Positions 1-64,000 of a stretch of DNA of 64,000 nucleotides are shown piece after piece (position 1 is the first letter of the stretch; each line of letters opens with the position of its first letter). This DNA comes from Hyphomicrobiales bacterium. GTDB taxonomy: Bacteria > Pseudomonadota > Alphaproteobacteria > Rhizobiales > Beijerinckiaceae. The translations under genes were made by a program, and so were the position numbers. The stretch spans positions 62,001-126,000 of the forward strand of contig JAIXYZ010000011.1 of the NCBI GenBank assembly GCA_027489955.1, read 5' to 3'. The notes under the pieces were generated by a model, which had not been told where the DNA came from, did not search any database, and was given only the letters and a program-made list of their open reading frames with translations.

Positions 1-988
1 CCAGTCGCCGATCCACTGGGGCAACAATTTCAACCGCACCGGCAGCGCCTGGCAGCCGGGATCGCGCTTCGACCTCTTCAACGAGTTGAACGTGGAATGG
101 GCCGGCTGCCTGGAGGCCCGTCCCGGCGCCTACGGCGTCAACGACACCCAGGCCAGCCCGTCGGACCCGGCTTCGCTCTTCGTGCCGATGTTCGCCCCCG
201 ACGAGCCGGGCAATAAGGACGCGACCAGCTATTACGTGAACACCGGGACGAGTTCGGGTTCGGGCACGCGCTACACCTACGACAACTCGTATCTGAGCGA
301 CCTGGGCGGCGCGTGCACCAATCCGGCAACGGCCTCGACCGACGTGACGAAGCGCCAGGCGCAGATCTGCAAGTACAAGATCAACCGCACGAAGTCGCTG
401 CGCACCGACAACGGCGCCACCCGCGGGCCCAACCGCAATTGCGACGCCAAGCCGCTGCTGCGCATGACGGACGATCCCGTGAAGCTGAAGGCCGCCGTCG
501 ACGCCATGGTGGCCGCGGGCAACACCAACCTGGTCGAAGGCTTCGCCTGGGGCTGGCGCACCCTCTCGCCGAACAACCCGTTCGCCGACGGCAAGCCCTA
601 TTCCGACGTTCGCAACCGCAAGATCATCATCCTGCTGACCGACGGCCAGAACGCCTGGAACTCGGCGAGCAACCACAACAAGTCGATCTGGTCGCCCTTC
701 GGCTTCTATCCGGACAAGCGGCTGAGCAACGTCAACGTCACCTCGTCCGGCCAGGCCGCGGACGAGATGGACAAGCGCACGCTGGAATCCTGCACGCTCG
801 CCAAGGAAGCCGGCGTCAAGGTCTACACGGTGGGCTTCAGCGTGAAGTCCGGCGACGTGGACAAGGTGCTTCTGGAGAAATGCGCGACATCCCCGAGCAT
901 GGCCTACATCGCCTCCAACGCGTCGCAGATCCAGACGGTGTTCGAGGAGATCGCCGCGTCCATCGGCACGCTGCGCCTGACCCACTAA
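1..988 (+). CDS. TadG-like pilus assembly protein with von Willebrand A domain (5' end missing)
   Basis: The reading frame is open from the left edge to a TAA at 986-988, so only the C-terminal ~328 residues are visible and the true start lies outside the window. The visible part is a vWA domain: GNTNLVEGFAWGW carries the MIDAS threonine region, KIIILLTDGQN is the core strand with the metal-site Asp, and GVKVYTVGFSV is a later strand. Long polar insertions rich in Asn, Ser and Cys between these elements are typical of TadG proteins, which help assemble Flp/Tad adhesive pili from the inner-membrane/periplasm side. The N-terminal TadE-like membrane segment expected for the family is not visible. 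The next gene is on the opposite strand and ends 10 bp away. The family is fairly certain; the exact role is inferred. Confidence 0.8.
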   Translation, partial: QSPIHWGNNFNRTGSAWQPGSRFDLFNELNVEWAGCLEARPGAYGVNDTQASPSDPASLFVPMFAPDEPGNKDATSYYVNTGTSSGSGTRYTYDNSYLSDLGGACTNPATASTDVTKRQAQICKYKINRTKSLRTDNGATRGPNRNCDAKPLLRMTDDPVKLKAAVDAMVAAGNTNLVEGFAWGWRTLSPNNPFADGKPYSDVRNRKIIILLTDGQNAWNSASNHNKSIWSPFGFYPDKRLSNVNVTSSGQAADEMDKRTLESCTLAKEAGVKVYTVGFSVKSGDVDKVLLEKCATSPSMAYIASNASQIQTVFEEIAASIGTLRLTH

Positions 989-998
989 AAGGCCTGCG

Positions 999-1514
999 TC
1001 AGCGGCTGGTCGGCTCCGACTCGGGGGCGGGACCGGCGGTCCGCCCGGCGATCAGCCAGTAGACCGTCCCGGCCACGACGCCGGTGAGGAAGAGGATCGC
1101 GGTGAGCCGCAATTCGGCCGGGTCCATGCCCCGCAGCCCCGCGCCGCTGGAGATGCCGAGCCGCGTGCGCGCGACCCAGGGTACGAGGGCGGTGACCAAC
1201 CCTGTGACGCCGGCATAATAGACGTAGGAGCGCACGCGGAAGACCTCCCCCGCGATGCCGGCGCACAGGACCGGCGCGACGAGCACGGCAAGGCTGGCCC
1301 GCCAGAGCGACCAGGCCACCGGCAGGGCGGCGTCGGGCACGGCATCCATCCAGACCGCATCGGCGAAGAGCTGGGCGAGCGCCTCGATCAGGGCCAGCGC
1401 CAGTTCCCGCCCCGCCGGCTCCATCAGCCCGGCGACGAACAGGAACATGGCCGCCGCAGGGATCGCGAAGGCGAAGGCGAGCGGCAGCAGGATGAGGACG
1501 CGCAGGACGATCAT
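999..1514 (-). CDS. Conserved integral membrane protein, translationally coupled to rlmN
   Basis: This 171-residue protein has about four hydrophobic segments: residues ~3-30, ~60-85, ~90-115 and a C-terminal one near 135-160. There is no signal peptide and no catalytic motif I recognise. Its ATG at 1514 overlaps the TGA of rlmN in an ATGA arrangement, so it is almost certainly translated from the same mRNA. Small uncharacterised membrane proteins follow rlmN in many Rhizobiales genomes. The function is unknown; the link to rlmN is positional only. Confidence 0.75.
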
Positions 1515-2815
1515 GCGGAGCCGGCCGGAGCGTCGGCATCGCTCACCGCGAGCCGCGCCCTGGCCCGCAGCTTCTCGGTCTCGCTCTTGAGCTGGCCGCA
1601 GGCGGCCAGGATGTCCCGCCCGCGCGGCGTGCGGATGGGCGAGGCATAGCCCGCATTGAAGACGATATCCGAGAAGCGCTCGATCCGGTCCCAATCCGAG
1701 CACTCGTAGACCGTGCCCGGCCAGGGATTGAACGGAATGAGGTTGATCTTGGCCGGGATGCCCCGCAGCAGGCGCACGAGCTCGCGCGCGTCGGCGTCGC
1801 TGTCGTTCACGTCCTTGAGCATCACGTATTCGAAGGTGATGCGCTTGGCGTTCGACACGCCCGGATAGGTGCGGCACGCCTCGAGCAGGTCGGCGATGGG
1901 ATAGCGCTTGTTGAGCGGCACCAGCCTGTCGCGCAACTCGTCCCGCACGGCGTGGAGCGAGATCGCCAGCATAGAGCCGATCTCGTCGCCGGCGCGCCCG
2001 ATCATCGGGACGACGCCGGAGGTCGACAGGGTGATGCGCCGCTTGCCGAGGCCGATCCCGTCGCCGTCGCTGACGATGTCCAGCGCGTCGCGGACATTCT
2101 CGAAATTGTAGAGCGGCTCGCCCATCCCCATCATCACGATGTTGGAGACGTAGCGTCCACCGTCTACCTGCGGCACGAAACCGTCCGTGGGCGGCGTCGC
2201 GCCCGGCCATTCGCCGAGCCTGTCGCGGGCCACGATCACCTGCGCGACGATCTCGGCGGCGCTGAGATTGCGCACCAGCCGCTGCGTGCCCGTGTGGCAG
2301 AAGGTGCAGGTGAGCGTGCAGCCCACCTGGCTGGAAACGCAGAGCGTGCCGCGGTCGGCTTCCGGGATGTAGACGCACTCGATCTCGGCGCCGCGACCGG
2401 TATGCACGCGCTCGGCCGCGCCGGTGGATGGCATGCGCAGCAGCCACTTGCGGGTGCCGTCCTTGGAGACCTGTTCGGAGACGATCTCGGGCCGATCGAG
2501 CGTGAACCGCTCGGCGAGGCGCGAGCGCAGCTCCTTGCCCACATTCGTCATCTGGCCGAATTCGGTGGCCCCACGCGTGTAGATCCACTGCCAGAGCTGG
2601 GCGACGCGCATGCGCCGCTCCTTCTCCGGCACGCCGATTTCGGCCAGCGCATCGGCGAGGCCCGCGCGGCCGAGGCCGACCAGGGAGGGCCGCTCGGCCC
2701 GCGCGAACGCGGCTTCGGCGACGTCGGCCACCTTCTCGATGCCGTCGATGAGCGGAGCGGCCGTGGCCGCGCCGGTCTCGGGGGAAATGGGGAGGGTCAT
2801 GATGGCCGGGGCCAT
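1511..2815 (-). CDS. rlmN: 23S rRNA (adenine-2503-C2)/tRNA(adenine-37-C2) methyltransferase RlmN
   Basis: This radical-SAM enzyme methylates C2 of A2503 in 23S rRNA and of A37 in some tRNAs, affecting the peptidyl-transferase centre and decoding fidelity. The 434-residue product has the N-terminal accessory domain ([19 protein letters not shown], residues ~58-76), the [4Fe-4S]-binding CxxxCxxC at about 166-173 (CTLTCTFC), the glycine-rich SAM motif MGMGEPL, and the catalytic C-terminal Cys in the PGTVYECSD region. ATG codons at 2815 and 2800 are both possible starts and neither has a convincing ribosome-binding site; I keep the longer form. It is the first gene of a two-gene unit with the membrane protein downstream. 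Confidence 0.97.
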
Positions 2816-2885
2816 AGCACGAAACCGCGCGCCGGGCCAATGGAGGCCTGGCGCAACGGCAGGTCCGGCGGTCCGGCTCAGACGA

Positions 2886-3566
2886 TCAGGGGCATTCCCG
2901 CTGCGTCCGCTCCCACGACTTGGTGAAGCCGGAGAGGGAGAACGTGTCGGTGGAGGCGTTGCCGCGGGCCGATGTCGCGGCCACCTTCAGCTCGGCGCCC
3001 GCCACCAGGGCCTGGATGAACTGGGGCTCCTCGGCGGGATTGCGCAGCCACGCCTTGCCGTCCTTGGTGACCATGTCGAAGCTGCGGTCTCCCACCGTCG
3101 CCTTCGCAGGCACGCTGTCCCGGGTCGGGAAGCCCAAAACCAGCGCGACCTCGCCCTTCACCTTCTCGGACGGACGGTTCGTCACGAAGATGTAGCCGTC
3201 GTCGCGTTTGAGGGACGCGGGCGAGCGGTCGCCCGGCTGCGACGCGGCGTAGCAATAGCGGCTCGGGCCCTGGCCGCCCACATAGGCGCCCCAGGCGCCC
3301 GTGGTCTCCACGGCGGTGGCCTGGCCCATGCCGGCGCCGCCGGCCGCGGGCCGGGCGGGAGCCTGGGCAGGCTTGGCGGGCGCGTTGGCGGGCGCGCGGC
3401 CGGCGGGCGCGGGCTGGGCCGGTCTGGCCGGGGCAGGTGCGGCGCGGGCGGGCGCGGCATTCTGCCCCTGCGGCGTGCGCTGCTGCGGCTGCTGGGCCCA
3501 GGCGGGGCCGGAGGCGACGATGGCGGCCAGGACCGCGGCGATGGCGTGGGAGAGCGTCCGAATCAT
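2886..3566 (-). CDS. Secreted invasion-associated locus B (IalB) family protein
   Basis: The product is 226 residues. It starts with a Sec signal peptide ([20 protein letters not shown], then PAWA and QQP), followed by a ~60-residue Ala/Pro/Gln-rich linker and a C-terminal IalB domain from about residue 80. The domain contains an exported Cys in SRYCYAAS and a near-terminal Cys (TQREC) that could form the usual disulfide. IalB was named from Bartonella invasion, but the domain is widespread in free-living Rhizobiales and its biochemical role is unknown. I chose the ATG at 3566 because it begins a clean signal peptide; an in-frame upstream extension to 3671 lacks one. The gene stands alone between rlmN and a divergent sigma-factor gene. 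Confidence 0.85.
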
Positions 3567-3846
3567 GAAGGTCACAATATCCTCGGCTGCGGCCGCGAGC
3601 CACGCGGCGGGCGCGCCCGGGCGCCGCATCGCCCGGATCCCGTGGACAACCACCGGAACCGGGCGGAACAATGATGGCCTGTCCCACCGCGACCGCCCGC
3701 CCCTTAACCGGTCATGGGACGAAGCGGGGGCTTGGCGAGACGCGCCGCGTCGCGTTTAACATGGGCCGCGCCGAACCCGAAATCGGCAAGACCTTGCGAG
3801 CCGGCCCCCGGCTGAACCGTCCAGCCGGGCGACGATGGGAGTAGAC

Positions 3847-4413
3847 GTGACCCTTCAGGCCGATTTCGCAGCGCTGGCCCGCGCCGTGGCGCAGGACCGG
3901 GACCGCCGGGCCTTCGCCGCGCTGTTCGAGCATTTCGCGCCGCGCCTGAACGGCTACCTGCTGCGCACGGGTGCGGACTCGGCGCTCGCCGAGGAGATCG
4001 TTCAGGACGTCATGACGACGCTGTGGCGCAAGGCGGACCTGTTCGACCCTGCCAAGTCGTCGCTGTCCACCTGGCTCTACCGGATCGCGCGCAACCGCAG
4101 GATCGACCTCATCCGCCGTGTCCAGACCAAGCAGCTGGATGGGGAAGACCCGGTGCTGCTGCCGCCGGACATCGTCCAGCCGGACGCCGCCATGGACCTG
4201 CAGCAGCGGGAGGCCGCGATGCGCGAGGCGCTCAAGGTCCTGCCGCCCGAGCAGCTGGACCTCGTCAGGCTGGCCTTCTTCGAGGGGCTGTCCCATGGGG
4301 ACATCGCCGAGCAGACGGGTCTGCCGCTCGGCACCGTGAAGTCGCGCATCCGGCTGGCCTTCACGCGGCTGCGCCGGGAGCTGGAGGCGGCGGGGATCGT
4401 CTCCCCGCCGTGA
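3847..4413 (+). CDS. ECF-family RNA polymerase sigma factor, no adjacent anti-sigma gene
   Basis: The 188-residue protein has sigma region 2 (LAEEIVQDVMTTLWRKADLF, then STWLYRIARNRRIDLIRR) and region 4 with a helix-turn-helix (LSHGDIAEQTGLPLGTVKSR), and nothing else, as expected for a group 4 (ECF) factor. The GTG at 3847 has GGGAG five bases upstream and is preferred; an ATG at 3835 would add four residues but has only a weak site. The sequence resembles ECF factors normally paired with ChrR-type cupin anti-sigma factors, but no such gene is adjacent: the next gene is convergent and encodes a DUF1232 protein. Regulon and inducing signal are unknown. Confidence 0.93.
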   Translation: MTLQADFAALARAVAQDRDRRAFAALFEHFAPRLNGYLLRTGADSALAEEIVQDVMTTLWRKADLFDPAKSSLSTWLYRIARNRRIDLIRRVQTKQLDGEDPVLLPPDIVQPDAAMDLQQREAAMREALKVLPPEQLDLVRLAFFEGLSHGDIAEQTGLPLGTVKSRIRLAFTRLRRELEAAGIVSPP

Positions 4414-4416
4414 ACG

Positions 4417-4806
4417 TCAGGCCTCTGCGCGGCCCGCTGAAGCCAGCGCGGACTTCGCCCGCGCGCGGTGCTCCGGCGTGATCGACCCCGACACCGTGGC
4501 GATAGCGGTGGCGATAACCGCCGCGTCGTCGGCGAAGCCCAGAAGCGGCAGGAAATCGGCGATCGCATCTGTCGGCAGCACGAAATAGGCGAGCGCGGCG
4601 AGAAGCGTCAGCTTCACCCGGCGGGGCGTCGCCGGATCGCGCGCGCAGTAATAGGCGGCGGCCACGTCCTCCGCGAAGGGAAGCCTGGCCGCGACGCGCC
4701 CGAGCACCGACCACGTGTCGGCCAGCACGCCCCGCTCGTCGCGGAAGGCGCGGCGCATGGATTCCATCTCGGCGCGGGTGAACGGGCGTCGGAACGGGTT
4801 GGCCAT
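4417..4806 (-). CDS. YkvA/DUF1232 family small membrane-associated protein
   Basis: The product is 129 residues. The DUF1232 core occupies about residues 60-100 (LTLLAALAYFVLPTDAIADF, then LPLLGFADDAAV), a hydrophobic hairpin with the conserved Pro-Asp pattern of the YkvA family. The family has no established biochemical function and is thought to be membrane-associated. The ATG at 4806 has GGAG about nine bases upstream. It is convergent with the ECF sigma gene, with three bases between the stop codons, so the two are not co-transcribed. Confidence 0.85.
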   Translation of the reverse strand: MANPFRRPFTRAEMESMRRAFRDERGVLADTWSVLGRVAARLPFAEDVAAAYYCARDPATPRRVKLTLLAALAYFVLPTDAIADFLPLLGFADDAAVIATAIATVSGSITPEHRARAKSALASAGRAEA

Positions 4807-5025
4807 CGCGTTTCTCCAGGGCAGGCCGCAATCGGCCCGGGCCATCATATGGGGAACGACCGGACCCCGCGACAAGGTCCCGAACCGCGGGGCGGAGCGG
4901 CGACACCCGCTGGCCTGTTCGCGCACGCGCCCCACCCTGTATCGTGGGAAGCTGGTGCGCTAAGACGCAGGCCAAAGCGGGCCGCGCTATCTGCGCGGCA
5001 TCCAAGAGACGAAGAGGACAACGCC

Positions 5026-5811
5026 ATGAAGCTCGATTCCAGCCTGTCGGCCATCGTCACCGGCGGCGCGTCCGGCCTCGGCGAGGCGACCGCGCGCATG
5101 CTCGCCTCCCACGGGGTCAAGGTCGCGGTCTTCGACATGAACGCCGCCCGCGGCGAAGCGGTCGCCGCCGAGATCGGCGGCGTGTTCTGCGAGGCCAACG
5201 TCGCCGACGAGGCGTCGGTGGACGCCGCGCTCGCCAAGGCCCGCGCCGCGCATGGCGTGGAGCGCATCCTGGTCAATTGCGCCGGCATCGCGCCCGGCCG
5301 CCGCGTCGTCTCGAAGAACCGCGAGACGGGCGCTCTCGTCGCCCACGATCTCGCGACCTTCCGCAAGACGGTGGAGGTCAACCTCATCGGCACCTTCCAC
5401 ATGATCGCCAAATGCGCGGTCGCCATGTCGGGGCTGGAGCCGGTGACGGCGGACGGCGGCCGGGGCGTGATCGTCTCCACCGCATCCGTCGCCGCCACCG
5501 ACGGCCAGATCGGCCAGGCGGCCTATTCCGCGTCCAAGGGCGGCGTCGTCGGCCTGACCCTGCCCGTCGCGAGGGACCTCGCGGGGTCGGGAATCCGCGT
5601 GATGACGATCATGCCCGGCCTGTTCGAGACGCCGATGTTCGCCTCGGTCGCCGACGATTACCGCAAGGCGCTGGAAGCGAGCGTGCCCTTCCCCTCGCGC
5701 CTCGGCCGCCCGGAAGAATACGCCAATCTCGTCAGGGCCATCGTCGAGAACGACATGCTCAACGGCGAGGCGATCCGTCTCGACGGCGCGGTTCGCCTCG
5801 CGCCCAAGTGA
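5026..5811 (+). CDS. Short-chain dehydrogenase/reductase, 3-hydroxyacyl-CoA dehydrogenase type-2-like
   Basis: The 261-residue single-domain enzyme has the Rossmann motif TGGASGLG near residue 13, the NCAG motif, a catalytic Ser in STAS and the YSASK Tyr-Lys pair. These are the hallmarks of classical SDRs. The overall pattern (GLGEATAR near the N-terminus, MPGLFETPM after the active site, a C-terminal LNGEAIRLDGAVRL) matches the HSD17B10/type-2 3-hydroxyacyl-CoA dehydrogenase group, which oxidises 3-hydroxyacyl-CoA with NAD+ in fatty-acid or isoleucine breakdown. Substrate is inferred from similarity only. The ATG at 5026 has AGAGGA at good spacing. It appears to be a single-gene unit. Confidence 0.92.
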   Translation: MKLDSSLSAIVTGGASGLGEATARMLASHGVKVAVFDMNAARGEAVAAEIGGVFCEANVADEASVDAALAKARAAHGVERILVNCAGIAPGRRVVSKNRETGALVAHDLATFRKTVEVNLIGTFHMIAKCAVAMSGLEPVTADGGRGVIVSTASVAATDGQIGQAAYSASKGGVVGLTLPVARDLAGSGIRVMTIMPGLFETPMFASVADDYRKALEASVPFPSRLGRPEEYANLVRAIVENDMLNGEAIRLDGAVRLAPK

Positions 5812-5820
5812 CGCGGGCGC

Positions 5821-6153
5821 TCAGGCCGCCATTTTGCGGCATTCGGCCGCGCAGGTCCGGCACGCGCTGACGCAGGCGTCCATGTCGCCCACCCGCTCGC
5901 AATCGGCGGCGCACGCTTCGCAGATCTCGGCGCAGGCCCGGCACGAATGCCGGTGCGCGTCCGAGCCGGTCGCCATGATGGCGGCGCTCGCCTTGCACAT
6001 CTCGGCGCAGGCGATCATCAGGCGGATATGGGCCGGCTCGACGTGCCGGCCTCCTGCCTCCAGGCAATGGCCCAGGGCCTCCTCCAGGCAGGTGCGTGCG
6101 CAGGCGGTGCAAGCCTCGATGCAGGCCGCCATTCCTTGCGAATGATGATGCAT
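5821..6153 (-). CDS. Four-helix-bundle copper-binding (Csp-like, DUF326) protein
   Basis: This 110-residue protein contains 16 cysteines in CxxxC/CxxC patterns (ACIEACTACARTC, then CRACAEICEACAADC, then CVSACRTCAAEC) and several histidines, the signature of cytosolic copper-storage proteins (Csp3 type) that fill a four-helix bundle with Cu(I). No Tat or Sec signal is present, so it should act in the cytoplasm. The ATG at 6153 has a strong AGGAGG site that lies inside a small hairpin (see 6157-6175). It is convergent with the SDR gene and follows thpR on the same strand after a 55-bp gap. Confidence 0.9.
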   Translation of the reverse strand: MHHHSQGMAACIEACTACARTCLEEALGHCLEAGGRHVEPAHIRLMIACAEMCKASAAIMATGSDAHRHSCRACAEICEACAADCERVGDMDACVSACRTCAAECRKMAA

Positions 6154-6156
6154 GGC

Positions 6157-6175
6157 TGGTCCTCCTGAAGGACCA
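6157..6175 (-). promoter_or_regulatory. Hairpin overlapping the ribosome-binding site of the copper-storage gene
   Basis: On the minus strand, TGGTCCT pairs with AGGACCA over 7 bp around a 5-base loop, ending three bases before the ATG at 6153. The AGGAGG ribosome-binding site is split between the loop and the 3' arm. Such a fold could limit translation or, as DNA, act as a repressor operator. The pairing is seen directly; any regulatory role is inference. Confidence 0.45.
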
Positions 6176-6208
6176 ATCCATGGCGGACTCGATCGTTCCG
6201 GCCTGACC

Positions 6209-6739
6209 TCAGAGCGGATAGGCGGCTTCCACCACGTAGGGCCCGCCGCCGACGGAGTCGCGCGAGGAGAACAGCACGAAGCGCCGGGCGGTGAACGCCA
6301 GGCGGCGGAAGCAGCGGGCGGAGAAATAGTCCGCCACGTCCAGCGGCGATGAATCCCTCAGCCGGGCGAGCGTCACGTGCGGCGTGAACCGCCGCTTCTC
6401 CGGCTCCGCGCCTGCCATCCGGGCCGCCCGCTCATGATCGTTCTGGAGCTCGAACAGCGTGCGGCTGGCCTCTGCCTTGGCGAAGACGGCCCGCGGCCGG
6501 TCGCCGCCGAAGCTCGCCAGTTCCTGAAGCGACACCTCGATGGGGCCGCGCGGCCGCACGGCGCCGAGGCTGGCGTCGAAATCGCTGGCCGTGCGGTTGT
6601 CCACGTCCCCCACGAAACGCAGCGTGATGTGATAGTTCTCGGGATCGATCCAGCGGGCGCCCGGCAGCCCGCCCCGCAGCAGCGACAATTGCATCGCGAC
6701 GTCGCGGGGTACTTCGAGGCCGGTGAAAAGACGCGGCAT
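6209..6739 (-). CDS. thpR: RNA 2',3'-cyclic phosphodiesterase (2H family)
   Basis: The 176-residue protein belongs to the 2H phosphoesterase family: two catalytic HxT motifs are visible, HITLRF near residue 37 and HVTLAR near residue 121. ThpR/LigT proteins hydrolyse RNA 2',3'-cyclic phosphates to 2'-phosphomonoesters and ligate tRNA halves weakly in vitro. Of two nearby ATGs (6745 and 6739), the one at 6739 lies six bases after GGGAGG, which is the better spacing, and gives MPRLFTGLEVP, a typical N-terminus for the family. It precedes the Csp-like gene on the same strand. Confidence 0.93.
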   Translation of the reverse strand: MPRLFTGLEVPRDVAMQLSLLRGGLPGARWIDPENYHITLRFVGDVDNRTASDFDASLGAVRPRGPIEVSLQELASFGGDRPRAVFAKAEASRTLFELQNDHERAARMAGAEPEKRRFTPHVTLARLRDSSPLDVADYFSARCFRRLAFTARRFVLFSSRDSVGGGPYVVEAAYPL

Positions 6740-6854
6740 TCGCATCCTCCCTGTGCGGCTGGCGGGCCCGGCGACGAGAATCGCCGCGCCCCACCCTGTC
6801 AGCATGCCCGATTGCGCCGCCCCGTCCAGACGGGATCGCAGCCAGTCCCCGCCT

Positions 6855-7901
6855 TCAGGGGCAGGGGTTCATGTGCTGCTGGTGGATGGCATCGATGCGC
6901 TCCTCCAGCTCCGGCGTGATCGTCACGTCGATGGAATCGATGTCCGTCTTCAACTGCTCCATCGACGTCGCGCCGATGATGTTGGACGTGACGAAGGAGC
7001 GCGAGGTGACGAAGGCGAGCGCCATCTGGCAGGGATCGAGCCCCGCCTCCCGCGCCAGCTCCAGATAGGCCTTGATCGCGGTCTCCGCGCCCGGCTTCTG
7101 GTAGCGCTGGCCACGGTTGAACAGGGTCGTGCGCGTGCCGGGCGGCCGGGCGCCGTCGAGATATTTGCCCGACAGGAAGCCCTGGGCGAGGGGCGAATAG
7201 GCGAGCAGGCCGACATCCTCGCGATGCGCGATCTCTGCCAGGGCGGTCTCGAACGTGCGGTTCAACAAGTTGTAGGCGTTCTGGATCGAGGCGACGCGCG
7301 GCAGGTCGCGCGTCCTGGCGTGGTGCAGGAAGGTCATCGTGCCCCACGCGCTCTCGTTGGAGAGGCCGATATGGCGCACCTTGCCGGCCTTCACGAGGTC
7401 GGCCAGCGCCTCCAGCGTCTCCTCGATGGGCACAGAGCCCTCGTCCGTCTCGTGCCGGAAGGCCGTGGGGTTGGAGCCCCACGGCATGGGCCGGTCCGGC
7501 CAGTGGAGCTGGTAGAGATCGACGTAATCGGTCTGGAGGCGCTTGAGGCTCTTGTCGATGGCCTCGTTGATCTGCGCCCGGTCGAGCCGCGTCGGGGCAC
7601 CCGCGTCCCGGAACCACTCGTTCTGCGAGCTGCCCACGACCTTGGTGGCCAGGATCACCTTGTCGCGCTTGCCGCGCGACTTGAACCAGTTGCCGATGAT
7701 CCGCTCGGTCGATCCCTGCGTCTCGGCCTTGGGCGGGATCGAGTAGAGCTCCGCCGTGTCGAAGAAATTGATGCCCCGGTCCAGGGCATAGTCCATCTGC
7801 TGGAAGCCTTCGGCCTCCGTGTTCTGCTGGCCCCAGGTCATGGTGCCGAGGCAGATCGCGCTCACGGACAGGCCGGTGCGGCCGAGCGGGCGATAGTCCA
7901 T
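6855..7901 (-). CDS. Aldo/keto reductase (Tas-like)
   Basis: The 348-residue enzyme has the AKR TIM-barrel signature: FDTAELY (Asp and catalytic Tyr), ATKV (Lys), the substrate-pocket His in LYQLHWPD and the NADPH-binding C-terminal region. The N-terminus MDYRPLGRTGLSVSAICLGT and the insert SIPPKAETQGSTERIIGNW are characteristic of Tas-type NADP-dependent reductases. The physiological substrate cannot be told. The ATG at 7901 is preceded by GGAGA. The start lies 16 bp after the stop of the esterase gene on the same strand, so both may share a transcript. Confidence 0.94.
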   Translation of the reverse strand: MDYRPLGRTGLSVSAICLGTMTWGQQNTEAEGFQQMDYALDRGINFFDTAELYSIPPKAETQGSTERIIGNWFKSRGKRDKVILATKVVGSSQNEWFRDAGAPTRLDRAQINEAIDKSLKRLQTDYVDLYQLHWPDRPMPWGSNPTAFRHETDEGSVPIEETLEALADLVKAGKVRHIGLSNESAWGTMTFLHHARTRDLPRVASIQNAYNLLNRTFETALAEIAHREDVGLLAYSPLAQGFLSGKYLDGARPPGTRTTLFNRGQRYQKPGAETAIKAYLELAREAGLDPCQMALAFVTSRSFVTSNIIGATSMEQLKTDIDSIDVTITPELEERIDAIHQQHMNPCP

Positions 7902-7917
7902 GAAAAGGTCTCCGGGA

Positions 7918-8598
7918 TCAGCCGCGGGCGAGGCCGCGCAGGAAGGTTTCGATGGAGGGCGCGATGCGGCCGACGATGGCCTCGATGCCCTTCGCCGTCG
8001 GATGGACGCCGTCGGGCAGATTGAGGCTGCGGTCGCCGGCCACGCCGTCGAGGAAGAACGGATAGAGCGGCACTGCGTGCTTTCGCGCAAGCTCGGCATA
8101 CAGGGCCTCGAACCGGCGCCCGTAATCGGCGCCCAGATTGGGGGCGGCGCGCATGCCGGCGAGATAGACCGCGATGCCCCGGCTCTTCAGCCGCGTAAGG
8201 ATGTCGTCCAGCGCCTCGCGGGTCACCGCGGGATCGAGGCCCCTGAGCATGTCGTTGGCGCCGAGGCTGACGATCACCGCATCGGTGCCGTCGGGAACGC
8301 TCCAGTCCAGCCGCTCGCGGCCCTGCGACGCGGTGTCGCCGGACACGCCCGCATTGGCGATCGCCACATCGAGGCCGCGCTTCTTCAGCTCCCGTTCCAG
8401 CACGACCGGAAACGCGGCGTTCTGCGGCAGGCCGTAGCCCGCGGTGAGGCTGTCGCCCAGCGCCACCACGGAGAGCTGGCGGGACTGGGCGAAGGACGGA
8501 GCGGAGGCGCTGAAGCCGGCCAAAAGGATCACGATCCCGAGGGTCGCCGTGCGGACGGCTTGGACGAAGCGGCTCTGGGGACCATATGTCGGCTTCAT
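7918..8598 (-). CDS. Secreted SGNH-fold arylesterase / thioesterase I-like lipase
   Basis: The 226-residue form begins with a signal peptide (VRTATLGIVILLAGFSASAP, cleaved near SFAQS). All four SGNH blocks are present: GDSLTAGYG with the nucleophile Ser, a Gly/Asn block (NAGVSGDT), GANDML and DGVHPT with the Asp-His pair. E. coli TesA (TAP) is the model: a periplasmic lysophospholipase/acyl-thioesterase. Like tesA beside ybbA-ybbP, it is divergent from a YbbA/YbbP-type ABC exporter. I start it at the ATG at 8598, which gives a compact signal peptide; an in-frame ATG at 8649 would overlap the exporter's start codon. Neither has a clear ribosome-binding site. Confidence 0.92.
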   Translation of the reverse strand: MKPTYGPQSRFVQAVRTATLGIVILLAGFSASAPSFAQSRQLSVVALGDSLTAGYGLPQNAAFPVVLERELKKRGLDVAIANAGVSGDTASQGRERLDWSVPDGTDAVIVSLGANDMLRGLDPAVTREALDDILTRLKSRGIAVYLAGMRAAPNLGADYGRRFEALYAELARKHAVPLYPFFLDGVAGDRSLNLPDGVHPTAKGIEAIVGRIAPSIETFLRGLARG

Positions 8599-8647
8599 GA
8601 CGCGGATGCCGGCCGGATGGCGGGCGAAGACGGAGCGAAGAGGGTTC

Positions 8648-9379
8648 ATGACGGGGACAAGTGGCGCGCCTGCCGTCCAGCTTCAAGACATCGAGGTCAG
8701 CCTGGGGCGCGGAGCCGCCCGGGTCCACATCCTCAAGGGCGTGTCGCTGACCGTGCCCCGCGGCGAGGCGGTGGGCCTTGTCGGCCCGTCGGGTTCCGGC
8801 AAGTCGACCCTCCTGATGACGATGGCGGGCCTGGAGCGCGCCAATTCCGGGTCCGTCGTAATCGACGGCGAGGACATCACCCGGCTGGACGAGGACCGCC
8901 TCGCGGCGTTCCGCGGCCGCCGCATCGGCGTGATCTTCCAGTCCTTCCATCTGGTTCCGACCATGACCGCGCTGGAAAACGTCGCGCTGCCGCTCGAGTT
9001 TGCCGGCCTGCCCGATCCGTTCGGCCGCGCGGCGACGGAATTGCGGGCGGTCGGTCTCGGCGATCGCCTCAACCATTATCCGGCGCAGCTTTCGGGAGGC
9101 GAGCAGCAGCGCACCGCCATTGCCCGCGCCCTGGCGCCCGACCCGGCGATCCTCGTCGCCGACGAGCCGACCGGCAGCCTCGACGAGGCGACCGGCGCCC
9201 AGATCGCGGACCTGCTGTTCTCCATCCGCCGCGAGCGCGGCGCAACGCTCGTCCTCGTCACCCACGACATCGCGCTGGCGCGGCAATGCGACCGCGTGGT
9301 GAAGCTGCGCGACGGGCGCATCGAGGGCGAGGAGGACGGCGAGGGCCGCGCCGGCCGCGCCGCCGCCGCGGTCGCCTGA
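8648..9379 (+). CDS. ABC transporter ATP-binding protein (YbbA/LolD-like)
   Basis: The 243-residue nucleotide-binding subunit has Walker A GPSGSGKST, the Q-loop VIFQSFHL, the signature LSGGEQQR, Walker B ILVADEPTG and the switch His in LVTHD. It belongs to the MacB/LolD-type group that works with FtsX-like permeases. The ATG at 8648 has AGAGG at proper spacing. The last ~20 residues are a low-complexity Glu/Gly/Ala tail. The permease gene begins one base after the stop, so the two are co-translated and form one exporter. The substrate is unknown; the YbbAP pair is suspected to handle hydrophobic molecules delivered to or from the periplasm. Confidence 0.95.
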   Translation: MTGTSGAPAVQLQDIEVSLGRGAARVHILKGVSLTVPRGEAVGLVGPSGSGKSTLLMTMAGLERANSGSVVIDGEDITRLDEDRLAAFRGRRIGVIFQSFHLVPTMTALENVALPLEFAGLPDPFGRAATELRAVGLGDRLNHYPAQLSGGEQQRTAIARALAPDPAILVADEPTGSLDEATGAQIADLLFSIRRERGATLVLVTHDIALARQCDRVVKLRDGRIEGEEDGEGRAGRAAAAVA

Positions 9380-9380
9380 C

Positions 9381-11951
9381 ATGCTCGCTCCTTCGCCCCG
9401 CCAGCCTGGATCCCGCCTCCCGCTTGCCCTGAGGCTCGCCCTGCGCGAGCTCGCGGGAGGCCTGCGCGGCTTCGGCATCTTCTTCGCCTGCCTGGCGCTC
9501 GGCGTCTGGGCCATCGCGGGCGTCGGCTCCATGTCCCGCTCGCTCACCGAGGCGCTCGCCCGGGACGGGCGGGTCATCTTGGGCGGCGACATGGCCTTCG
9601 GCCTGCAGCAGCGCGAGGCGACGCCGGAGGAGCGGCGCTTCCTCGACGCGCAGGGCCGCGTCTCGTCTGTCGCGTCCTTGCGGGCGATGGCCAATGCCGG
9701 GGACCGGGGCACGACGCTGGTCGAGCTCAAGGCCGTGGACGACGCCTATCCGCTCGTCGGCGCGATGGTCACCGATCCGCCCGCCCCGCTGGCCGACCTG
9801 ATGCGCCGCGAGGGCGACGCCTTCGGCGCCATCGTCGATCCGGCGACGCTCGCCCGCCTCGACCTGCGGACCGGCGACAGCCTGTCGATCGGCGAGGCGC
9901 GCTTCGTCGTGAAGGCATCGCTGGTGAGCCAGCCCGACAAGGTCGCCGACGGGGTCGGCTTCGCGCCGCATCTCTTCGTCTCGCAGGAGGCGCTGCGGGC
10001 CACGAACCTGCTGCAGCCGGGCAGCCTGGTGCGCTGGAGCTACCGTGTCGTGCTGCCGGAGGGCCGCGCGAGCGACGCGGACCTGGAGCGCGTCGAGGCC
10101 GAGGCCGAGGAGGCGCTGCCCGAGGCCGGCTGGAACATCCGCACCCGTCTGCGCGCCGCGGCCAATTTCGAGCGCAACATCGAGCGCTTCTCGCAGTTCC
10201 TCGCGCTGGTGGGCCTGACCGCGCTGATCGTCGGCGGCGTCGGCGTCGCCAACGCGGTGCGCGGCTTCGTTGACCGCAAGCGCACCTCGATCGCCGTGAT
10301 GAAGAGCATCGGCGCCCCCGGCGGGCGGGTCGTGGCGGTCCATCTCGTCCAGGTCATGCTTGTCGCGGGGCTGGCCGTCCTGCTCGGCCTGGCGGTCGGT
10401 GCGGCCACGCCCTATGCGGTCGCGTCGGCCTTCGGCGACCTGCTGCCCGTGCGCCTGTCTCCGACCGTCGCGCCCTGGGAACTGGGGCTGGCGGCCCTCT
10501 ACGGCCTGCTCTGCGCCTTCGCCTTCGCCATCTATCCCCTCGGCCGCGCGCACGACGTTCCGGTCGCGGCCCTGTTCCGGGACCGGATCGAGCCGGACGG
10601 CGCCTGGCCGCGTCGCCGCTATCTGGTTGCGGTGGCGCTGGCGGTGATCGCGCTCGTCGCCGTGGCGCTGCTGTCCACGACGCAGACCCGCGTCGCCGCG
10701 ATCTTCCTCGTCGCCGCCGCCGGCGCCTTCGTCGCGCTGCGGCTGGTGGCCATGGGCCTGATGGCGGCGGTGCGACGCCTGCCGCGCCCGCGCCGCCCGA
10801 TGCTGCGGCTGGCGCTCGCCAACATCCACCGCCCGGCCGCCGTGACGCCGACCCTCATGCTCTCGCTGGGCCTGGGCGTGACGCTGCTGGTCGTCGTCGC
10901 CCTCGTGGACGCCAATTTCGCCCGGCAGCTGAACTCCGCCCTGCCCGCGCGGGCGCCGAACTTCTTCTTCCTCGACATCCCCTCCAACCGCGCGGCGGAT
11001 TTCGACGCCTTCCTGCAGAAGGCCGCGCCGGGCTCCACCCTCGAGCGCGTCCCGCTCATGCGCGGCCGCATCGTGAGCCTCAACGGCGTGCCCGCCTCCG
11101 AGGTGAAGGCGGCGGAGAACGCCTCCTGGGTGCTGGAGGGCGACCGCGGCCTGACCTATGCGCAGACGCCTCCCGAAGGCAGCGAGCTGACGGCGGGCGA
11201 ATGGTGGCCGGCCGATTATCGCGGGTCCCCGCTCGTCTCGTTCGATGCCGAGATCGGCGAGGGCCTTGGATTGAAGCTCGGCGACCGGGTCGTCGTGAAC
11301 ATCCTGGGCCGCAACATTGAGGCGCGGATCGCCAGCTTCCGCAAGATCGAGTGGCGCTCGCTCGGCATCAACTTCGTCATGGTGTTCTCCCCCAACACCT
11401 TCGCCGGCGCGCCCCATACGAACCTCGCCACCGTGACGCTCGCCCACGATTCGCAGGAGGCCGAGGCGGAGCGCGCCATCGTGCGCGGCCTGGGCCAGGC
11501 TTTTCCGATGGTCACCTCCATCCGGGTCAAGGAGGCCCTGGAAGCGGTCAACGACGTGGTCGGCAAGCTCGCCATCGCCATCCGCGGGGCGAGCGGCATC
11601 GTGCTCCTGGCGAGCCTGCTCGTCCTGGGCGGCGCGCTGGCCGCCGGCCACAGGGCGAGGCTCTACGACGCGGTGATCCTGAAGACGCTGGGCGCCACGC
11701 GCGCCCGCCTGCTGACCGCCTATGCCATCGAATACGGCATCATCGGCCTGTGCGCGGCCCTGGTCGGGCTTGCGGCGGGCACGATCGCCGCCTGGTTCGT
11801 CGTGGCGCGGGTGATGCAGCTCGGCTTCGCCTTCGATCCGGCCGCCGTCGCCGCGGCCGTGGCGGCGGTGATCGTAGCCATCGTGCTCGGCCTGATCGGG
11901 GCGACGCGGGTGCTGGGCCAGTCTCCGGCGCGCCACCTGCGCGATGGCTGA
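9381..11951 (+). CDS. ABC transporter permease, FtsX-like (YbbP-type)
   Basis: The 856-residue protein has about ten membrane segments in two FtsX-like halves separated by periplasmic domains: TM1 near residues 27-50, a MacB-like periplasmic domain at ~60-250, a TM cluster at ~260-480, a second periplasmic domain at ~510-720 and a final TM trio at ~720-850. Size and arrangement match YbbP. It partners with the ATPase encoded just upstream. The motif NAVRGFVDRKRTSIAVMKSI is a typical cytoplasmic coupling loop, and a second copy, YDAVILKTLGATRARLLTAY, precedes the last TMs. The short intergenic gap supports an operon. Confidence 0.94.
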   Translation: MLAPSPRQPGSRLPLALRLALRELAGGLRGFGIFFACLALGVWAIAGVGSMSRSLTEALARDGRVILGGDMAFGLQQREATPEERRFLDAQGRVSSVASLRAMANAGDRGTTLVELKAVDDAYPLVGAMVTDPPAPLADLMRREGDAFGAIVDPATLARLDLRTGDSLSIGEARFVVKASLVSQPDKVADGVGFAPHLFVSQEALRATNLLQPGSLVRWSYRVVLPEGRASDADLERVEAEAEEALPEAGWNIRTRLRAAANFERNIERFSQFLALVGLTALIVGGVGVANAVRGFVDRKRTSIAVMKSIGAPGGRVVAVHLVQVMLVAGLAVLLGLAVGAATPYAVASAFGDLLPVRLSPTVAPWELGLAALYGLLCAFAFAIYPLGRAHDVPVAALFRDRIEPDGAWPRRRYLVAVALAVIALVAVALLSTTQTRVAAIFLVAAAGAFVALRLVAMGLMAAVRRLPRPRRPMLRLALANIHRPAAVTPTLMLSLGLGVTLLVVVALVDANFARQLNSALPARAPNFFFLDIPSNRAADFDAFLQKAAPGSTLERVPLMRGRIVSLNGVPASEVKAAENASWVLEGDRGLTYAQTPPEGSELTAGEWWPADYRGSPLVSFDAEIGEGLGLKLGDRVVVNILGRNIEARIASFRKIEWRSLGINFVMVFSPNTFAGAPHTNLATVTLAHDSQEAEAERAIVRGLGQAFPMVTSIRVKEALEAVNDVVGKLAIAIRGASGIVLLASLLVLGGALAAGHRARLYDAVILKTLGATRARLLTAYAIEYGIIGLCAALVGLAAGTIAAWFVVARVMQLGFAFDPAAVAAAVAAVIVAIVLGLIGATRVLGQSPARHLRDG

Positions 11952-12104
11952 CATGCGGTCACGGAAACGAAGCGGCTAACGGTCACGTGCCCTTGCGTCC
12001 GCTTGTGCGGCGGAGCGAAGCGCCCCATATTCCCCTCCATGCGCCTTCGGAAAAGCGCGCGCGGCTGGCCATAAGGCCGGTCGCCACACTACGAGAGGGT
12101 TCAC

Positions 12105-12902
12105 ATGTCCAACTTCGACCGCAACTCCTATGCCTACGGGTCGGGCGTTGCTCAGGCCGGAGCAACCGAGTTCGACCAGGGCCTTCGGTCCTTCATGCTC
12201 GGCGTGTACAACAACATGATCCTGGGTCTGGCGATCTCGGGCCTGGTTGCGCTCGGCACCAACATGGCTGCCGTGACGCAGTCCCCCACGCCCTACGCGA
12301 TCCGGGGCGGCCAGTTCCTGACCTCGTTCGGCTACGCGATCTACGCGACGCCCCTGAAGTGGCTGATCATCCTGGCGCCGCTCGCCTTCATCTTCTTCTT
12401 CTCGTTCCGCATGGATCGGATGACGGCGGCCTCCGCGCGCAGCGTGTTCTACCTCTTCGCGGCGGTGATGGGCCTGTCGCTGTCGGCGCTGTTCCTAGTC
12501 TACACGTCGGCCTCGATCGTCCAGGTGTTCTTCATCACGGCCGCCGCCTTCGGCGCGCTGAGCCTGTTCGGCTACACCACCAAGCGTAGCCTGTCCGGCT
12601 TCGGCTCGTTCCTGATCATGGGCCTGTTCGGCCTCATGATCGCGTCGCTGGTCAATCTCGGCCTGGTGGCCTTCGGCTACAAGTTCCAGATGCTCCAGCT
12701 CGTGATCTCGGGCCTGGGCGTGCTGATCTTCGCCGGTCTCACCGCCTACGACACGCAGCGTCTCAAGGAGATGTACGTGTATGGCGGCATGGACGGCGAG
12801 GGCGTCGCCAAGCTGTCCGTGATGGGCGCGCTGTCGCTGTACCTGAACTTCATCAACATGTTCCAGTTCCTGCTCTCGCTGCTGGGCAACCGCAACGAGT
12901 AA
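12105..12902 (+). CDS. BAX inhibitor-1 family membrane protein
   Basis: The 265-residue protein has seven hydrophobic segments and the family's C-terminal FAGLTAYDTQRLKEMY motif, whose Asp residues form a pH sensor in the characterised BsYetJ calcium-leak channel. Bacterial members (YccA/YbhL type) interact with membrane proteases or act as Ca2+/H+ leak channels. The ATG at 12105 has GAGAGGG five bases upstream. A strong rho-independent terminator follows at 12928-12956, so this is a monocistronic gene with its own upstream promoter region (11952-12104, where I see no clear consensus). Confidence 0.95.
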   Translation: MSNFDRNSYAYGSGVAQAGATEFDQGLRSFMLGVYNNMILGLAISGLVALGTNMAAVTQSPTPYAIRGGQFLTSFGYAIYATPLKWLIILAPLAFIFFFSFRMDRMTAASARSVFYLFAAVMGLSLSALFLVYTSASIVQVFFITAAAFGALSLFGYTTKRSLSGFGSFLIMGLFGLMIASLVNLGLVAFGYKFQMLQLVISGLGVLIFAGLTAYDTQRLKEMYVYGGMDGEGVAKLSVMGALSLYLNFINMFQFLLSLLGNRNE

Positions 12903-12927
12903 GCCGGGCGACCGGAACGACGAACGA

Positions 12928-12956
12928 GCCCCGGCCGGAAACGGCCGGGGCTTTTT
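12928..12956 (+). terminator. Rho-independent terminator after the BAX-inhibitor-1 gene
   Basis: A perfect 10-bp GC-rich stem (GCCCCGGCCG with CGGCCGGGGC) closes a GAAA tetraloop and is followed directly by five T residues. It lies 26 bp downstream of the stop codon. Confidence 0.93.
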
Positions 12957-13074
12957 CTTTGGGCGGGCGGAGGCCGCCGCGGACGCGCCAAGACCGTTGC
13001 CGCAATCCGCACGCTTGTGCGACGCAGGCCGATCGGGGAAGAGGGCGGCGGATCGCCTTTCGAACGAGCCTGCC

Positions 13075-13608
13075 ATGTCGTTCTCCCTGCGCCCGGCCGC
13101 CCCGGCCGACATTCCCGCCATCACCGCCATCTACGCCCATGCCGTCACCCACGGCACCGCCTCCTTCGAGCTCGTCCCGCCGGACGAAGAGGAGATGGCG
13201 CGGCGCATGGCGGCGCTGCTGGAGGGCGGCTTCCCCTATCTCGTGGCGACCCGGGACGGCGCGGTCCTCGGCTATGCCTATGCCGGCCCCTACCGGCCGC
13301 GCCCCGCCTACCGCAACACCGTGGAGAACTCGATCTACGTCTCGCCGGATGCGCGTCGCCTGGGCGTCGCCCGCACGCTCCTCACGGCCCTCATCGGCGA
13401 ATGCGAGGCACGCGGCTTCCGGCAGATGGTGGCCGTCATAGGCGACCGGGAATCCCGCGCGTCGCTCGGCCTGCACGAATCGCTGGGCTTCCGCCTGATC
13501 GGCATCGCCGAGGCGGTCGGCTACAAGCACGGCCGCTGGCTGGACCAGATCCTGATGCAGAAGACGCTCGGCGCCGGATCGGCCGAGCCGCCGGCCGTCA
13601 GCCCGTGA
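13075..13608 (+). CDS. GNAT N-acetyltransferase, phosphinothricin/methionine-sulfoximine type
   Basis: The 177-residue enzyme carries the GNAT acetyl-CoA-binding motif (ARRLGVARTLL, near residues 98-108) and the hallmarks of the PAT/MddA/YncA group: FELVPPDEEEMARRM, GYAYAGPYRPRPAYR and NTVENSIYVSP. Such enzymes acetylate the amino group of phosphinothricin, methionine sulfoximine or related amino acids. The actual substrate here is not known. The ATG at 13075 gives the family-typical N-terminus SLRPAAPADIPAI. Its last 11 bp overlap the end of the convergent DUF2794 gene. Confidence 0.9.
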   Translation: MSFSLRPAAPADIPAITAIYAHAVTHGTASFELVPPDEEEMARRMAALLEGGFPYLVATRDGAVLGYAYAGPYRPRPAYRNTVENSIYVSPDARRLGVARTLLTALIGECEARGFRQMVAVIGDRESRASLGLHESLGFRLIGIAEAVGYKHGRWLDQILMQKTLGAGSAEPPAVSP

Positions 13609-13984
13609 CGAGCTTGAGCCGTTTCTCCAGCACGCCGAGCACGCGGGGCAGGTCGTCCCCGCGCTTCATGACGAGGCCCGTGGCCGCGATCACCGAATAG
13701 GCGCCCTGGCGCCGGGCGCGGCTCGGGTCCTTCTCGATCCGGTAGAGCGGGACCTCGCTCGTGCGGCGGAAGATCGAGAACACCGCCTTGTCGCGCAGGA
13801 AGTCGATGGCGTAATCGCGCCATTCTCCGGCGGCGACCATGCGGCCGTACACATCCATGATGGCCCGCAATTCGCGATGGTCGAACGACACGTCCGGCCT
13901 CGTCCGGCTGAGCGGCACCACGACGTCCGCCCGCTCGTTCCGCTGTCCCGGCGGGGCATCCCCGCCGCCTGCGCCTGAATCCAT
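13598..13984 (-). CDS. DUF2794 domain protein
   Basis: This 128-residue soluble protein matches the alphaproteobacterial DUF2794 family: FDHRELRAIMDVYGRMVAAG, then EWRDYAIDF, then AYSVIAATGLVMKRG. It has no signal peptide or membrane segment and no assigned function. The N-terminal ~30 residues are Gly/Ala/Pro-rich and poorly conserved. It is transcribed away from the structured intergenic region at 13985-14486 and overlaps the GNAT gene tail-to-tail by 11 bp. Confidence 0.85.
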   Translation of the reverse strand: MDSGAGGGDAPPGQRNERADVVVPLSRTRPDVSFDHRELRAIMDVYGRMVAAGEWRDYAIDFLRDKAVFSIFRRTSEVPLYRIEKDPSRARRQGAYSVIAATGLVMKRGDDLPRVLGVLEKRLKLVTG

Positions 13985-14267
13985 TCCCGTCTCCGGCAGT
14001 CGGGGTGGATGATGCGCCCCGGCCGCCCCTGTGGCAAGACGCCGCCGCCCTGCCCGTCGCGATCACAATAATGCCCTAAACGCGCCCATCCCCGGCCCCA
14101 GTGCGGGGGCATGAATCATCGCGTTGCCTCGATGGCCTGGCGCTCCGGCTCCGGACACGTCAGCCCCCCAGCCCCCCGTGGCAGGAGCGCCGGCCATCGA
14201 GTGCACGGACAGGGATCGTTCCCGATCCCCGACCGCAAGTCAGTCGAGTCGAGCGTACCCTATCTCC

Positions 14268-14297
14268 TCGGCCGGTCCCCTGGACCGGCCGATTTGT
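14268..14297 (+). terminator. Terminator-like hairpin in the leader of the glutamate dehydrogenase gene
   Basis: TCGGCCGGTCC pairs perfectly with GGACCGGCCGA around a 3-base loop and is followed by TTTGTT. No annotated plus-strand gene ends just upstream (the nearest ends at 13608), so it more likely ends a short RNA or controls read-through into the dehydrogenase gene. A second hairpin with five T residues follows at 14305-14349. Confidence 0.65.
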
Positions 14298-14304
14298 TAT
14301 GCGG

Positions 14305-14349
14305 CGCGGGACGATTTTGGGCATTTCATCGTGTCCCGCGATCATTTTT
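14305..14349 (+). terminator. Second terminator-like hairpin, tandem to the preceding one
   Basis: CGCGGGAC pairs with GTCCCGCG (8 bp), extended by GAT with ATC across a 2-base bulge, and is followed by ATCATTTTT. It lies 12 bases after hairpin 3. Tandem terminators are common behind strongly expressed small RNAs. Confidence 0.6.
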
Positions 14350-14486
14350 GCATTTCCCGGCGGCTCTCCATGCAATTTTTCGATTCGTGAGCCACAATCG
14401 CGAACGCATGGACTAAGGATTCGGCAGGCGAAGCCGTACGGGTCCTCCGCGCGGCTGCCGGACTGACATCGCAGGGAGCGGACGCA

Positions 14487-17400
14487 ATGTCGCGCAAGAG
14501 CGTGGGTGGCGAGGCGCAATCCGACCGGCAGGGCGCGGCACCGCCCGGCTTCGTGGAGGCATTGTTCGGGCGCACCGCGCCCGAGGACATCGCCCACGTG
14601 GACACGGCCGCCCGCGAACGCCTGGCCGGCGCCGCCTACGCCCACGTCGCCGACCGCCGCCAGCCGGACCGCCACGACATCCGCATCTACGACCAGCAGA
14701 TCACCGGCGGCGACAAGCCCGCCGAGGTCACGGTGGTCGAGATCGTCAACGACAACATGCCGTTCCTGCTCGATTCCACCCTCGCCGAGCTCGGCGAGCA
14801 GGGCTACGAGCCGCGCCTGGTCGCCCACCCGATCCTGGCGGTGGAGCGGGCCCCCGACGGCACGTTCCGCCAGAGCTATGGCGAGGCCCATGGGCCGGTC
14901 CCCACGGGGGCGCGGCGCGAGAGCCTGATCCACATCCACATCGACCGGATCGACGCCGCGAAGGACCGCGAGCGGCTGAAGGACGGCCTCGACCGCACCT
15001 TCACCGACGTGCGCCTGGCGGTGGACGACTGGGCCGCCATGCGCGTGCGCCTGGCCGCGGCCAGCCACGCCTTCAAGGCCAACCCGCCCCCGCTCGACGC
15101 GCGGGAGGTGTCCGAGTCCACCCATTTCCTGGACTGGATCGCCGACGACAATTTCACCCTGCTCGGCATCCGTCAGTACCGCTTCGTGGAAGGCGACACC
15201 GCCGACCCGGTGGCCGACAGCGGCCTTGGCATCCTGCGCGACCCGGACGTGCGCATCCTGCGCAAGGGCCGCGAGCTGGTGGTGACGACTCCCGAGATCC
15301 GCGCCTTCCTGGATCGCCCGGTGGCGTTGATCATCACCAAGGCGAACGTGAAGTCCCGCGTTCACCGGCGCGTCCATCTCGACTATGTGGGCGTGAAGCT
15401 CTTCGCTCCGGACGGACGCATCGAGGGCGAGCTGCGCATCGTCGGCCTGTTCACGTCCAGCGCCTATACGCGCCCCTCCGACACGATCCCGTACCTGCGC
15501 CACAAGGTCTCGCAGGTCGTCGCCCGCGCCGGGTTCGATCCGGCGAGCTATTCCGGCCGGGCGCTGCTGAACGTGCTCGATTCCTATCCGCGCGACGAAC
15601 TGTTTCAGGTCGACGTCGATACGCTGTACCGGTTCGCCCTCGCCATCATGCAGCTGTCCGAGCGGCCGCGCCTGCGCGCGCTGGCCCGGGTGGACGAATT
15701 CGACCGTTTCGTCTCCGTCCTCGTCTACGTGCCCAAGGACCGGTACGACACGCGCATTCGCGTGCGCATCGGCGAGTTCCTCGCCCGCGTGTTCAAGGGC
15801 CGGGTCTCCGCCGCCTACCCGGCCTATCCGGAAGGCCCGCTGGCGCGCACCCACTTCATCATCGGCCGCTACGAGGGCGAGACGCCCCGCGTGCCGCAGG
15901 AGCAGCTGGAATCCGGCATCTCCGCCATCGTGCGCACCTGGGCCGACGGCTTGCGGGACGCCCTCGCCGGCAGCATGGGCGGCGTCGCGGCCCGGACCCT
16001 GGGCCAGCGCTACGCGGACGCGTTCAACGCCGCCTACCGCGAGGCCTTCGCCCCGGCGGACGCCATCGGCGACATCGCCGTGCTGGAGACCCTGACGGGC
16101 GAGCGCGACCGCGCCATCGACCTCTACCACCGGGACGGCGACCCCGACACGCGCGTGCACCTGAAAGTGTTCGCGCGGGGGGCGTCCCTGCCCCTGTCCC
16201 AGCGCGTGCCGATGCTGGAGAACCTCGGCTTCCGCGTCGTGAACGAGCGGACCTACCGCGTGGTGCCGGCTGCTGCCCGCGAGGCGGACCGCATCTGGCT
16301 GCACGACATGGCGCTCGAGCGCGCGGCCGGCGGCGCCATCGCCGCCGCCGAGATCGGGCCGCTGGTCGAGGCGTCGATCATGGCGCAGTTCCGCGGCGCC
16401 GCGGAATCCGACCGGTTCGATTCGCTCGTCCTGGAGGCTGGCCTGGGCTGGCGGGACGTCGCCCTGGTGCGTACGCTCGGCCGCTTCCTGCGCCAGGCCC
16501 GCAGCGCCTACGCCCAGGACTATCTCGCCCAGACCCTGGCGCGCCATGCGGGCATCACCCGCCAGATCGTCGACCTGTTCCACGCCCGCTTCGATCCCCG
16601 CGTGCCCGCCAGGGAGCGCGACAAGCGCCAGAAGGCCCTGCGTGCGGAGATCGAGACGGCCCTTGCCGCCGTCTCCAGCCTCGACGACGACAAGATCCTG
16701 CGCCGCTTCGTCAACCTCGTCGAGGCGGCCGTCCGGACGAACTTCTTCCAGGTGGCGAAGGACGGCCTGCCCCGCGCCACGATCGCGCTGAAGTTCGAAT
16801 CGGGCCGGATCGAGGGCCTGCCCCTCCCCCGCCCGCTCTACGAGATCTTCCTCTACTCCCCGCGCGTCGAGGGCGTGCACCTGCGCTTCGGCAAGGTTGC
16901 CCGCGGCGGGCTGCGCTGGTCCGACCGGCCGCAGGATTTCCGCACCGAGGTGCTGGGCCTGGTGAAGGCCCAGCAGGTGAAGAACGCGGTCATCGTCCCC
17001 GTGGGCGCCAAGGGCGGCTTCGTTCCCAAGCATTTGCCGTCCGCCTCCGACCGGCAGGCCTGGCTCGCCGAAGGCACCGAGGCCTACCGCATCTTCATCC
17101 GCACGCTGCTGGAGCTGACCGACAACATCGTCGACGGCGGCATCGTCCCGCCCGAAAACACCGTCCGCCACGACGGCGACGACCCCTATCTCGTCGTCGC
17201 CGCCGACAAGGGCACGGCCACCTTCTCCGACACGGCCAACGCGCTGTCGCTGGAAAAGGGCCATTGGCTCGGCGACGCCTTCGCCTCGGGCGGCAGCCAG
17301 GGCTACGACCACAAGAAAATGGGCATCACCGCCCGCGGCGCGTGGGAGGCGGTGAAGCGCCACTTCCGCGAGATCAACGTCGACATCCAGACCCAGCCCG

Positions 17401-19286
17401 TGCGCGTGGCGGGCGTCGGCGACATGTCGGGCGACGTGTTCGGCAACGGCATGCTCCTGTCGCCGGCCCTGAAGCTGGTGGCGGCCTTCGACCACCGCGA
17501 CATCTTCCTCGATCCCGATCCCGATCCGGCCGTGTCCTTCAAGGAGCGCCAGCGGCTGTTCGACCTGCCGCGCTCCAGCTGGCAGGACTACGACACCTCG
17601 CTGATCTCGAAGGGCGGCGGCATATTCCCGCGCTCGGCCAAGTCCCTGGACCTGTCGCCGCAGGTGCGGGACATGCTCGGCATCGCCGCCTCCACCGCGA
17701 CGCCCGCCGAGGTGATGAACGCCATCCTGAAAGCCAAGGTCGATCTGCTCTGGTTCGGCGGCATCGGCACCTATATCCGCTCGTCCGAAGAGAGCGACGA
17801 CCAGGTCGGCGACCGCGCCAACGATGCCATCCGCATCACCGGCGCCGAGGTCGGGGCCAAGGTCATCGGCGAAGGCGCCAATCTGGGCATGACCCAGCGC
17901 GGGCGCATCGAGGCGGCGCGCGCCGGCGTCCGGCTCAACACCGACGCCATCGACAATTCCGCCGGCGTGAACACCTCCGACGTGGAGGTGAACATCAAGA
18001 TCGCCCTGGCGGTCCCGGAGGCGGACGGCCGCCTGAAGCCCGACGACCGCAACGCGCTGCTCGCCTCGATGACCGACGAGGTCGCCGGGCTCGTCCTGCG
18101 CAACAATTACCTTCAGTCCCTGGCGCTCTCCCTGTCCGAGCGGCGCGGCACCGGCGAGACCGGCTTCCTGCGCCAGCTCATGCGGCGGCTGGAGGCGGAA
18201 GGACGGCTGGACCGGGCGGTGGAATTCCTGCCGACCGACCAGCAGATCGCCGAGCGAGACCGCCGCGGCGAGGGCCTGACGCGCCCCGAGATGGCGGTGC
18301 TCCTCGCCTATGCCAAGCTCTCGCTCCACGACGCCCTCGTCGCGAGCTCGGTGCCGGACGAGCCCTATCTCTCCCGCGAGCTCCAGCGCTACTTCCCGGA
18401 AGGGGTGAAGGCCCGCTTCCCCGACGCGGTGGAACACCACCGCCTGCGCCGGGAGATCGTGGCGACGCAGCTCGCCAATGCCCTCGTCAACCGCGGCGGT
18501 CCGGCCGTTGTCTCGCGCCTGATGGACGAGACCGGCGCCGATCCGGCGGCGATCACGCGGGCCTATGCGGCCACAAGGGACGCCTATGACCTGGTGGCGA
18601 TCAACGGCGCCATCGATGCCCTCGACGGGGCCATCGACGGCGCCCGCCAGCTGGAACTCTATGGCGAGGTGCAGAACCTCACGCTGAACCGCCTCGTCTG
18701 GTTCCTGCGCAACACGTCCGGCGACCTGGAGACGGTCGTCGCGCGCTTCCGCAAGGGGATTGCCGAGGTCGCCGCGGCCCTCGACGCCGCTCTCCTGCCC
18801 GACGCCAAGGCGCACCGGGCGTCCGAGCGCGCGCGCTGGGTGGCTGAGGGCGTGCCGGACGCCCTGGCGGCGCGGATCGCCGATCTGCCGGCTCTGTCGG
18901 GAGCGCCCGACATCGTGCTCGTCGCCGCGGAGGCCAGGGCCGACATCGCCACCGTGGCCGCCACCTATTTCGCGGTGGACGCGGCGTTCAAGCTCGGCGC
19001 CCTGGTGGAGCAGGGCCAGGACGTGACGGCGGCGGACTATTACGACCGCCTGGCGCTGGATCGTGCCCTCGGCCAGATCGCGGCGGCGCACCGCCAGCTT
19101 GCCGCGGCGGTCGCCGCCGGCGGGGGCAAGGGCGTGGACGGCGTCGATGCCTGGATCGCGGCCCATGCCGAGGACGTGGACCGCGTCCGCGCCGGCATTG
19201 CGGCAATCGTCGCGTCCGGCCTGACGGTCTCCAAGCTCACCGTGGCCGCGAGCCTCCTGGACGACCTCGCCCGCAGGAACGCCTGA
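14487..19286 (+). CDS. NAD-specific glutamate dehydrogenase, large (~180 kDa) type
   Basis: This 1599-residue enzyme catalyses NAD+-dependent oxidative deamination of glutamate to 2-oxoglutarate and ammonia. Its length and layout match the L-GDH_180 class of Proteobacteria: an N-terminal ~700 residues with ACT-like regulatory segments ([19 protein letters not shown] near residue 88), a catalytic core from about 800 ([20 protein letters not shown], then [17 protein letters not shown] with substrate Lys residues), the nucleotide-binding domain ([19 protein letters not shown]) and a helical C-terminal domain. The ATG at 14487 has GGGAGCG upstream. The class is usually a catabolic enzyme, often allosterically regulated by amino acids. 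The 500-bp leader with terminator-like hairpins suggests transcription may be controlled by attenuation. A hairpin without T-tract follows the stop. Confidence 0.97.
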   Translation: [1599 protein letters not shown]

Positions 19287-19291
19287 GCGCC

Positions 19292-19318
19292 GGGCGAAGC
19301 GGCCCTGTCGCTTCGCCC
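19292..19318. terminator. Hairpin between convergent glutamate dehydrogenase and purH genes
   Basis: A perfect 10-bp stem (GGGCGAAGCG with CGCTTCGCCC) and 7-base loop lies in the 53-bp space between the two stop codons. There is no T-tract on either side, so it may act as an mRNA 3'-end stabiliser or a weak bidirectional stop rather than a classic terminator. Confidence 0.5.
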
Positions 19319-19339
19319 TGCTGCCGGGTTCGCCTCCGG

Positions 19340-20929
19340 CTAGTGCCGGAAGTGGCGGTGGCCCGTCAGGACCATGGCAAGGCCCGCCTCGTCGGCCGCC
19401 TTGATGACCTCGTCGTCGCGCATGGAGCCGCCGGGCTGGATCACGGCGGTGGCGCCGGCTTCCGCGGCGGCCAGCAGCCCGTCCGCGAAGGGGAAGAACG
19501 CATCGGACGCGACGACCGAGCCCTTGGCGAGCGTCTCGGGCAGTCCGGCGGCCTTCGCGGCCTCCGCCGCCTTCCACGCGGCGATGCGGGAGGAATCGAC
19601 ACGGCTCATCTGCCCCGCGCCGATGCCGACGGTGGCGCCGTCCTTCGCATAGACGATGGCGTTCGACTTCACATGCTTGGCGACGCGGAACGCGAAGGTG
19701 AGGTCCGCCAGCTCCGCCGGGGTCGGCGCCCGCTTGGTCACCACCTTGAGGTCCATGTCGTCGACCACGGCATTGTCCCGCCCCTGGGCGAGGAAGCCGC
19801 CCGCGACGGTGCGGATGGCCAGGCCCGGCTGGCGGGGGTCCGGCAGCCCGCCGGTCACCAGGAGCCGCAGGTTCTTCTTCGCCGCGACGATGGCGGCAGC
19901 CTCCTCGGTCGCGTCCGGCGCGATGATCACCTCGGTGAAGATCTCGACGATCTTCCGCGCGGCATCGGCGTCCAGCGTGCGGTTGAGCGCCACGATGCCC
20001 CCGAAGGCCGAGACGGGATCGCAGCGCAGGGCCATCTCGTAGGCCTCCACGAGCGTCTGGCCGACGGCGACGCCGCAGGGATTGGCGTGCTTGATGATCG
20101 CCACGGCCGGATGCAGCGGGTCGAACTCGGCCACCAGCTCGAAGGCGGCGTCGGTGTCGTTGATGTTGTTGTACGAGAGCTGCTTGCCCTGGAGCTGGCG
20201 CGCGGTGGCGACGCCCGGCCGGGCCTCTGCGGTGCGATAGAAGCCGGCGCTCTGGTGCGGGTTCTCGCCATAGCGCAGCGGCTCGCCGATGACGCCGCCC
20301 AAGGCCCGGTAGGTCGGCGTCGCCTCGCCGATGGCGGCGGCGAACCAGTTGGAGATCGCCGCGTCGTAGGCGGCGGTGCGGGCATAGGCCTTCTGGGCCA
20401 GGCGCTTGCGCAGGGTGAGCGTCACCGACCCGGAATGCGCCTCCAGCTCCTCCAGCACCGCGCCATAGTCGGCGACGTCGACCACCACCGCCACGTCGTG
20501 ATGGTTCTTGGCGGCGGCGCGGATCATGGCCGGCCCGCCGATGTCGATGTTCTCGATGCAGTCCTCGTAGGGCGCGCCGCGCGCGATGGTGGCCTCGAAC
20601 GGGTAGAGGTTGACCACGAGCAGGTCGATGGCGCCGATCCCGTGGGCGGCCATCGCCGCCTGGTGCTCCGGATGGGAGCGGATGGCCAGGAGCCCGCCAT
20701 GCACCGCCGGGTGCAGCGTCTTGACCCGGCCGTCCATCATTTCGGGAAAGCCCGTGAGATCGGAGACGTCGCGCACCGCCAGCCCCGCCTCGGCGATGGC
20801 CTTGGCGGTCCCGCCGGTGGAGACCAGCTCCACGCCCCGGGCCGCCAGCGCGCGGGCGAAATCGATGAGGCCCGCCTTGTCGGAGACCGACAGGAGGGCG
20901 CGGGTGACGCGGCGGAGTTCGCTCGGCAT
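19340..20929 (-). CDS. purH: Bifunctional AICAR transformylase / IMP cyclohydrolase
   Basis: The 529-residue enzyme performs the last two steps of IMP synthesis. The N-terminal MGS-like IMP cyclohydrolase domain (residues ~1-150) has [27 protein letters not shown] and the phosphate-binding [16 protein letters not shown]. The C-terminal transformylase domain has [15 protein letters not shown] and the catalytic Lys-His pair in IKHANPCG. Length is standard. It is the last gene of the minus-strand cluster htpX-rsmB-heparinase-like-purH, an order common in Rhizobiales; a 73-bp gap separates it from the heparinase-like gene. Confidence 0.98.
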
Positions 20930-21002
20930 GGCTGTTCCGGATGGTGCGGCGCTGAAGGTGGCGCGCGCTTAGCACGGATCGGCAGGCCGGCAAATCCGGC
21001 GC

Positions 21003-22802
21003 TCAGTCCGCTTCGCCGGCGTCCCCAGCCTTGTCGGCCGCCGGCGGCGGCGCCGGCGGCGGCGCCGGCGGAAAGAGATCGGGCTCCCGCGCCGGCTCCC
21101 CGCGCCCCGGCCGGTGCGTGACGTGGCCGATCCGCGCGAACGACCAGCGCACGCGCGTGCCCGCCGCGGCGCGCATCGGCAGCACGATCTGGTCGGTCCT
21201 GCGGATGCCGTCGGTCGCGGCGAAGAACACGCTCTCCTCGATGGCGATGACGGGCGCGTCGGTGTCGAAGCTCCAGGCATCGCCGTTCGGCAGGACGAGC
21301 ATCACGGTCCGGCCGTCGCCGACGCGGCTCGCCCTCACGGACGGATGCAGGTGGAAACGGATCGCGGCATCGACCTCCGATGCCGGCCCTTCGCCGATCA
21401 GGGCATCGCGCCCGTCCAGCCGGTCGCCCGCGCCGGACAGCCGCAGCGCCCGCTCGTGGGCGAGGCCGAAGGGACGGACGTAACCGTCATGGTTCGCCAC
21501 GAGCTCGATGCCGCCTTCGCGCGCGGTGCGGCGCTCGACGCGCACGTCCGTCGGCCCCTCGGCGATGAAGGCCCCGCCGTCTCCGGCGCCGAGCGGCGCG
21601 GCGAAGCGGCTGGAAGAGACATCGCCGATGGCCAGGGTGGAATGGGCCGCGGTGACGCGGGCGAGCCTGCGGTTCGTGGGGCTGGCGCTGCGCGGCACAC
21701 CGCAATTGACCACGATGCGGAACGCACCGGCCGACATCTCGAACGCCAGCGTCCCGGCATGGGCCTCGCGCGACAGGACGGGCGGCGGCGGCGTGCCCGT
21801 ATCCATGATGACCACGGCCGGGCCGGCCTCCATCCGCTCATAGCCGGAATGGGGCGCGTGCTGGATCGCGCTTCCGAGCGTCTCGTCATAGGCGAGCAGC
21901 GTGGCCACCAGGTCCGGATAGGTCAGGCCCATGCCGTTGAACAGGGCCAGCGAGCCGTCGCCGTGGCGGAACATCCGTAGCATCGGCATCATTCGGTCGA
22001 TGGCCCGGCTGAGCTCCGCCGGCATCTCCACCGCCCTGGCGGCGAAGGCCTGCCGAAGCGGCAGGAGATCGGTCAGAAGGTCGACGAGCACCGCCGGGCT
22101 GCGCCCGGCATGGCCGCCGTCGGGGAGGATCTGACGGGCAAGACCGTGATCGAGCGCGCGCATGCCCCGCCGCAGGAATCGGTCCGCGTCCGCCATGCAC
22201 AGGCCGGCAAAGCACAGGGCGATCGCCGCCAGGATCTGCTCCTCGCCCACCAATGAGGGGAGCGCCCGGCCGAGATCGGCGGCGTCCCGGGTCAGGCCCT
22301 TCAGGAAGCGGCGGTAGAATACGTAGTCGGCGTTCTGCAGCACGACGCCGGAATGGCTGAGCATCGACACCAGCCGCCGCGCCGTGACCCGGGCGCGCAG
22401 GCGCGGGGCGGAGCGCGAGCGCACCTGCTGGAGGTAATCAGCCACGAGCGCGCGGGCATTCTCGCTGGCGAGGGCCGTTTCCGCCGCCCGCAGGTGCCGC
22501 AGCCAGGAAAAGCCGTAAAGCACCTCGGCCCAGGCATTGGAGGGCCACTCGGTCTCGAACGGGCTGCGGCCGCCCGTGGAGACCACGCGCCCGGCGAAAC
22601 CGAAATGCCCGCTATAGATGTCGGTCGCGACCGTGGGGTCGCTGGTGCGCAGGTCCGGCGGGACGATAAGCAACCGGTCCGGCGTGCGTCCGCCATAGGG
22701 GCGCAGCGCGCCCACGGCGCGCGCAAGCCCGGCCCGGCCCCGGCGATACGCTTCGCCCAGGGTCACCGGCGCCAGCCGCCAGCGGTCGGCCGCGTTGATC
22801 AA
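21003..22802 (-). CDS. Heparinase II/III family protein
   Basis: The ~599-residue protein has an N-terminal (alpha/alpha) toroid region (WLRHLRAAETALASENARAL, then HGLARQILPDGGHAGRSPA) and a C-terminal beta-sandwich heparinase II/III domain (GYVRPFGLAHERALRLSGAG, then IRFHLHPSVRA). It ends in a Pro/Ala tail of about 25 residues. This branch occurs in nearly all Rhizobiales between rsmB and purH and is not known to act on heparin; a role in cell-surface polysaccharide turnover is plausible. No ATG or GTG fits the expected N-terminus. A TTG at 22802 gives LINAADRWRLAPVTLGEAYR, matching the family start; the next option is a GTG at 22766. An out-of-frame ATG lies at about 22859. Confidence 0.85.
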   Translation of the reverse strand: MINAADRWRLAPVTLGEAYRRGRAGLARAVGALRPYGGRTPDRLLIVPPDLRTSDPTVATDIYSGHFGFAGRVVSTGGRSPFETEWPSNAWAEVLYGFSWLRHLRAAETALASENARALVADYLQQVRSRSAPRLRARVTARRLVSMLSHSGVVLQNADYVFYRRFLKGLTRDAADLGRALPSLVGEEQILAAIALCFAGLCMADADRFLRRGMRALDHGLARQILPDGGHAGRSPAVLVDLLTDLLPLRQAFAARAVEMPAELSRAIDRMMPMLRMFRHGDGSLALFNGMGLTYPDLVATLLAYDETLGSAIQHAPHSGYERMEAGPAVVIMDTGTPPPPVLSREAHAGTLAFEMSAGAFRIVVNCGVPRSASPTNRRLARVTAAHSTLAIGDVSSSRFAAPLGAGDGGAFIAEGPTDVRVERRTAREGGIELVANHDGYVRPFGLAHERALRLSGAGDRLDGRDALIGEGPASEVDAAIRFHLHPSVRASRVGDGRTVMLVLPNGDAWSFDTDAPVIAIEESVFFAATDGIRRTDQIVLPMRAAAGTRVRWSFARIGHVTHRPGRGEPAREPDLFPPAPPPAPPPAADKAGDAGEAD

Positions 22803-22856
22803 TGTCGCATCGCCCCAGGGACCCGGATCCGGCGCCGCGGGGGCGGCGCCGGGGTC

Positions 22857-22862
22857 ATTATA
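22857..22862 (-). promoter_or_regulatory. Possible -10 element (TATAAT) ahead of the heparinase-like gene
   Basis: A perfect minus-strand TATAAT lies between the rsmB stop codon and the heparinase-like gene, 55 bases upstream of the proposed TTG start, in a locally A/T-rich patch. The hexamer 17 bases upstream (AACGTC) is a poor -35, so promoter activity is uncertain. Confidence 0.35.
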
Positions 22863-22888
22863 AAGCGATCCTTTACGTTGACGTTTTC

Positions 22889-24238
22889 TTAATCGTACCG
22901 GACGAGCCGGGCCGCGAAGAACCCGTCCATCCCGCCGCCGCGCGCCAGGTCGGACGGAAGCATGGAGGGAAGCGTCCTCAGATCGCCGTCCGCCGTGACC
23001 GCCCCGGGCAGCCCGCCGATCTCGTCCGCTGACACCGGCAGGCGGCGGAAACCTGAGTTGCGGGAGAGAAAGCGCGCGATCTGCGCCTCGCCCTCCTCCG
23101 GCTCCAGCGAGCAGGTGCAGTAGACGAGCCGCCCGCCCGGTTTCACCAGGCGAGCGGCCTGCGCGAGCAGCCGCTCCTGCAGCGCCGCCAGCTTGGCGAT
23201 GTCGCCCTCGCTCTTCGTCCAGGCCACGTCCGGATGACGCCGCAGCGTTCCCGTCGCGGAACAGGGCGCATCGAGCAGCACCGCGTCGGCGGGCGGCAGG
23301 TCGAGCTCGGCCGCATCCGCGGCGAGAATCTCGGCCGTCAGGTTGAGGCGCGCCAGGTTCTGGCTCACGCGTTCCAGACGCCTGGCGGACCGGTCGACGG
23401 CAATCACCTGCGCACCCGACGCGGCGATCTGCGCCGTCTTGCCCCCGGGGGCCGCGCACAGGTCGAGCACCCGCTCCCCCGGCTTTGGGGCAAGCAGCAG
23501 GACCGGCAGCGCCGCCGCCGCGTCCTGGACCCACCACGCACCTTCCGCGAAGCCCGGCAGCGAGGGGACCGCGCCGCGCACTGTCACGCGCAGGGAGCCG
23601 GTCGGCAGCACGATCGCGTCGAGCGCCTGCGCCCAGCGGGCAGGATCGTTCTTGACGGACAGGTCGAGCGCGGCGCCGCGGGCATGGGCCGCCGCGATGG
23701 CGCGGGCCTGCCCGGACCCGTAGGCCGCCTCCCATCGGGCCGCGAGCCAGGCGGGCGTGTCGTCGGCCAGCGGGTCGCGCGCCGCCAGGATGTCGGCCTT
23801 CTCGGCGGACACGCGCCGGAGCACGGCATTGGCCAGGCCGCCATAGGGCGCCGACCGGTTATCGTCGCGCGTCAGCTGCACGGCGACGTCCACCGCCGCC
23901 CTGTCGGGCACGTCGAGGTCCAGGATCTGGACGGCCGCGGTGATGAGGATGGTCTCCAGCGACCCCGCCTTGGCGGGCATGCCCTTGGGCAGGCGTTCCG
24001 CCAGGGCCCGCCGCAGGGACCCCAGATGGCGGAACGTGGCCGTGGCAATGGCCCGCGCGAGCGAGCCGTCCCGCTCGTCCAGCAGCGCGGCGTCGATCGC
24101 CTGATCCAGGCTCTCGTCCAGCGCCGAGCGGCTTTTCAGCACGTGCTCCACCACCTCGACAGCAAGCCGCCGGACCTTCACGCCCGGCGGTGTCTTGCGT
24201 TTCGAACCCGGTGCGCGGCGCGCCTGCGCCCCGTCCAC
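22889..24238 (-). CDS. rsmB: 16S rRNA m5C methyltransferase, RsmB/NOP2 family
   Basis: The 449-residue protein has an N-terminal NusB-like RNA-binding domain (residues ~20-150: RRLAVEVVEHVLKSRSALDE) and a C-terminal SAM methyltransferase domain. The latter contains LDLCAAPGGKTAQIA, the first catalytic-loop Cys in LLDAPCSATGTLRRHPD and the nucleophilic Cys in VYCTCSLEPEEGE. RsmB methylates C967 of 16S rRNA in E. coli. It starts with GTG at 24238, only three bases after the htpX stop, which indicates translational coupling. A Lys/Arg-rich N-terminal extension of ~20 residues is present. Confidence 0.95.
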   Translation of the reverse strand: MDGAQARRAPGSKRKTPPGVKVRRLAVEVVEHVLKSRSALDESLDQAIDAALLDERDGSLARAIATATFRHLGSLRRALAERLPKGMPAKAGSLETILITAAVQILDLDVPDRAAVDVAVQLTRDDNRSAPYGGLANAVLRRVSAEKADILAARDPLADDTPAWLAARWEAAYGSGQARAIAAAHARGAALDLSVKNDPARWAQALDAIVLPTGSLRVTVRGAVPSLPGFAEGAWWVQDAAAALPVLLLAPKPGERVLDLCAAPGGKTAQIAASGAQVIAVDRSARRLERVSQNLARLNLTAEILAADAAELDLPPADAVLLDAPCSATGTLRRHPDVAWTKSEGDIAKLAALQERLLAQAARLVKPGGRLVYCTCSLEPEEGEAQIARFLSRNSGFRRLPVSADEIGGLPGAVTADGDLRTLPSMLPSDLARGGGMDGFFAARLVRYD

Positions 24239-24241
24239 CGG

Positions 24242-25189
24242 TCAGCCCCACGGGCCGCGGCGGGGATTTCCCGCGCGCGACCAGGGGCTGGAGGCGGGAC
24301 CGGCCGAAAAGCCGCCCGGGCGAGCCGGCGGCTGGCCGGCAAGGCCCGTCTGCCGCGCGAAATCCTCGAGCGCCGCGATGCGGTTGGCCGTCGAGGGATG
24401 CGTCGAGAACAGGTTGTCGAAACCGCCCGCCGTCAGCGGATTGATGATGAACAGCGGGGCCGTGGCCGGATGCCGCTCCGCGTCCTCGTTGGGGATCGCT
24501 TGCACGCCCTGCTCCAGCTTGGCGAGCGCCGACGCCAGCCATAGCGGGTTGCCGCAGATTTCCGCGCCGCTGCGATCGGCGACATATTCGCGCGAGCGGC
24601 TGACGGCGAACTGGATGACCATCGCCGCCATGGGGGCGAGCACCGCCATGAGCAGCGTGCCGATGATGCCGAGCCCGCCATTGTTGCGGTTGCCGCCGCC
24701 GAAGAGCAGGCCGAACTGGGCGATGGCCGAGATGGCGCCTGCAATGGTCGCGGAGACCGTCATCGTCAGCGTGTCGCGATGCTTGATGTGCGCCAGCTCG
24801 TGGGCCATCACGCCCGCAAGCTCCTCGCGGGTCATCATATGGAGAAGGCCCGTCGTCGCGGCGACGGCCGCGTTTTCGGGGTTGCGGCCGGTGGCGAAGG
24901 CGTTGGGCTGGGGATTGTCGATGACGTAGACGCGCGGCATCGGCAGGCCCGCCCGGGCCGCGAGCTGACGCACCATGCCGACGAGCTCGGGCGCCGTCGT
25001 GTCGTCGACCTCCTGCGCGCCGTACGCCGAGAGCGCAAGCTTGTCGGAGTTCCAGTAGGCGAAGACGTTGGTCACGGCCGCGAAGCCGAGCGCCATGAGC
25101 ATGCCGCCCTGCCCGCCGAGCGCGAAGCCGACGACGCCGAACAGGGCCGTGAGCGCCGCCAGCAGAAGGCCGGTCCGCCAGAAGTTCAT
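24242..25189 (-). CDS. htpX: Membrane zinc metalloprotease HtpX
   Basis: The 315-residue M48-family protease has two N-terminal membrane segments (residues ~5-50), the zinc motif HELAH ([13 protein letters not shown]), two more hydrophobic segments at about 145-200 and the third-ligand Glu in SREYVADR. HtpX degrades misfolded membrane proteins. The C-terminal ~35 residues are Gly/Pro/Ser-rich. Two ATGs six bases apart follow GGAGG; the second (25189) has the better spacing and gives [10 protein letters not shown]. It heads the htpX-rsmB unit and is divergent from the DUF1674 gene, with a 116-bp shared upstream region. Confidence 0.96.
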
Positions 25190-25305
25190 CCTCATCCTCC
25201 ATGGGAGCCGGCAGAAGCGACCTTCGCCCTGCCCGGACCCGCAAGAACACCCTATATGTGGGGACCGATGCACCCGCCGATCAAGACCGGCCGAAGCGAA
25301 CGACC

Positions 25306-25518
25306 ATGACCGACGAAACCGATCCTCTGCCGCCCGCCCCGCGCCCCCTCACCCCCGCCGCCGCGCGTGCCCTCGCCGAGGCGCAGGCGCGCCGCGAGGC
25401 TGAAGCCGCCGCCGGGGCGAAGGCCGGAACCGCGCCGCGCGAGATCAACGGCAGGCCCGGCCCCGAGCCGGTGCGCTACGGCGACTGGGAGGTCAAGGGC
25501 ATCGCGTCCGACTTCTGA
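25306..25518 (+). CDS. DUF1674 / succinate dehydrogenase assembly factor 4-like protein
   Basis: This 70-residue protein ends in the conserved [19 protein letters not shown] motif of DUF1674, the family of mitochondrial SDHAF4/Sdh8, which helps protect and assemble the flavinated succinate dehydrogenase subunit. The N-terminal half is a Pro/Ala/Glu-rich helix-forming stretch. No sdh genes are in the window. It lies divergent from htpX, an arrangement common in Rhizobiales. The start is the ATG at 25306. Confidence 0.88.
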
Positions 25519-25612
25519 CGCGCCGCGCATGGATGCACGCATGGCGCGTGTGAAGATTTGCGACGTGTAGGATCATATTCACATAACCGGCGATCCATGC
25601 TATCGAATCGGC

Positions 25613-26137
25613 ATGTCGTCGTTTCGCGTGACCTCCGGAGCCTTGGTCCCCGCGCTCGCGCTTGCCGCGGGCGCGGGGTTCGTTTTCGGCTGGCATGCCC
25701 GCGACGCATCGCTCGCCGTCTCCGCGGCAAGGGCCGCGGTCCCTCCCGTCGAAGCTATTCGCCCGGACACCGCGTCCCTCGCCGCTCCGGGCACATACGA
25801 GGCCGCCGTGCTGCGGATCGTCGATGGCGATACGCTGGAGGCGCGGGTCTCCACATGGCCGGGCCAGAGCGTGGACGTAAAGGTGCGGCTGCGGGGTATC
25901 GATGCACCGGAGATGGACGGCGCCTGCCGGGCCGAGACGGACAGGGCCGAGGCGGCGCGCAGCGCGCTTGCGCAGGTTGCTTCCGGCCCGATCCTGCTTA
26001 CCGACGTCGGGCCCGACCGCTATTACGGCCGCGTCGTCGCCCGGGTCCTGGCAGGCGGCCTCGATGTCGGCGCGGCGCTGCTCCAGGCCGGGCATGCCAG
26101 GCCCTATGGCGGACGCAAGCGCGAAGGCTGGTGCTGA
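25613..26137 (+). CDS. Thermonuclease (SNase-like) family protein with N-terminal anchor
   Basis: The 174-residue protein starts with a hydrophobic segment (GALVPALALAAGAGFVFGWH) that should export or anchor it. The SNase-fold domain follows: VLRIVDGDTLEARV, then VRLRGIDAPEMDGACRAE, then DRYYGRVVARVLAGG, then GAALLQAGHARPY. Many short proteins of this type in alphaproteobacteria keep the fold, so nuclease activity is not guaranteed; the Asp of DGDT and the Arg/Glu pattern are present. A 94-bp, relatively A/T-rich region lies upstream. Confidence 0.88.
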   Translation: MSSFRVTSGALVPALALAAGAGFVFGWHARDASLAVSAARAAVPPVEAIRPDTASLAAPGTYEAAVLRIVDGDTLEARVSTWPGQSVDVKVRLRGIDAPEMDGACRAETDRAEAARSALAQVASGPILLTDVGPDRYYGRVVARVLAGGLDVGAALLQAGHARPYGGRKREGWC

Positions 26138-26189
26138 CGCGTTCGACGCGCTATCGGCTGATGCGAACACGCCAGCGCGGATTTCAGCG

Positions 26190-27491
26190 ATGACAGCCTC
26201 CACCAAGCGGGCAGCCGCCCTCCGCGATCTGTTGAACGACATCCACCGCGCGCTGGCCCTGCAATTCGGGTTCGAGCTCTGGGACGGGTCCGTCGTGCCG
26301 GCGGACCTGCCGGCCGGCGCCATGCGCCTGGTGCTTGCCGACGAAGGCGTCGTCGCCAGTCTCGTGCGCCGGCCCAAGCTCGACACGGTCCTCAATCTCC
26401 ATGTGTCCGGGCGGCTGGACCTGAAGAACGGCACGATCTTCGACCTCGCCGCCGTGCGGCCGCAGGGCAAGATCGGGCGGATGCTGAAGGGCGTGAGCCG
26501 CCTGAAGGCGCTGGGCACGCTGGGTCGCTTCGCGCTGGCGCCCGGCGGCGCGCCCCGTCCGCTCGCCGCCATCCGCGGCGACGAGATCGCGCGCGACGGC
26601 CGGCCGGAGACCAACAAGGCCAACGTCCACTACCATTACGACGTCTCGAACGCGTTCTACCGCCTCTTCCTCGACGACGAGATGGTCTATACCTGCGCCT
26701 ACTTCACCGAGTGGCACGACGACATCGACCGGGCCCAGCGCGACAAGCTGGACATGATCTGCCGCAAGCTGCGCCTGCAGCCGGGTGACCGGTTCCTCGA
26801 TATCGGTTGCGGCTGGGGCGCGCTGGTCTGCCACGCCGCGCAGCATTACGGCGTCATCGCCACCGGCGTCACGCTGGCGGAGGAACAGGCCAAGCTTGCC
26901 CGAGAGAAGATCGCCCGCCTCGGCCTGCAGGATCGCGTCACGATCGTCGAAAAGGACTACATCCAGATGGAGGGTGAGTTCGACAAGATCTCCTCCATCG
27001 GCATGTTCGAGCAGGTCGGCATCCGCAACCATGCGGACTATTTCCGCACCGTGCATCGGCTCCTGCGCCCGCGCGGCCTCTACCTCCACCATACGATCGC
27101 CCGCCGGGCCAAGAAGTCCGACAAGGACTTCGCCAGGCTCAAGCCCGAGTACCGGGCGCTGATCCGCTACATTTTCCCCGGCGGCGAGCTCGACCATCTG
27201 GGCATGTCGGTCTCCAATCTCGAACGGTACGGCTTCGAGGTGCACGACGTGGAGGCCTGGCGCGAGCATTACCAGCGCACGACGAAGCTCTGGTGGGAGC
27301 GCCTCAACGCCCGCCGGGCGGAGGCCGAAGCCGAGATCGGCCCGGAGAAGACGCGGATGTGGCTGCTGTACCTGGCCGGATGCTCCCTCGCCTTCGAGCG
27401 CTCGGCGGTCGGCGTCAACCAGACGCTGGCGTCCCGCCGCACCCGCGGGCCGTCGGGCCTGCCGCCATCGAGGGCCGACCTCTACCGCTGA
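26190..27491 (+). CDS. cfa: Cyclopropane-fatty-acyl-phospholipid synthase family methyltransferase
   Basis: The 433-residue enzyme has an N-terminal lipid-binding region (residues ~1-130) and a SAM methyltransferase domain with VHYHYDVSNAFYRLFLDD, FLDIGCGWGAL (SAM-binding) and SIGMFEQVG, all classic CFA-synthase motifs. It adds a methylene group from SAM to the double bond of unsaturated acyl chains in membrane phospholipids, usually in stationary phase or under acid stress. The start ATG at 26190 follows the thermonuclease-like gene by 52 bp. A strong bidirectional terminator at 27612-27649 ends the unit. Confidence 0.94.
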   Translation: MTASTKRAAALRDLLNDIHRALALQFGFELWDGSVVPADLPAGAMRLVLADEGVVASLVRRPKLDTVLNLHVSGRLDLKNGTIFDLAAVRPQGKIGRMLKGVSRLKALGTLGRFALAPGGAPRPLAAIRGDEIARDGRPETNKANVHYHYDVSNAFYRLFLDDEMVYTCAYFTEWHDDIDRAQRDKLDMICRKLRLQPGDRFLDIGCGWGALVCHAAQHYGVIATGVTLAEEQAKLAREKIARLGLQDRVTIVEKDYIQMEGEFDKISSIGMFEQVGIRNHADYFRTVHRLLRPRGLYLHHTIARRAKKSDKDFARLKPEYRALIRYIFPGGELDHLGMSVSNLERYGFEVHDVEAWREHYQRTTKLWWERLNARRAEAEAEIGPEKTRMWLLYLAGCSLAFERSAVGVNQTLASRRTRGPSGLPPSRADLYR

Positions 27492-27611
27492 GGCCGGAGA
27501 GCGCCGAAGCCGCGCATTTTAATCATATCCGAGGGAAACGCTCGCGCTCCGGCGGGCGGTCTGTCAGGGTCGCGACGGGATAACGGGAGGCCGCGGACGT
27601 GGCCGGTCGAC

Positions 27612-27649
27612 AAAAAGGGCGCGCCGCGAAGAACGGCGCGCCCTTTTTT
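27612..27649. terminator. Strong bidirectional rho-independent terminator
   Basis: AAAAA precedes and TTTTTT follows a perfect 10-bp stem (GGGCGCGCCG with CGGCGCGCCC) around a 7-base loop. It serves both the plus-strand cfa gene and the convergent minus-strand DUF2853 gene. The rest of the 211-bp gap holds no gene. Confidence 0.95.
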
Positions 27650-27702
27650 GTATCGTCCATCCGGGGCAGCCCGTGCATCCGGCCCTGCCGGATCCGGCCG
27701 CC

Positions 27703-28020
27703 TCACTTGGCGAACATGTCCAGCTTCTTGAAGTGGTCGGCGAGCAGGTAATAGAAGGTCAGCCGCGACTTCGTGCGGTCGGCCTTCATGGCCTCGCAGA
27801 CGGTCTTGATGGCGCCGTCCAGGTCGCCGGACGTCAGGCCCAGCTTCTTCTTCAGGAAATTCTCGCGCACGCGGTCGAGCTCGGCCTGGTCCGAGCAGGC
27901 GACGTACTTGGTGTCGGACTTGCTGAGGACCAGCTTGTAGGTCTTCTCCAGACCGGCGAGCGCCTTCTCGTTGACGGCACCCTTGGCGTACTTCTTCACG
28001 TCCGCAAGATGATCGGCCAT
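27703..28020 (-). CDS. DUF2853 family small protein
   Basis: This 105-residue soluble protein matches DUF2853: MADHLADVKKYAKG, ACSDQAELDRVRENFLKKKL and the conserved end SRLTFYYLLADHFKKLDMF. The family is common in Rhizobiales and Sphingomonadales and has no known function. The ATG at 28020 is preceded by GGGGAAACAGGGA. An in-frame ATG at 28050 would add MSAWHKGKQG. It shares the bidirectional terminator with cfa. Confidence 0.87.
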   Translation of the reverse strand: MADHLADVKKYAKGAVNEKALAGLEKTYKLVLSKSDTKYVACSDQAELDRVRENFLKKKLGLTSGDLDGAIKTVCEAMKADRTKSRLTFYYLLADHFKKLDMFAK

Positions 28021-28148
28021 TCCCTGTTTCCCCTTGTGCCAAGCGGACATGGGAAACCTCGGTCGGCCCCGCCGCTTCGGTGAGAGGCTAGCACCGGCTC
28101 CGGGAGTCGTCACGCCCCGCTTTCGCGGCGCGGCAACGGACGTCCGCG

Positions 28149-28652
28149 TCAGGGAAGGACGATCACCGTCGTGCCCACGCGCACCCGCTCGTAGAGGTCG
28201 ACGATGTCCTCGTTCAGCATGCGGATGCAGCCATAGCTGGCATAGGTGCCGATGGAGCGGCGCATGGAGGGCGAGGTGCCGTGGATCGCGTACTGGTCGC
28301 GGTCCAGCGTCATCGCCCGGGCACCCATCGGGTTGGCGGCCGTTCCGCCGGGGATGACGTCGGGCAGGCGGGGATTGTCGCGCTTCACCTCCGCCGGCGG
28401 CGACCAGGCGGGCTCCACATACTTGCCGTCGATGCGCGCGGTGCCGAACCATTGCTTGCCCGGACGGCCCACCGCGACGCGGTAGCGGATGGCCGAGCCG
28501 TCGCCCAGCGGCAGGTACAGCGCCCGTTCGCGGTTGCGCACGACGATCGTGCCGGGCTCCAGGTCCGGAGCCGCGACGATCTCGCGCGCCGCTGCGGACA
28601 GCGGCGATGCGAGGCCCGCGGCGAGCGCCGCGAGGACGAGATATTTCTTCAT
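28149..28652 (-). CDS. L,D-transpeptidase (YkuD domain), exported
   Basis: The 167-residue protein has a signal peptide (MKKYLVLAALAAGLASPLSA, then AAR) and a YkuD catalytic domain with YAIHGTSPS and YASYGCIRML, containing the catalytic His and Cys. Such enzymes form 3-3 cross-links in peptidoglycan or attach proteins to it. There is no LysM or other substrate-binding module, so the enzyme is a minimal form. An AGAAC-N17-CGTT signal at 28685-28710 resembles an EcfG-type stress promoter with one mismatch. Confidence 0.94.
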   Translation of the reverse strand: MKKYLVLAALAAGLASPLSAAAREIVAAPDLEPGTIVVRNRERALYLPLGDGSAIRYRVAVGRPGKQWFGTARIDGKYVEPAWSPPAEVKRDNPRLPDVIPGGTAANPMGARAMTLDRDQYAIHGTSPSMRRSIGTYASYGCIRMLNEDIVDLYERVRVGTTVIVLP

Positions 28653-28684
28653 GACGCCTGCCCGACCAGTTCTCTGGTTCTCAG

Positions 28685-28710
28685 AACGCGCAGGGTGCCG
28701 CTCCGGTTCT
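28685..28710 (-). promoter_or_regulatory. EcfG-like promoter (one mismatch) upstream of the L,D-transpeptidase gene
   Basis: Read on the minus strand, AGAAC and CGTT are separated by 17 bases. The alphaproteobacterial general-stress consensus is GGAAC-N16/17-CGTT. Transcription would start about 25 bases before the ATG at 28652. The remainder of the 28653-28880 gap holds no gene I can support. Confidence 0.4.
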
Positions 28711-28880
28711 CACCGAAGGATTGACGCGCGATCGCCATCGTCGGGCAGCGTTAAGCGCCGGTAAGCGCGGGACGGCCGGCAGGCCGCGGCGCCGGGGCCT
28801 GGGCCTGGTCGGCTCGCAACGGTTCAGACAGGGCGAAAGGCGCGGCCGGGGCGGTCTCCGGCTGCGCCGCGCCCGCCCGG

Positions 28881-30830
<1,950 letters not shown>

Positions 30831-30975
30831 GGGCGTTCCCCTCTGCGGTCCGGCGCGCTTGATGCACGCTCTCTCGATGTTGATTATCTGATCGCGGCGC
30901 GCCGCGACAAGGCGGCGGGAATTGCCACTTTGGTTATGCTGCCAAAGTGGTGTGCAATAACCCCCATGCCTGGCC

Positions 30976-32916
30976 TCAGGAGCGGGCCGGCACGCCCCGC
31001 GCGGCGAGAGCGGATGCGATCTCCTCGAACACGGCCGGGTCCTCCACCGTCGCCGGCATGGTCCAGGCCTGCCCGTCGGCGATCTTCTTCATCGTCCCGC
31101 GCAGGATCTTGCCCGACCGGGTCTTGGGCAGGCGCCGCACCGCGATCGCCAGCTTGAACGCCGCGACCGGGCCGATCCGGTCGCGCACGAGCGTGACGAT
31201 CTCCTTCTCGACGGTCTCGGGCGCCGCCGAGACGCCGCTTTTGAGGACGACGAAGCCGCAGGGCACCTCGCCCTTCAGCGCGTCCGCGATGCCGATCACC
31301 GCGCATTCGGCGACCGCCGGATGGGAGGACAGCGCCTCCTCCATCCCGCCCGTGGAGAGCCGGTGCCCGGCGACGTTGATGATGTCGTCGGTCCGGCCCA
31401 TCACGTAGACGTAGCCGTCCTCGTCGATATAGCCGGCGTCCGACGTGCAATAATGGCCCGGGAAGATGGAGGTATAGCTCTCCCTGAAGCGCTGGTCGGC
31501 GTTCCACAGCGTCGGCAGCGCGCCCGGCGGCAGCGGCAGGGTCGCCGCCAGCGTCCCCATCTCGCCCGCCGGCAGCGGCCGGCCCTGCTCGTCCAGCACC
31601 TTCAGCTCCCAGCCCGGCATCGGCACGGTGGGCGAGCCGTACTTCACCGGCAGCCGCTCCACGCCGATTGGGTTGCCCGCGATGGGCCAGCCGGTCTCGG
31701 TCTGCCACCAATGGTCGATGACCGGCACGCCCACGAGCTTCTCCGCCCACATGACCGTGTCAGGATCGGCGCGTTCGCCCGCCAGGAACAGGGCCCGGAA
31801 GCGCGACAGGTCGCGCCCGGCGACGAGCCGGCCCTCCGGATCCTCCTTCTTGATGGCGCGAAACGCCGTCGGCGCGGTGAAGAGCGTCACGACCCCGTGC
31901 TGGGCGATGACCCGCCAGTACGCGCCCGCGTCGGGCGTGCCGACCGGCTTGCCCTCGTACAGGACGCTCGTCGCGCCGTGGATGAGCGGCGCGTACACGA
32001 TGTAGGAATGGCCCACGACCCAGCCGATGTCGGACGCGGTCCAGAACACCTCGCCAGGCGCGACGCCGTAGAGGTGGTCCATGCTCCAGGCCAGAGCCAC
32101 CATGTGCCCGCCATTGTCGCGCACCACGCCCTTGGGCTTTCCCGTCGTCCCCGACGTATAGAGCACATAGAGCGGATCGGTGGCGGCCACGGTCTCGCAC
32201 GGCGCCTTGCGGCCCGCCTCGCGCGCCGCCGAGACGGCCTGCGCCCAGTCGCGGTCCCGGCCTTCCACCATCGTCGCCTGCGCCTGCGGCCGCTGCAGCA
32301 CGAGGCACGCCTTCGGCTTGTGGGTCGCGAGCGCGATCGCCTCGTCCAGCAGCGGCTTGTAGGGCACCACGCGCTGCACCTCGATGCCGCACGAGGCCGC
32401 CAGGATCACGCCCGGCTGCGCATCGTCGATGCGCGCCGCGAGTTCCTTGGCGGCGAACCCGCCGAACACGACCGAATGGACGGCGCCGATGCGCGCGCAG
32501 GCGAGCATCGCGGCCACCGCCTCCGGCACCATGGGCATGTAGATGACCACGCGGTCGCCCTTGGACACGCCCATGTCCTTGAGGACCGCGGCGAGCGTCG
32601 CCACCTCGTCCAGCATCTCGCCATAGGTGATGTGCCGCACGGTTCCCGTGACCGGGCTGTCGTAGATGATCGCGGTCTGGTTCCCGCGCCCGGCCGCCAC
32701 GTGCCGGTCAAGCGCGTTGTGGCAGGTGTTGCAGGTCGCGTCGGGGAACCAGCGGCCGTAGGGCCCGCTGTCTCGATCGAAGGCGCGACGCGGCGGGCTC
32801 ACCCAGTCGATGGCCTTGGCGGCCTCCAGCCAGAAGCCTTCGCGATCGTTCTTCCAGCCGGAATAGATGTCGCCGTAGGATCGGCCCGCGTTCCGGGCTG
32901 CGGCCTGAACACTCAT
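30976..32916 (-). CDS. prpE: Propionyl-CoA synthetase (PrpE-like acyl-CoA synthetase)
   Basis: The 646-residue AMP-forming synthetase differs from Acs by the N-terminal [20 protein letters not shown] and the shorter [20 protein letters not shown] signature, both typical of Prp[15 protein letters not shown] and [11 protein letters not shown] supply the substrate and catalytic-Lys motifs. It activates propionate, and often other short acids, to the CoA thioester. A very good ribosome-binding site (AGGAGG, nine bases before ATG 32916) supports this start. No methylcitrate or propionyl-CoA carboxylase genes are nearby. It is divergent from the TauE/SafE gene. Confidence 0.95.
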
Positions 32917-33112
32917 ATCCGACGTCCTCCTAAGGATCGGCTGCGCACGCAGCCGCGCGGTGCCAGCCAACGCCGCATGCATGGCAGGCCCGCGCTCAAT
33001 TCGTTTGCGCGAACAGTGCCGCCGTCCCATAGGTGAGGCAACCGGCTCGTGCCCCCGACTTTCGACGGGCGACGATGGACGGCCCGCCCTTCCCGCCTGT
33101 CGCGTCCGAGCG

Positions 33113-33868
33113 ATGATCACCGATCCCGCCTTCTACGTCGCCGCCATCCCGGCCGTCGTCCTGCTCGGCCTCGCCAAGGGCGGATTTGCCGGCATCGGCA
33201 TGCTGGCTCTGCCGCTGATGGCGCTGGTGGTCTCGCCCGTCCAGGCGGCGGCGATCACCCTGCCCATCCTGCTGGTGCAGGACGCGGTCAGCGTCTGGGC
33301 CTATCGGCGGCAATGGGACGGGCGCAACGTCGCGATCCTGTCCGCCGGCGCGGTGTTCGGCATCCTGGCGGGCTATCTCCTGGCCGCGCAGGTGTCCGAT
33401 GCGGTGGTGCGGCTGGCGGTGGGCGTCATCTCGGTCGCCTTCGCGATCCAGCGCCTGGCGCTGGGCGCGCGGGCCAAGGTCTCCGGCGCGCCGGTCGCGC
33501 CGGGCCTGTTCTGGGGCGCCGTGTCCGGCTTCACGAGCTTCGTCGCCCATGCGGGCGGCCCGCCCTTCCAGGTCTACGTCATGCCGCAGAAGATGCACCG
33601 CGAGCTGTTCGCCGGCACCGGCGCGGTGTTCTTCGCCATCATCAACACGATCAAGGCGCCGCCCTATTTCGCCCTGGGGCAGTTCACCCGCGAGAACCTG
33701 ACGACGGCAGCCGTCCTGTTTCCGCTGGCCATCGTCTCCACCTGGGCCGGCGTTGTCCTCGTGCGCAGGGTGTCGGGCGAGCGCTTCTACACGATCGTCT
33801 ATCTGCTGCTGATCGGCGTCGGCGGGAAGCTGATCTACGACGGCCTGGTACCCTTCCTCAGGGCCTGA
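33113..33868 (+). CDS. TauE/SafE family membrane exporter
   Basis: The 251-residue protein has about eight hydrophobic segments arranged as the two TauE repeats, starting with AAIPAVVLLGLAKGGFAGIG, whose glycine-rich end is typical. The second repeat has VSGFTSFVAHAGGPPFQVYV. The family includes proposed exporters of sulfite, sulfoacetate or other small anions; the substrate here is unknown. The ATG at 33113 overlaps no other gene, and 196 bp separate it from the divergent prpE. Its last 11 bp overlap the end of the convergent cyclase gene. Confidence 0.9.
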   Translation: MITDPAFYVAAIPAVVLLGLAKGGFAGIGMLALPLMALVVSPVQAAAITLPILLVQDAVSVWAYRRQWDGRNVAILSAGAVFGILAGYLLAAQVSDAVVRLAVGVISVAFAIQRLALGARAKVSGAPVAPGLFWGAVSGFTSFVAHAGGPPFQVYVMPQKMHRELFAGTGAVFFAIINTIKAPPYFALGQFTRENLTTAAVLFPLAIVSTWAGVVLVRRVSGERFYTIVYLLLIGVGGKLIYDGLVPFLRA

Positions 33869-35072
33869 AGACCTCGATCGGCGCGTCCAGCCCGTCCGCC
33901 GCATAGGCGCCGACGCGCACCGGCGCGGTCCAGAGATGGTCGGCGAAGGGCCGCGTCATCAGCAGCGGCTCCCCGAGCGCCTTGTTCAGCTTGGCGACGC
34001 GGCTGGCGACGTTGACGTCGCGCCCCACCACCGTGAAATCGAGCCGCGAGCCCGAGCCGACATTGCCGTAGGCGACCTCGCCGTGATGCAGGGCGATGCC
34101 CGCCTCGAAGCGCTCGGCCTCGGGGACGGCCTCGTTGCGGGCCGCGATGCAGTCCAGCCCCGCCCGCGCGGCCGCCAGCGCCGACTGGGAGGCTCCGCCC
34201 GTGTCGTCGCCGTGGTCGCGGAAGATGGCGAGCAGGCCATCGCCCATGTATTTCAGCACCTCGCCGCCCTCGGCCTCGATCGGCGGGACGAGACAGTCGA
34301 AATAGTCGTTGAGAAGGTTAGCAGCGGCCTCCGGCTCCATGTCCGACGTGCGCCGCGTGTAGCCCCGCATGTCGGCGAACAGGACCGCGGAGCGGATGCG
34401 CTTGACCTGGCCGCGATGGACCGATCCCGCCAGGATCTCGTCGCGCGGATCGTTGCCCACATAGGTGGACAGGACCTGGTTGAGCCGCTGGTTGCCCGCG
34501 ATGATCTCCACATAGACCGTCATCGCGGGAAGCACATGGCGCAGCAATGCCTCCGCCTCGGGCGAGAAGCCTTCCGGTGCGCGCGTTGCGAAGGCGATGC
34601 CGTTGTCGTCGCCGTTCGAGAAGAAGATCGGGTAGCAGAAATAGTGGACGTAGCCCGCCTCCTTGAGCGCGGGCACGATCCCGAACCGGTCGTCCGGCGT
34701 CGTCGGCAGCCAGAGCGAGAGCGGCTGGCGCGTCTGGTGGACGTGGAAGAACGGGCTGCGTTCGTATTGCTCGCGGGCGCCGGGCCGGTAGGCGAACGCC
34801 TCCCGCCGCACCGGCTCCCCCTTGACCCAGAAGCGCGAGATGGCGGCGAGTTCGGCGTGCAGCGTCGTCACGGTGACCGTCGCCCGGTCCACCGGCACGC
34901 CGGCATCGTTCAGCATCTCGCAGAACCGCGCCAGGACCTGGTCGCTGTCCGTCAGCAGCCGGGCCTCCCCGATCAGCCAGTCGCGGATCGCCTCGCCTGC
35001 CGCGCGCGCTCCCTGTCCCAGCCCGGGAACGGGCGCGGGCGCGACGAGTGGGGAGGCAGCGGTTTCGCTCAC
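33858..35072 (-). CDS. Class III adenylate/guanylate cyclase with N-terminal sensory region
   Basis: The 404-residue protein has an N-terminal GAF-like region (residues ~25-190) and a C-terminal class III cyclase domain from about residue 220. The metal-binding Asp residues appear in AVLFADMRGYT and YMGDGLLAIF, and the C-terminal part has the VGRDVNVASRVAKLNKALG signature with Asn and Arg. There is no membrane segment, so it should act in the cytosol and make cAMP in response to an unknown signal. It is common in Rhizobiales in many copies. Tail-to-tail overlap with the TauE/SafE gene is 11 bp. Confidence 0.92.
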   Translation of the reverse strand: MSETAASPLVAPAPVPGLGQGARAAGEAIRDWLIGEARLLTDSDQVLARFCEMLNDAGVPVDRATVTVTTLHAELAAISRFWVKGEPVRREAFAYRPGAREQYERSPFFHVHQTRQPLSLWLPTTPDDRFGIVPALKEAGYVHYFCYPIFFSNGDDNGIAFATRAPEGFSPEAEALLRHVLPAMTVYVEIIAGNQRLNQVLSTYVGNDPRDEILAGSVHRGQVKRIRSAVLFADMRGYTRRTSDMEPEAAANLLNDYFDCLVPPIEAEGGEVLKYMGDGLLAIFRDHGDDTGGASQSALAAARAGLDCIAARNEAVPEAERFEAGIALHHGEVAYGNVGSGSRLDFTVVGRDVNVASRVAKLNKALGEPLLMTRPFADHLWTAPVRVGAYAADGLDAPIEVFRP

Positions 35073-35148
35073 CGCCGGAAGCTGTGGCTTGCACCCGCGA
35101 AGTTCAAGACCGTCGGAGCGGTGTGGCGCGGGGCGTTGCGCGAACGCC

Positions 35149-36069
35149 TCAGGCGTCAGGCGCAGGCCGCGCCTTCAGCACGGTGACGGCCTTGGGCTGC
35201 ACCTGGAAGCGCATGGGCGTGCGCTCGTAGAAGAGCTCGCCGTCGCGGGTGATCCAGCGCCGCGGCCGCGTGCCGGAGATCATGAAGGACCGGGCGGCGA
35301 AGGTCTCGATGTCGGGGTTGTCGCGCCACGCCCCTGCCACAAGATCCCGGCCGAGCATGGCCCGGCGGAGCATGGAGACGTCCTTGGCGACGTGGATTTC
35401 CACCAGCCCGCCGTCGAGATCGTGCCGCCGCCAGTCGGTGCCGCTGAACCGGTTGACCGTCACAAGCACGGCATAGGCGTCGAGCGCGTGGGCATCGCCC
35501 CCGGTCTCCACGGTGACTGTGAAGCGCCCGCTCTGGCGGAAGGCGCGGAAATGCGACATCGCCCAGGCCGCGTGCCGGCCGAGGACGGGCAGGGACAGGT
35601 CCCGCAGCCGCTCGCGGGCCCGCGCCACATGGGCGAAATAGCCGAGCCCGCAGACCGAATGGAACGGCTTGCCGTTGATGAGCCCGAGATCGATGGAGAC
35701 CGGCTCAGCCGCGGCCAGCGCCGCCACCGCCTGCTCGTAGGCGAACGGAATGTCGAGATCGCGGGCCAGGATGTTGATCGTGCCCAGCGGCAGGATGCCC
35801 AGCGTCTTGCCGCTGTCGCCGAGGATCGAGAGGGCACGGCCCACCGTGCCGTCGCCGCCGCCGATCACGATCGTGTCGTGGTCGGACTGGCGCGCCGCCT
35901 TCAGTTCGTCGCCGATGGAGCGCGGCTTCGCCAGCACCACGTCGATGGCGTCGCCGCGCGCGGCGAAGGCGCGCTGCAGCGTCCCGGCCGGATCCTGGAC
36001 CTGGCCGTCGAGGAACGTGCCCGCACGGGCGTTGAGTATGGCGAGGATCTTGCGCATCGGCTCCGACAT
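35149..36069 (-). CDS. Diacylglycerol/lipid kinase family protein
   Basis: The 306-residue protein has the DAGK catalytic domain: LAILNARAGT (P-loop-like start), IVIGGGDGTVGRALS and LGILPLGTINILARDL. The rest forms the beta-sandwich C-terminal domain of YegS/DgkB-type lipid kinases, which phosphorylate diacylglycerol or related lipids. I start at the ATG at 36069 (MSEPMRKILAI); the ATG at 36057 is also possible. It follows the thioesterase gene on the same strand after about 70 bp. Confidence 0.88.
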   Translation of the reverse strand: MSEPMRKILAILNARAGTFLDGQVQDPAGTLQRAFAARGDAIDVVLAKPRSIGDELKAARQSDHDTIVIGGGDGTVGRALSILGDSGKTLGILPLGTINILARDLDIPFAYEQAVAALAAAEPVSIDLGLINGKPFHSVCGLGYFAHVARARERLRDLSLPVLGRHAAWAMSHFRAFRQSGRFTVTVETGGDAHALDAYAVLVTVNRFSGTDWRRHDLDGGLVEIHVAKDVSMLRRAMLGRDLVAGAWRDNPDIETFAARSFMISGTRPRRWITRDGELFYERTPMRFQVQPKAVTVLKARPAPDA

Positions 36070-36140
36070 GGGTCGCGGCAAGCCAAACGCCAAGGGATGA
36101 ATTCCGTTCCGTCACCGCCGCCGAATATCGAAGCGGCGGA

Positions 36141-36533
36141 TCAGGCGGGGACGGGCCTTGGCCGGCCGCTCTCGTCGATGGCGACGAAGGTGAAGGTCGC
36201 CTCGGTCACCTTTTCCATCACGTTGGTCTGGAAGCGCTGCGCCCAGGCCTCGATCTCGATGGTCATGGACGTGCGGCCGATGCGGGTGACGTCGGTATAG
36301 ACGCACAGCACGTCGCCGACCTTCATCGGCTTCAGGAATGTCATGGCGTCCACCTTCACGGTGACGACGCGGCCCTGCGCGCGCTCGACGCCGCGGATGC
36401 CGCCCGCCTGGTCCATGCAGGCCATGACCCAGCCGCCGAAGATGTCGCCGTTGGCATTGGTGTCGGCGGGCATCGCGATGATGCGCACCGTCAGGTCGCC
36501 GCGGGGACCGGTTCCTTCGACCTTGGCCGTCAT
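36141..36533 (-). CDS. Acyl-CoA thioesterase, YciA-like hotdog fold
   Basis: The 130-residue hotdog protein has the YciA/BFIT signature: MPADTNANGDIFGGWVMACM with the catalytic Asn/Asp region and MDQAGGI, then VDAMTFLKPMKVGDVL. It hydrolyses a broad range of acyl-CoAs. The ATG at 36533 is preceded by GGAG and lies 14 bp after the stop of the MFS gene, so the two are probably co-transcribed, with the lipid kinase possibly third in the unit. Confidence 0.93.
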   Translation of the reverse strand: MTAKVEGTGPRGDLTVRIIAMPADTNANGDIFGGWVMACMDQAGGIRGVERAQGRVVTVKVDAMTFLKPMKVGDVLCVYTDVTRIGRTSMTIEIEAWAQRFQTNVMEKVTEATFTFVAIDESGRPRPVPA

Positions 36534-36547
36534 CGTGTCTCGTCTCC

Positions 36548-37765
36548 TCAGGCGGTACGCAGTTCGGGCCGCGGCCGCCAGATCAGCCAGCCGATCAGCG
36601 CGAGGTTCAGCAGGTTCCACGCGAAGCCGTGCAGGAAGGCCACGCGATAGGAGCCGAACATGTCGAAGATGACGCCCGAAATCCAGCCGCCCGCCGCCAT
36701 GCCGATCATGGTGGCGAACAGCACCGAGGCGATGCGCCGGCCCGCCTCGCGCGGGGGCAGGTATTCCCGGACGATCACCGCGTACATCGGCACGATGCCG
36801 CCCTGGAACAGGCCGAAGATCGCCGAGACGACGTAGAGCCCCACGAGCCCGTCGAACCAGAGATAGAGGAACAGTGCGACCGCCTGCATGAGCGAGCCGG
36901 CGAACAGCGTCATCGCCCCGCCGATCCGGTCCGCGACCACGCCGGACGCCAGCCGGCTCACGATGCCGAGGGCGAGCATGAGGCTCAGCATCTGGGCGCC
37001 GCGGGCGACGCCGTAGCCGAGATCGCTGCAATAGGCGACGATGTGCACCTGCGGCATCGCCATCGCCATGCAGCAGGCGAATCCTGCGACGAACAGCACG
37101 ATCTGGAGGGTGCGCGGACTGATGCCGAGACCGGCGCGCGCCGCCTGCGTGGCGGCTTCCGCCCGCTCCATCGCCGCGGCGCTCGGCCGGGCCCGCAGCA
37201 GCCAGGCCAGCGGCAGGATGATCGCTGCGCAGGCAAGGCCCATGGCGATATGGGTCGTGCGCCATCCATGGGCGGCGATGCCGCTCTGGATGATGAGCGG
37301 CCAGACGGCGCCGGCCATGTAATTGCCCGTGGCGGCGAAGGCGACGGCGATGCCGCGGCTCTTCACGAACCACAGCGAGAGGTCGGCGATGAGCGGCGCG
37401 AAACCCGCCGCCGAGCCGAACCCCACGAGCAGATGGACGAGCGTGAACTGCCACAAATCCTGCGACAGGCCGGCGAGCCCGTAGCCCAGCGCCAGCGACA
37501 CCGCGCCGATGGCCGCCGGCACGGCGATGCCGTGGCGGTCGGCCACCCTTCCCATCACCATCGTGCCGCCGGCAAAGCCGATCATGGCGAAGGTATAGGC
37601 GAGCGAGGCGCCGCCCCGCAGCGCGCCGAATTCCTGCTGGACGGTGGGCAGCGCCACCACGACGGACCAGTTGCCGACGCAGGCGACCAGCCCCAGTGCC
37701 AGCGAGATCGCGAGCCTCAGCCAGGCATAGGGCGAATCGGGTGCGTGCTGCGTCGCCTGGGGCAT
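36548..37765 (-). CDS. MFS transporter, monocarboxylate/oxalate-formate-like
   Basis: The 405-residue protein has twelve predicted membrane segments in two groups of six, separated by a cytoplasmic loop near residues 195-220 (RPSAAAMERAEAATQAARAG). The motif GRVADRHG between TM2 and TM3 is the MFS motif A. The sequence resembles the monocarboxylate/oxalate antiporter branch (WSVVVALPTVQQEFG in TM1, YGLAGLSQDLW later). The substrate is unknown; co-location with an acyl-CoA thioesterase hints at a carboxylate. The ATG at 37765 is chosen over a GTG at 37792. Confidence 0.9.
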   Translation of the reverse strand: MPQATQHAPDSPYAWLRLAISLALGLVACVGNWSVVVALPTVQQEFGALRGGASLAYTFAMIGFAGGTMVMGRVADRHGIAVPAAIGAVSLALGYGLAGLSQDLWQFTLVHLLVGFGSAAGFAPLIADLSLWFVKSRGIAVAFAATGNYMAGAVWPLIIQSGIAAHGWRTTHIAMGLACAAIILPLAWLLRARPSAAAMERAEAATQAARAGLGISPRTLQIVLFVAGFACCMAMAMPQVHIVAYCSDLGYGVARGAQMLSLMLALGIVSRLASGVVADRIGGAMTLFAGSLMQAVALFLYLWFDGLVGLYVVSAIFGLFQGGIVPMYAVIVREYLPPREAGRRIASVLFATMIGMAAGGWISGVIFDMFGSYRVAFLHGFAWNLLNLALIGWLIWRPRPELRTA

Positions 37766-37850
37766 GTGGCCGCACAATCGGCCGGTGTGCACCGCCCGGT
37801 CAACGGGCGCCGCCGCGCATATGGCCGGCAGCCGGGCGCGGCACCGGCCC

Positions 37851-38333
37851 TCACGTCGCAGCGAGCGCCTCGAGCTGGTCGAAGGACAGGGAATGGGCGT
37901 TCAGCGTCTCGCGGCTGGCGCCCAACGCATCGTAGAACGCCTGCCCTTCCGGATTGCCGGGCCGCGAGGTCCACCACAGGAACGCGCCGCCCGATTGCAG
38001 GACGAGGCGCCCGGCCGCGGTCACGAGCGCCCGGGCGACGCCGCAGCGGCGATGCTCGGGCGCGACGAACAGGCCCTGCATATAGGCTCCCGCCACCGCC
38101 CAGCTGGTCTCGTAGGCGGGCGCCAGCGCGACGTAGCCGGCGAGCCGGCCGTCCTCGCCCTCGGCCACCAGGACCAGCAGGCGCGGATGGGGACCCATGA
38201 GATCCCGGCGGGCGGCGGCCAGGTCGAAATGCCCCGTGGGATGCCCCTGCTGGGCCGAAAGCGCGGCCACCATCGCCACGAGCGACGGCAGATCGGCCTC
38301 GTCCGGCGGACGGATGGTGCAGTCGCTGGTCAT
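37851..38333 (-). CDS. GNAT family N-acetyltransferase
   Basis: The 160-residue protein has a GNAT fold with the acetyl-CoA motif VAPEHRRCGVARALV (near residue 90) and the later WWTSRPGNPEGQAFYDALGA, in which the Asn and Tyr are typical of the catalytic end. The substrate is unknown. GGAGG lies ten bases before the ATG at 38333. It is divergent from the GST gene, and a perfect hairpin lies between them at 38428-38460. Confidence 0.87.
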   Translation of the reverse strand: MTSDCTIRPPDEADLPSLVAMVAALSAQQGHPTGHFDLAAARRDLMGPHPRLLVLVAEGEDGRLAGYVALAPAYETSWAVAGAYMQGLFVAPEHRRCGVARALVTAAGRLVLQSGGAFLWWTSRPGNPEGQAFYDALGASRETLNAHSLSFDQLEALAAT

Positions 38334-38427
38334 CGGCGCGGTCCTCCGTTCTGCCAAACCCTGGAGCGGCCGCCCCGCGCCGTGCGCGATTACCCTTCCG
38401 GAAGCCGGAGCGGGCGGACTGCGGCGG

Positions 38428-38460
38428 AACCGGCTGCCACTGGCGAAGCGGCAGCCGGTT
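38428..38460. promoter_or_regulatory. Perfect 11-bp inverted repeat between GNAT and GST genes
   Basis: AACCGGCTGCC and GGCAGCCGGTT flank an 11-base spacer, about 44 bp upstream of the GST start. It could be a terminator-like hairpin (GTTGTCT follows on the plus strand), or an operator shared by the two divergent genes. Confidence 0.4.
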
Positions 38461-38503
38461 GTCTAGCTGTCGTGCACCACGCAAGACGGCACGGGAGACC
38501 CGC

Positions 38504-39184
38504 ATGCTCAAGTTCTATTTCAACGGCTCGCCGAACCCCACCAAGGTCGCCCTGTTCCTGGAGGAATCCGGGCTGGCCTACGAACCCGTCCAGATCGACA
38601 CGCGGCGCGGCCAGCAATTCAACGCGGACTTCCTGAAGGTGAACCCGAACGGGAAGGTCCCGGCCATCGTGGACGGCGAGGCGACCGTGTTCGATTCCAA
38701 CGCCATCCTGCTCTATCTGGCCGAGAAGACCGGCAAATTCCTGCCCAGGGGCGGCGATGCGGTCCGCGCGGAACTGCTCTCCTGGCTGATGTTCGTCGCC
38801 ACGGGCATCGGGCCGTTCGCCGGGCAGGCGGTGCACTTCAAGCATTTCTCCCCCGAGAAAGTGCCCTACGCCAACGACCGCTACCAGTATGAGGCCATGC
38901 GGCACTTCACGGTGCTGAACGACCGCCTCCGCGGCCGCGACTGGATCGTGGGCGACGCCTATTCCATCGTCGACATGGCGGCCTGGGGCTGGGCGCGCAT
39001 GGTGCCGTTCATCCTGGGCGACGACGCCTGGGCGAAGCTGCCGGAACTCAAGCGCCTGCACGATGCCGTCTCGGCGCGTCCCGCGGCCGCCCGTGCGATC
39101 GCGCTCAAGGACCGGTTCACCTGGAAGACGGACATGGACGAGGAAGCGCGCCGCCACATGTTCAAGCACATCAAGGCGGGCTGA
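38504..39184 (+). CDS. Glutathione S-transferase family protein
   Basis: The 226-residue protein has a thioredoxin-like N-terminal domain (residues 1-80) with YFNGSPNPTKVALFLEESGL, VNPNGKVPAIVDG (cis-Pro) and FDSNAILLYLAE (glutathione-binding Glu/Asp-Ser site), then an all-helical C-terminal domain (YSIVDMAAWGWARM). It resembles the bacterial YfcG/YghU-like or Nu-type GSTs that act as disulfide reductases. The ATG at 38504 follows GGGAGA. A terminator lies 18 bp after the stop. Confidence 0.93.
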   Translation: MLKFYFNGSPNPTKVALFLEESGLAYEPVQIDTRRGQQFNADFLKVNPNGKVPAIVDGEATVFDSNAILLYLAEKTGKFLPRGGDAVRAELLSWLMFVATGIGPFAGQAVHFKHFSPEKVPYANDRYQYEAMRHFTVLNDRLRGRDWIVGDAYSIVDMAAWGWARMVPFILGDDAWAKLPELKRLHDAVSARPAAARAIALKDRFTWKTDMDEEARRHMFKHIKAG

Positions 39185-39202
39185 GCCCGGCCGCAGGAAA
39201 CA

Positions 39203-39232
39203 GGCGGCGCGCCAGCCGGTGCGCCGCCTTTT
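39203..39232 (+). terminator. Rho-independent terminator after the GST gene
   Basis: GGCGGCGC pairs with GCGCCGCC (8 bp, 10-base loop) and is followed by four T residues. Confidence 0.85.
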
Positions 39233-39246
39233 CGCCGACCGGAATG

Positions 39247-39298
39247 TTAGGCGTTGACCTAAGCATCAGAAGGTGTATGGTTAGGTCCATGGCTAACC
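39247..39298 (+). promoter_or_regulatory. Promoter and twin operators of the ArsR-SRPBCC operon, probably leaderless
   Basis: A -35 box TTGACC (39254-39259) and a -10 box TATGGT (39276-39281) are 16 bases apart, which places the transcription start at or within a base or two of the ATG at 39289. Two inverted repeats overlap this promoter: TTAGG-N6-CCTAA (39247-39262) around the -35 and GGTTAG-N8-CTAACC (39279-39298) around the -10 and start codon. They share the TTAG/CTAA core, as expected for binding sites of the ArsR protein encoded downstream. Confidence 0.65.
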
Positions 39299-39678
39299 TT
39301 TCTTCCGCCACCGGCACTTCGGCGCTCATCGGCGCCTTTCGGGCCCTGTCCGATCCCACGCGGTTCGCCGTCGTGGAGCGGCTCAGCCTGGGGCCGGCCG
39401 CGGTGGGCGATCTGGCGCGGCCTTTCGACATGGCTTTGCCGAGCTTCATGCAGCACCTGCGGGTGCTGGAGGAGGCAGGGCTCGTCGAGACACGCAAAGC
39501 CGGCCGGGTGCGAACCTGCACGCTCCGGGCGGAACCCCTCAAGGCCGCGCAGGACTGGCTGGATGCGCAGCGCGCCGTCTGGGAACGGCGCCTCGACCAG
39601 CTGGACAGTCTCGTGGCGGAACTCCACCGTACGGGCGAAGGCGCGGCACCGGATGCAGGAGAGGACGACGCACCATGA
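39289..39678 (+). CDS. ArsR-family winged-helix transcriptional repressor
   Basis: The 129-residue protein has an ArsR/SmtB winged-helix domain: FRALSDPTRFAVVERLSLGP (first helices), MALPSFMQHLRVLEEAGLVE (recognition helix and turn) and RKAGRVRTCTL (wing). It lacks the metal-binding Cys pair ELCVCDL of ArsR proper, so it is more likely a stress or ligand sensor of the type that controls SRPBCC genes. The ATG at 39289 has no ribosome-binding site; the predicted transcription start coincides with it. Its stop overlaps the next gene's ATG (ATGA). Autorepression through the two inverted repeats is inferred. Confidence 0.93.
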   Translation: MANLSSATGTSALIGAFRALSDPTRFAVVERLSLGPAAVGDLARPFDMALPSFMQHLRVLEEAGLVETRKAGRVRTCTLRAEPLKAAQDWLDAQRAVWERRLDQLDSLVAELHRTGEGAAPDAGEDDAP

Positions 39679-40154
39679 CCGCCTATCCCACCCCCTTCCA
39701 GGACAGTCTCGACCTGCGGCTCGAGCGCGTCGTGGACGTGCCGCCCCAGCTCGTCTGGCGCGCCTGGACGGAGCCGGAGCTGATCACGAAGTGGTTCACG
39801 CCCGCGCCCTGGACCACGCCCCATGCCGAGGTGGACCTGCGGCCCGGCGGCAAGTTCCGGACGGTCATGCGCGGCCCTAATGGCGAGGAGCACGACAATA
39901 CGGGCTGCTTCCTGGAGGTCGTGCCGCTGCGCCGGCTGGTCTTCACCGATGCACTCGGGCCGGGCTTCCGCCCCCTCGGCACAGGCTTCATGACCGGCAT
40001 CATCGACATCGAGCCGGACGGCGCCGGGACGCGCTATGTCGCCATGGCGCTCCACGCCACGCCCGAGGCCCGCAAGAACCACGAGGACATGGGCTTCCAG
40101 TCCGGATGGGGAACGGCGCTCGACCAGCTCGTGGCGCTCGCCAGGACGCTCTGA
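39675..40154 (+). CDS. SRPBCC (AHSA1-like) ligand-binding protein
   Basis: The 159-residue protein has an AHSA1/START-like fold: LDLRLERVVDVPPQLVWRAW, TEPELITKWFTPAPW and DLRPGGKFRTVMRGPNG. It follows the ArsR regulator with a 4-bp ATGA overlap, a very common pairing in bacteria. The hydrophobic cavity is expected to bind a small ligand; which one is unknown. Confidence 0.93.
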   Translation: MTAYPTPFQDSLDLRLERVVDVPPQLVWRAWTEPELITKWFTPAPWTTPHAEVDLRPGGKFRTVMRGPNGEEHDNTGCFLEVVPLRRLVFTDALGPGFRPLGTGFMTGIIDIEPDGAGTRYVAMALHATPEARKNHEDMGFQSGWGTALDQLVALARTL

Positions 40155-40190
40155 TCTCCGTCCGGGCGCCCGGTCGGTGTGATCGCGCCG

Positions 40191-40574
40191 TCAGTCCTCC
40201 TGCCGGTCCTGCTCCACGTGGAAACGATGGAGGACCCGGTGGAAGATCGGCGCCAGCACGAAGCCGGTGGCGATGACGATGATGAGGCCGGAGAAGATCG
40301 CATAGGCTCCGGCGAAGACCTTGCCGGCGGTGGATTTCAGTTCCGCCGCCGGCCCCATGCCCGACAGGATCATGGAGGCGTTGAGGAAGGCATCGACCGT
40401 GCCCATCCCCTCGAACGCCATGTACCCCGCCATGCCGATCGCCAGGCCGAAGGCTGCGAGGGCGAACCAGAGCCCGATCGCCAGGATGAGCCGATGCGCG
40501 AAGGCCCGCGAGGCCCGCCGCGACCGATGGGCCGGTTGATCGGAATGCGACGCCGAGGCGTGCGTGCCCGTCAC
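40191..40574 (-). CDS. Small two-TM protein with pore-loop-like segment
   Basis: The 127-residue protein has a basic N-terminus, a first membrane segment (~residues 28-50), a short amphipathic stretch DAFLNASMILSGMGP (~60-75), and a second segment (~85-110), ending with a His/Arg-rich tail. The TM-loop-TM layout recalls two-TM potassium channels, but the selectivity motif TVGYG is absent and only SGMGP appears in its place. I cannot assign a function. Its ATG overlaps the stop of the HlyU-like gene (ATGA), so it is the third gene of the LysE-HlyU-like unit. Confidence 0.75.
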   Translation of the reverse strand: MTGTHASASHSDQPAHRSRRASRAFAHRLILAIGLWFALAAFGLAIGMAGYMAFEGMGTVDAFLNASMILSGMGPAAELKSTAGKVFAGAYAIFSGLIIVIATGFVLAPIFHRVLHRFHVEQDRQED

Positions 40575-40864
40575 GAGAAGACCCGCTCGCCCTCGTAGTC
40601 GATGATCTGCCGACCCTTCACGAGCGCCATCTCCCCAGCCGTCTGCGCGTCCGGGAACCGGTCGGCGCGCACGAAGCGGTGGCTGCGCAAGGCCCCGTCC
40701 GCACCCGCCTTCTCGATCACTCCGCAGAGCTGGTACTGCCCGCCCTCCTTGTAGGGCGTGGCGCGGATCGTGAAGCCCTTGTGCTCGGCCGTGGGACCGT
40801 CCGCCGCGGCAGGCTCCGCCTCACCGCCGCCGCCGAGGCCGAAGAGCTTCTTGAGAAACGACAT
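40571..40864 (-). CDS. HlyU-family protein
   Basis: The 97-residue protein matches the HlyU domain (YKEGGQYQLCGVIEK, RSHRFVRADRFPDAQTAG, ALVKGRQIIDYEGERVF). In Vibrio, HlyU is a transcriptional activator of haemolysin, but the short alphaproteobacterial members have no tested function. The N-terminus MSFLKKLFGLGGGGEAEPAA looks like an amphipathic membrane-associating helix followed by a linker. It is one base downstream of the LysE-type gene and overlaps the next gene by 4 bp. Confidence 0.88.
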   Translation of the reverse strand: MSFLKKLFGLGGGGEAEPAAADGPTAEHKGFTIRATPYKEGGQYQLCGVIEKAGADGALRSHRFVRADRFPDAQTAGEMALVKGRQIIDYEGERVFS

Positions 40865-40865
40865 G

Positions 40866-41477
40866 TCAGCGCTCCGTCAGGGCAAGCTTGGCGCCGAGGC
40901 CAACGAAGGCGGCGGCGAAGGTGCGGCGCAGCCAGGTCATGACCCTCGGCCGCGAGATGACCTGGTCGCGCATGGCCGCGGCGAACAGGCCGTAGACCGC
41001 GAAGACGACGAAGGTCATCGCCATGAAAACCCCGCTCAGCTCCAGCATGCGCAGGAGCGGGGCCGCCTCGTCGGCGGCGATGAACTGCGGCAGGAAGGCC
41101 ACGAAGAAGATCGACAGCTTCGGGTTCAGCAGGTTGAGCAGGATGCCGTCCGTCATGACCCGCCGGAACGAGCGGGCGTCGGCCTTCGTCTCGACCTTCA
41201 GCGCGCCGTGCTCACGCAGCGTCTGCCACGCCATGTAGAGGAGATAGGCGACGCCCGCATACTTCACCATTTCGTAGGCGAGCGCGCTGGCATGGAGAAT
41301 GGCCGCCACGCCCATCATCGCCGCCGCCAGATGCGGCACGATCCCGATCGTGGACGCGAAGGCCGCCGCCACGCTCGCCCGCTTCCCGCGCGAGAGCCCC
41401 GCCGCGATCGTATAGAGCGCCCCCGTCCCGGGCGATGCGACGATGATGAAGGACGTCAGGAGGAATTCCGGCGACAT
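40866..41477 (-). CDS. LysE/RhtB family amino-acid exporter
   Basis: The 203-residue protein has six hydrophobic segments and the family's N-terminal PGTGALYTIAAGLSRGKRAS motif, with LLNLLNPKLSIFFVAFLPQF in the middle. LysE/RhtB proteins export amino acids such as threonine, homoserine or lysine by proton antiport. The substrate cannot be told. The ATG at 41477 (MSPEFLL) is used; alternative in-frame starts lie at 41483 and 41498. It is the first gene of a three-gene unit. Confidence 0.92.
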   Translation of the reverse strand: MSPEFLLTSFIIVASPGTGALYTIAAGLSRGKRASVAAAFASTIGIVPHLAAAMMGVAAILHASALAYEMVKYAGVAYLLYMAWQTLREHGALKVETKADARSFRRVMTDGILLNLLNPKLSIFFVAFLPQFIAADEAAPLLRMLELSGVFMAMTFVVFAVYGLFAAAMRDQVISRPRVMTWLRRTFAAAFVGLGAKLALTER

Positions 41478-41572
41478 GGGCATCCCGAGGCAAGCCATTG
41501 CACGGCGGGATCAGACAGGCCGGATGTTCGATTGTCCAGCAGGTTGCGCGGGCGCGCTGGTTCGCGCCCATG

Positions 41573-41595
41573 AAAAAGGCGGGCCGGAGCCCGCC
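41573..41595 (-). terminator. Rho-independent terminator of rpoD
   Basis: On the minus strand, GGCGGGC pairs with GCCCGCC around a 4-base loop and is followed by five T residues. It lies 23-45 bp after the rpoD stop codon. Confidence 0.88.
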
Positions 41596-41617
41596 TTTCG
41601 TCGTCGGGCGTAAGCCC

Positions 41618-43600
41618 TCAATTATCCAGGAAGCTCCGCAGCTTCCGGCTGCGGCTGGGGTGCTTGAGCTTCCTCAGCGCCTTCGCCTCGATCTGCCGGA
41701 TGCGCTCGCGCGTGACGCTGAACTGCTGGCCGACCTCTTCCAGCGTGTGGTCGGTGTTCATGCCGATGCCGAAGCGCATGCGCAGCACGCGCTCCTCGCG
41801 CGGGGTGAGCGAGGCCAGAACCCGCGTCGTCGTCTCGCGCAGGTTGGACTGGATCGCCGCGTCGATCGGCAGGATCGCGTTCTTGTCCTCGATGAAGTCG
41901 CCGAGGTGACTGTCCTCCTCGTCGCCGATGGGCGTCTCGAGGGAGATCGGCTCCTTGGCGATCTTGAGAACCTTGCGCACCTTCTCCAGCGGCATGGCGA
42001 GCTTTTCGGCCAGCTCCTCCGGGGTCGGCTCGCGGCCGATCTCGTGGAGCATCTGGCGCGAGGTGCGCACGATCTTGTTGATCGTCTCGATCATGTGGAC
42101 CGGGATTCGGATCGTGCGCGCCTGGTCGGCGATCGAGCGGGTGATCGCCTGCCGGATCCACCACGTGGCGTAGGTCGAGAACTTGTAGCCGCGGCGGTAC
42201 TCGAACTTGTCGACCGCCTTCATCAGGCCGATGTTCCCCTCCTGGATCAGGTCCAGGAACTGCAGGCCGCGGTTCGTGTACTTCTTGGCGATGGAGATCA
42301 CGAGGCGCAGGTTGGCCTCGATCATTTCCTTCTTGGCCTGCCGGGCCTCGCGCTCGCCCTTCTGCACCATCTGGACGATCTTGCGGAACTCGCTGATCTC
42401 CAGCCCCGTCTCGGAGGCGAGGTTGTGGATGTGCTCGCGCAGGTCCTTGATGCCGTCCTTGGCGCCGGCGACGAAGTCCTTCCAGCCCCTGGCGCCGAGC
42501 TTGGAGACGCGCAGAACCCATTTCGGGTCGAGTTCCGAGCCCTGGTAGTTCTTCAGGAAGTCGACCCGGTCGACGCCATAGCTCTCGGCGAGCCGCATCA
42601 GGCGGCTCTCCAGCCCGATCAGCCGCTTGTTGATGTCGTAGAGCTGCTCAACCAGCGCCTCGATGCGGTTGGCGTTCAGCGACAGCGACTTCACCGCCGT
42701 GACGATCTCGCCCTTGAGCTGCTTGTACTTGCGCTCCTGGGCCGGCGAGAGCGTGGAGTTCTGCAGCCGCTGCTCCACGTGCTCCACCTGGAGCCGGCGC
42801 AGCTTCTTGTAGTTGTCGGCGATGGAATCGAACGTCTCGAGCACGCGCGGCTTGAGCTCGGCCTCCATGGCGGAGAGCGAGACGTTGTTCTCCATGTCGT
42901 CTTCGTCGCCGTCCCCGTCGGGCGGGGTGGCCTCGTCGCCCTCGGCGGGCTCGGGCTCGGCTTCCTCGGCCGGCACGGCGTCGGGCACGCCCTTGCCTTC
43001 CGGATCGGCGTAGGTCGCCTCCAGGTCGATGATGTCGCGCAGGAGGACGCGGCCCTCGTTGAGCTCGTCGCGCCAGATGATGATTGCCTGGAAGGTCAGC
43101 GGGCTCTCGCAGAGGCCCGCGATCATGGCCTCGCGTCCGGCCTCGATGCGCTTGGCGATCGCGATCTCGCCCTCGCGGGACAGGAGCTCGACCGAGCCCA
43201 TCTCGCGCAGGTACATGCGGACCGGATCGTCCGTGCGGTCAGCCGGCTCGGACGCCTTCGTCACCGCGACGGGCGCCGGGCGGGCCGCCTCGACGACCTC
43301 GCCGCCCTCGCTCTCCTCCTCGCCGTCGCCGTCCTCGCCGGAATTGTCGGCGTCGTCCTCGGACTCGATGACGTTGATGCCCATCTCGGACAGCTGGCCG
43401 AGCACGTCCTCGATCTGCTCGGACGTGAACTCCTCGGAGGGAAGGACGCCGTTGAGCTCGTCGTAGGTGACGTAGCCGCGCTTCTTGGCGAGCTTGATCA
43501 TCCGCTTGACGGCGGCATCGGTCAGATCCAGCAGCGGGCTGTCCGTCTGCTGCTCCGGCGCGTCCGGCGTCTCTTCGCGTTCGCTCGCCTTTGTTGCCAT
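41618..43600 (-). CDS. rpoD: Primary RNA polymerase sigma factor RpoD (sigma-70)
   Basis: The 660-residue housekeeping sigma factor has region 1.1 ([20 protein letters not shown] near residue 25), an acidic spacer at about 80-105, region 1.2 ([20 protein letters not shown]), a non-conserved insert (~150-380) with a second acidic stretch near 215-240, region 2 ([20 protein letters not shown], then [20 protein letters not shown]), region 3, and region 4 ([20 protein letters not shown], then [19 protein letters not shown]). AGGA lies five bases before the ATG. It follows dnaG with a 235-bp gap, the standard alphaproteobacterial order dnaG-rpoD. That gap holds no gene and no clear promoter that I can defend. 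Confidence 0.98.
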
Positions 43601-43835
43601 CTAATCCTGCTCCGTCGGGCGGGGGCCGGTTTTCCGGCCTGCGCCCTTGCTCATGTCAGTCGATCCGCCGCGACCCGGGCGGGCCACAGCCAAAAGGGCA
43701 GCGCAGGCCCCTTCGCTCGGCCCGGCCACCCTCGACGATCCATACGCGGCGAAACGGCTTGACGAACGGTTAACCATCCCCCGGCCATCCGGCGACGTCT
43801 CCATAGCGGCACCGGGGAGCGATCTCAACCGTCCA

Positions 43836-45755
43836 TCACCCTCCGAACCCAGAATGTTCTCCGCGTTCAAGCCGGTCGCGATCGGCTTCCGCGCCTTCGA
43901 TCGATGCGATTCGGGTCTGGACGTCCCTGAGCCACGCAAGATCGGCTTCCTCACCGCTCTCGGCCAGGGCCGTCTCCGCCGCCTTGAGTTCGCTATGTAG
44001 GGTGAGGCTCTTTCGATGCAAGATGATGGCCTGCCGCAGGGCGTCTTCCACCCGCTCCGGCGGGACGTCGGGCGCCAGCAGCCAGGCATCCCCCGGCCGG
44101 ACCTGCGCTTTCAGCCGCGCAATGGCCGGCGCCAGCCCGGCGCGGGCGGCCCGCGAGGCCACGACTTCCGGCGCCACCGGCGCGCCTTCGGACGCCACGT
44201 CGATGAGCAGGCCGCGCAGCCTCTCGCTCTCCCGCCCCATGAATTCCAGCGCCACCAGGTCCTCGGCATGGGCGCCGATCAGCTCGGGATGGCAGACGAA
44301 GGCGGACAGGATCATCGCTTCGCGCGGCCCGCCGCTGGCGGCGCCGGCAAAGAGCGGCGAGCGCTGCAGCGCCTCGCTGGCCTGCAGCGGCATCCGCGCG
44401 CCGGGCCGGCCCATGTCGAACCGCCGCGGCGCGCCCCCGCCCGGCCGGTCGGCGGGGCGCCGCCTGTCCCGCCCGAAGCCCGCGGGGCGTGGCAGCAGGA
44501 CCGAGAGCCGCTGGTCCATCTCCGCGCGATAATGGCGGCGCAGGTCCTCCTCGCGGATCGTCGAGAGAAGTTCCGCCATGCGCCGCTCCAGCGCCGCGCG
44601 GCGCTCGGGCGTGTCCAGCGGCCCCGCCTCCACCTCGCGCGCCCAGAGCATGTCCACCAGCGGGCGGGCCGCGCCGATGACGCGCTCGATCGCCGCCGCA
44701 CCGCCCGACCGGGCCAGATCGTCCGGGTCCTGGCCTTCGGGCAGCATGGCAAAGCGCAGCGATCGGCCGGGCTTCAGCAGCGGCAGGGCGACGTCGATGG
44801 CGCGATAGGCCGCGCGGCGGCCGGCCTTGTCGCCGTCGAAGCAGAGGATCGGCTCGGGCGCCATGCGCCACATCAGTCCCAGCTGGTCCTCGGTCAGGGC
44901 CGTGCCGAGGGGAGCGACCGTGTGCGCAAATCCCGCCGCCGCCATGGCGATGACGTCGACATAGCCCTCCACGGCGATGACCGTGCCGGCATCGTGCGCG
45001 GCCTTGCGGGCATTGTGGTGGTTGTAGAGCAGCGAGCCCTTGTGGAAGAGCGCGGTCTCGGGCGAATTCAGGTACTTGGCCGGAACGTCGGCCTGCATGG
45101 CCCGCCCGCCGAATGCGATGATCCGTCCCCTGGCGTCGGCGATGGGAAACATCACCCGGTCGCGGAACCGGTCGTAGGGGACCGCGATCTCGTCGCCCGT
45201 GACGAGCAGCCCCGCCTCCACCATCGCCTCCCCCGTCACGCCCTTGCCGGCCAGGTGATCGCGCAGGCCGAAGCGGTCCGCCGGCGCGTAGCCGATCCTG
45301 AACCGCCGCTGCAGCTCGGGGCCGAGGCCCCGCCCCTCCAGATAGGCGCGGGCCTTGGCGCCGTTGCGCCCGGCGAGCTCGGCCTCGAAATGGCGGCAAG
45401 CCAGCTCGACGACGTCGACGAGGCTCTTGCGCTTCTCCTCCTGGGCATGGGCCTCGTGGGCGATGCGCGGCAGCGTCACGCCGGCCTCCGCGGCCAGCCG
45501 CTCCACCGCCTCCGGGAAAGGCAGGCCATCCACCTCCATGAGGAAGGAGAAGATGTCGCCGTGCTTGCCCGACGAGAAGCAGTGGTAGAACCCCTTCTGG
45601 TCGTTCACGTAGAAGGACGGCGTCTTTTCCGCGTTGAAGGGGGAAAGCCCCTTCCACTCCTTGCCCGCCTTGATCAGCCGGACGCGCTTGCCCACGACCG
45701 CCGACACCGGCAGCCTGGCCCTGATCTCCTCGAGGATGGCAGGCGGGAATTTCAT
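43836..45755 (-). CDS. dnaG: DNA primase DnaG with degenerate zinc-ligand positions
   Basis: The 639-residue primase makes RNA primers at the replication fork. It has the N-terminal CHC2-type domain (residues 1-100), the TOPRIM catalytic domain near 255-340 (VIAVEGYVDVIAMAAAGFAH, then LCFDGDKAGRRAA with the acidic metal-binding residues) and a helical C-terminal DnaB-interacting domain. In the zinc-finger region the usual CPFHNEKTPSF is GLSPFNAEKTPSFYVN and the usual YHCFGCGAHG is YHCFSSGKHG, so three of four canonical ligands (Cys, His and the second Cys) are Ser, Asn and Ser. This appears typical of Rhizobiales rather than damage. It precedes rpoD on the same strand. Confidence 0.97.
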   Translation of the reverse strand: MKFPPAILEEIRARLPVSAVVGKRVRLIKAGKEWKGLSPFNAEKTPSFYVNDQKGFYHCFSSGKHGDIFSFLMEVDGLPFPEAVERLAAEAGVTLPRIAHEAHAQEEKRKSLVDVVELACRHFEAELAGRNGAKARAYLEGRGLGPELQRRFRIGYAPADRFGLRDHLAGKGVTGEAMVEAGLLVTGDEIAVPYDRFRDRVMFPIADARGRIIAFGGRAMQADVPAKYLNSPETALFHKGSLLYNHHNARKAAHDAGTVIAVEGYVDVIAMAAAGFAHTVAPLGTALTEDQLGLMWRMAPEPILCFDGDKAGRRAAYRAIDVALPLLKPGRSLRFAMLPEGQDPDDLARSGGAAAIERVIGAARPLVDMLWAREVEAGPLDTPERRAALERRMAELLSTIREEDLRRHYRAEMDQRLSVLLPRPAGFGRDRRRPADRPGGGAPRRFDMGRPGARMPLQASEALQRSPLFAGAASGGPREAMILSAFVCHPELIGAHAEDLVALEFMGRESERLRGLLIDVASEGAPVAPEVVASRAARAGLAPAIARLKAQVRPGDAWLLAPDVPPERVEDALRQAIILHRKSLTLHSELKAAETALAESGEEADLAWLRDVQTRIASIEGAEADRDRLERGEHSGFGG

Positions 45756-45847
45756 GGCGCTGGTCTAGGCTGTTGCCGGGGAAGATTAAACCGTCGCGAG
45801 GCGGCGCTCACGCCCTTATATGGGCTTGTGCACGCCCCAAGGCACCC

Positions 45848-46744
45848 ATGCTCCGACTGATCGATCACGGCTTTTCCGCCACGCTCCACCCCGCCCATGG
45901 CGGGCTTGTCTCCGCCTTGGACTGGACTGGTCCCGACGGCCGCGTCCACCCGCTGCTCCATGCTCCCGCGAACGCGCGGCCGGGCGGCGGCGAGCCCAGC
46001 CGCTTCGGCCTTTGGCCACTCGTGCCCTTTGCAAACCGCGCGTTTGGCGGCCGGCTGCGTTTCGGCACCGAAATCATCGACCTGCCGCTGAACGCACCCG
46101 ACGGGCGCTCGTCCATCCATGGCTTCGGCTGGCAGAGCCCCTGGCGCGTGGCCGAGGAGCGGCGGGACCGGGTGGCGCTCGTCCATTCGCACGAGGGCGG
46201 CGAAGGCCGCGGGCCATGGACCTACGAGGCGCGTCTCGACCTGTCGCTTTCGCCCGGCCATGGGCGGATCGCGCTCGCGGTGACCAATACGGGCCGGCGC
46301 GCCCTGCCCTTCGGCATCGGCCTGCATCCGTGGTTTCCCCGCACCGCCGGAGCGCGGTTTCAGGCTGAGGCCGCCGGGGCGCTGGCTCTCGGCGAGGGCT
46401 ACCGCCCGACCGGCCCGGGTCCGCGCCCGAGCGAAATGGGCGAGCACGGCGTCTGGACGCTGCCCCCCGGCCGCGAACTGGCGGCGAGCATCGTGGACTG
46501 GGACGGCGCCGCCCGGCTCGACCTGCCCGAACGCGGCCTCTCCATTCGCATCGCGGCGTCGGACAGCCTGCGCCATCCGGTCCTGTGGTCGCCGCCGGAT
46601 GCCGATTTCCTCTGCTTCGAGCCGCAATCCCATGGCATCGGCGCGCCGAGCGAGGCGGCCGCGCAGGCGGTGACGCCGATGGCGATCCTTCAGCCGGGAG
46701 AGACGCTCGCGGGCTTCATGGACATCCGGCCCGCCCCGCTTTGA
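45848..46744 (+). CDS. Aldose 1-epimerase (galactose mutarotase-like) family protein
   Basis: The 298-residue protein has the galactose-mutarotase beta-sandwich: GGLVSALDW, the arginine in PLVPFANRAFGGRLRF, the catalytic His in SIHGFGWQSPW and HPWFPRT, and the catalytic Glu region in LCFEPQSHGIGAP. It interconverts sugar anomers, or may act on hexose-6-phosphates as YeaD-like members do. The substrate is not known. The ATG at 45848 begins 92 bp after the divergent dnaG start. Confidence 0.92.
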   Translation: MLRLIDHGFSATLHPAHGGLVSALDWTGPDGRVHPLLHAPANARPGGGEPSRFGLWPLVPFANRAFGGRLRFGTEIIDLPLNAPDGRSSIHGFGWQSPWRVAEERRDRVALVHSHEGGEGRGPWTYEARLDLSLSPGHGRIALAVTNTGRRALPFGIGLHPWFPRTAGARFQAEAAGALALGEGYRPTGPGPRPSEMGEHGVWTLPPGRELAASIVDWDGAARLDLPERGLSIRIAASDSLRHPVLWSPPDADFLCFEPQSHGIGAPSEAAAQAVTPMAILQPGETLAGFMDIRPAPL

Positions 46745-46836
46745 GGGGCACGGCGCGCGGGATCGCCCGAACGTTCGGGCCGGCCGGCGCGTTGGGTCTC
46801 CTGAGACTCAACGCCAGCCCAGTCCGGGAGACAGCC

Positions 46837-47160
46837 ATGGATCCGCATTCGCCGACCACCGACAGGCTTCGCCACGAGATCGACCAGGGACGCGGCGACA
46901 AGGCGCCCTTCCCCGATCCCGCGGCATCCCCGCTCGGAACCGACGAGGAGGCCGCCGGAACCCCGCCGTCCGACGCCGCCATACGGACGGCGGCCAGCCA
47001 CGAGCTGAAGCGGGAGGGCGCGGGCGGCGGCAACACCGACGAGCGCGGCCGGTCCGCCGCCGGCGGCGAGACGAATGTTCCCGGCGGCATGAAGGGGCTG
47101 TTGCTGGGAATGCTCGCCTTCGCGGCCGTCGCGCTCGGCGTGCTCGCCTGGATGTCCTGA
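46837..47160 (+). CDS. Small tail-anchored protein of unknown function
   Basis: The 107-residue protein is polar and disordered-looking for about 83 residues (rich in Asp, Glu, Gly, Pro) and ends in a single hydrophobic segment (KGLLLGMLAFAAVALGVLAW) followed by MS. That layout suggests a C-terminally anchored inner-membrane protein with a cytoplasmic tail. No family is recognised. The ATG at 46837 has GGGAGA at good spacing. It is convergent with the GatB/YqeY gene, one base separating the stop codons. Confidence 0.75.
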   Translation: MDPHSPTTDRLRHEIDQGRGDKAPFPDPAASPLGTDEEAAGTPPSDAAIRTAASHELKREGAGGGNTDERGRSAAGGETNVPGGMKGLLLGMLAFAAVALGVLAWMS

Positions 47161-47161
47161 A

Positions 47162-47623
47162 TCAGCCGCCGAGCTTGGACTTCACGAGGCCGCTCGCCCT
47201 GGCGAAGTCCATCTGGCCGGAATATTTCGCCTTCAGGGCGCCCACGACCTTGCCCATGTCCTTCATGGAGGCCGCGCCGGTCTCGGCGATGGCCGCATCG
47301 ATCGCCGCCGAGGCCTCCGCCTCGTCCATTTGGCGCGGCAGGAAGGAGGCGATGACCTCCACCTCCTCGCGCTCCGCCTGCGCCAGCTCGGGTCGGGCAT
47401 TGGCGTCGTAGATCGCGATCGATTCCTGCCGCTGCTTGGTCATCTTCTGCAGCAGCGCCAGGATCTCCTCGTCGCTCGCGGGCGGCTTGCCGAGGCCGCG
47501 CAGCTCGATGTCCTTGTCCTTCAGGGCGGACTGGATGAGACGGATCGTGCCCAGGCGACGCTTGTCGCCGGCCTTCATCGCCTCCTTGAGGCCTTCGGTG
47601 AAGCGGTCGCGCAGCGTGGTCAT
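47162..47623 (-). CDS. GatB/YqeY domain protein
   Basis: The 153-residue protein is the stand-alone YqeY form of the GatB C-terminal tRNA-binding domain: LRDRFTEGLKEAMKAGDKRR, TIRLIQSALKDKDIELRG, EVEVIASFLPRQMDEAE, and GKVVGALKAKYSGQMDFARA. Its role is not settled; it may bind tRNA or assist amidotransferase complexes. It is divergent from carA with a 153-bp shared upstream region, an arrangement conserved across Rhizobiales. Confidence 0.94.
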   Translation of the reverse strand: MTTLRDRFTEGLKEAMKAGDKRRLGTIRLIQSALKDKDIELRGLGKPPASDEEILALLQKMTKQRQESIAIYDANARPELAQAEREEVEVIASFLPRQMDEAEASAAIDAAIAETGAASMKDMGKVVGALKAKYSGQMDFARASGLVKSKLGG

Positions 47624-47660
47624 GATCGATCATTCCTATGGGTTTTAACGCGTTCGGTCG

Positions 47661-47689
47661 TTGACGTGCCGGGCCGGTGGCTCTACTCA
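47661..47689 (+). promoter_or_regulatory. Candidate sigma-70 promoter of carA
   Basis: TTGACG (47661-47666) and TACTCA (47684-47689) are 17 bases apart, which is the optimal spacing for a housekeeping promoter. The start would lie near 47696, about 80 bases before the carA ATG. The leader then contains an 8-bp GC hairpin (47701-47719) followed by CGCTTT. Confidence 0.55.
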
Positions 47690-47700
47690 GCGGGCTTTAA

Positions 47701-47719
47701 GGAGGCGGCCGCCGCCTCC
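47701..47719 (+). promoter_or_regulatory. GC-rich hairpin in the carA leader
   Basis: GGAGGCGG pairs with CCGCCTCC around a 3-base loop, 58 bases before the carA ATG, followed by CGCTTT. The short T-tract makes it a weak terminator at best; it could be part of an attenuator. Function is inferred only. Confidence 0.35.
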
Positions 47720-47776
47720 CGCTTTGTCGCCCGACGAGCCGTACGTTCGGGCCGGACTTAAAACGGAAACCGCACG

Positions 47777-49018
47777 ATGCCGCAAGACGACGCGAACCCG
47801 CATGCCCGGGCAGACGACGGCTGGCAGGGCCGGGCCGAGCCCGCTCCCTGGAGCGAGCCGAAGGTGACGGGGCTGCTCGTCCTGGCCGACGGCACCGTCC
47901 TGGAAGGACAGGGCATCGGCGCCACCGGCGATGCGCCCGGCGAGGTCTGCTTCAACACGGCGATGACCGGCTACCAGGAGATCCTCACGGATCCCTCCTA
48001 TGCGGGCCAGATCATCACCTTCACCTTCCCCCATGTGGGCAATGTCGGCACCAACGACGAGGACATCGAGACGGTCAACATGGCCGCGTCCTCGGGCGTG
48101 CGCGGCGTGATCGTCCACGCCTCGGTGAGCCTGCCGTCCAATTACCGCTCCAGCCGCCACTTCGACGCCTGGCTCAAGGCGCGCGGCATCGTGGGCCTGG
48201 CGGGCATCGACACACGGGCGCTCACCGCGCTGATCCGCGAGAAGGGCATGCCCAACGCGATCATCGCCCATGACCCCGAAGGCCGCTTCGATATCAGCGC
48301 GCTGAAGGCGCGCGCCGCCGCCCTGCCGGTGATGGACGGGCTCGATCTGGTGCCCGGCGTCACCACCGCCCAGCGCTACACCTGGGACGAGACCACCTGG
48401 ACCTGGGAGCAGGGCTACGGCCGGCAGGAGGCCCCGCGCCATCACGTCGTCGCCATCGATTACGGCATCAAGCGCAACATCCTGCGCCTGTTGGCCCGGG
48501 CGGGCTGCCGCATCACGGTCGTTCCCGCCACCACGCCGGCGGAGGACATCCTGGCGCTCAATCCGGACGGCGTGTTCCTCTCCAACGGCCCCGGCGACCC
48601 GGCGGCGACCGGCGAATACGCCGTGCCGGTCATCCGCAAGCTGCTAGACCGGAAGGTGCCGACCTTCGGCATCTGCCTCGGCCACCAGATGCTCGGCCTC
48701 GCCATCGGCGCCAGGACCGCGAAGATGCATCAGGGCCATCACGGCGCGAACCATCCGGTGAAGGACACCACGACCGGCAAGGTCGAGATCGTGTCCATGA
48801 ACCACGGCTTCGCGGTCGATCCCGCGACCCTGCCGCAGACCGCCCAGCAGACGCACGTGTCGCTGTTCGATGGCTCCAATTGCGGCATCGCGCTGACCGA
48901 CCGCCCGGCCTTCAGCGTCCAGCACCATCCCGAGGCTTCTCCCGGCCCGCAGGACAGCCATTACCTCTTCGACCGCTTCATCGAGATGATCGAGCGCGAG
49001 AAGGCGAAGGCGGCCTAG
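47777..49018 (+). CDS. carA: Carbamoyl-phosphate synthase small (glutaminase) subunit
   Basis: The 413-residue protein hydrolyses glutamine to supply ammonia to the CarB subunit for carbamoyl-phosphate, used in arginine and pyrimidine synthesis. It has the N-terminal CPSase small-chain domain (FNTAMTGYQEILTDPSYAGQ) and a class I glutamine amidotransferase domain with the nucleophile Cys in FGICLGHQMLGL and the catalytic His-Glu in VQHHPEASPGP. About 30 extra residues precede the conserved start (LVLADGTVLEG). carB is not in the window; the next gene on this strand is an AraC-type regulator 120 bp away. Confidence 0.98.
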   Translation: MPQDDANPHARADDGWQGRAEPAPWSEPKVTGLLVLADGTVLEGQGIGATGDAPGEVCFNTAMTGYQEILTDPSYAGQIITFTFPHVGNVGTNDEDIETVNMAASSGVRGVIVHASVSLPSNYRSSRHFDAWLKARGIVGLAGIDTRALTALIREKGMPNAIIAHDPEGRFDISALKARAAALPVMDGLDLVPGVTTAQRYTWDETTWTWEQGYGRQEAPRHHVVAIDYGIKRNILRLLARAGCRITVVPATTPAEDILALNPDGVFLSNGPGDPAATGEYAVPVIRKLLDRKVPTFGICLGHQMLGLAIGARTAKMHQGHHGANHPVKDTTTGKVEIVSMNHGFAVDPATLPQTAQQTHVSLFDGSNCGIALTDRPAFSVQHHPEASPGPQDSHYLFDRFIEMIEREKAKAA

Positions 49019-49036
49019 GGCACAGCCGTTCGAAAC

Positions 49037-49058
49037 GGGCGGCCGGATGAGGCCGCCC
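49037..49058 (+). terminator. Hairpin after carA (no T-tract)
   Basis: GGGCGGCC pairs with GGCCGCCC around a 6-base loop, about 20 bp after the carA stop codon. No run of T follows, so it is a candidate Rho-independent stop of low certainty or an mRNA-stabilising hairpin. Confidence 0.4.
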
Positions 49059-49137
49059 GGACGCGTCGAAGGCGGCCGGACCATTTAGCAAGTCCGGTCG
49101 GAAAAGCCGGTCTATCGTTGTCCGCAAGGAGACGACG

Positions 49138-50001
49138 ATGCCGCAGCAGCGCACCAACGCGGACCACGCGGCCCGGATCGCCCGGGTGATCGACCATATC
49201 GCCGGCCATCTCGACGAGGATCTCTCGCTCGAGCGGCTGGCGGACGTGGCCTGCTATTCCCCATTCCATTTCCACCGCGTCTTCCGCTCGCTCGCCAGCG
49301 AGACGGTGGGCGACACGGTGCGCCGGCTCCGGCTGGAGCGGGCTGCCGTGGAACTGGCCAAGACCGACCGCGAGGTCGAGCGGGTGGCGCGACGCGCCGG
49401 CTACGGCTCGCTGGAGGCATTCACCCGCGCCTTCGCCGCCGCCCACGCCGACAAGCCCGCCCGCTTCCGGGCCCGGCAGAGGCTCCGCAAGATCAAGGGA
49501 GATCCGGCCATGAGCGTCAGCGTCGAGCATTTTCCCGGCGTCGTTGTCTGCGCCCTGCGCCACCTTGGGCCGTATCACGGCATCTCCGCTGCCTTCGCCA
49601 AGCTCGAGACGTGGATGAACGGCGGCGGCCTCGCTCCGGGGCCGCGCCGCAGCTTCGGCATCTATTACGACGACCCGGAAAGCGTGCCGCCCTCCGCCCT
49701 GCGCGCCGACGCCTGCCTCGAGATCGCCGCGGACGAGCCGCTGCCGGACTGGCTGGAGCGCCGCACGATCCCCGCAGGCCCCGTCGCCATGGCGATCCAT
49801 GTCGGCTCCTATGCCGAGCTGGAACGGACCTACGCGGAGATCTATCGGGGATGGCTGCCCGGCTCGGGCCGGGAGCCGGGCACGGAGCCCTGTTTCGAGG
49901 AATATATCGACGATCCACGCACGATGGAGCCCTCGCGCCTGCGCACCGCGGTGCGCGTGCCCCTGGCGGCCGAGATTGCCGCGACGCCCGCTCTCGTCTA
50001 A
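49138..50001 (+). CDS. AraC-family regulator fused to GyrI-like effector domain
   Basis: The 287-residue protein has an N-terminal AraC double helix-turn-helix (residues ~10-110: LSLERLADVACYSPFHFHRV, then VERVARRAGYGSLEAFTRAF) and a C-terminal GyrI/Rob-like small-molecule-binding domain from about 120 (VSVEHFPGVVVCALRHLGPY, then EEYIDDPRTMEPSRLRT). This is the SAV2555/Rob-type arrangement, in which ligand binding by the C-terminal part activates stress or efflux genes. AGGAG lies six bases before the ATG. The downstream methyltransferase starts 56 bp later. Confidence 0.93.
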   Translation: MPQQRTNADHAARIARVIDHIAGHLDEDLSLERLADVACYSPFHFHRVFRSLASETVGDTVRRLRLERAAVELAKTDREVERVARRAGYGSLEAFTRAFAAAHADKPARFRARQRLRKIKGDPAMSVSVEHFPGVVVCALRHLGPYHGISAAFAKLETWMNGGGLAPGPRRSFGIYYDDPESVPPSALRADACLEIAADEPLPDWLERRTIPAGPVAMAIHVGSYAELERTYAEIYRGWLPGSGREPGTEPCFEEYIDDPRTMEPSRLRTAVRVPLAAEIAATPALV

Positions 50002-50057
50002 TCCCGCCTGAGGGCCGCGGCCGAAAGGGCGCGGGCGGCAGCAGGGGCCGGACGGCG

Positions 50058-50777
50058 ATGAACTGGCGCGAATACTGGAACAGCGACACGCCGATCTATG
50101 TGAGCGAGCGCCACAAGCTGCTCCACTATCGTGGCATCGCCTCCGACCTCGCCGCCCTCGTCGCGGAGCTCGCCCCCGGCGATCCCATCGTGCTCGACCA
50201 CGGCTGCGGCGAGGCGCTCGCCGCCGAGCGCGTGGCCGCCCGCTGCGAGAAGCTGTACCTCTGCGACGCCGCGCCCAATGTCCGGGCGCGCGTCGAGGCG
50301 CGGCTCGCGGACAACATCAAGGTCACGGTCCTGGCGCCGGACGAGGTGGATGCGATCCCCGACGGCTCGCTCGACATCGTCGTCGCCAATTCCCTCCTCC
50401 AGTACCTCACGCGGCTGGAATTCGACGGGCTGCTGGTGGAGTGGCGCGCCAAGCTGAAAGTGGGCGGTGCCCTCGTGCTCGCCGACATCATTCCCAGCGG
50501 GACGGGTGCTGCGACCGATGCCGGCGCGCTGCTGCGCTTTGCCGCAACGGGCGGGTTCCTTGCCGCCGCGCTGGCTGGCCTTGCCCGAACGGCCCTCTCC
50601 GACTACCGCAAGCTGCGGGGCACGCTGGGCCTGGCGCGCTACGACGAGGGCGAGATGCTGGCGATCCTGACCGCGGCGGGTTTCGATGCCGTCCGGCGGC
50701 CGCGCAATATCGGCCACAACCAGGCGCGGATGACGTTCATCGCCCGAAAGTCCGGGGATCCCGTCAAGGCGGCGTAA
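50058..50777 (+). CDS. Class I SAM-dependent methyltransferase
   Basis: The 239-residue protein has the SAM-binding motif VLDHGCGEALAAERVA (Gly-rich loop modified to GCGEAL), an Asp-ended strand LYLCDAAP, and the motif II/III region LDIVVANSLLQYLTR and LKVGGALVLADIIP. The N-terminus MNWREYWNSDTPIYVSERHK resembles methyltransferases linked to polysaccharide or lipid biosynthesis, but the substrate is unknown. It follows the AraC-type regulator by 56 bp on the same strand. Confidence 0.88.
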   Translation: MNWREYWNSDTPIYVSERHKLLHYRGIASDLAALVAELAPGDPIVLDHGCGEALAAERVAARCEKLYLCDAAPNVRARVEARLADNIKVTVLAPDEVDAIPDGSLDIVVANSLLQYLTRLEFDGLLVEWRAKLKVGGALVLADIIPSGTGAATDAGALLRFAATGGFLAAALAGLARTALSDYRKLRGTLGLARYDEGEMLAILTAAGFDAVRRPRNIGHNQARMTFIARKSGDPVKAA

Positions 50778-50802
50778 AGGGACTGTCCGCTATCGTCAGG
50801 CC

Positions 50803-51162
50803 ATGTTGTCCCATCGCTGGTTCACCATCCCGATCGCGATCGTGGGTTTCGTGCTCTACGGCTACGACCAGGTGGCGGCGGAGCTCTACAAGCTCGACCT
50901 CCAGAAGCGCCTGACGAGCCAGGTGTCGGACGCCTCGCGCCGCCTGGCCAGCCTGCAGCCGACCGAGCAGGTGCGCATCGCGCTCGACGCCGCCCGGGAC
51001 CGCGCACGGGCCGAGGGGCGGACCTTCGCCTACACGATCCGCTCGGCGCCCGACCGGGTCGAGGCCCGCGTGAGCGCGCCCTACCGCACCGCGATGTCGC
51101 ATTATGTCGGCCGGCCCGAGCTTCCTGCCGAGGTGACGCTGACCTTCGGCGTCGCCCGCTAG
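50803..51162 (+). CDS. Hypothetical protein with N-terminal membrane anchor
   Basis: The 119-residue protein begins with a hydrophobic segment (FTIPIAIVGFVLYGYDQVAA) and continues as a polar domain with strong helical, Arg/Ala/Glu-rich character (residues ~30-70) and a beta-rich end (FAYTIRSAPDRVEARVSAPY). I do not recognise the family. It begins 26 bp after the methyltransferase gene on the same strand, so it may belong to that unit. Its last 4 bp overlap the end of the convergent GtrA gene. Confidence 0.7.
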   Translation: MLSHRWFTIPIAIVGFVLYGYDQVAAELYKLDLQKRLTSQVSDASRRLASLQPTEQVRIALDAARDRARAEGRTFAYTIRSAPDRVEARVSAPYRTAMSHYVGRPELPAEVTLTFGVAR

Positions 51163-51560
51163 GGTCGCGGCCCGCCCGCGAAGGTCCAGATCCTGTGGGC
51201 GAGAAAGCTCCAGACGAGCACGATCCCGGTCGTGATGACCTGCGCCGGCAGGTAGGGCAGCGCCAGCCTCTCCACGAAGAGGTGCATCAGCCCCCACGTC
51301 ACCAGGAAGCCGACGAAGGCCACCGCCGCGAAGCGCCAGGTCGCCTCCTCGTGGGGCCGGTCGCTGCGATAGGTGTGGCGGCGGTTGAGCACGTAGGAGA
51401 CGACGCCGCCGGCCACGTACCCGGCCAGCGTCGCCGGCACGGCGCCCGCAAGGCCACCCTCGACCAGGCCGACCAGCAGGCCGTAATGCACGATGGCGGC
51501 GACGATCCCGACGCCGAAGAAGGCGCCGAACTGCCTGGCGAGGCCGGCCGGGTTCGCCAT
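51159..51560 (-). CDS. GtrA-family membrane protein
   Basis: The 133-residue protein has four membrane segments and the GtrA signature (GVGIVAAIVHYGLLVGLVEG, then GGVVSYVLNRRHTYRSD). GtrA family proteins take part in flipping undecaprenyl-linked sugars in O-antigen or teichoic-acid decoration. It starts 13 bp after a SemiSWEET-like gene, and the two probably form an operon concerned with sugar movement or glycan decoration. Confidence 0.92.
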   Translation of the reverse strand: MANPAGLARQFGAFFGVGIVAAIVHYGLLVGLVEGGLAGAVPATLAGYVAGGVVSYVLNRRHTYRSDRPHEEATWRFAAVAFVGFLVTWGLMHLFVERLALPYLPAQVITTGIVLVWSFLAHRIWTFAGGPRP

Positions 51561-51573
51561 CCCCGCCGGGTCC

Positions 51574-51840
51574 TCAGCCGAAGCGCAGCTTGAGCGCGGT
51601 GATCGTGCCCGCCAGGACGAGCGTCATGCCGTTGGCGACGATCAGCGGCGTGCTGGAGAGCAGCAGCCCGTAGACCAGCCACAGCGCCACGCCGAAGGTG
51701 AAGGCCACCTGCGTCCAGAGCGAGAGCGCCCGCGTGTCGCGGGTGCGGATGGTGCGGATCGCCTGTGGCAGCCAGCAGAAGGTGGTGCAGCAGGCGGCGA
51801 TGAGGCCGATGGCCTCGATGGTGAAGGGGGTGACGGGCAT
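51574..51840 (-). CDS. SemiSWEET-type PQ-loop sugar transporter
   Basis: The 88-residue protein has three membrane segments and the PQ motif CWLPQAIRTIRTRDTRALSL, typical of bacterial SemiSWEETs, which work as dimers to move sugars down a gradient. The ATG at 51840 has GGAAGG at good spacing; an upstream in-frame start (51885) would add 15 residues without support. It lies 13 bp upstream of gtrA on the same strand. Confidence 0.92.
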   Translation of the reverse strand: MPVTPFTIEAIGLIAACCTTFCWLPQAIRTIRTRDTRALSLWTQVAFTFGVALWLVYGLLLSSTPLIVANGMTLVLAGTITALKLRFG

Positions 51841-51896
51841 GGACACCTTCCGGACGGGCAGCGTGCTTCGCCCATTCGCCGCCACCCGTCAATCCG

Positions 51897-53144
51897 TCAG
51901 GCCACGAGCCCTCGCACGGGCGCGATGCCCGTGCTGTCGGGGAAGATGTCGGCGGCCAGCGCCGCGGCCGACACGCCGAAGAGATCGGCAAGCACGCCCT
52001 TGGCTACGCCGCGCAGATCCTGTGTCGGCCGCAGGTCGCGCGCTTCGTGGAGCTGGGCCTCCTTCAGGCCCGGCCAGTCGGCGACGACGCGCCCGCCGCG
52101 GACCGCGCCGCCCGCGAGGAAGGCCACCGTGCCCGTGCCGTGGTCCGTGCCGGTCGTGCCGTTGATCCGCGCGGTGCGGCCGAACTCGGTCACCACCATC
52201 ACCGCCGTGTCCTTCCACCGCTCGCCCAGGATGCGCTCGAAGGCCGCTAGTGCGGCATCGAGGCCGCCGAGGCGGTTGGCCAGCTGCCCCTTGGCGCCGC
52301 CCTCGTTGGCATGGGTGTCCCAGCCCTCGAAGGCGAGCGCGGCGATGCGCGGCCCGTCGTCGGCGGCGATCAGGCGTGCCGCGCCCTCGGCGATCTGCAC
52401 CATTCCGCGCGGATCGGCGGGGCCGCCGGCGGGCCTGTTGTCGCCCGCCATGCCTTCGCGGCGCGCCAGCTTCTCGGTGTCGAGCCCCGCCGCCAGCGCC
52501 TCCGCCAGCAGCGGATCGCGCTGGGCGTAAAGGTCCATGAGGCGGGCGGCCAGGTCGTCGCCGGCACGCGGCAGGCTCGGAGGCGCCCAGCCGAGGACCG
52601 GAGCGCGACCCCGCACGACGAGCGGCGCGACGGCGCCCACGCCCAGGACCCGCGCGCCCGCCGCATGGGGCGAGACGCGCTCGCCCGCCGGCAGCGCCAG
52701 GGCCAGCCGGTTCAGCCAGCCGGTCTCGATCCGCCCGGGTCCGGGCTGGCCACTCTCCAGCACGTCCTGGCCGTCGAAATGCGAACGCTCCCGGTACCCG
52801 GTCGCCACCGCGTGGACCACGAGCGCCTGCCTTGCCCGGTAGAGGCGGGCGAAGTTCGGCATCGCCGGATGCAGCGCGAAGAAGCCGTCGAGCGGCAGGG
52901 CCGGATCGCTGCCGCCGGTCTCCAGCGCGATGCTCTCGCGCAGGGCCGCGTAGTCGGGGTCTCCCACCGGCGCCACCGCCGACAGGCCGTCGAGCGCGCC
53001 GCGCAGGACGATCGTCACGAAGCGGCAGTCCCGCGCCCCGGCCGCGTGGGCAAAGCGCGGCACGAAGCTCCACGCGAACAGGGCGCCCGCCGCCCCGAGG
53101 ACGGCGCGGCGCGAGGGTGTCATCAACTCGCAATCGTCGGACAT
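51897..53144 (-). CDS. DUF1501 secreted protein with Tat signal
   Basis: The 415-residue protein has a twin-arginine signal (TPSRRAVLGAAGALFAWSFV) and a DUF1501 (sulfatase-like) domain with RGALDGLSAVAPVGDPDY, SHFDGQDVLESG and AVMVVTEFGRTARINGTTGT, with a conserved GTDHGTGTVAF. The family is related to alkaline-phosphatase-superfamily sulfatases but has no known activity. It lies four bases after the DUF1800 gene; such pairs are very widespread and the two are presumed to work together. Confidence 0.92.
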   Translation of the reverse strand: MSDDCELMTPSRRAVLGAAGALFAWSFVPRFAHAAGARDCRFVTIVLRGALDGLSAVAPVGDPDYAALRESIALETGGSDPALPLDGFFALHPAMPNFARLYRARQALVVHAVATGYRERSHFDGQDVLESGQPGPGRIETGWLNRLALALPAGERVSPHAAGARVLGVGAVAPLVVRGRAPVLGWAPPSLPRAGDDLAARLMDLYAQRDPLLAEALAAGLDTEKLARREGMAGDNRPAGGPADPRGMVQIAEGAARLIAADDGPRIAALAFEGWDTHANEGGAKGQLANRLGGLDAALAAFERILGERWKDTAVMVVTEFGRTARINGTTGTDHGTGTVAFLAGGAVRGGRVVADWPGLKEAQLHEARDLRPTQDLRGVAKGVLADLFGVSAAALAADIFPDSTGIAPVRGLVA

Positions 53145-53148
53145 GCCG

Positions 53149-54561
53149 TTACCTGCGCTGGAATTCGGGGGACATGAGCATGAGGGCGAGACCCTGCTCG
53201 CGGCTTTCGGCCCGGGCCACCGCCTGCCGCGTCTCGCGGGACGCGGCGGCGCCGACGACCGTCTCCAGCCGCTCGCGGGGATCGATCCCCGGCGCCTGCC
53301 GGGCCAGCTGGGCGGCGACGTCCAGCCGTGTCTTCAGCCCTTCCGCACTGGCCCAGTAGGCCGCGCTGTCGGGAAAGCCGTTGGGACCCGCGGGGTTCCA
53401 GAGCGGCTGGCCGAGCCCGTTCAGGAGGTTGAGCACCTGCGGCCCGCGCGCGGGCCGGTCGAGCGCCCGCAGCGACGCGGCGAGAAATTCCTGCGGGGTC
53501 CGCATCTTGGCCGGCGGGGCGGCCCAGGTCTCGTCGGCCTCCACCAGCGCGCGATAGACGCGGGGGAGATCCCCATCCCCATCCGCGAAGGCGGCGGCAA
53601 CCCGAGAGACGAGCGCGGCGGGCGGATCGTCGGCGACGAAGTGGCGGACGAGCTTGGTGGCGATGAACCGCGCGGTCGACGGATGGCGGGCGATGTCCGC
53701 CAGCGCCGCGCGTCCCTTCTCGAAGCCCGGCTGGCCGTAGCTCCGCCCCAGCACCTTCGGCGCGCCGGGCTCGTGGCGGTTGCGGTTGAAGAAGAATTCG
53801 CCGAGCTCGTGGTCCTCGTCGAACGGGCCGACCACCGTCCAGCCGGTGATGGCGAGAGCGAGGCTGGTGACGTCCGCTTGGCTGTAGCCGCCGCCGACGC
53901 CGAGCGTATGCAGCTCGAGGATCTCCCGCGCCAGGTTCTCGTTGAGCCCCCTGCCCCGCCGCTCGCCGGCCCGCGAATTCGGGCCGACCGACTGGCGGTT
54001 GTCGAGGAAGATCAGCATAGCGGGATGGGTCTCCACCGCCAGCAGCATGTCGGCGAAGCGGCCGAAGACGTGAGGACGGATCGCCTCCCGCTCGAAGGCG
54101 CCGGCCGTGATCCGCACCGCCTGGCCCTTGGCCGCCGCGACGCAGAAATGATTCGCCCAGAACCAGACGAGCCGCTCTGCGAAGCCGACCGGGGCGGCCT
54201 GCGCCGCCGCGAAGCGCCGCTCCGCCTCCGTCCGGTACGTTTCGAGGGCCGGATTGCGCATCGGCGGCGGAGGCGGCGGCGGGCCGTAGACGGCGGCCTC
54301 GCGCGCCTTGCGCTCAGCCTCCGCCAGGGCGTCCTCGGCCCGTTGCCTGGCCTTGCGACGTTCGGAGCGGAATTCGTCCAGTTCCTGCAGCGCGGCGGGC
54401 GTCGCCGGAAGTCCGTCGGCGGGCAGGAGCGGCGCGGGGCCGATCTCGGCGAGAACGGCGCCCCTGGGGTCGGACCCCAGCGCCCGCAGGCCCGCGCCCG
54501 CGCGGGCGCCGAGGCCGAAGCGCGAGAAGGCGAGATGGGCGTGACGGTCGTCGATCGCCAT
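53149..54561 (-). CDS. DUF1800 family protein
   Basis: The 470-residue protein has the DUF1800 core: LAFSRFGLGARAGAGLRALG, LVWFWANHFCVAA, NLAREILELHTLGVGGGYSQ, ALAITGWTV and KLVRHFVADDPP. A Lys/Arg/Glu-rich coiled-coil segment and a run of seven prolines lie at about 75-110. The function is unknown; DUF1800 and DUF1501 genes almost always travel together, which suggests a shared exported complex. The ATG at 54561 gives the family-typical N-terminus and is preceded by GGAGAG. It is the upstream gene of the pair. Confidence 0.92.
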   Translation of the reverse strand: MAIDDRHAHLAFSRFGLGARAGAGLRALGSDPRGAVLAEIGPAPLLPADGLPATPAALQELDEFRSERRKARQRAEDALAEAERKAREAAVYGPPPPPPPMRNPALETYRTEAERRFAAAQAAPVGFAERLVWFWANHFCVAAAKGQAVRITAGAFEREAIRPHVFGRFADMLLAVETHPAMLIFLDNRQSVGPNSRAGERRGRGLNENLAREILELHTLGVGGGYSQADVTSLALAITGWTVVGPFDEDHELGEFFFNRNRHEPGAPKVLGRSYGQPGFEKGRAALADIARHPSTARFIATKLVRHFVADDPPAALVSRVAAAFADGDGDLPRVYRALVEADETWAAPPAKMRTPQEFLAASLRALDRPARGPQVLNLLNGLGQPLWNPAGPNGFPDSAAYWASAEGLKTRLDVAAQLARQAPGIDPRERLETVVGAAASRETRQAVARAESREQGLALMLMSPEFQRR

Positions 54562-54676
54562 GTCCGGGGCTCTCCGCTGGCGCCGCATCGGGGATCCGGC
54601 TCCGGTTCCATACCATGACGAACCGGGCCGGTGACGCAACGGTACGATGGTGCGGGGCAAAAGTAAGGCGCGCATG

Positions 54677-54708
54677 AAAACGGCCGCCGAGGGGGAGCTC
54701 GGCGGCCG
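54677..54708 (-). terminator. Rho-independent terminator of the DUF4394 gene
   Basis: On the minus strand CGGCCGCCGAG pairs with CTCGGCGGCCG (11 bp, 6-base loop), followed by four T residues. It lies about 50 bp after the DUF4394 stop codon. Confidence 0.85.
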
Positions 54709-54756
54709 CACGTTCGCGATGGGCGCAGGGCGTGGGGATTGCGCCCGTCGCGGGCG

Positions 54757-55548
54757 TTACATCGCAGCGGGGACGATGGCGATGTCGCGCACGTTGGCGG
54801 GCAGGCCCGCGATCTTGCCCGCCGAGGTCGCCTTGCCGGTCGCGATGTCGACCGCATAGAGCTCCCCGTCGGCCAGCAGCCAGGCCTTGTTGCCGCCCTG
54901 GGCGTCGGACTGGATGTCGAAGGCCACGGCCTTGGGCATGATGCCGAGCTTGCCGACCGCGCCGAGCACGCCGTCATTCGGCGGGGCCTGCTTCACGAGG
55001 GCGCCGATCGTGCCGTCGATGTTGTAGAGCGTCGTCTCCTTGGTGCCCTTCACCGAGTTGGTGTAGGCGCCGGCGACCACGTTGGGCTTCTCGCCCTTGT
55101 GCATGTCGCCCTCGGCGAACTTGTGCGAGCCGTCCACGATCACCTTGCCGTCGTCGACATTGGCGCGCAGGCTCGTGCCGTCGGAGCCCATGACGCGCAG
55201 GCGGTCGGCCGCCGGGTTGAAGTCGACCGTGGCGGTGACGCCGTCCGGCAGCGTCTTCTCGAGCTTGACCTTGGTCGTCGCCTTGCCGTCCTTGTCGATG
55301 GTCACGACGGTGCCGTCGGCGAGCAGGCCATAGAGCTGGCCGTCCGCGGGACGCACGTCGAGGCCGAGCACCTTGCCGGTCGCGCCCGTGAGCTGGACGG
55401 TCTTGGTCGCCTTCTTGGCGGCGGCGTCGATGGTGACGAGCGTGTTGTCGCCGGCGAGGGCGACGATCGTCTGGGCGGAGGCCGCCTGGGCCGCGAGAGC
55501 GACGGGGGCCGCGAAGGCGGTGGCGAGCAGAATCTGCTTGAACGTCAT
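54757..55548 (-). CDS. Secreted DUF4394 beta-propeller-like protein
   Basis: The 263-residue protein begins with a Sec signal (ATAFAAPVALAAQAASAQTI; cleavage near AQT). Repeats such as LVTIDAAAKKATKTVQLTG, LYGLLADGTVVTIDKDGKA and VDFNPAADRLRVMGSDGTSL define the DUF4394 domain, a propeller-like fold without known function. Its ribosome-binding site (AGGAGAGGA) is strong. A GCATCC-N17-GTATCC element at 55604-55632 matches one upstream of the ECF sigma gene, so it may be a member of that regulon. Confidence 0.9.
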   Translation of the reverse strand: MTFKQILLATAFAAPVALAAQAASAQTIVALAGDNTLVTIDAAAKKATKTVQLTGATGKVLGLDVRPADGQLYGLLADGTVVTIDKDGKATTKVKLEKTLPDGVTATVDFNPAADRLRVMGSDGTSLRANVDDGKVIVDGSHKFAEGDMHKGEKPNVVAGAYTNSVKGTKETTLYNIDGTIGALVKQAPPNDGVLGAVGKLGIMPKAVAFDIQSDAQGGNKAWLLADGELYAVDIATGKATSAGKIAGLPANVRDIAIVPAAM

Positions 55549-55603
55549 TGGAAATCCTCTCCTGTCAGCGCATGGCGCCGGTTGGGCGTCACATGTCGAA
55601 GGC

Positions 55604-55632
55604 GGATACCCGCCAGACGCACCGGCGGATGC
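55604..55632 (-). promoter_or_regulatory. Candidate ECF promoter (GCATCC-N17-GTATCC) of the DUF4394 gene
   Basis: On the minus strand GCATCC (55632-55627) and GTATCC (55609-55604) are 17 bases apart, 56 bp before the ATG. The same arrangement, GCATCC-N17-GTAGAC, stands in front of the sigma/anti-sigma operon. Confidence 0.5.
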
Positions 55633-55727
55633 ACGCGGCTTACAAAAAAAATCGGCAGGCCCGTCCGCGCCAGGGAACGAGCCCCGTGCGCGAGCGCTGA
55701 ATCGGCGGGCCGCCCGAGGGAGACGAC

Positions 55728-56294
55728 ATGACCGGCGAAAGCGCGAAAACCCTGTTCTGGCGCCGCTGCGACACCGCCGGGCTGGAACGGCTGACGGTCC
55801 TGCGCTCATCCGCCGGCACGACCATCACATCCACGATCCTGTGCGCGGGAGACGGCGCCTTCCGCCTCGACCATCGCTGGGAGCTCGATGCGGGCGGGGC
55901 GGCGACCGCCCTCGACCTCGATCGCTGGGCCGAGGACGGCCATCGCACGCTCTCCCTCCGGCGGGCGGAGGGCGGCTGGCTTGTCGACGGCCGGGCGCGG
56001 CCCGATCTCGATGGCGCCGACGAGCCGGACCTGTCGGCGACGCCGCTCTGCAACACCTTCGCCATCCGCCGCGTGCCGGAACATCCGGGCGCGTCGGCGA
56101 CGTTCGACGTGTGCTACGTCGACGCCGCGACCCTGACCGTCGCGCGCTCGCGCCAGCGCTACGACCGGCTCGGGCCGCGGCGCCTGCGCTATGTGGACCT
56201 TGGCCTGCACGCGGGATTCGAGGCCGATCTGGAGGTCGACGAGGACGGCTTCGTCCTGACCTATGAAGGCCTGTTCGCGCGCGTCTTCGCGTGA
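55728..56294 (+). CDS. Putative glycolipid-binding (DUF1089) protein
   Basis: The 188-residue protein matches the putative glycolipid-binding family: FWRRCDTAGLERLTV, LDHRWELDAGG, TLCNTFAIRR-like TPLCNTFAIRR and YVDLGLHAGFEADLEVDEDG, ending in VLTYEGLFARV. The fold is related to lipid-binding beta-barrels (LolA-like). No signal peptide is present. Function is unconfirmed. It lies divergent from the DUF4394 gene and directly upstream of the ECF sigma operon on the same strand. Confidence 0.88.
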   Translation: MTGESAKTLFWRRCDTAGLERLTVLRSSAGTTITSTILCAGDGAFRLDHRWELDAGGAATALDLDRWAEDGHRTLSLRRAEGGWLVDGRARPDLDGADEPDLSATPLCNTFAIRRVPEHPGASATFDVCYVDAATLTVARSRQRYDRLGPRRLRYVDLGLHAGFEADLEVDEDGFVLTYEGLFARVFA

Positions 56295-56329
56295 GCCGCC
56301 GGACCCGGCCTGAAAAATTCGCCGCCCGC

Positions 56330-56358
56330 GCATCCGATTGCCCGGCCTGTGTGTAGAC
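56330..56358 (+). promoter_or_regulatory. Candidate ECF promoter (GCATCC-N17-GTAGAC) of the sigma/anti-sigma operon
   Basis: GCATCC (56330-56335) and GTAGAC (56353-56358) are 17 bases apart, about 58 bp before the sigma-factor ATG. Autoregulated ECF operons usually carry their own recognition site in front of the sigma gene, and the same element precedes the nearby DUF4394 gene. Confidence 0.5.
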
Positions 56359-56415
56359 GCTACGAGTGGTCCGTGCGCCGGGGGAAGCGCGCTCATGGAT
56401 CATGCAGGACGACGG

Positions 56416-56973
56416 ATGAACCACGCCTCCGCGGCGACCGGTATCGACATCGAGGCGGACCTGGCGCGCTGCGCCGCCGGGGACGAAGCAGCGTTGCGCC
56501 GGATCTACGACGCGGAAGCGGGGCGCATGCTCGGTGTGGCGCTGCGGCTGTTGAGGCGGCGGGCGCTGGCCGAGGAAGCGGTCCACGATGCGTTCGTGCA
56601 GGTCTGGCGGGCCGCCAGGTCGTTCGACCCGTCACGGGGCAACGGACGCACCTGGATCTACGCCATCCTCCGGCATCGGGCTCTGAACATCCTGCGTGAC
56701 GAGACGCGCAGCGACCTGTCCGCCGACCCCGTCGGCGAGGAGGTCGCGAGCGATGAAGAGGATCCGGAGACCGTGGTCGCCAGACTGTCCGACGCCGATG
56801 CGCTGAAGCGCTGCCTGCAGGGGCTGGAGCCCCGACGGCGGTCGGCGATCGTGCTCGCCTATGTGCACGGTCTCAGCCACGGCGAGCTCGCCGGAAGGCT
56901 GTCGATCCCGCTCGGCACGATCAAGGCCTGGATCCGGCGAGGCCTCCTCTCGCTGAAGGAGTGCCTCGGATGA
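56416..56973 (+). CDS. ECF-family sigma factor (RskA-partnered type)
   Basis: The 185-residue factor has region 2 (RRRALAEEAVHDAFVQVWRA, then NGRTWIYAILRHRALNILRD) and region 4 (LSHGELAGRLSIPLGTIKAW). It is directly followed, with a 4-bp ATGA overlap, by an RskA-type membrane anti-sigma gene, so it belongs to the SigK/RskA-like group. Two in-frame ATGs (56395 and 56416) are possible; I use 56416. A candidate target promoter, GCATCC-N17-GTA, appears upstream of this operon and of the DUF4394 gene. Confidence 0.93.
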   Translation: MNHASAATGIDIEADLARCAAGDEAALRRIYDAEAGRMLGVALRLLRRRALAEEAVHDAFVQVWRAARSFDPSRGNGRTWIYAILRHRALNILRDETRSDLSADPVGEEVASDEEDPETVVARLSDADALKRCLQGLEPRRRSAIVLAYVHGLSHGELAGRLSIPLGTIKAWIRRGLLSLKECLG

Positions 56974-57710
56974 GCGCCTCCCGCGAACGCGACGCCCTCG
57001 CCGCCGAATACGTGCTCGGCCTTCTGCCCAGGGAGGACATGGCCGCCGCCGAGGAGCTAATGCGCGATGACGCGGCCTTCGCCCGGCTCGTCGACGAATG
57101 GCGCGGCAGGCTCGCCGCGATGGACGCGTCCGCGACGCCCGTCGAGGCGGCGCCCTCGCTCTGGAGCCGCATCGCCGAGACCGTCCGCACCGCCGTGCAG
57201 GAGACCCCCGCCGCTGCGCCGGTGCGCGCATCCGTGCGCGAGCGGCCGCGCAGCGGAAGCCTGATCCGGCTGTGGGAAAGCCTCGGCTTCTGGCGTGGTG
57301 CAGGGCTCGTGGGCGCGCTGGCGAGCCTTGTCCTGGCGACCGGCCTTGCCATCCAGACGCAGCGCGCCCTGCGCACGCCGGTCTTCGTGGCGGTGCTCGT
57401 CACCGATGCCAACCAGCCCGCGGCGGTGGTCAACGCCTTCGCGGACGGGCGCACGGAGCTTGTGCCGCTGAACGCGATCGCGGTTCCCGAGGGCCGGGCG
57501 CTCGAGATCTGGACCTTGTGGGACCGGCAGGTCGGTCCCCGCTCCGTCGGCCTGATCGACCGCGCGCGCTCCACGCGGCTGCGGCTGGACAACCTGCCTC
57601 TCGGGCCCAACCAGCTCTTCGAGATCACGCTGGAGCCGGTGGGCGGATCGCCGGTCGGGCGTCCGACCGGGCCGATCCTGATGAAGGGCCTGACGAGCCA
57701 GGCGCTCTAG
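56970..57710 (+). CDS. RskA-type anti-sigma factor (single-pass)
   Basis: The 246-residue protein has an N-terminal cytoplasmic sigma-binding domain ([20 protein letters not shown], the anti-sigma EYVLG motif, residues ~8-60), one membrane segment (~120-140: [20 protein letters not shown]) and a periplasmic RskA domain ([20 protein letters not shown]). It should hold the sigma factor until a signal triggers release, in most RskA proteins by proteolysis. It overlaps the sigma stop by 4 bp. Its TAG stop interlocks with that of the convergent chemoreceptor gene in a TCTAGA sequence. Confidence 0.93.
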
Positions 57711-59278
57711 AATTCCTCCCAGCCCTCCTCGTCGGGTTCGGGCTTGCGGGCCAGCGCCGCACCGCCGGACGATGCGGCGATGCGCGGGACCTCGCGCAGG
57801 ACAGGGGCCGCCCGGCGCGCCGGCTGGCCGGAATGGACGAAGCTGGCCACGAGCTCGGCGAGCCGCTCCGCCTGGTGGACGAGCGTCTTGCTCGCGGCGG
57901 TGGACTGCTCGACCATCGCGGCATTCTGCTGGGTGATCTGGTCCATCTGGTTGACCGCGGCATTGACCTCGTTGAGCCCGCTCGCCTGTTCGTGGGCCGA
58001 CGCCGCGATCTCGGCGACGATCGTGTTGATCTCGGCCACCTGCCGGACAATGCGCTCCAGCGCTTCCCCCGTCTGGCCGACGAGTTGCACGCCGGACCCG
58101 ACCTGGGCGCTGGAGGCCGAGATCAGCGCCTTGATCTCCTTGGCGGCCTCCGCCGAGCGCTGGGCGAGCGCACGCACCTCCGAGGCGACGACAGCGAAGC
58201 CCTTGCCGGCCTCGCCCGCCCGGGCCGCCTCGACGCCCGCGTTGAGGGCGAGCAAGTTAGTCTGGAAGGCGATCTCGTCGATGACGCCGATGATCTGACT
58301 GATCTCCTTGGCCGACTTCTCGATCTCGGCCATGGCGGAGATCGCCTCGCGCACGATCCCGCCGGACTTTCCCGCATCCACCGTCGCGGCGGACACGACC
58401 GCGCTCGCGGTCCTGGCGCCGTCCGAGGTCTTGCGCACGGTCGTGGTGATCTCGTCGAGCGCCGCGGCCGTCTGCTCCAGCGCCGCCGCCTGCCGCTCGG
58501 TCCGCTGGGAGAGGTCGTCGGCGGCCGCGCTGATGTCGGCGGAGCCGGTCTTCAGCGCGCGGGTATTCTCGTCGACGGTCCCGACCGTGCCGTCCAGCGT
58601 CGTGACGGCCTGGTTGAAGTTGGACCGCAGGCGCTCGTAGTCGGGCGGGAAAGGCGTGTCGATCCGGTACGCAAGGTTCCCCGCCGACAATTGCTCCAGC
58701 GCGGTCGCCAGCGAATCCACCACGCGGCTCTGCTCCCGCGCCGTGGCGGCGCGGGCTTCCTCGGCGGCGCGCTTCTGGGCTTCGGCCGCCTCGATATAGA
58801 CGGAGATCGCAAGGTCCATGTCGACCAGCATCGCCTTGATAAAGCTCTGGACCCGGCGAACCGACCGTGCCCGTCCCTTGGCGCCCACGAGCCCGGCCAT
58901 GCCGCCCTCGGCGGCCATGATCGCGGCGATGACGTGGCTCGCGACGATGGCGTAGCCGCCGATATACCAGCGCGGCTCCAGCCCGATCCGCGCATGCGTC
59001 TGTCCGATCCGGCGGGAGCCTTCCACGTAATCGCCGTCGAAGGTCCCCGAAACGATCCGCTTCCAGTGCTGCGTCTGCCGGTCGGCCGCGGAGGTCATCA
59101 TCCGCTCGTCGGAGAACAGGCTGGCGACCTCGGGGAAGGTCTTCACCTGTGCATAGAAAGCGGCGAGGGCCTCGGGCACCGCCGTGTCCATGATGGGGGC
59201 GAGCGTGCGCAGATCGCTCCTGACGCCCTCGTCCACCTGCATGAAACGCAACCGGTCGGAAAGAATCGTGTCGGACAT
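57707..59278 (-). CDS. Globin-coupled methyl-accepting chemotaxis protein
   Basis: The 523-residue protein has an N-terminal protoglobin sensor domain (residues ~20-175, with the haem-pocket region [20 protein letters not shown]) instead of a periplasmic domain, so it should sense oxygen or another gas in the cytosol. A HAMP-like linker near 185-235 leads to the MCP signalling domain (~240-490) with the conserved tip [20 protein letters not shown] and [20 protein letters not shown]. The C-terminal WEEF is a CheR/CheB-binding pentapeptide-like tail. No other chemotaxis genes are nearby. It is convergent with the anti-sigma gene (4-bp overlap). Confidence 0.95.
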
Positions 59279-59461
59279 GTGCCCCTCGCGCCAATGCGGC
59301 TAAGCCATTGATTCGTATGATTGCAATGCAACTTTAACGTGCCGGTACCGAAGCGGTTGTCACCGTGGCGTTGCAGGCCTGCCAAAGGGCGAAATGCGCC
59401 CAGGCGAACCTGCCGGCTTACGCCGGCGATGAATGCATTCCGCGCCCTGCGCCCAGGCCCG

Positions 59462-60523
59462 TCACGCCGGCCGCACGCCGGGCTTGCGCCCGGCTTCGGC
59501 GGTCAGCTCGATGCCATGGCTTTCGAGCGTGTCCCTGAGGGCGGCGAGCTTGTCCCGGCGCAGCGTCGGCGACAGGCCGTCGACCGCCTCCGCCCTGCGG
59601 ATCGTGGAGACGGAGACGCCGGATTTCTCGGCAAGATCACCCACGGACCAGTTGAGGATGGCCCGCGCGGCACGGACCTGGCAGCCCGTCGGGGCGGCCT
59701 TGGCCGAAACGCCGGATGTGCCCGGCTCGCGCGCGGGTCGCGCCACGGGCTCCAGCACGCCGATCCACTCGGCGATGCCGCCCGCCTCGCCCATGACCGG
59801 CTGCACGCTCGTGCGGAACCAGGCCTCGGCGCGGGGATCGGTGCGGATGCGGTGGACGTCCGTGAACGGCTCGCCCGCTTCCGCGGCCGCGGTCCAGGCG
59901 AGTTCCACCCGCAGCCGGTCCAGGGGATGCACGGCCTCGAACCAGAAGGGACCGGCGATCGCCTCCAGCCCGCCCACGACCCGGAACCCGGCCGAGTCGA
60001 GGATCCGCCCCGTCCTGTCGGACGCCCACATGTGGCCGGAAATCGCCGAGGACAGGGCTTCCAGCCGTCGCGCCGCGACACGGCGGGCCGCTTCAGCCTC
60101 CCGCAGCGCGGTCACGTCCGACATGGCCCCGATGGCGAAGGCCGGGCGGCCGTCCGGTCCCAGGATGGCTTCGCCGCGGTTCCTGACATAGCGCAGCGCG
60201 CCGCCCCGACGCACCAGCCTCACCTCGCGGTCGAACGTCCCCCCGAAATGGGCGAGCCGCTCGCGCTCGGCATATTCGTCCTGCCGATCGTCCGGGTGCA
60301 CGATCTGGAGGAAATCCTCGAACGACGCGCGCGAGCCCCCATGGGAGAGCCCCAGCATCTGGAGCGCGCCTGGCGACCAGGCGATCTCGCCCGAAGACAG
60401 GTCCCAGGACCAGGTCCCCACAGTGCCCCCGTCCTCGACGAGCGACAGGGCATGGTAGGACGAAGCGCCGCGCATCGGCGGCGAGACCGCCCCGTACGCG
60501 GCAGACGAAACGGATTGGTTCAT
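59462..60523 (-). CDS. PAS-PAS sensor with C-terminal XRE-type helix-turn-helix
   Basis: The 353-residue protein has two PAS domains (first ~30-140: GTWSWDLSSGEIAWSPGALQ, then IGAMSDVTALREAE; second ~150-265: MWASDRTGRILDSAGFRVVG, with FWFEAVHPLDRLRVE) and a C-terminal helix-turn-helix (RAARAILNWSVGDLAEKSGV, then SVSTIRRAEAVDG, residues ~285-340). It lacks a kinase or response-regulator domain, so it is a one-component regulator that should sense a small molecule, redox state or light through PAS and bind DNA directly. It is divergent from the opgC operon; the 259-bp space between them contains the EcfG-type promoter at 60673-60698 and otherwise nothing I can assign. Confidence 0.9.
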   Translation of the reverse strand: MNQSVSSAAYGAVSPPMRGASSYHALSLVEDGGTVGTWSWDLSSGEIAWSPGALQMLGLSHGGSRASFEDFLQIVHPDDRQDEYAERERLAHFGGTFDREVRLVRRGGALRYVRNRGEAILGPDGRPAFAIGAMSDVTALREAEAARRVAARRLEALSSAISGHMWASDRTGRILDSAGFRVVGGLEAIAGPFWFEAVHPLDRLRVELAWTAAAEAGEPFTDVHRIRTDPRAEAWFRTSVQPVMGEAGGIAEWIGVLEPVARPAREPGTSGVSAKAAPTGCQVRAARAILNWSVGDLAEKSGVSVSTIRRAEAVDGLSPTLRRDKLAALRDTLESHGIELTAEAGRKPGVRPA

Positions 60524-60672
60524 GACGCTCGATCCCAGGCGCGGACAAGCCGCCCGACGATACGAACGCTGCCACCATCTCCGCCCGCATGCCTTGCGCT
60601 GGATCAAATGTTCAACCGTGCGGCGCGATGCCGCCTTCGCGCCCGGTCGCCCATGCACGAGAACGTGAACCC

Positions 60673-60698
60673 GGAACCGGGATCGGAAACCTGACGTT
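60673..60698 (+). promoter_or_regulatory. EcfG-type general-stress promoter of opgC
   Basis: GGAAC (60673-60677) and CGTT (60695-60698) are separated by 17 bases, an exact match to the consensus GGAAC-N16/17-CGTT of the alphaproteobacterial general stress sigma factor. The ATG of opgC is about 85 bases downstream. Confidence 0.6.
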
Positions 60699-60782
60699 AA
60701 GCGTATGGTTGGCATCGGGAGTGCGGCCGGTTCACCCGCACGCCCGGCCTTGAACGTTCCGGCGGCACGAAGGGCTCATGTG

Positions 60783-61919
60783 ATGAACACGGACGGGGAC
60801 CGCATCCTCGGGATCGACTTCTGGCGCGGCCTCGCGCTGGCGACGATCTTCGTGAATCACGTTCCCGGGAACGTCTTCGAGCCGTTCACCCACAAAAATT
60901 TCGGCTTCTCCGACGCGTCCGAGCTGTTCGTGCTCCTGGCGGGCGTCGCCGCGGCCCTGGTCTATCTTCCCCAGTTCGAGACGGGCGGCGCGCGGCTTCG
61001 CGGCACGGTGCGCATCTGGCTTCGTGCGTTCCACCTCTATTCGGTGCACCTGCTCGTCCTGCTCCTGTGCGCGGCCATCGTCGCCTACGCGTCGCTGACG
61101 CTGAACGACCCGCGCGTCCTCGAGGCGCTCAAGCTCGACACGCTGCTGAACGATCCGGCGCACGCGCTGATCGGCATCGCGACGCTCGGCCTGCAGCCGG
61201 CCTACCTGGACATCCTGCCGCTCTACATCGCGCTGCTTGCCGCGGCGCCCCTGATGCTGATGCTCATGGGCGTCAGCCGGCGGCTGGCCCTCGCGGTCTC
61301 GATCGCGCTGTACCTGTCGACCTGGGCCTTCGACCTGCGCCTGCCGACCTACCCGGCGCAGGGCTCCTGGTTCTTCAATCCGCTCGCCTGGCAGCTCCTG
61401 TTCGCGATCGGCATCTATGCCGGCTCCACGATCCGCCGGAACGAGACCATTCCGGGCTCGCCCTGGCTCGTGGCCGCGGCGGCCGTCTATGTCGCCGCCT
61501 CGCTCGTGTGGATGCAGGCGGGCTTCTATTTCGACGGCGGCAGCCTGCCGCGCCTCCTGTGGGATTTCGACAAGGGCAACCTGTCGCTGACGCGCCTGCT
61601 GCACATCCTCGCGCTGGCCTATCTCGTCAGCCGCCTGCCGCTGGAGCGCTGGATCCGCAGCATCGCGGCCTTCCGCCCGCTGATCCTCATGGGCCAGCAC
61701 GCGCTGCCCGTGTTCGCGCTCGGCACCGTCCTTGCGATCGCGGCGCAGATGGGCCGTATCGCAACGGCAGGTGACATTTTTACGGATGCGGCGATTATTG
61801 GCACCGGACTGACGCTTCAGATCGCGTTGGCATGGGCGCTCGAATGGAACCGCAGGGGATCGCAGCGACGCACCGGCACCCGGCTTCCCGCCAGGGCGGA
61901 GGCCGCCATCCCGTCGTGA
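60783..61919 (+). CDS. opgC: OpgC-family acyltransferase
   Basis: The 378-residue protein has about ten membrane segments and the OpgC signature: RILGIDFWRGLALATIFVNH, VPGNVFEPFTHKNFGFSDAS and YLPQFETGG. OpgC proteins transfer succinyl or other acyl groups to osmoregulated periplasmic glucans. opgG/opgH are not in the window. The product's last residues are polar and basic. The gene ends in a GTGA overlap with the SGNH gene downstream. Confidence 0.93.
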   Translation: MNTDGDRILGIDFWRGLALATIFVNHVPGNVFEPFTHKNFGFSDASELFVLLAGVAAALVYLPQFETGGARLRGTVRIWLRAFHLYSVHLLVLLLCAAIVAYASLTLNDPRVLEALKLDTLLNDPAHALIGIATLGLQPAYLDILPLYIALLAAAPLMLMLMGVSRRLALAVSIALYLSTWAFDLRLPTYPAQGSWFFNPLAWQLLFAIGIYAGSTIRRNETIPGSPWLVAAAAVYVAASLVWMQAGFYFDGGSLPRLLWDFDKGNLSLTRLLHILALAYLVSRLPLERWIRSIAAFRPLILMGQHALPVFALGTVLAIAAQMGRIATAGDIFTDAAIIGTGLTLQIALAWALEWNRRGSQRRTGTRLPARAEAAIPS

Positions 61920-62641
61920 CCACGATCCGCGCAGCCGCGGCTGCGGCAGGTTTGCTTGCGGCCGTCCTGTCCTTCGCGCCCCAGCCCGCGAGCGCCGGCG
62001 TGTCCGCCGGCTGCCGCATCCCGGACGTCTACCTCAACCTGCCCCGCGGCCTCGACCGCACCGAGCGACTGGTCGATCGCAACCGGCCGGTCCGGATCTA
62101 TGCGCTGGGACCCTTCCTGTCCGACCCCTCCCGGATCGAGCGGCGGCGCAGCCGCCTGCAGCAGGAGCTGGAAGCCCGCCTTCCCTGGATGCGCTTCGAG
62201 TTCTCCGACGACCCCTTCGGTTCGGGGCTGGCCGGCACCGATTTCGAGCGCATCCGCCGCGAAGTGGCACGCGCCGAGCCGGACCTCGTGATCTGGCAGG
62301 TGGGAACGCAGGACGCTCTGGCGGCCACCGATCCCGACACGTTCGAGCAGACGCTGCGCCAGGCGGCCGGATGGCTGCGCAAGCGCAACATCGACCTCGT
62401 CCTGATCGATCCGCCCTTCGTGCCCAACGTCGCCCACGAAAAGCTCTACTGGCGCATCGTCGGCAAGATCGGCGAGGTCTCGCAGCGCGCCGGTCTCAAC
62501 CTCTTCCAGCGCTACGCGTCCAGCCGGCACATCGCGCTGGAGCAGCAGAAGCTGTCCTCGCCGCCGGCCAATGCCGAGAACCGCCGGGTCTGCATGGCCG
62601 AGCTCGTCGCCGAGGCGATCGTGAAGGCCGTCACCCGCTGA
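61916..62641 (+). CDS. SGNH-like periplasmic protein coupled to OpgC
   Basis: The 241-residue form, starting at a GTG that overlaps the opgC stop (GTGA), begins with a signal peptide (AAAAAAGLLAAVLSFAPQPA, then SAG). The core resembles SGNH hydrolases: VRIYALGP, FSDDPFGSGLAG, LVIWQVGTQDAL (a GAND-like block III with Gln-Val-Gly-Thr-Gln-Asp) and LIDPPF. The usual block-I GDS and the DxxH ending are not obvious, so catalysis is doubtful. A role with OpgC in glucan or cell-wall modification is inferred from coupling. In-frame ATGs at 61832 and 61844 would give longer versions. Confidence 0.82.
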   Translation: MTTIRAAAAAAGLLAAVLSFAPQPASAGVSAGCRIPDVYLNLPRGLDRTERLVDRNRPVRIYALGPFLSDPSRIERRRSRLQQELEARLPWMRFEFSDDPFGSGLAGTDFERIRREVARAEPDLVIWQVGTQDALAATDPDTFEQTLRQAAGWLRKRNIDLVLIDPPFVPNVAHEKLYWRIVGKIGEVSQRAGLNLFQRYASSRHIALEQQKLSSPPANAENRRVCMAELVAEAIVKAVTR

Positions 62642-62650
62642 CGCTTGCGG

Positions 62651-63408
62651 CTACTGCTTGAGCCGGTAGCCGGTGCGGAAGATCCAGGCCACCACGATAA
62701 GGCACGCGGCGAGGAAGCCCAGCGTCGCGGCCAGGCTCACGGCGACGCCCACGTCCCCCTGCCCGTAGAAGCTCCAGCGGAACCCGCTGACGAGGTACAC
62801 GACCGGGTTGAACAGGGACACGGTCTGCCAGAACGGCGGCAGCATGTGGATCGAGTAGAACGAGCCGCCGAGAAACGTCAGCGGCGTCACCACGAGCAGC
62901 GGCACGAGCTGCAGCTTCTCGAACCCGTCCGCCCAGATGCCGATGATGAAGCCGAACAGGCTGAACGTCGTCGCGGTCAGCACCAGGAAGGCGAGCATGA
63001 AGACCGGGTGCTCGATGCGCATCGGCACGAAGAATGCCGCCGTCGCCAGGATGATGAGGCCCAGCATGATCGATTTGGTCGCCGCCGCGCCGACATAGGC
63101 GATGACGATCTCCATCGACGAGACCGGGGCCGAAAGGAGCTCGTAGATCGTCCCGGTGAAGCGCGGGAAATAGATGCCGAACGAGGCGTTGGCGAGGCTC
63201 TGCGTCAGCAGGGTCAGCATGATGAGCCCGGGCACGATGAACGCGCCGTAATCCACCCCGTCGATCTGCTGGATGCGCGAGCCGATGGCCGAGCCGAAGA
63301 CCACGAAATAGAGCGAGGTCGTGATGACCGGCGAGACGATGCTCTGGGTCAGCGTGCGGAAGGCGCGCGCCATCTCGAACCGGTAGATGGCGCGGATCGC
63401 GGGCAGGT

Positions 63409-63412
<4 letters not shown>
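62651..63412 (-). CDS. ABC-2 type transporter permease
   Basis: The 253-residue protein has six membrane segments and the ABC-2 signature ([40 protein letters not shown], and [20 protein letters not shown]). It is the membrane partner of the ATPase encoded upstream, whose stop it overlaps by 4 bp. It resembles the YadH/YhhJ-type permeases of drug or polysaccharide exporters. Substrate unknown. Its end lies 10 bp from the end of the convergent SGNH gene. Confidence 0.94.

Positions 63413-64000
<588 letters not shown>

Follow-up and report, generated by a model that had tools for sequence, protein, structure and literature searches.

Genes and features of the locus

The stretch of DNA that we analyzed (the window; 64,000 nt) contains a putative small RNA gene on the plus strand, at 14120-14299. 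On one side of it is a minus-strand gene that encodes a DUF2794 protein of 128 amino acids (13601-13984, with the stop codon at 13598-13600; Pfam PF10984, E = 5.5e-39). On the other side is the gene for NAD-glutamate dehydrogenase (gdh), which is on the same strand as the putative RNA and starts 187 nt past its terminator. An earlier, sequence-only reading of this DNA stated that no plus-strand gene ends just upstream of the candidate RNA. This is correct: the nearest one encodes a GNAT acetyltransferase and ends at 13608, and the minus-strand DUF2794 gene comes next. Three conserved features were absent from that reading, namely a promoter region (14062-14116), a C-rich loop at the tip of the hairpin, and the DUF2794 neighbor.

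A structured RNA with compensatory changes

The main element of the RNA is a long, spoon-like hairpin (14128-14201, plus strand). When the pairs are read directly, 14128-14146 and 14184-14201 form 18 Watson-Crick pairs with T14138 as the single bulge, which is exactly the stem that had been described. A shorter helix continues this stem towards the loop. A 7-bp hairpin in the interval between the spoon and the terminator (14212-14229, plus strand), which had also been proposed, is likewise present in the sequence and in the fold (14212-14218 pairs with 14223-14229). The RNA region folds better than shuffled sequences do, both for 14120-14310 (z = -4.77; 1 of 200 shuffles was equally good) and for a larger region, 14060-14490 (z = -3.63; 0 of 100 shuffles).

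There is a single copy of the RNA in its own genome. When we compared the region to 60 related genomes with BLAST, the matches ran down to chance level, and the best ones were centered on the hairpin. We fetched 30 loci, and the motif of the apical loop is present in 25 of them, in most cases on a long stem whose sequence differs. From these 25 loci, we aligned 14 sequences without structural guidance (alignment A2); L006, L012, L014, L015, L016, L019, L020, L023, L024, L026, and L028 were omitted for a clean alignment. RNAalifold predicted 15 pairs for A2, and 10 of the 15 have compensatory double changes. The covariation score was 0.445, as compared to 0.217 for the shuffled alignment and at most 0.283 for slid ones.

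We also considered a larger set of 100 loci, which comprised 80 of the at least 120 loci from a pattern search and 20 others. All but two of these (L075 and L077) were matched, and the other 98 were fitted to a covariance model to give alignment A3. The pattern search demanded GTTGCCT as well as the loop, so the invariance of the loop among those loci is built in. Also, some genomes contribute two loci each; we merged rows that were identical for the covariation and terminator counts, and not for the gene-order counts. Across the 92 distinct rows of A3, 92.8% of the cells are paired, 13 of the 15 pairs have double changes, and the covariation score is 0.477 (versus 0.200 when shuffled and at most 0.151 when slid). 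Many named Hyphomicrobiales are included, such as Microvirga, Bosea, Rhodoplanes, Parvibaculum, and Hoeflea. Given the quality of the fold and the strong covariation of the stem among relatives, the region is a conserved structured RNA, as the sequence-only reading had suspected.

To see how far the RNA extends, we used R1, a covariance model built from A2. Within the family, R1 has matches in 35 of 60 genomes (at E = 0.01). Within the order, it has them in 136 of 297 (at E = 1e-4), and with one exception these genomes have a single match each. Across the class, R1 matches 12 of 289 genomes (at E = 0.01). Besides the window's own locus, there are 11 such loci from the class (L032-L042), and 7 of these have a match to DUF2794 nearby, including L041, where the match is partial and about 1.4 kb off, and L042, where it is about 0.8 kb off. 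We took the matches at L036, L038, L039, and L040 (33.4-34.6 bits) to be false, because these 3-kb loci contain no DUF2794. The genomes of L036 and L040 have weaker copies of the RNA (23.3-27.4 bits) that do adjoin DUF2794 (L209 and L218). Both of these loci are from a single distant genus (g98), where the RNA, with the loop UGUAGCCCCCAAGCCCAU, is present in two tandem copies next to DUF2794.

The terminator

Tandem terminators had been proposed, and the first of the two holds up well. It is an intrinsic terminator at 14268-14299 (plus strand), found by a terminator scan, with a solid stem of 11 pairs (14268-14292) and then TTTGTTA; we take this T-run as the 3' end of the putative gene. Relatives have a terminator as well: among 92 distinct regions downstream of the hairpin, 78 contain one, as compared to 5, 5, and 3 of 92 in shuffled ones. 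The second candidate (14328-14342) is weak, with 6 pairs of which 3 are G-C, and its stem is not retained in the sister genome (L002). The region has 2 terminator-like sites in total, versus 0.9 ± 1.1 in shuffled sequences, so the second site is near chance level and we do not count it as a terminator.

A CUCCUC element between the hairpins had been suggested to be complementary to ribosome-binding sites. The sequence CTCCTC is at 14264-14269, where it overlaps the stem of the terminator. Like the second terminator, it is not retained in the sister genome and is near chance level, so we discarded this idea.

Farther downstream, the sequence just before gdh (14340-14400) includes TTTTTGCATTTC and CCATGCAATTTTTCGAT. 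This stretch is largely retained in the sister genome and may be a promoter or operator of gdh.

The apical loop

At the tip of the hairpin is the conserved loop UCAGCCCCCCAGCCCC (14160-14175, plus strand). We presume that it is a seed for binding mRNAs, both from its conservation and by comparison to PmaR, a small RNA from Agrobacterium whose C-rich loop binds targets (PMC6234868). The loop is open in the consensus fold from RNAalifold and in the copy from the sister genome, while in the window's own unconstrained minimum-energy fold it is partly paired locally. The sequence of the loop differs between groups, yet it stays C-rich. It is strongly kept, but many of the loci had been picked by the loop motif.

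A probable promoter region with triplets 11 bp apart

Upstream of the RNA, the element ATCACAAT is followed by GCC triplets at 14073, 14084, and 14095 (14062-14097 in all, plus strand), which are 11 bp apart and are presumably the binding site of an activator. In 52 of 86 thinned relatives, the RNA is likewise preceded by three GCC triplets at exactly this spacing. None of the 86 has the triplets at any other spacing between 6 and 17 bp, and shuffled sequences have the 11-bp spacing in just 0.06 cases on average. A putative -10 region, CATGAAT, is at 14110-14116 (plus strand); relatives often have GATAAAT. At the positions where a -35 box would be expected, the relatives show no conservation.

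Similar triplets are found upstream of more distant members. In three PmaR-type loci (described below), there is a G(C/T)C at -47, -36, and -25 from the start of PmaR. If the GCC triplets of the window are placed in the same way, the 5' end of the window RNA would be at about 14120. In eight upstream regions of the CC3664 type (also described below), G(C/A/T)C triplets recur with a looser spacing of 10-12.

GCC or GTC boxes that are phased at about 11 bp fit an activator that binds in tandem, and the pattern suggests a dedicated activator whose copies would occupy neighboring sites along the same face of the DNA. Regulators of the OmpR/PhoB type bind direct repeats with a period of about 11 bp. 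Such an activator would also fit an observation about BjrC174, a Bradyrhizobium RNA that we discuss below: among the tested start sites that lacked a mapped promoter, it reportedly had the highest promoter activity (PMC4842269).

We also looked for promoters of the sigma-EcfG type. The pattern GGAA[CT]-N15-18-[CG]GTT is absent from all 98 upstream regions, including the window's (L001), and a simple pattern for a sigma-EcfG-like promoter is absent from 20 of 20 upstream regions of the CC3664 type.

The DUF2794 neighbor

Using tblastn, we found DUF2794 near the RNA at 84 of the 98 loci. At 82 of these, the gene is divergent and upstream, at a distance of 127-594 nt; the remaining two are the same contig, with the gene on the far side of the RNA. 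Some of the 14 loci without DUF2794 end close by.

Conversely, we searched for C-loop hairpins of any kind beside DUF2794 genes. They were present at 12 of 30 loci in a sample from the class and at 18 of 28 loci from Rhizobiaceae-type genomes and other members of the order. As controls, the far side of DUF2794 had 3 and 2 hairpins (respectively) and the opposite strand had 1 and 0, while shuffled sequences gave 12 of 90 and 11 of 84. No C-loop hairpin was recognized at the other 18 of 30 loci across the class or at 10 of the 28 further loci. At one of those 10 (L258, which starts at the end of a contig, so that the scanned region was misplaced), R1 does match the RNA, with 34.1 bits. Elsewhere the hairpin may have been lost, may have diverged, or may have been overlooked; thus either the family is not universal or the detector misses diverged forms.

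We also considered the structure of the DUF2794 protein. The predicted structure (pLDDT 81.6) is a helix, five strands, and another helix. Foldseek found no match for this model at E = 0.001 or below, and the PDB search found no sequence relative, with a single hit at E = 0.69. The best score from VIA was Z = 7.5, and the hits included the DNA-binding domain of MotA from phage T4 (Z = 6.2; rmsd 3.1 with 79 aligned) and frataxins (Z of about 4.8 to 5.8). Because all of the Z scores are under 8, we do not claim a fold. In the literature that we searched, DUF2794 appears as a row of a table about MucR in Brucella.

Similarity to BjrC174 and CC3664

The sequence-only reading recognized no known class of RNA. 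This agrees with Rfam at its gathering cut-offs, where the window has no matches, and it does not stand in substance: below the cut-offs, the two best matches in the window are to BjrC174 (RF02355; 28.1 bits, with a cut-off of 45) and CC3664 (RF01530; 17.9 bits, with a cut-off of 60). Both of these share the loop, and RNAs like BjrC174, CC3664, and PmaR are found at the equivalent place in other genomes.

Of 20 loci that we scanned with the BjrC174 model, 8 reach the gathering score, with up to 84.8 bits and always over the RNA. One of these loci (L013) belongs to the window's own taxonomic family. Seven of the 8 have DUF2794, and the exception (L142) has a flank of 258 nt.

Among 60 genomes from the family of genome G122, 16 have a CC3664 match that passes the cut-off; we take this family to be the Caulobacteraceae because a control, Caulobacter vibrioides, also matches. 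Among 21 loci from the CC3664 model, 20 have the loop AGCCCCCC(C)AGCCCC and 18 have a divergent DUF2794. The window has the same pattern, that is, a loop of AGC(6 or more)AGC(4 or more), a long stem, and a divergent DUF2794. R1 matches 19 of the 21 loci in place, although weakly (12.8 to 27.3 bits), and it has six matches elsewhere in the same loci, with up to 18.4 bits. In two Caulobacteraceae-type cases (L223 and genome G423), there is a second match to the C-loop or CC3664 type about 250-280 nt from the first, and the RNA may be duplicated there.

RF02355 and RF01530 appear to be one family, with many members that are missed by both models. Rfam lists no clan for either of them.

PmaR in Agrobacterium

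PmaR (formerly C10), from Agrobacterium tumefaciens, is shaped like a spoon, has an end loop rich in C, and is encoded between two hypothetical genes. The PmaR paper (PMC6234868) reports that the loop is accessible to nucleases and takes part in the binding of mRNA in vitro, that there are nine targets, most of them positively regulated, and that changing four nucleotides of the loop from CCCA to UUUU abolishes the regulation of targets. It also gives the identity of nine nucleotides (G18, G19, G47, which closes the loop, C58-C59-C60-A61, G62, and G81), and it calls PmaR restricted to Agrobacterium and one strain of Rhizobium (PMC6234868). The window RNA is likewise a spoon-like hairpin whose C-rich loop contains CCCAG (open in the consensus, and partly paired in its own fold).

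To find the corresponding locus, we reached a Rhizobiaceae-type genome via a Hoeflea protein and looked for TelA, a type of telomere resolvase that occurs in Agrobacterium, in 199 genomes of the same family. TelA passed the cut-off in 5 of the 199 genomes. Three of them are in one genus (g325, which may hold more of the 199), but the remaining 2 belong elsewhere, and TelA is therefore not a specific marker.

At all three loci from g325 (L246, L251, and L253), the RNA beside DUF2794 has 9 of 9 of the published PmaR nucleotides. The full fit occurs at exactly one of about 1,413 offsets in each of these regions, while the background over all loci is 25 of 2,728,324 offsets. Because the three genomes are from the same genus, we count this as one observation, not three. 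At L263, which is TelA-positive and outside of g325, the RNA looks different. From the positional match, it is very likely that PmaR is the Agrobacterium member of the window RNA's family, with g325 putatively being Agrobacterium.

Interpretation

Overall, we think it highly probable that the window encodes a trans-acting small RNA that is about 180 nt long and has its own promoter, and that this RNA forms one alphaproteobacterial family with BjrC174, CC3664, and PmaR. Transcription would begin at about 14120, divergent from the DUF2794 gene, and would stop at the terminator (14268-14299). The RNA would fold into the long spoon-like hairpin and present the loop UCAGCCCCCCAGCCCC, which most likely would pair with G-rich stretches of several mRNAs and could alter their stability or translation. 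This function, which we infer from PmaR, is the likely one.

The link across families depends on the loop, the position, and the order of genes more than on the overall sequence, because the R1 scores of the PmaR-type and Caulobacteraceae-type members (12.8 to 27.3 bits) overlap with those of the off-site matches.

The C-rich loop might act as a sponge or a protein-binding site instead, by titrating a protein or another RNA rather than by pairing with mRNAs. Strong conservation of the loop fits a protein site too (with the caveat about how loci were picked), there is mostly one match per genome, and the two C-tracts look like repeated binding sites. However, the loop of PmaR is reported to be needed for the regulation of several mRNAs and to take part in binding them in vitro (PMC6234868), and the loop differs between groups while remaining C-rich, as pairing would allow. 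We consider a sponge to be improbable.

The sequence-only reading had offered two options, a small RNA of about 170-220 nt or a long leader that controls gdh. If the RNA were a cis-acting leader (an attenuator, for instance), its stem and terminator would govern read-through into gdh. The gene's start just 187 nt past the terminator, on the same strand, fits with this, and 27 of the 98 relatives also have gdh downstream in this orientation. But no gdh was found at the other 71 loci (flanks are only about 1.5 kb at some loci, so a few gdh genes may be hidden); where gdh was found, the match begins 283-2058 nt past the hairpin; a divergent DUF2794 is a commoner neighbor than gdh; and the conserved part is the stem with its C-rich loop. 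There is thus no constant association of the RNA with gdh, and on gene order we rejected the leader, which is very unlikely. The covariation, the terminator in 78 of 92 downstream regions, and a gene order that is mostly independent of gdh favor the small RNA. The simplest reading is a small RNA gene of its own, which in some members of the group happens to be followed by gdh.

It is also very unlikely that the RNA is a C-loop RNA like GsrN or CcnA, with a role in the cell cycle or in general stress, and is not orthologous to PmaR, BjrC174, and CC3664: these two Caulobacter RNAs do pair with G-rich mRNA leaders via C-rich loops (PMC5869019, PMC8959179), but the sigma-EcfG-like pattern is missing from all of the upstream regions (98/98 and 20/20 for the CC3664 type), CcnA is encoded at the replication origin (PMC5988900, PMC8959179), and most loci of the window RNA's family adjoin DUF2794.

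If the window RNA belongs with PmaR, BjrC174, and CC3664, it might even be a core small RNA of the Alphaproteobacteria. The three named RNAs would then be orthologs, derived from one ancestral small RNA, that have kept the locus, the loop, and a GCC/GTC promoter phased at about 11 bp, together with DUF2794 as a possible regulator or partner. We see the chances of this as about even.

In the literature that we searched, we found no paper that links PmaR, BjrC174, and CC3664. The three received their names in separate studies, and they seem to form a single family. If this is true, then the work on the targets of PmaR extends to a much wider group than Agrobacterium, and both the abundant small RNA BjrC174 and CC3664 from Caulobacter gain a likely function. 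Rfam's two narrow models would need to be merged, because copies like the window's are missed. The family also raises the question of which activator reads the GCC promoter with its 11-bp phasing.

Comparison with known small RNAs

A C-rich loop that pairs with G-rich mRNA leaders is characteristic of both GsrN and CcnA from Caulobacter (PMC5869019, PMC8959179). However, GsrN has another type of promoter, whereas the window RNA has no sigma-EcfG-like site, and CcnA is at another locus.

CC3664 from Caulobacter resembles the window RNA in its loop (AGCCCCCCCAGCCCC in 20 of 21 loci), its long stem, and the divergent DUF2794 at 18 of 21 loci. It differs in the sequence of the stem and in the 5' end (GUCGGC versus GUUGCC), and the window scores 17.9 of the required 60 bits. 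BjrC174 from Bradyrhizobium has the hairpin, the loop, and the divergent DUF2794 locus in common with the window RNA, although the window's copy, at 28.1 bits, is below the cut-off of 45.

PmaR has a different loop (ACCCUUUACCCCCAGCCCC, versus UCAGCCCCCCAGCCCC in the window), and its targets are known in Agrobacterium only. It shares the long stem and the single-stranded, C-rich end loop, and the PmaR-type loci of g325 share the divergent position and the G(C/T)C triplets at 11-bp spacing as well.
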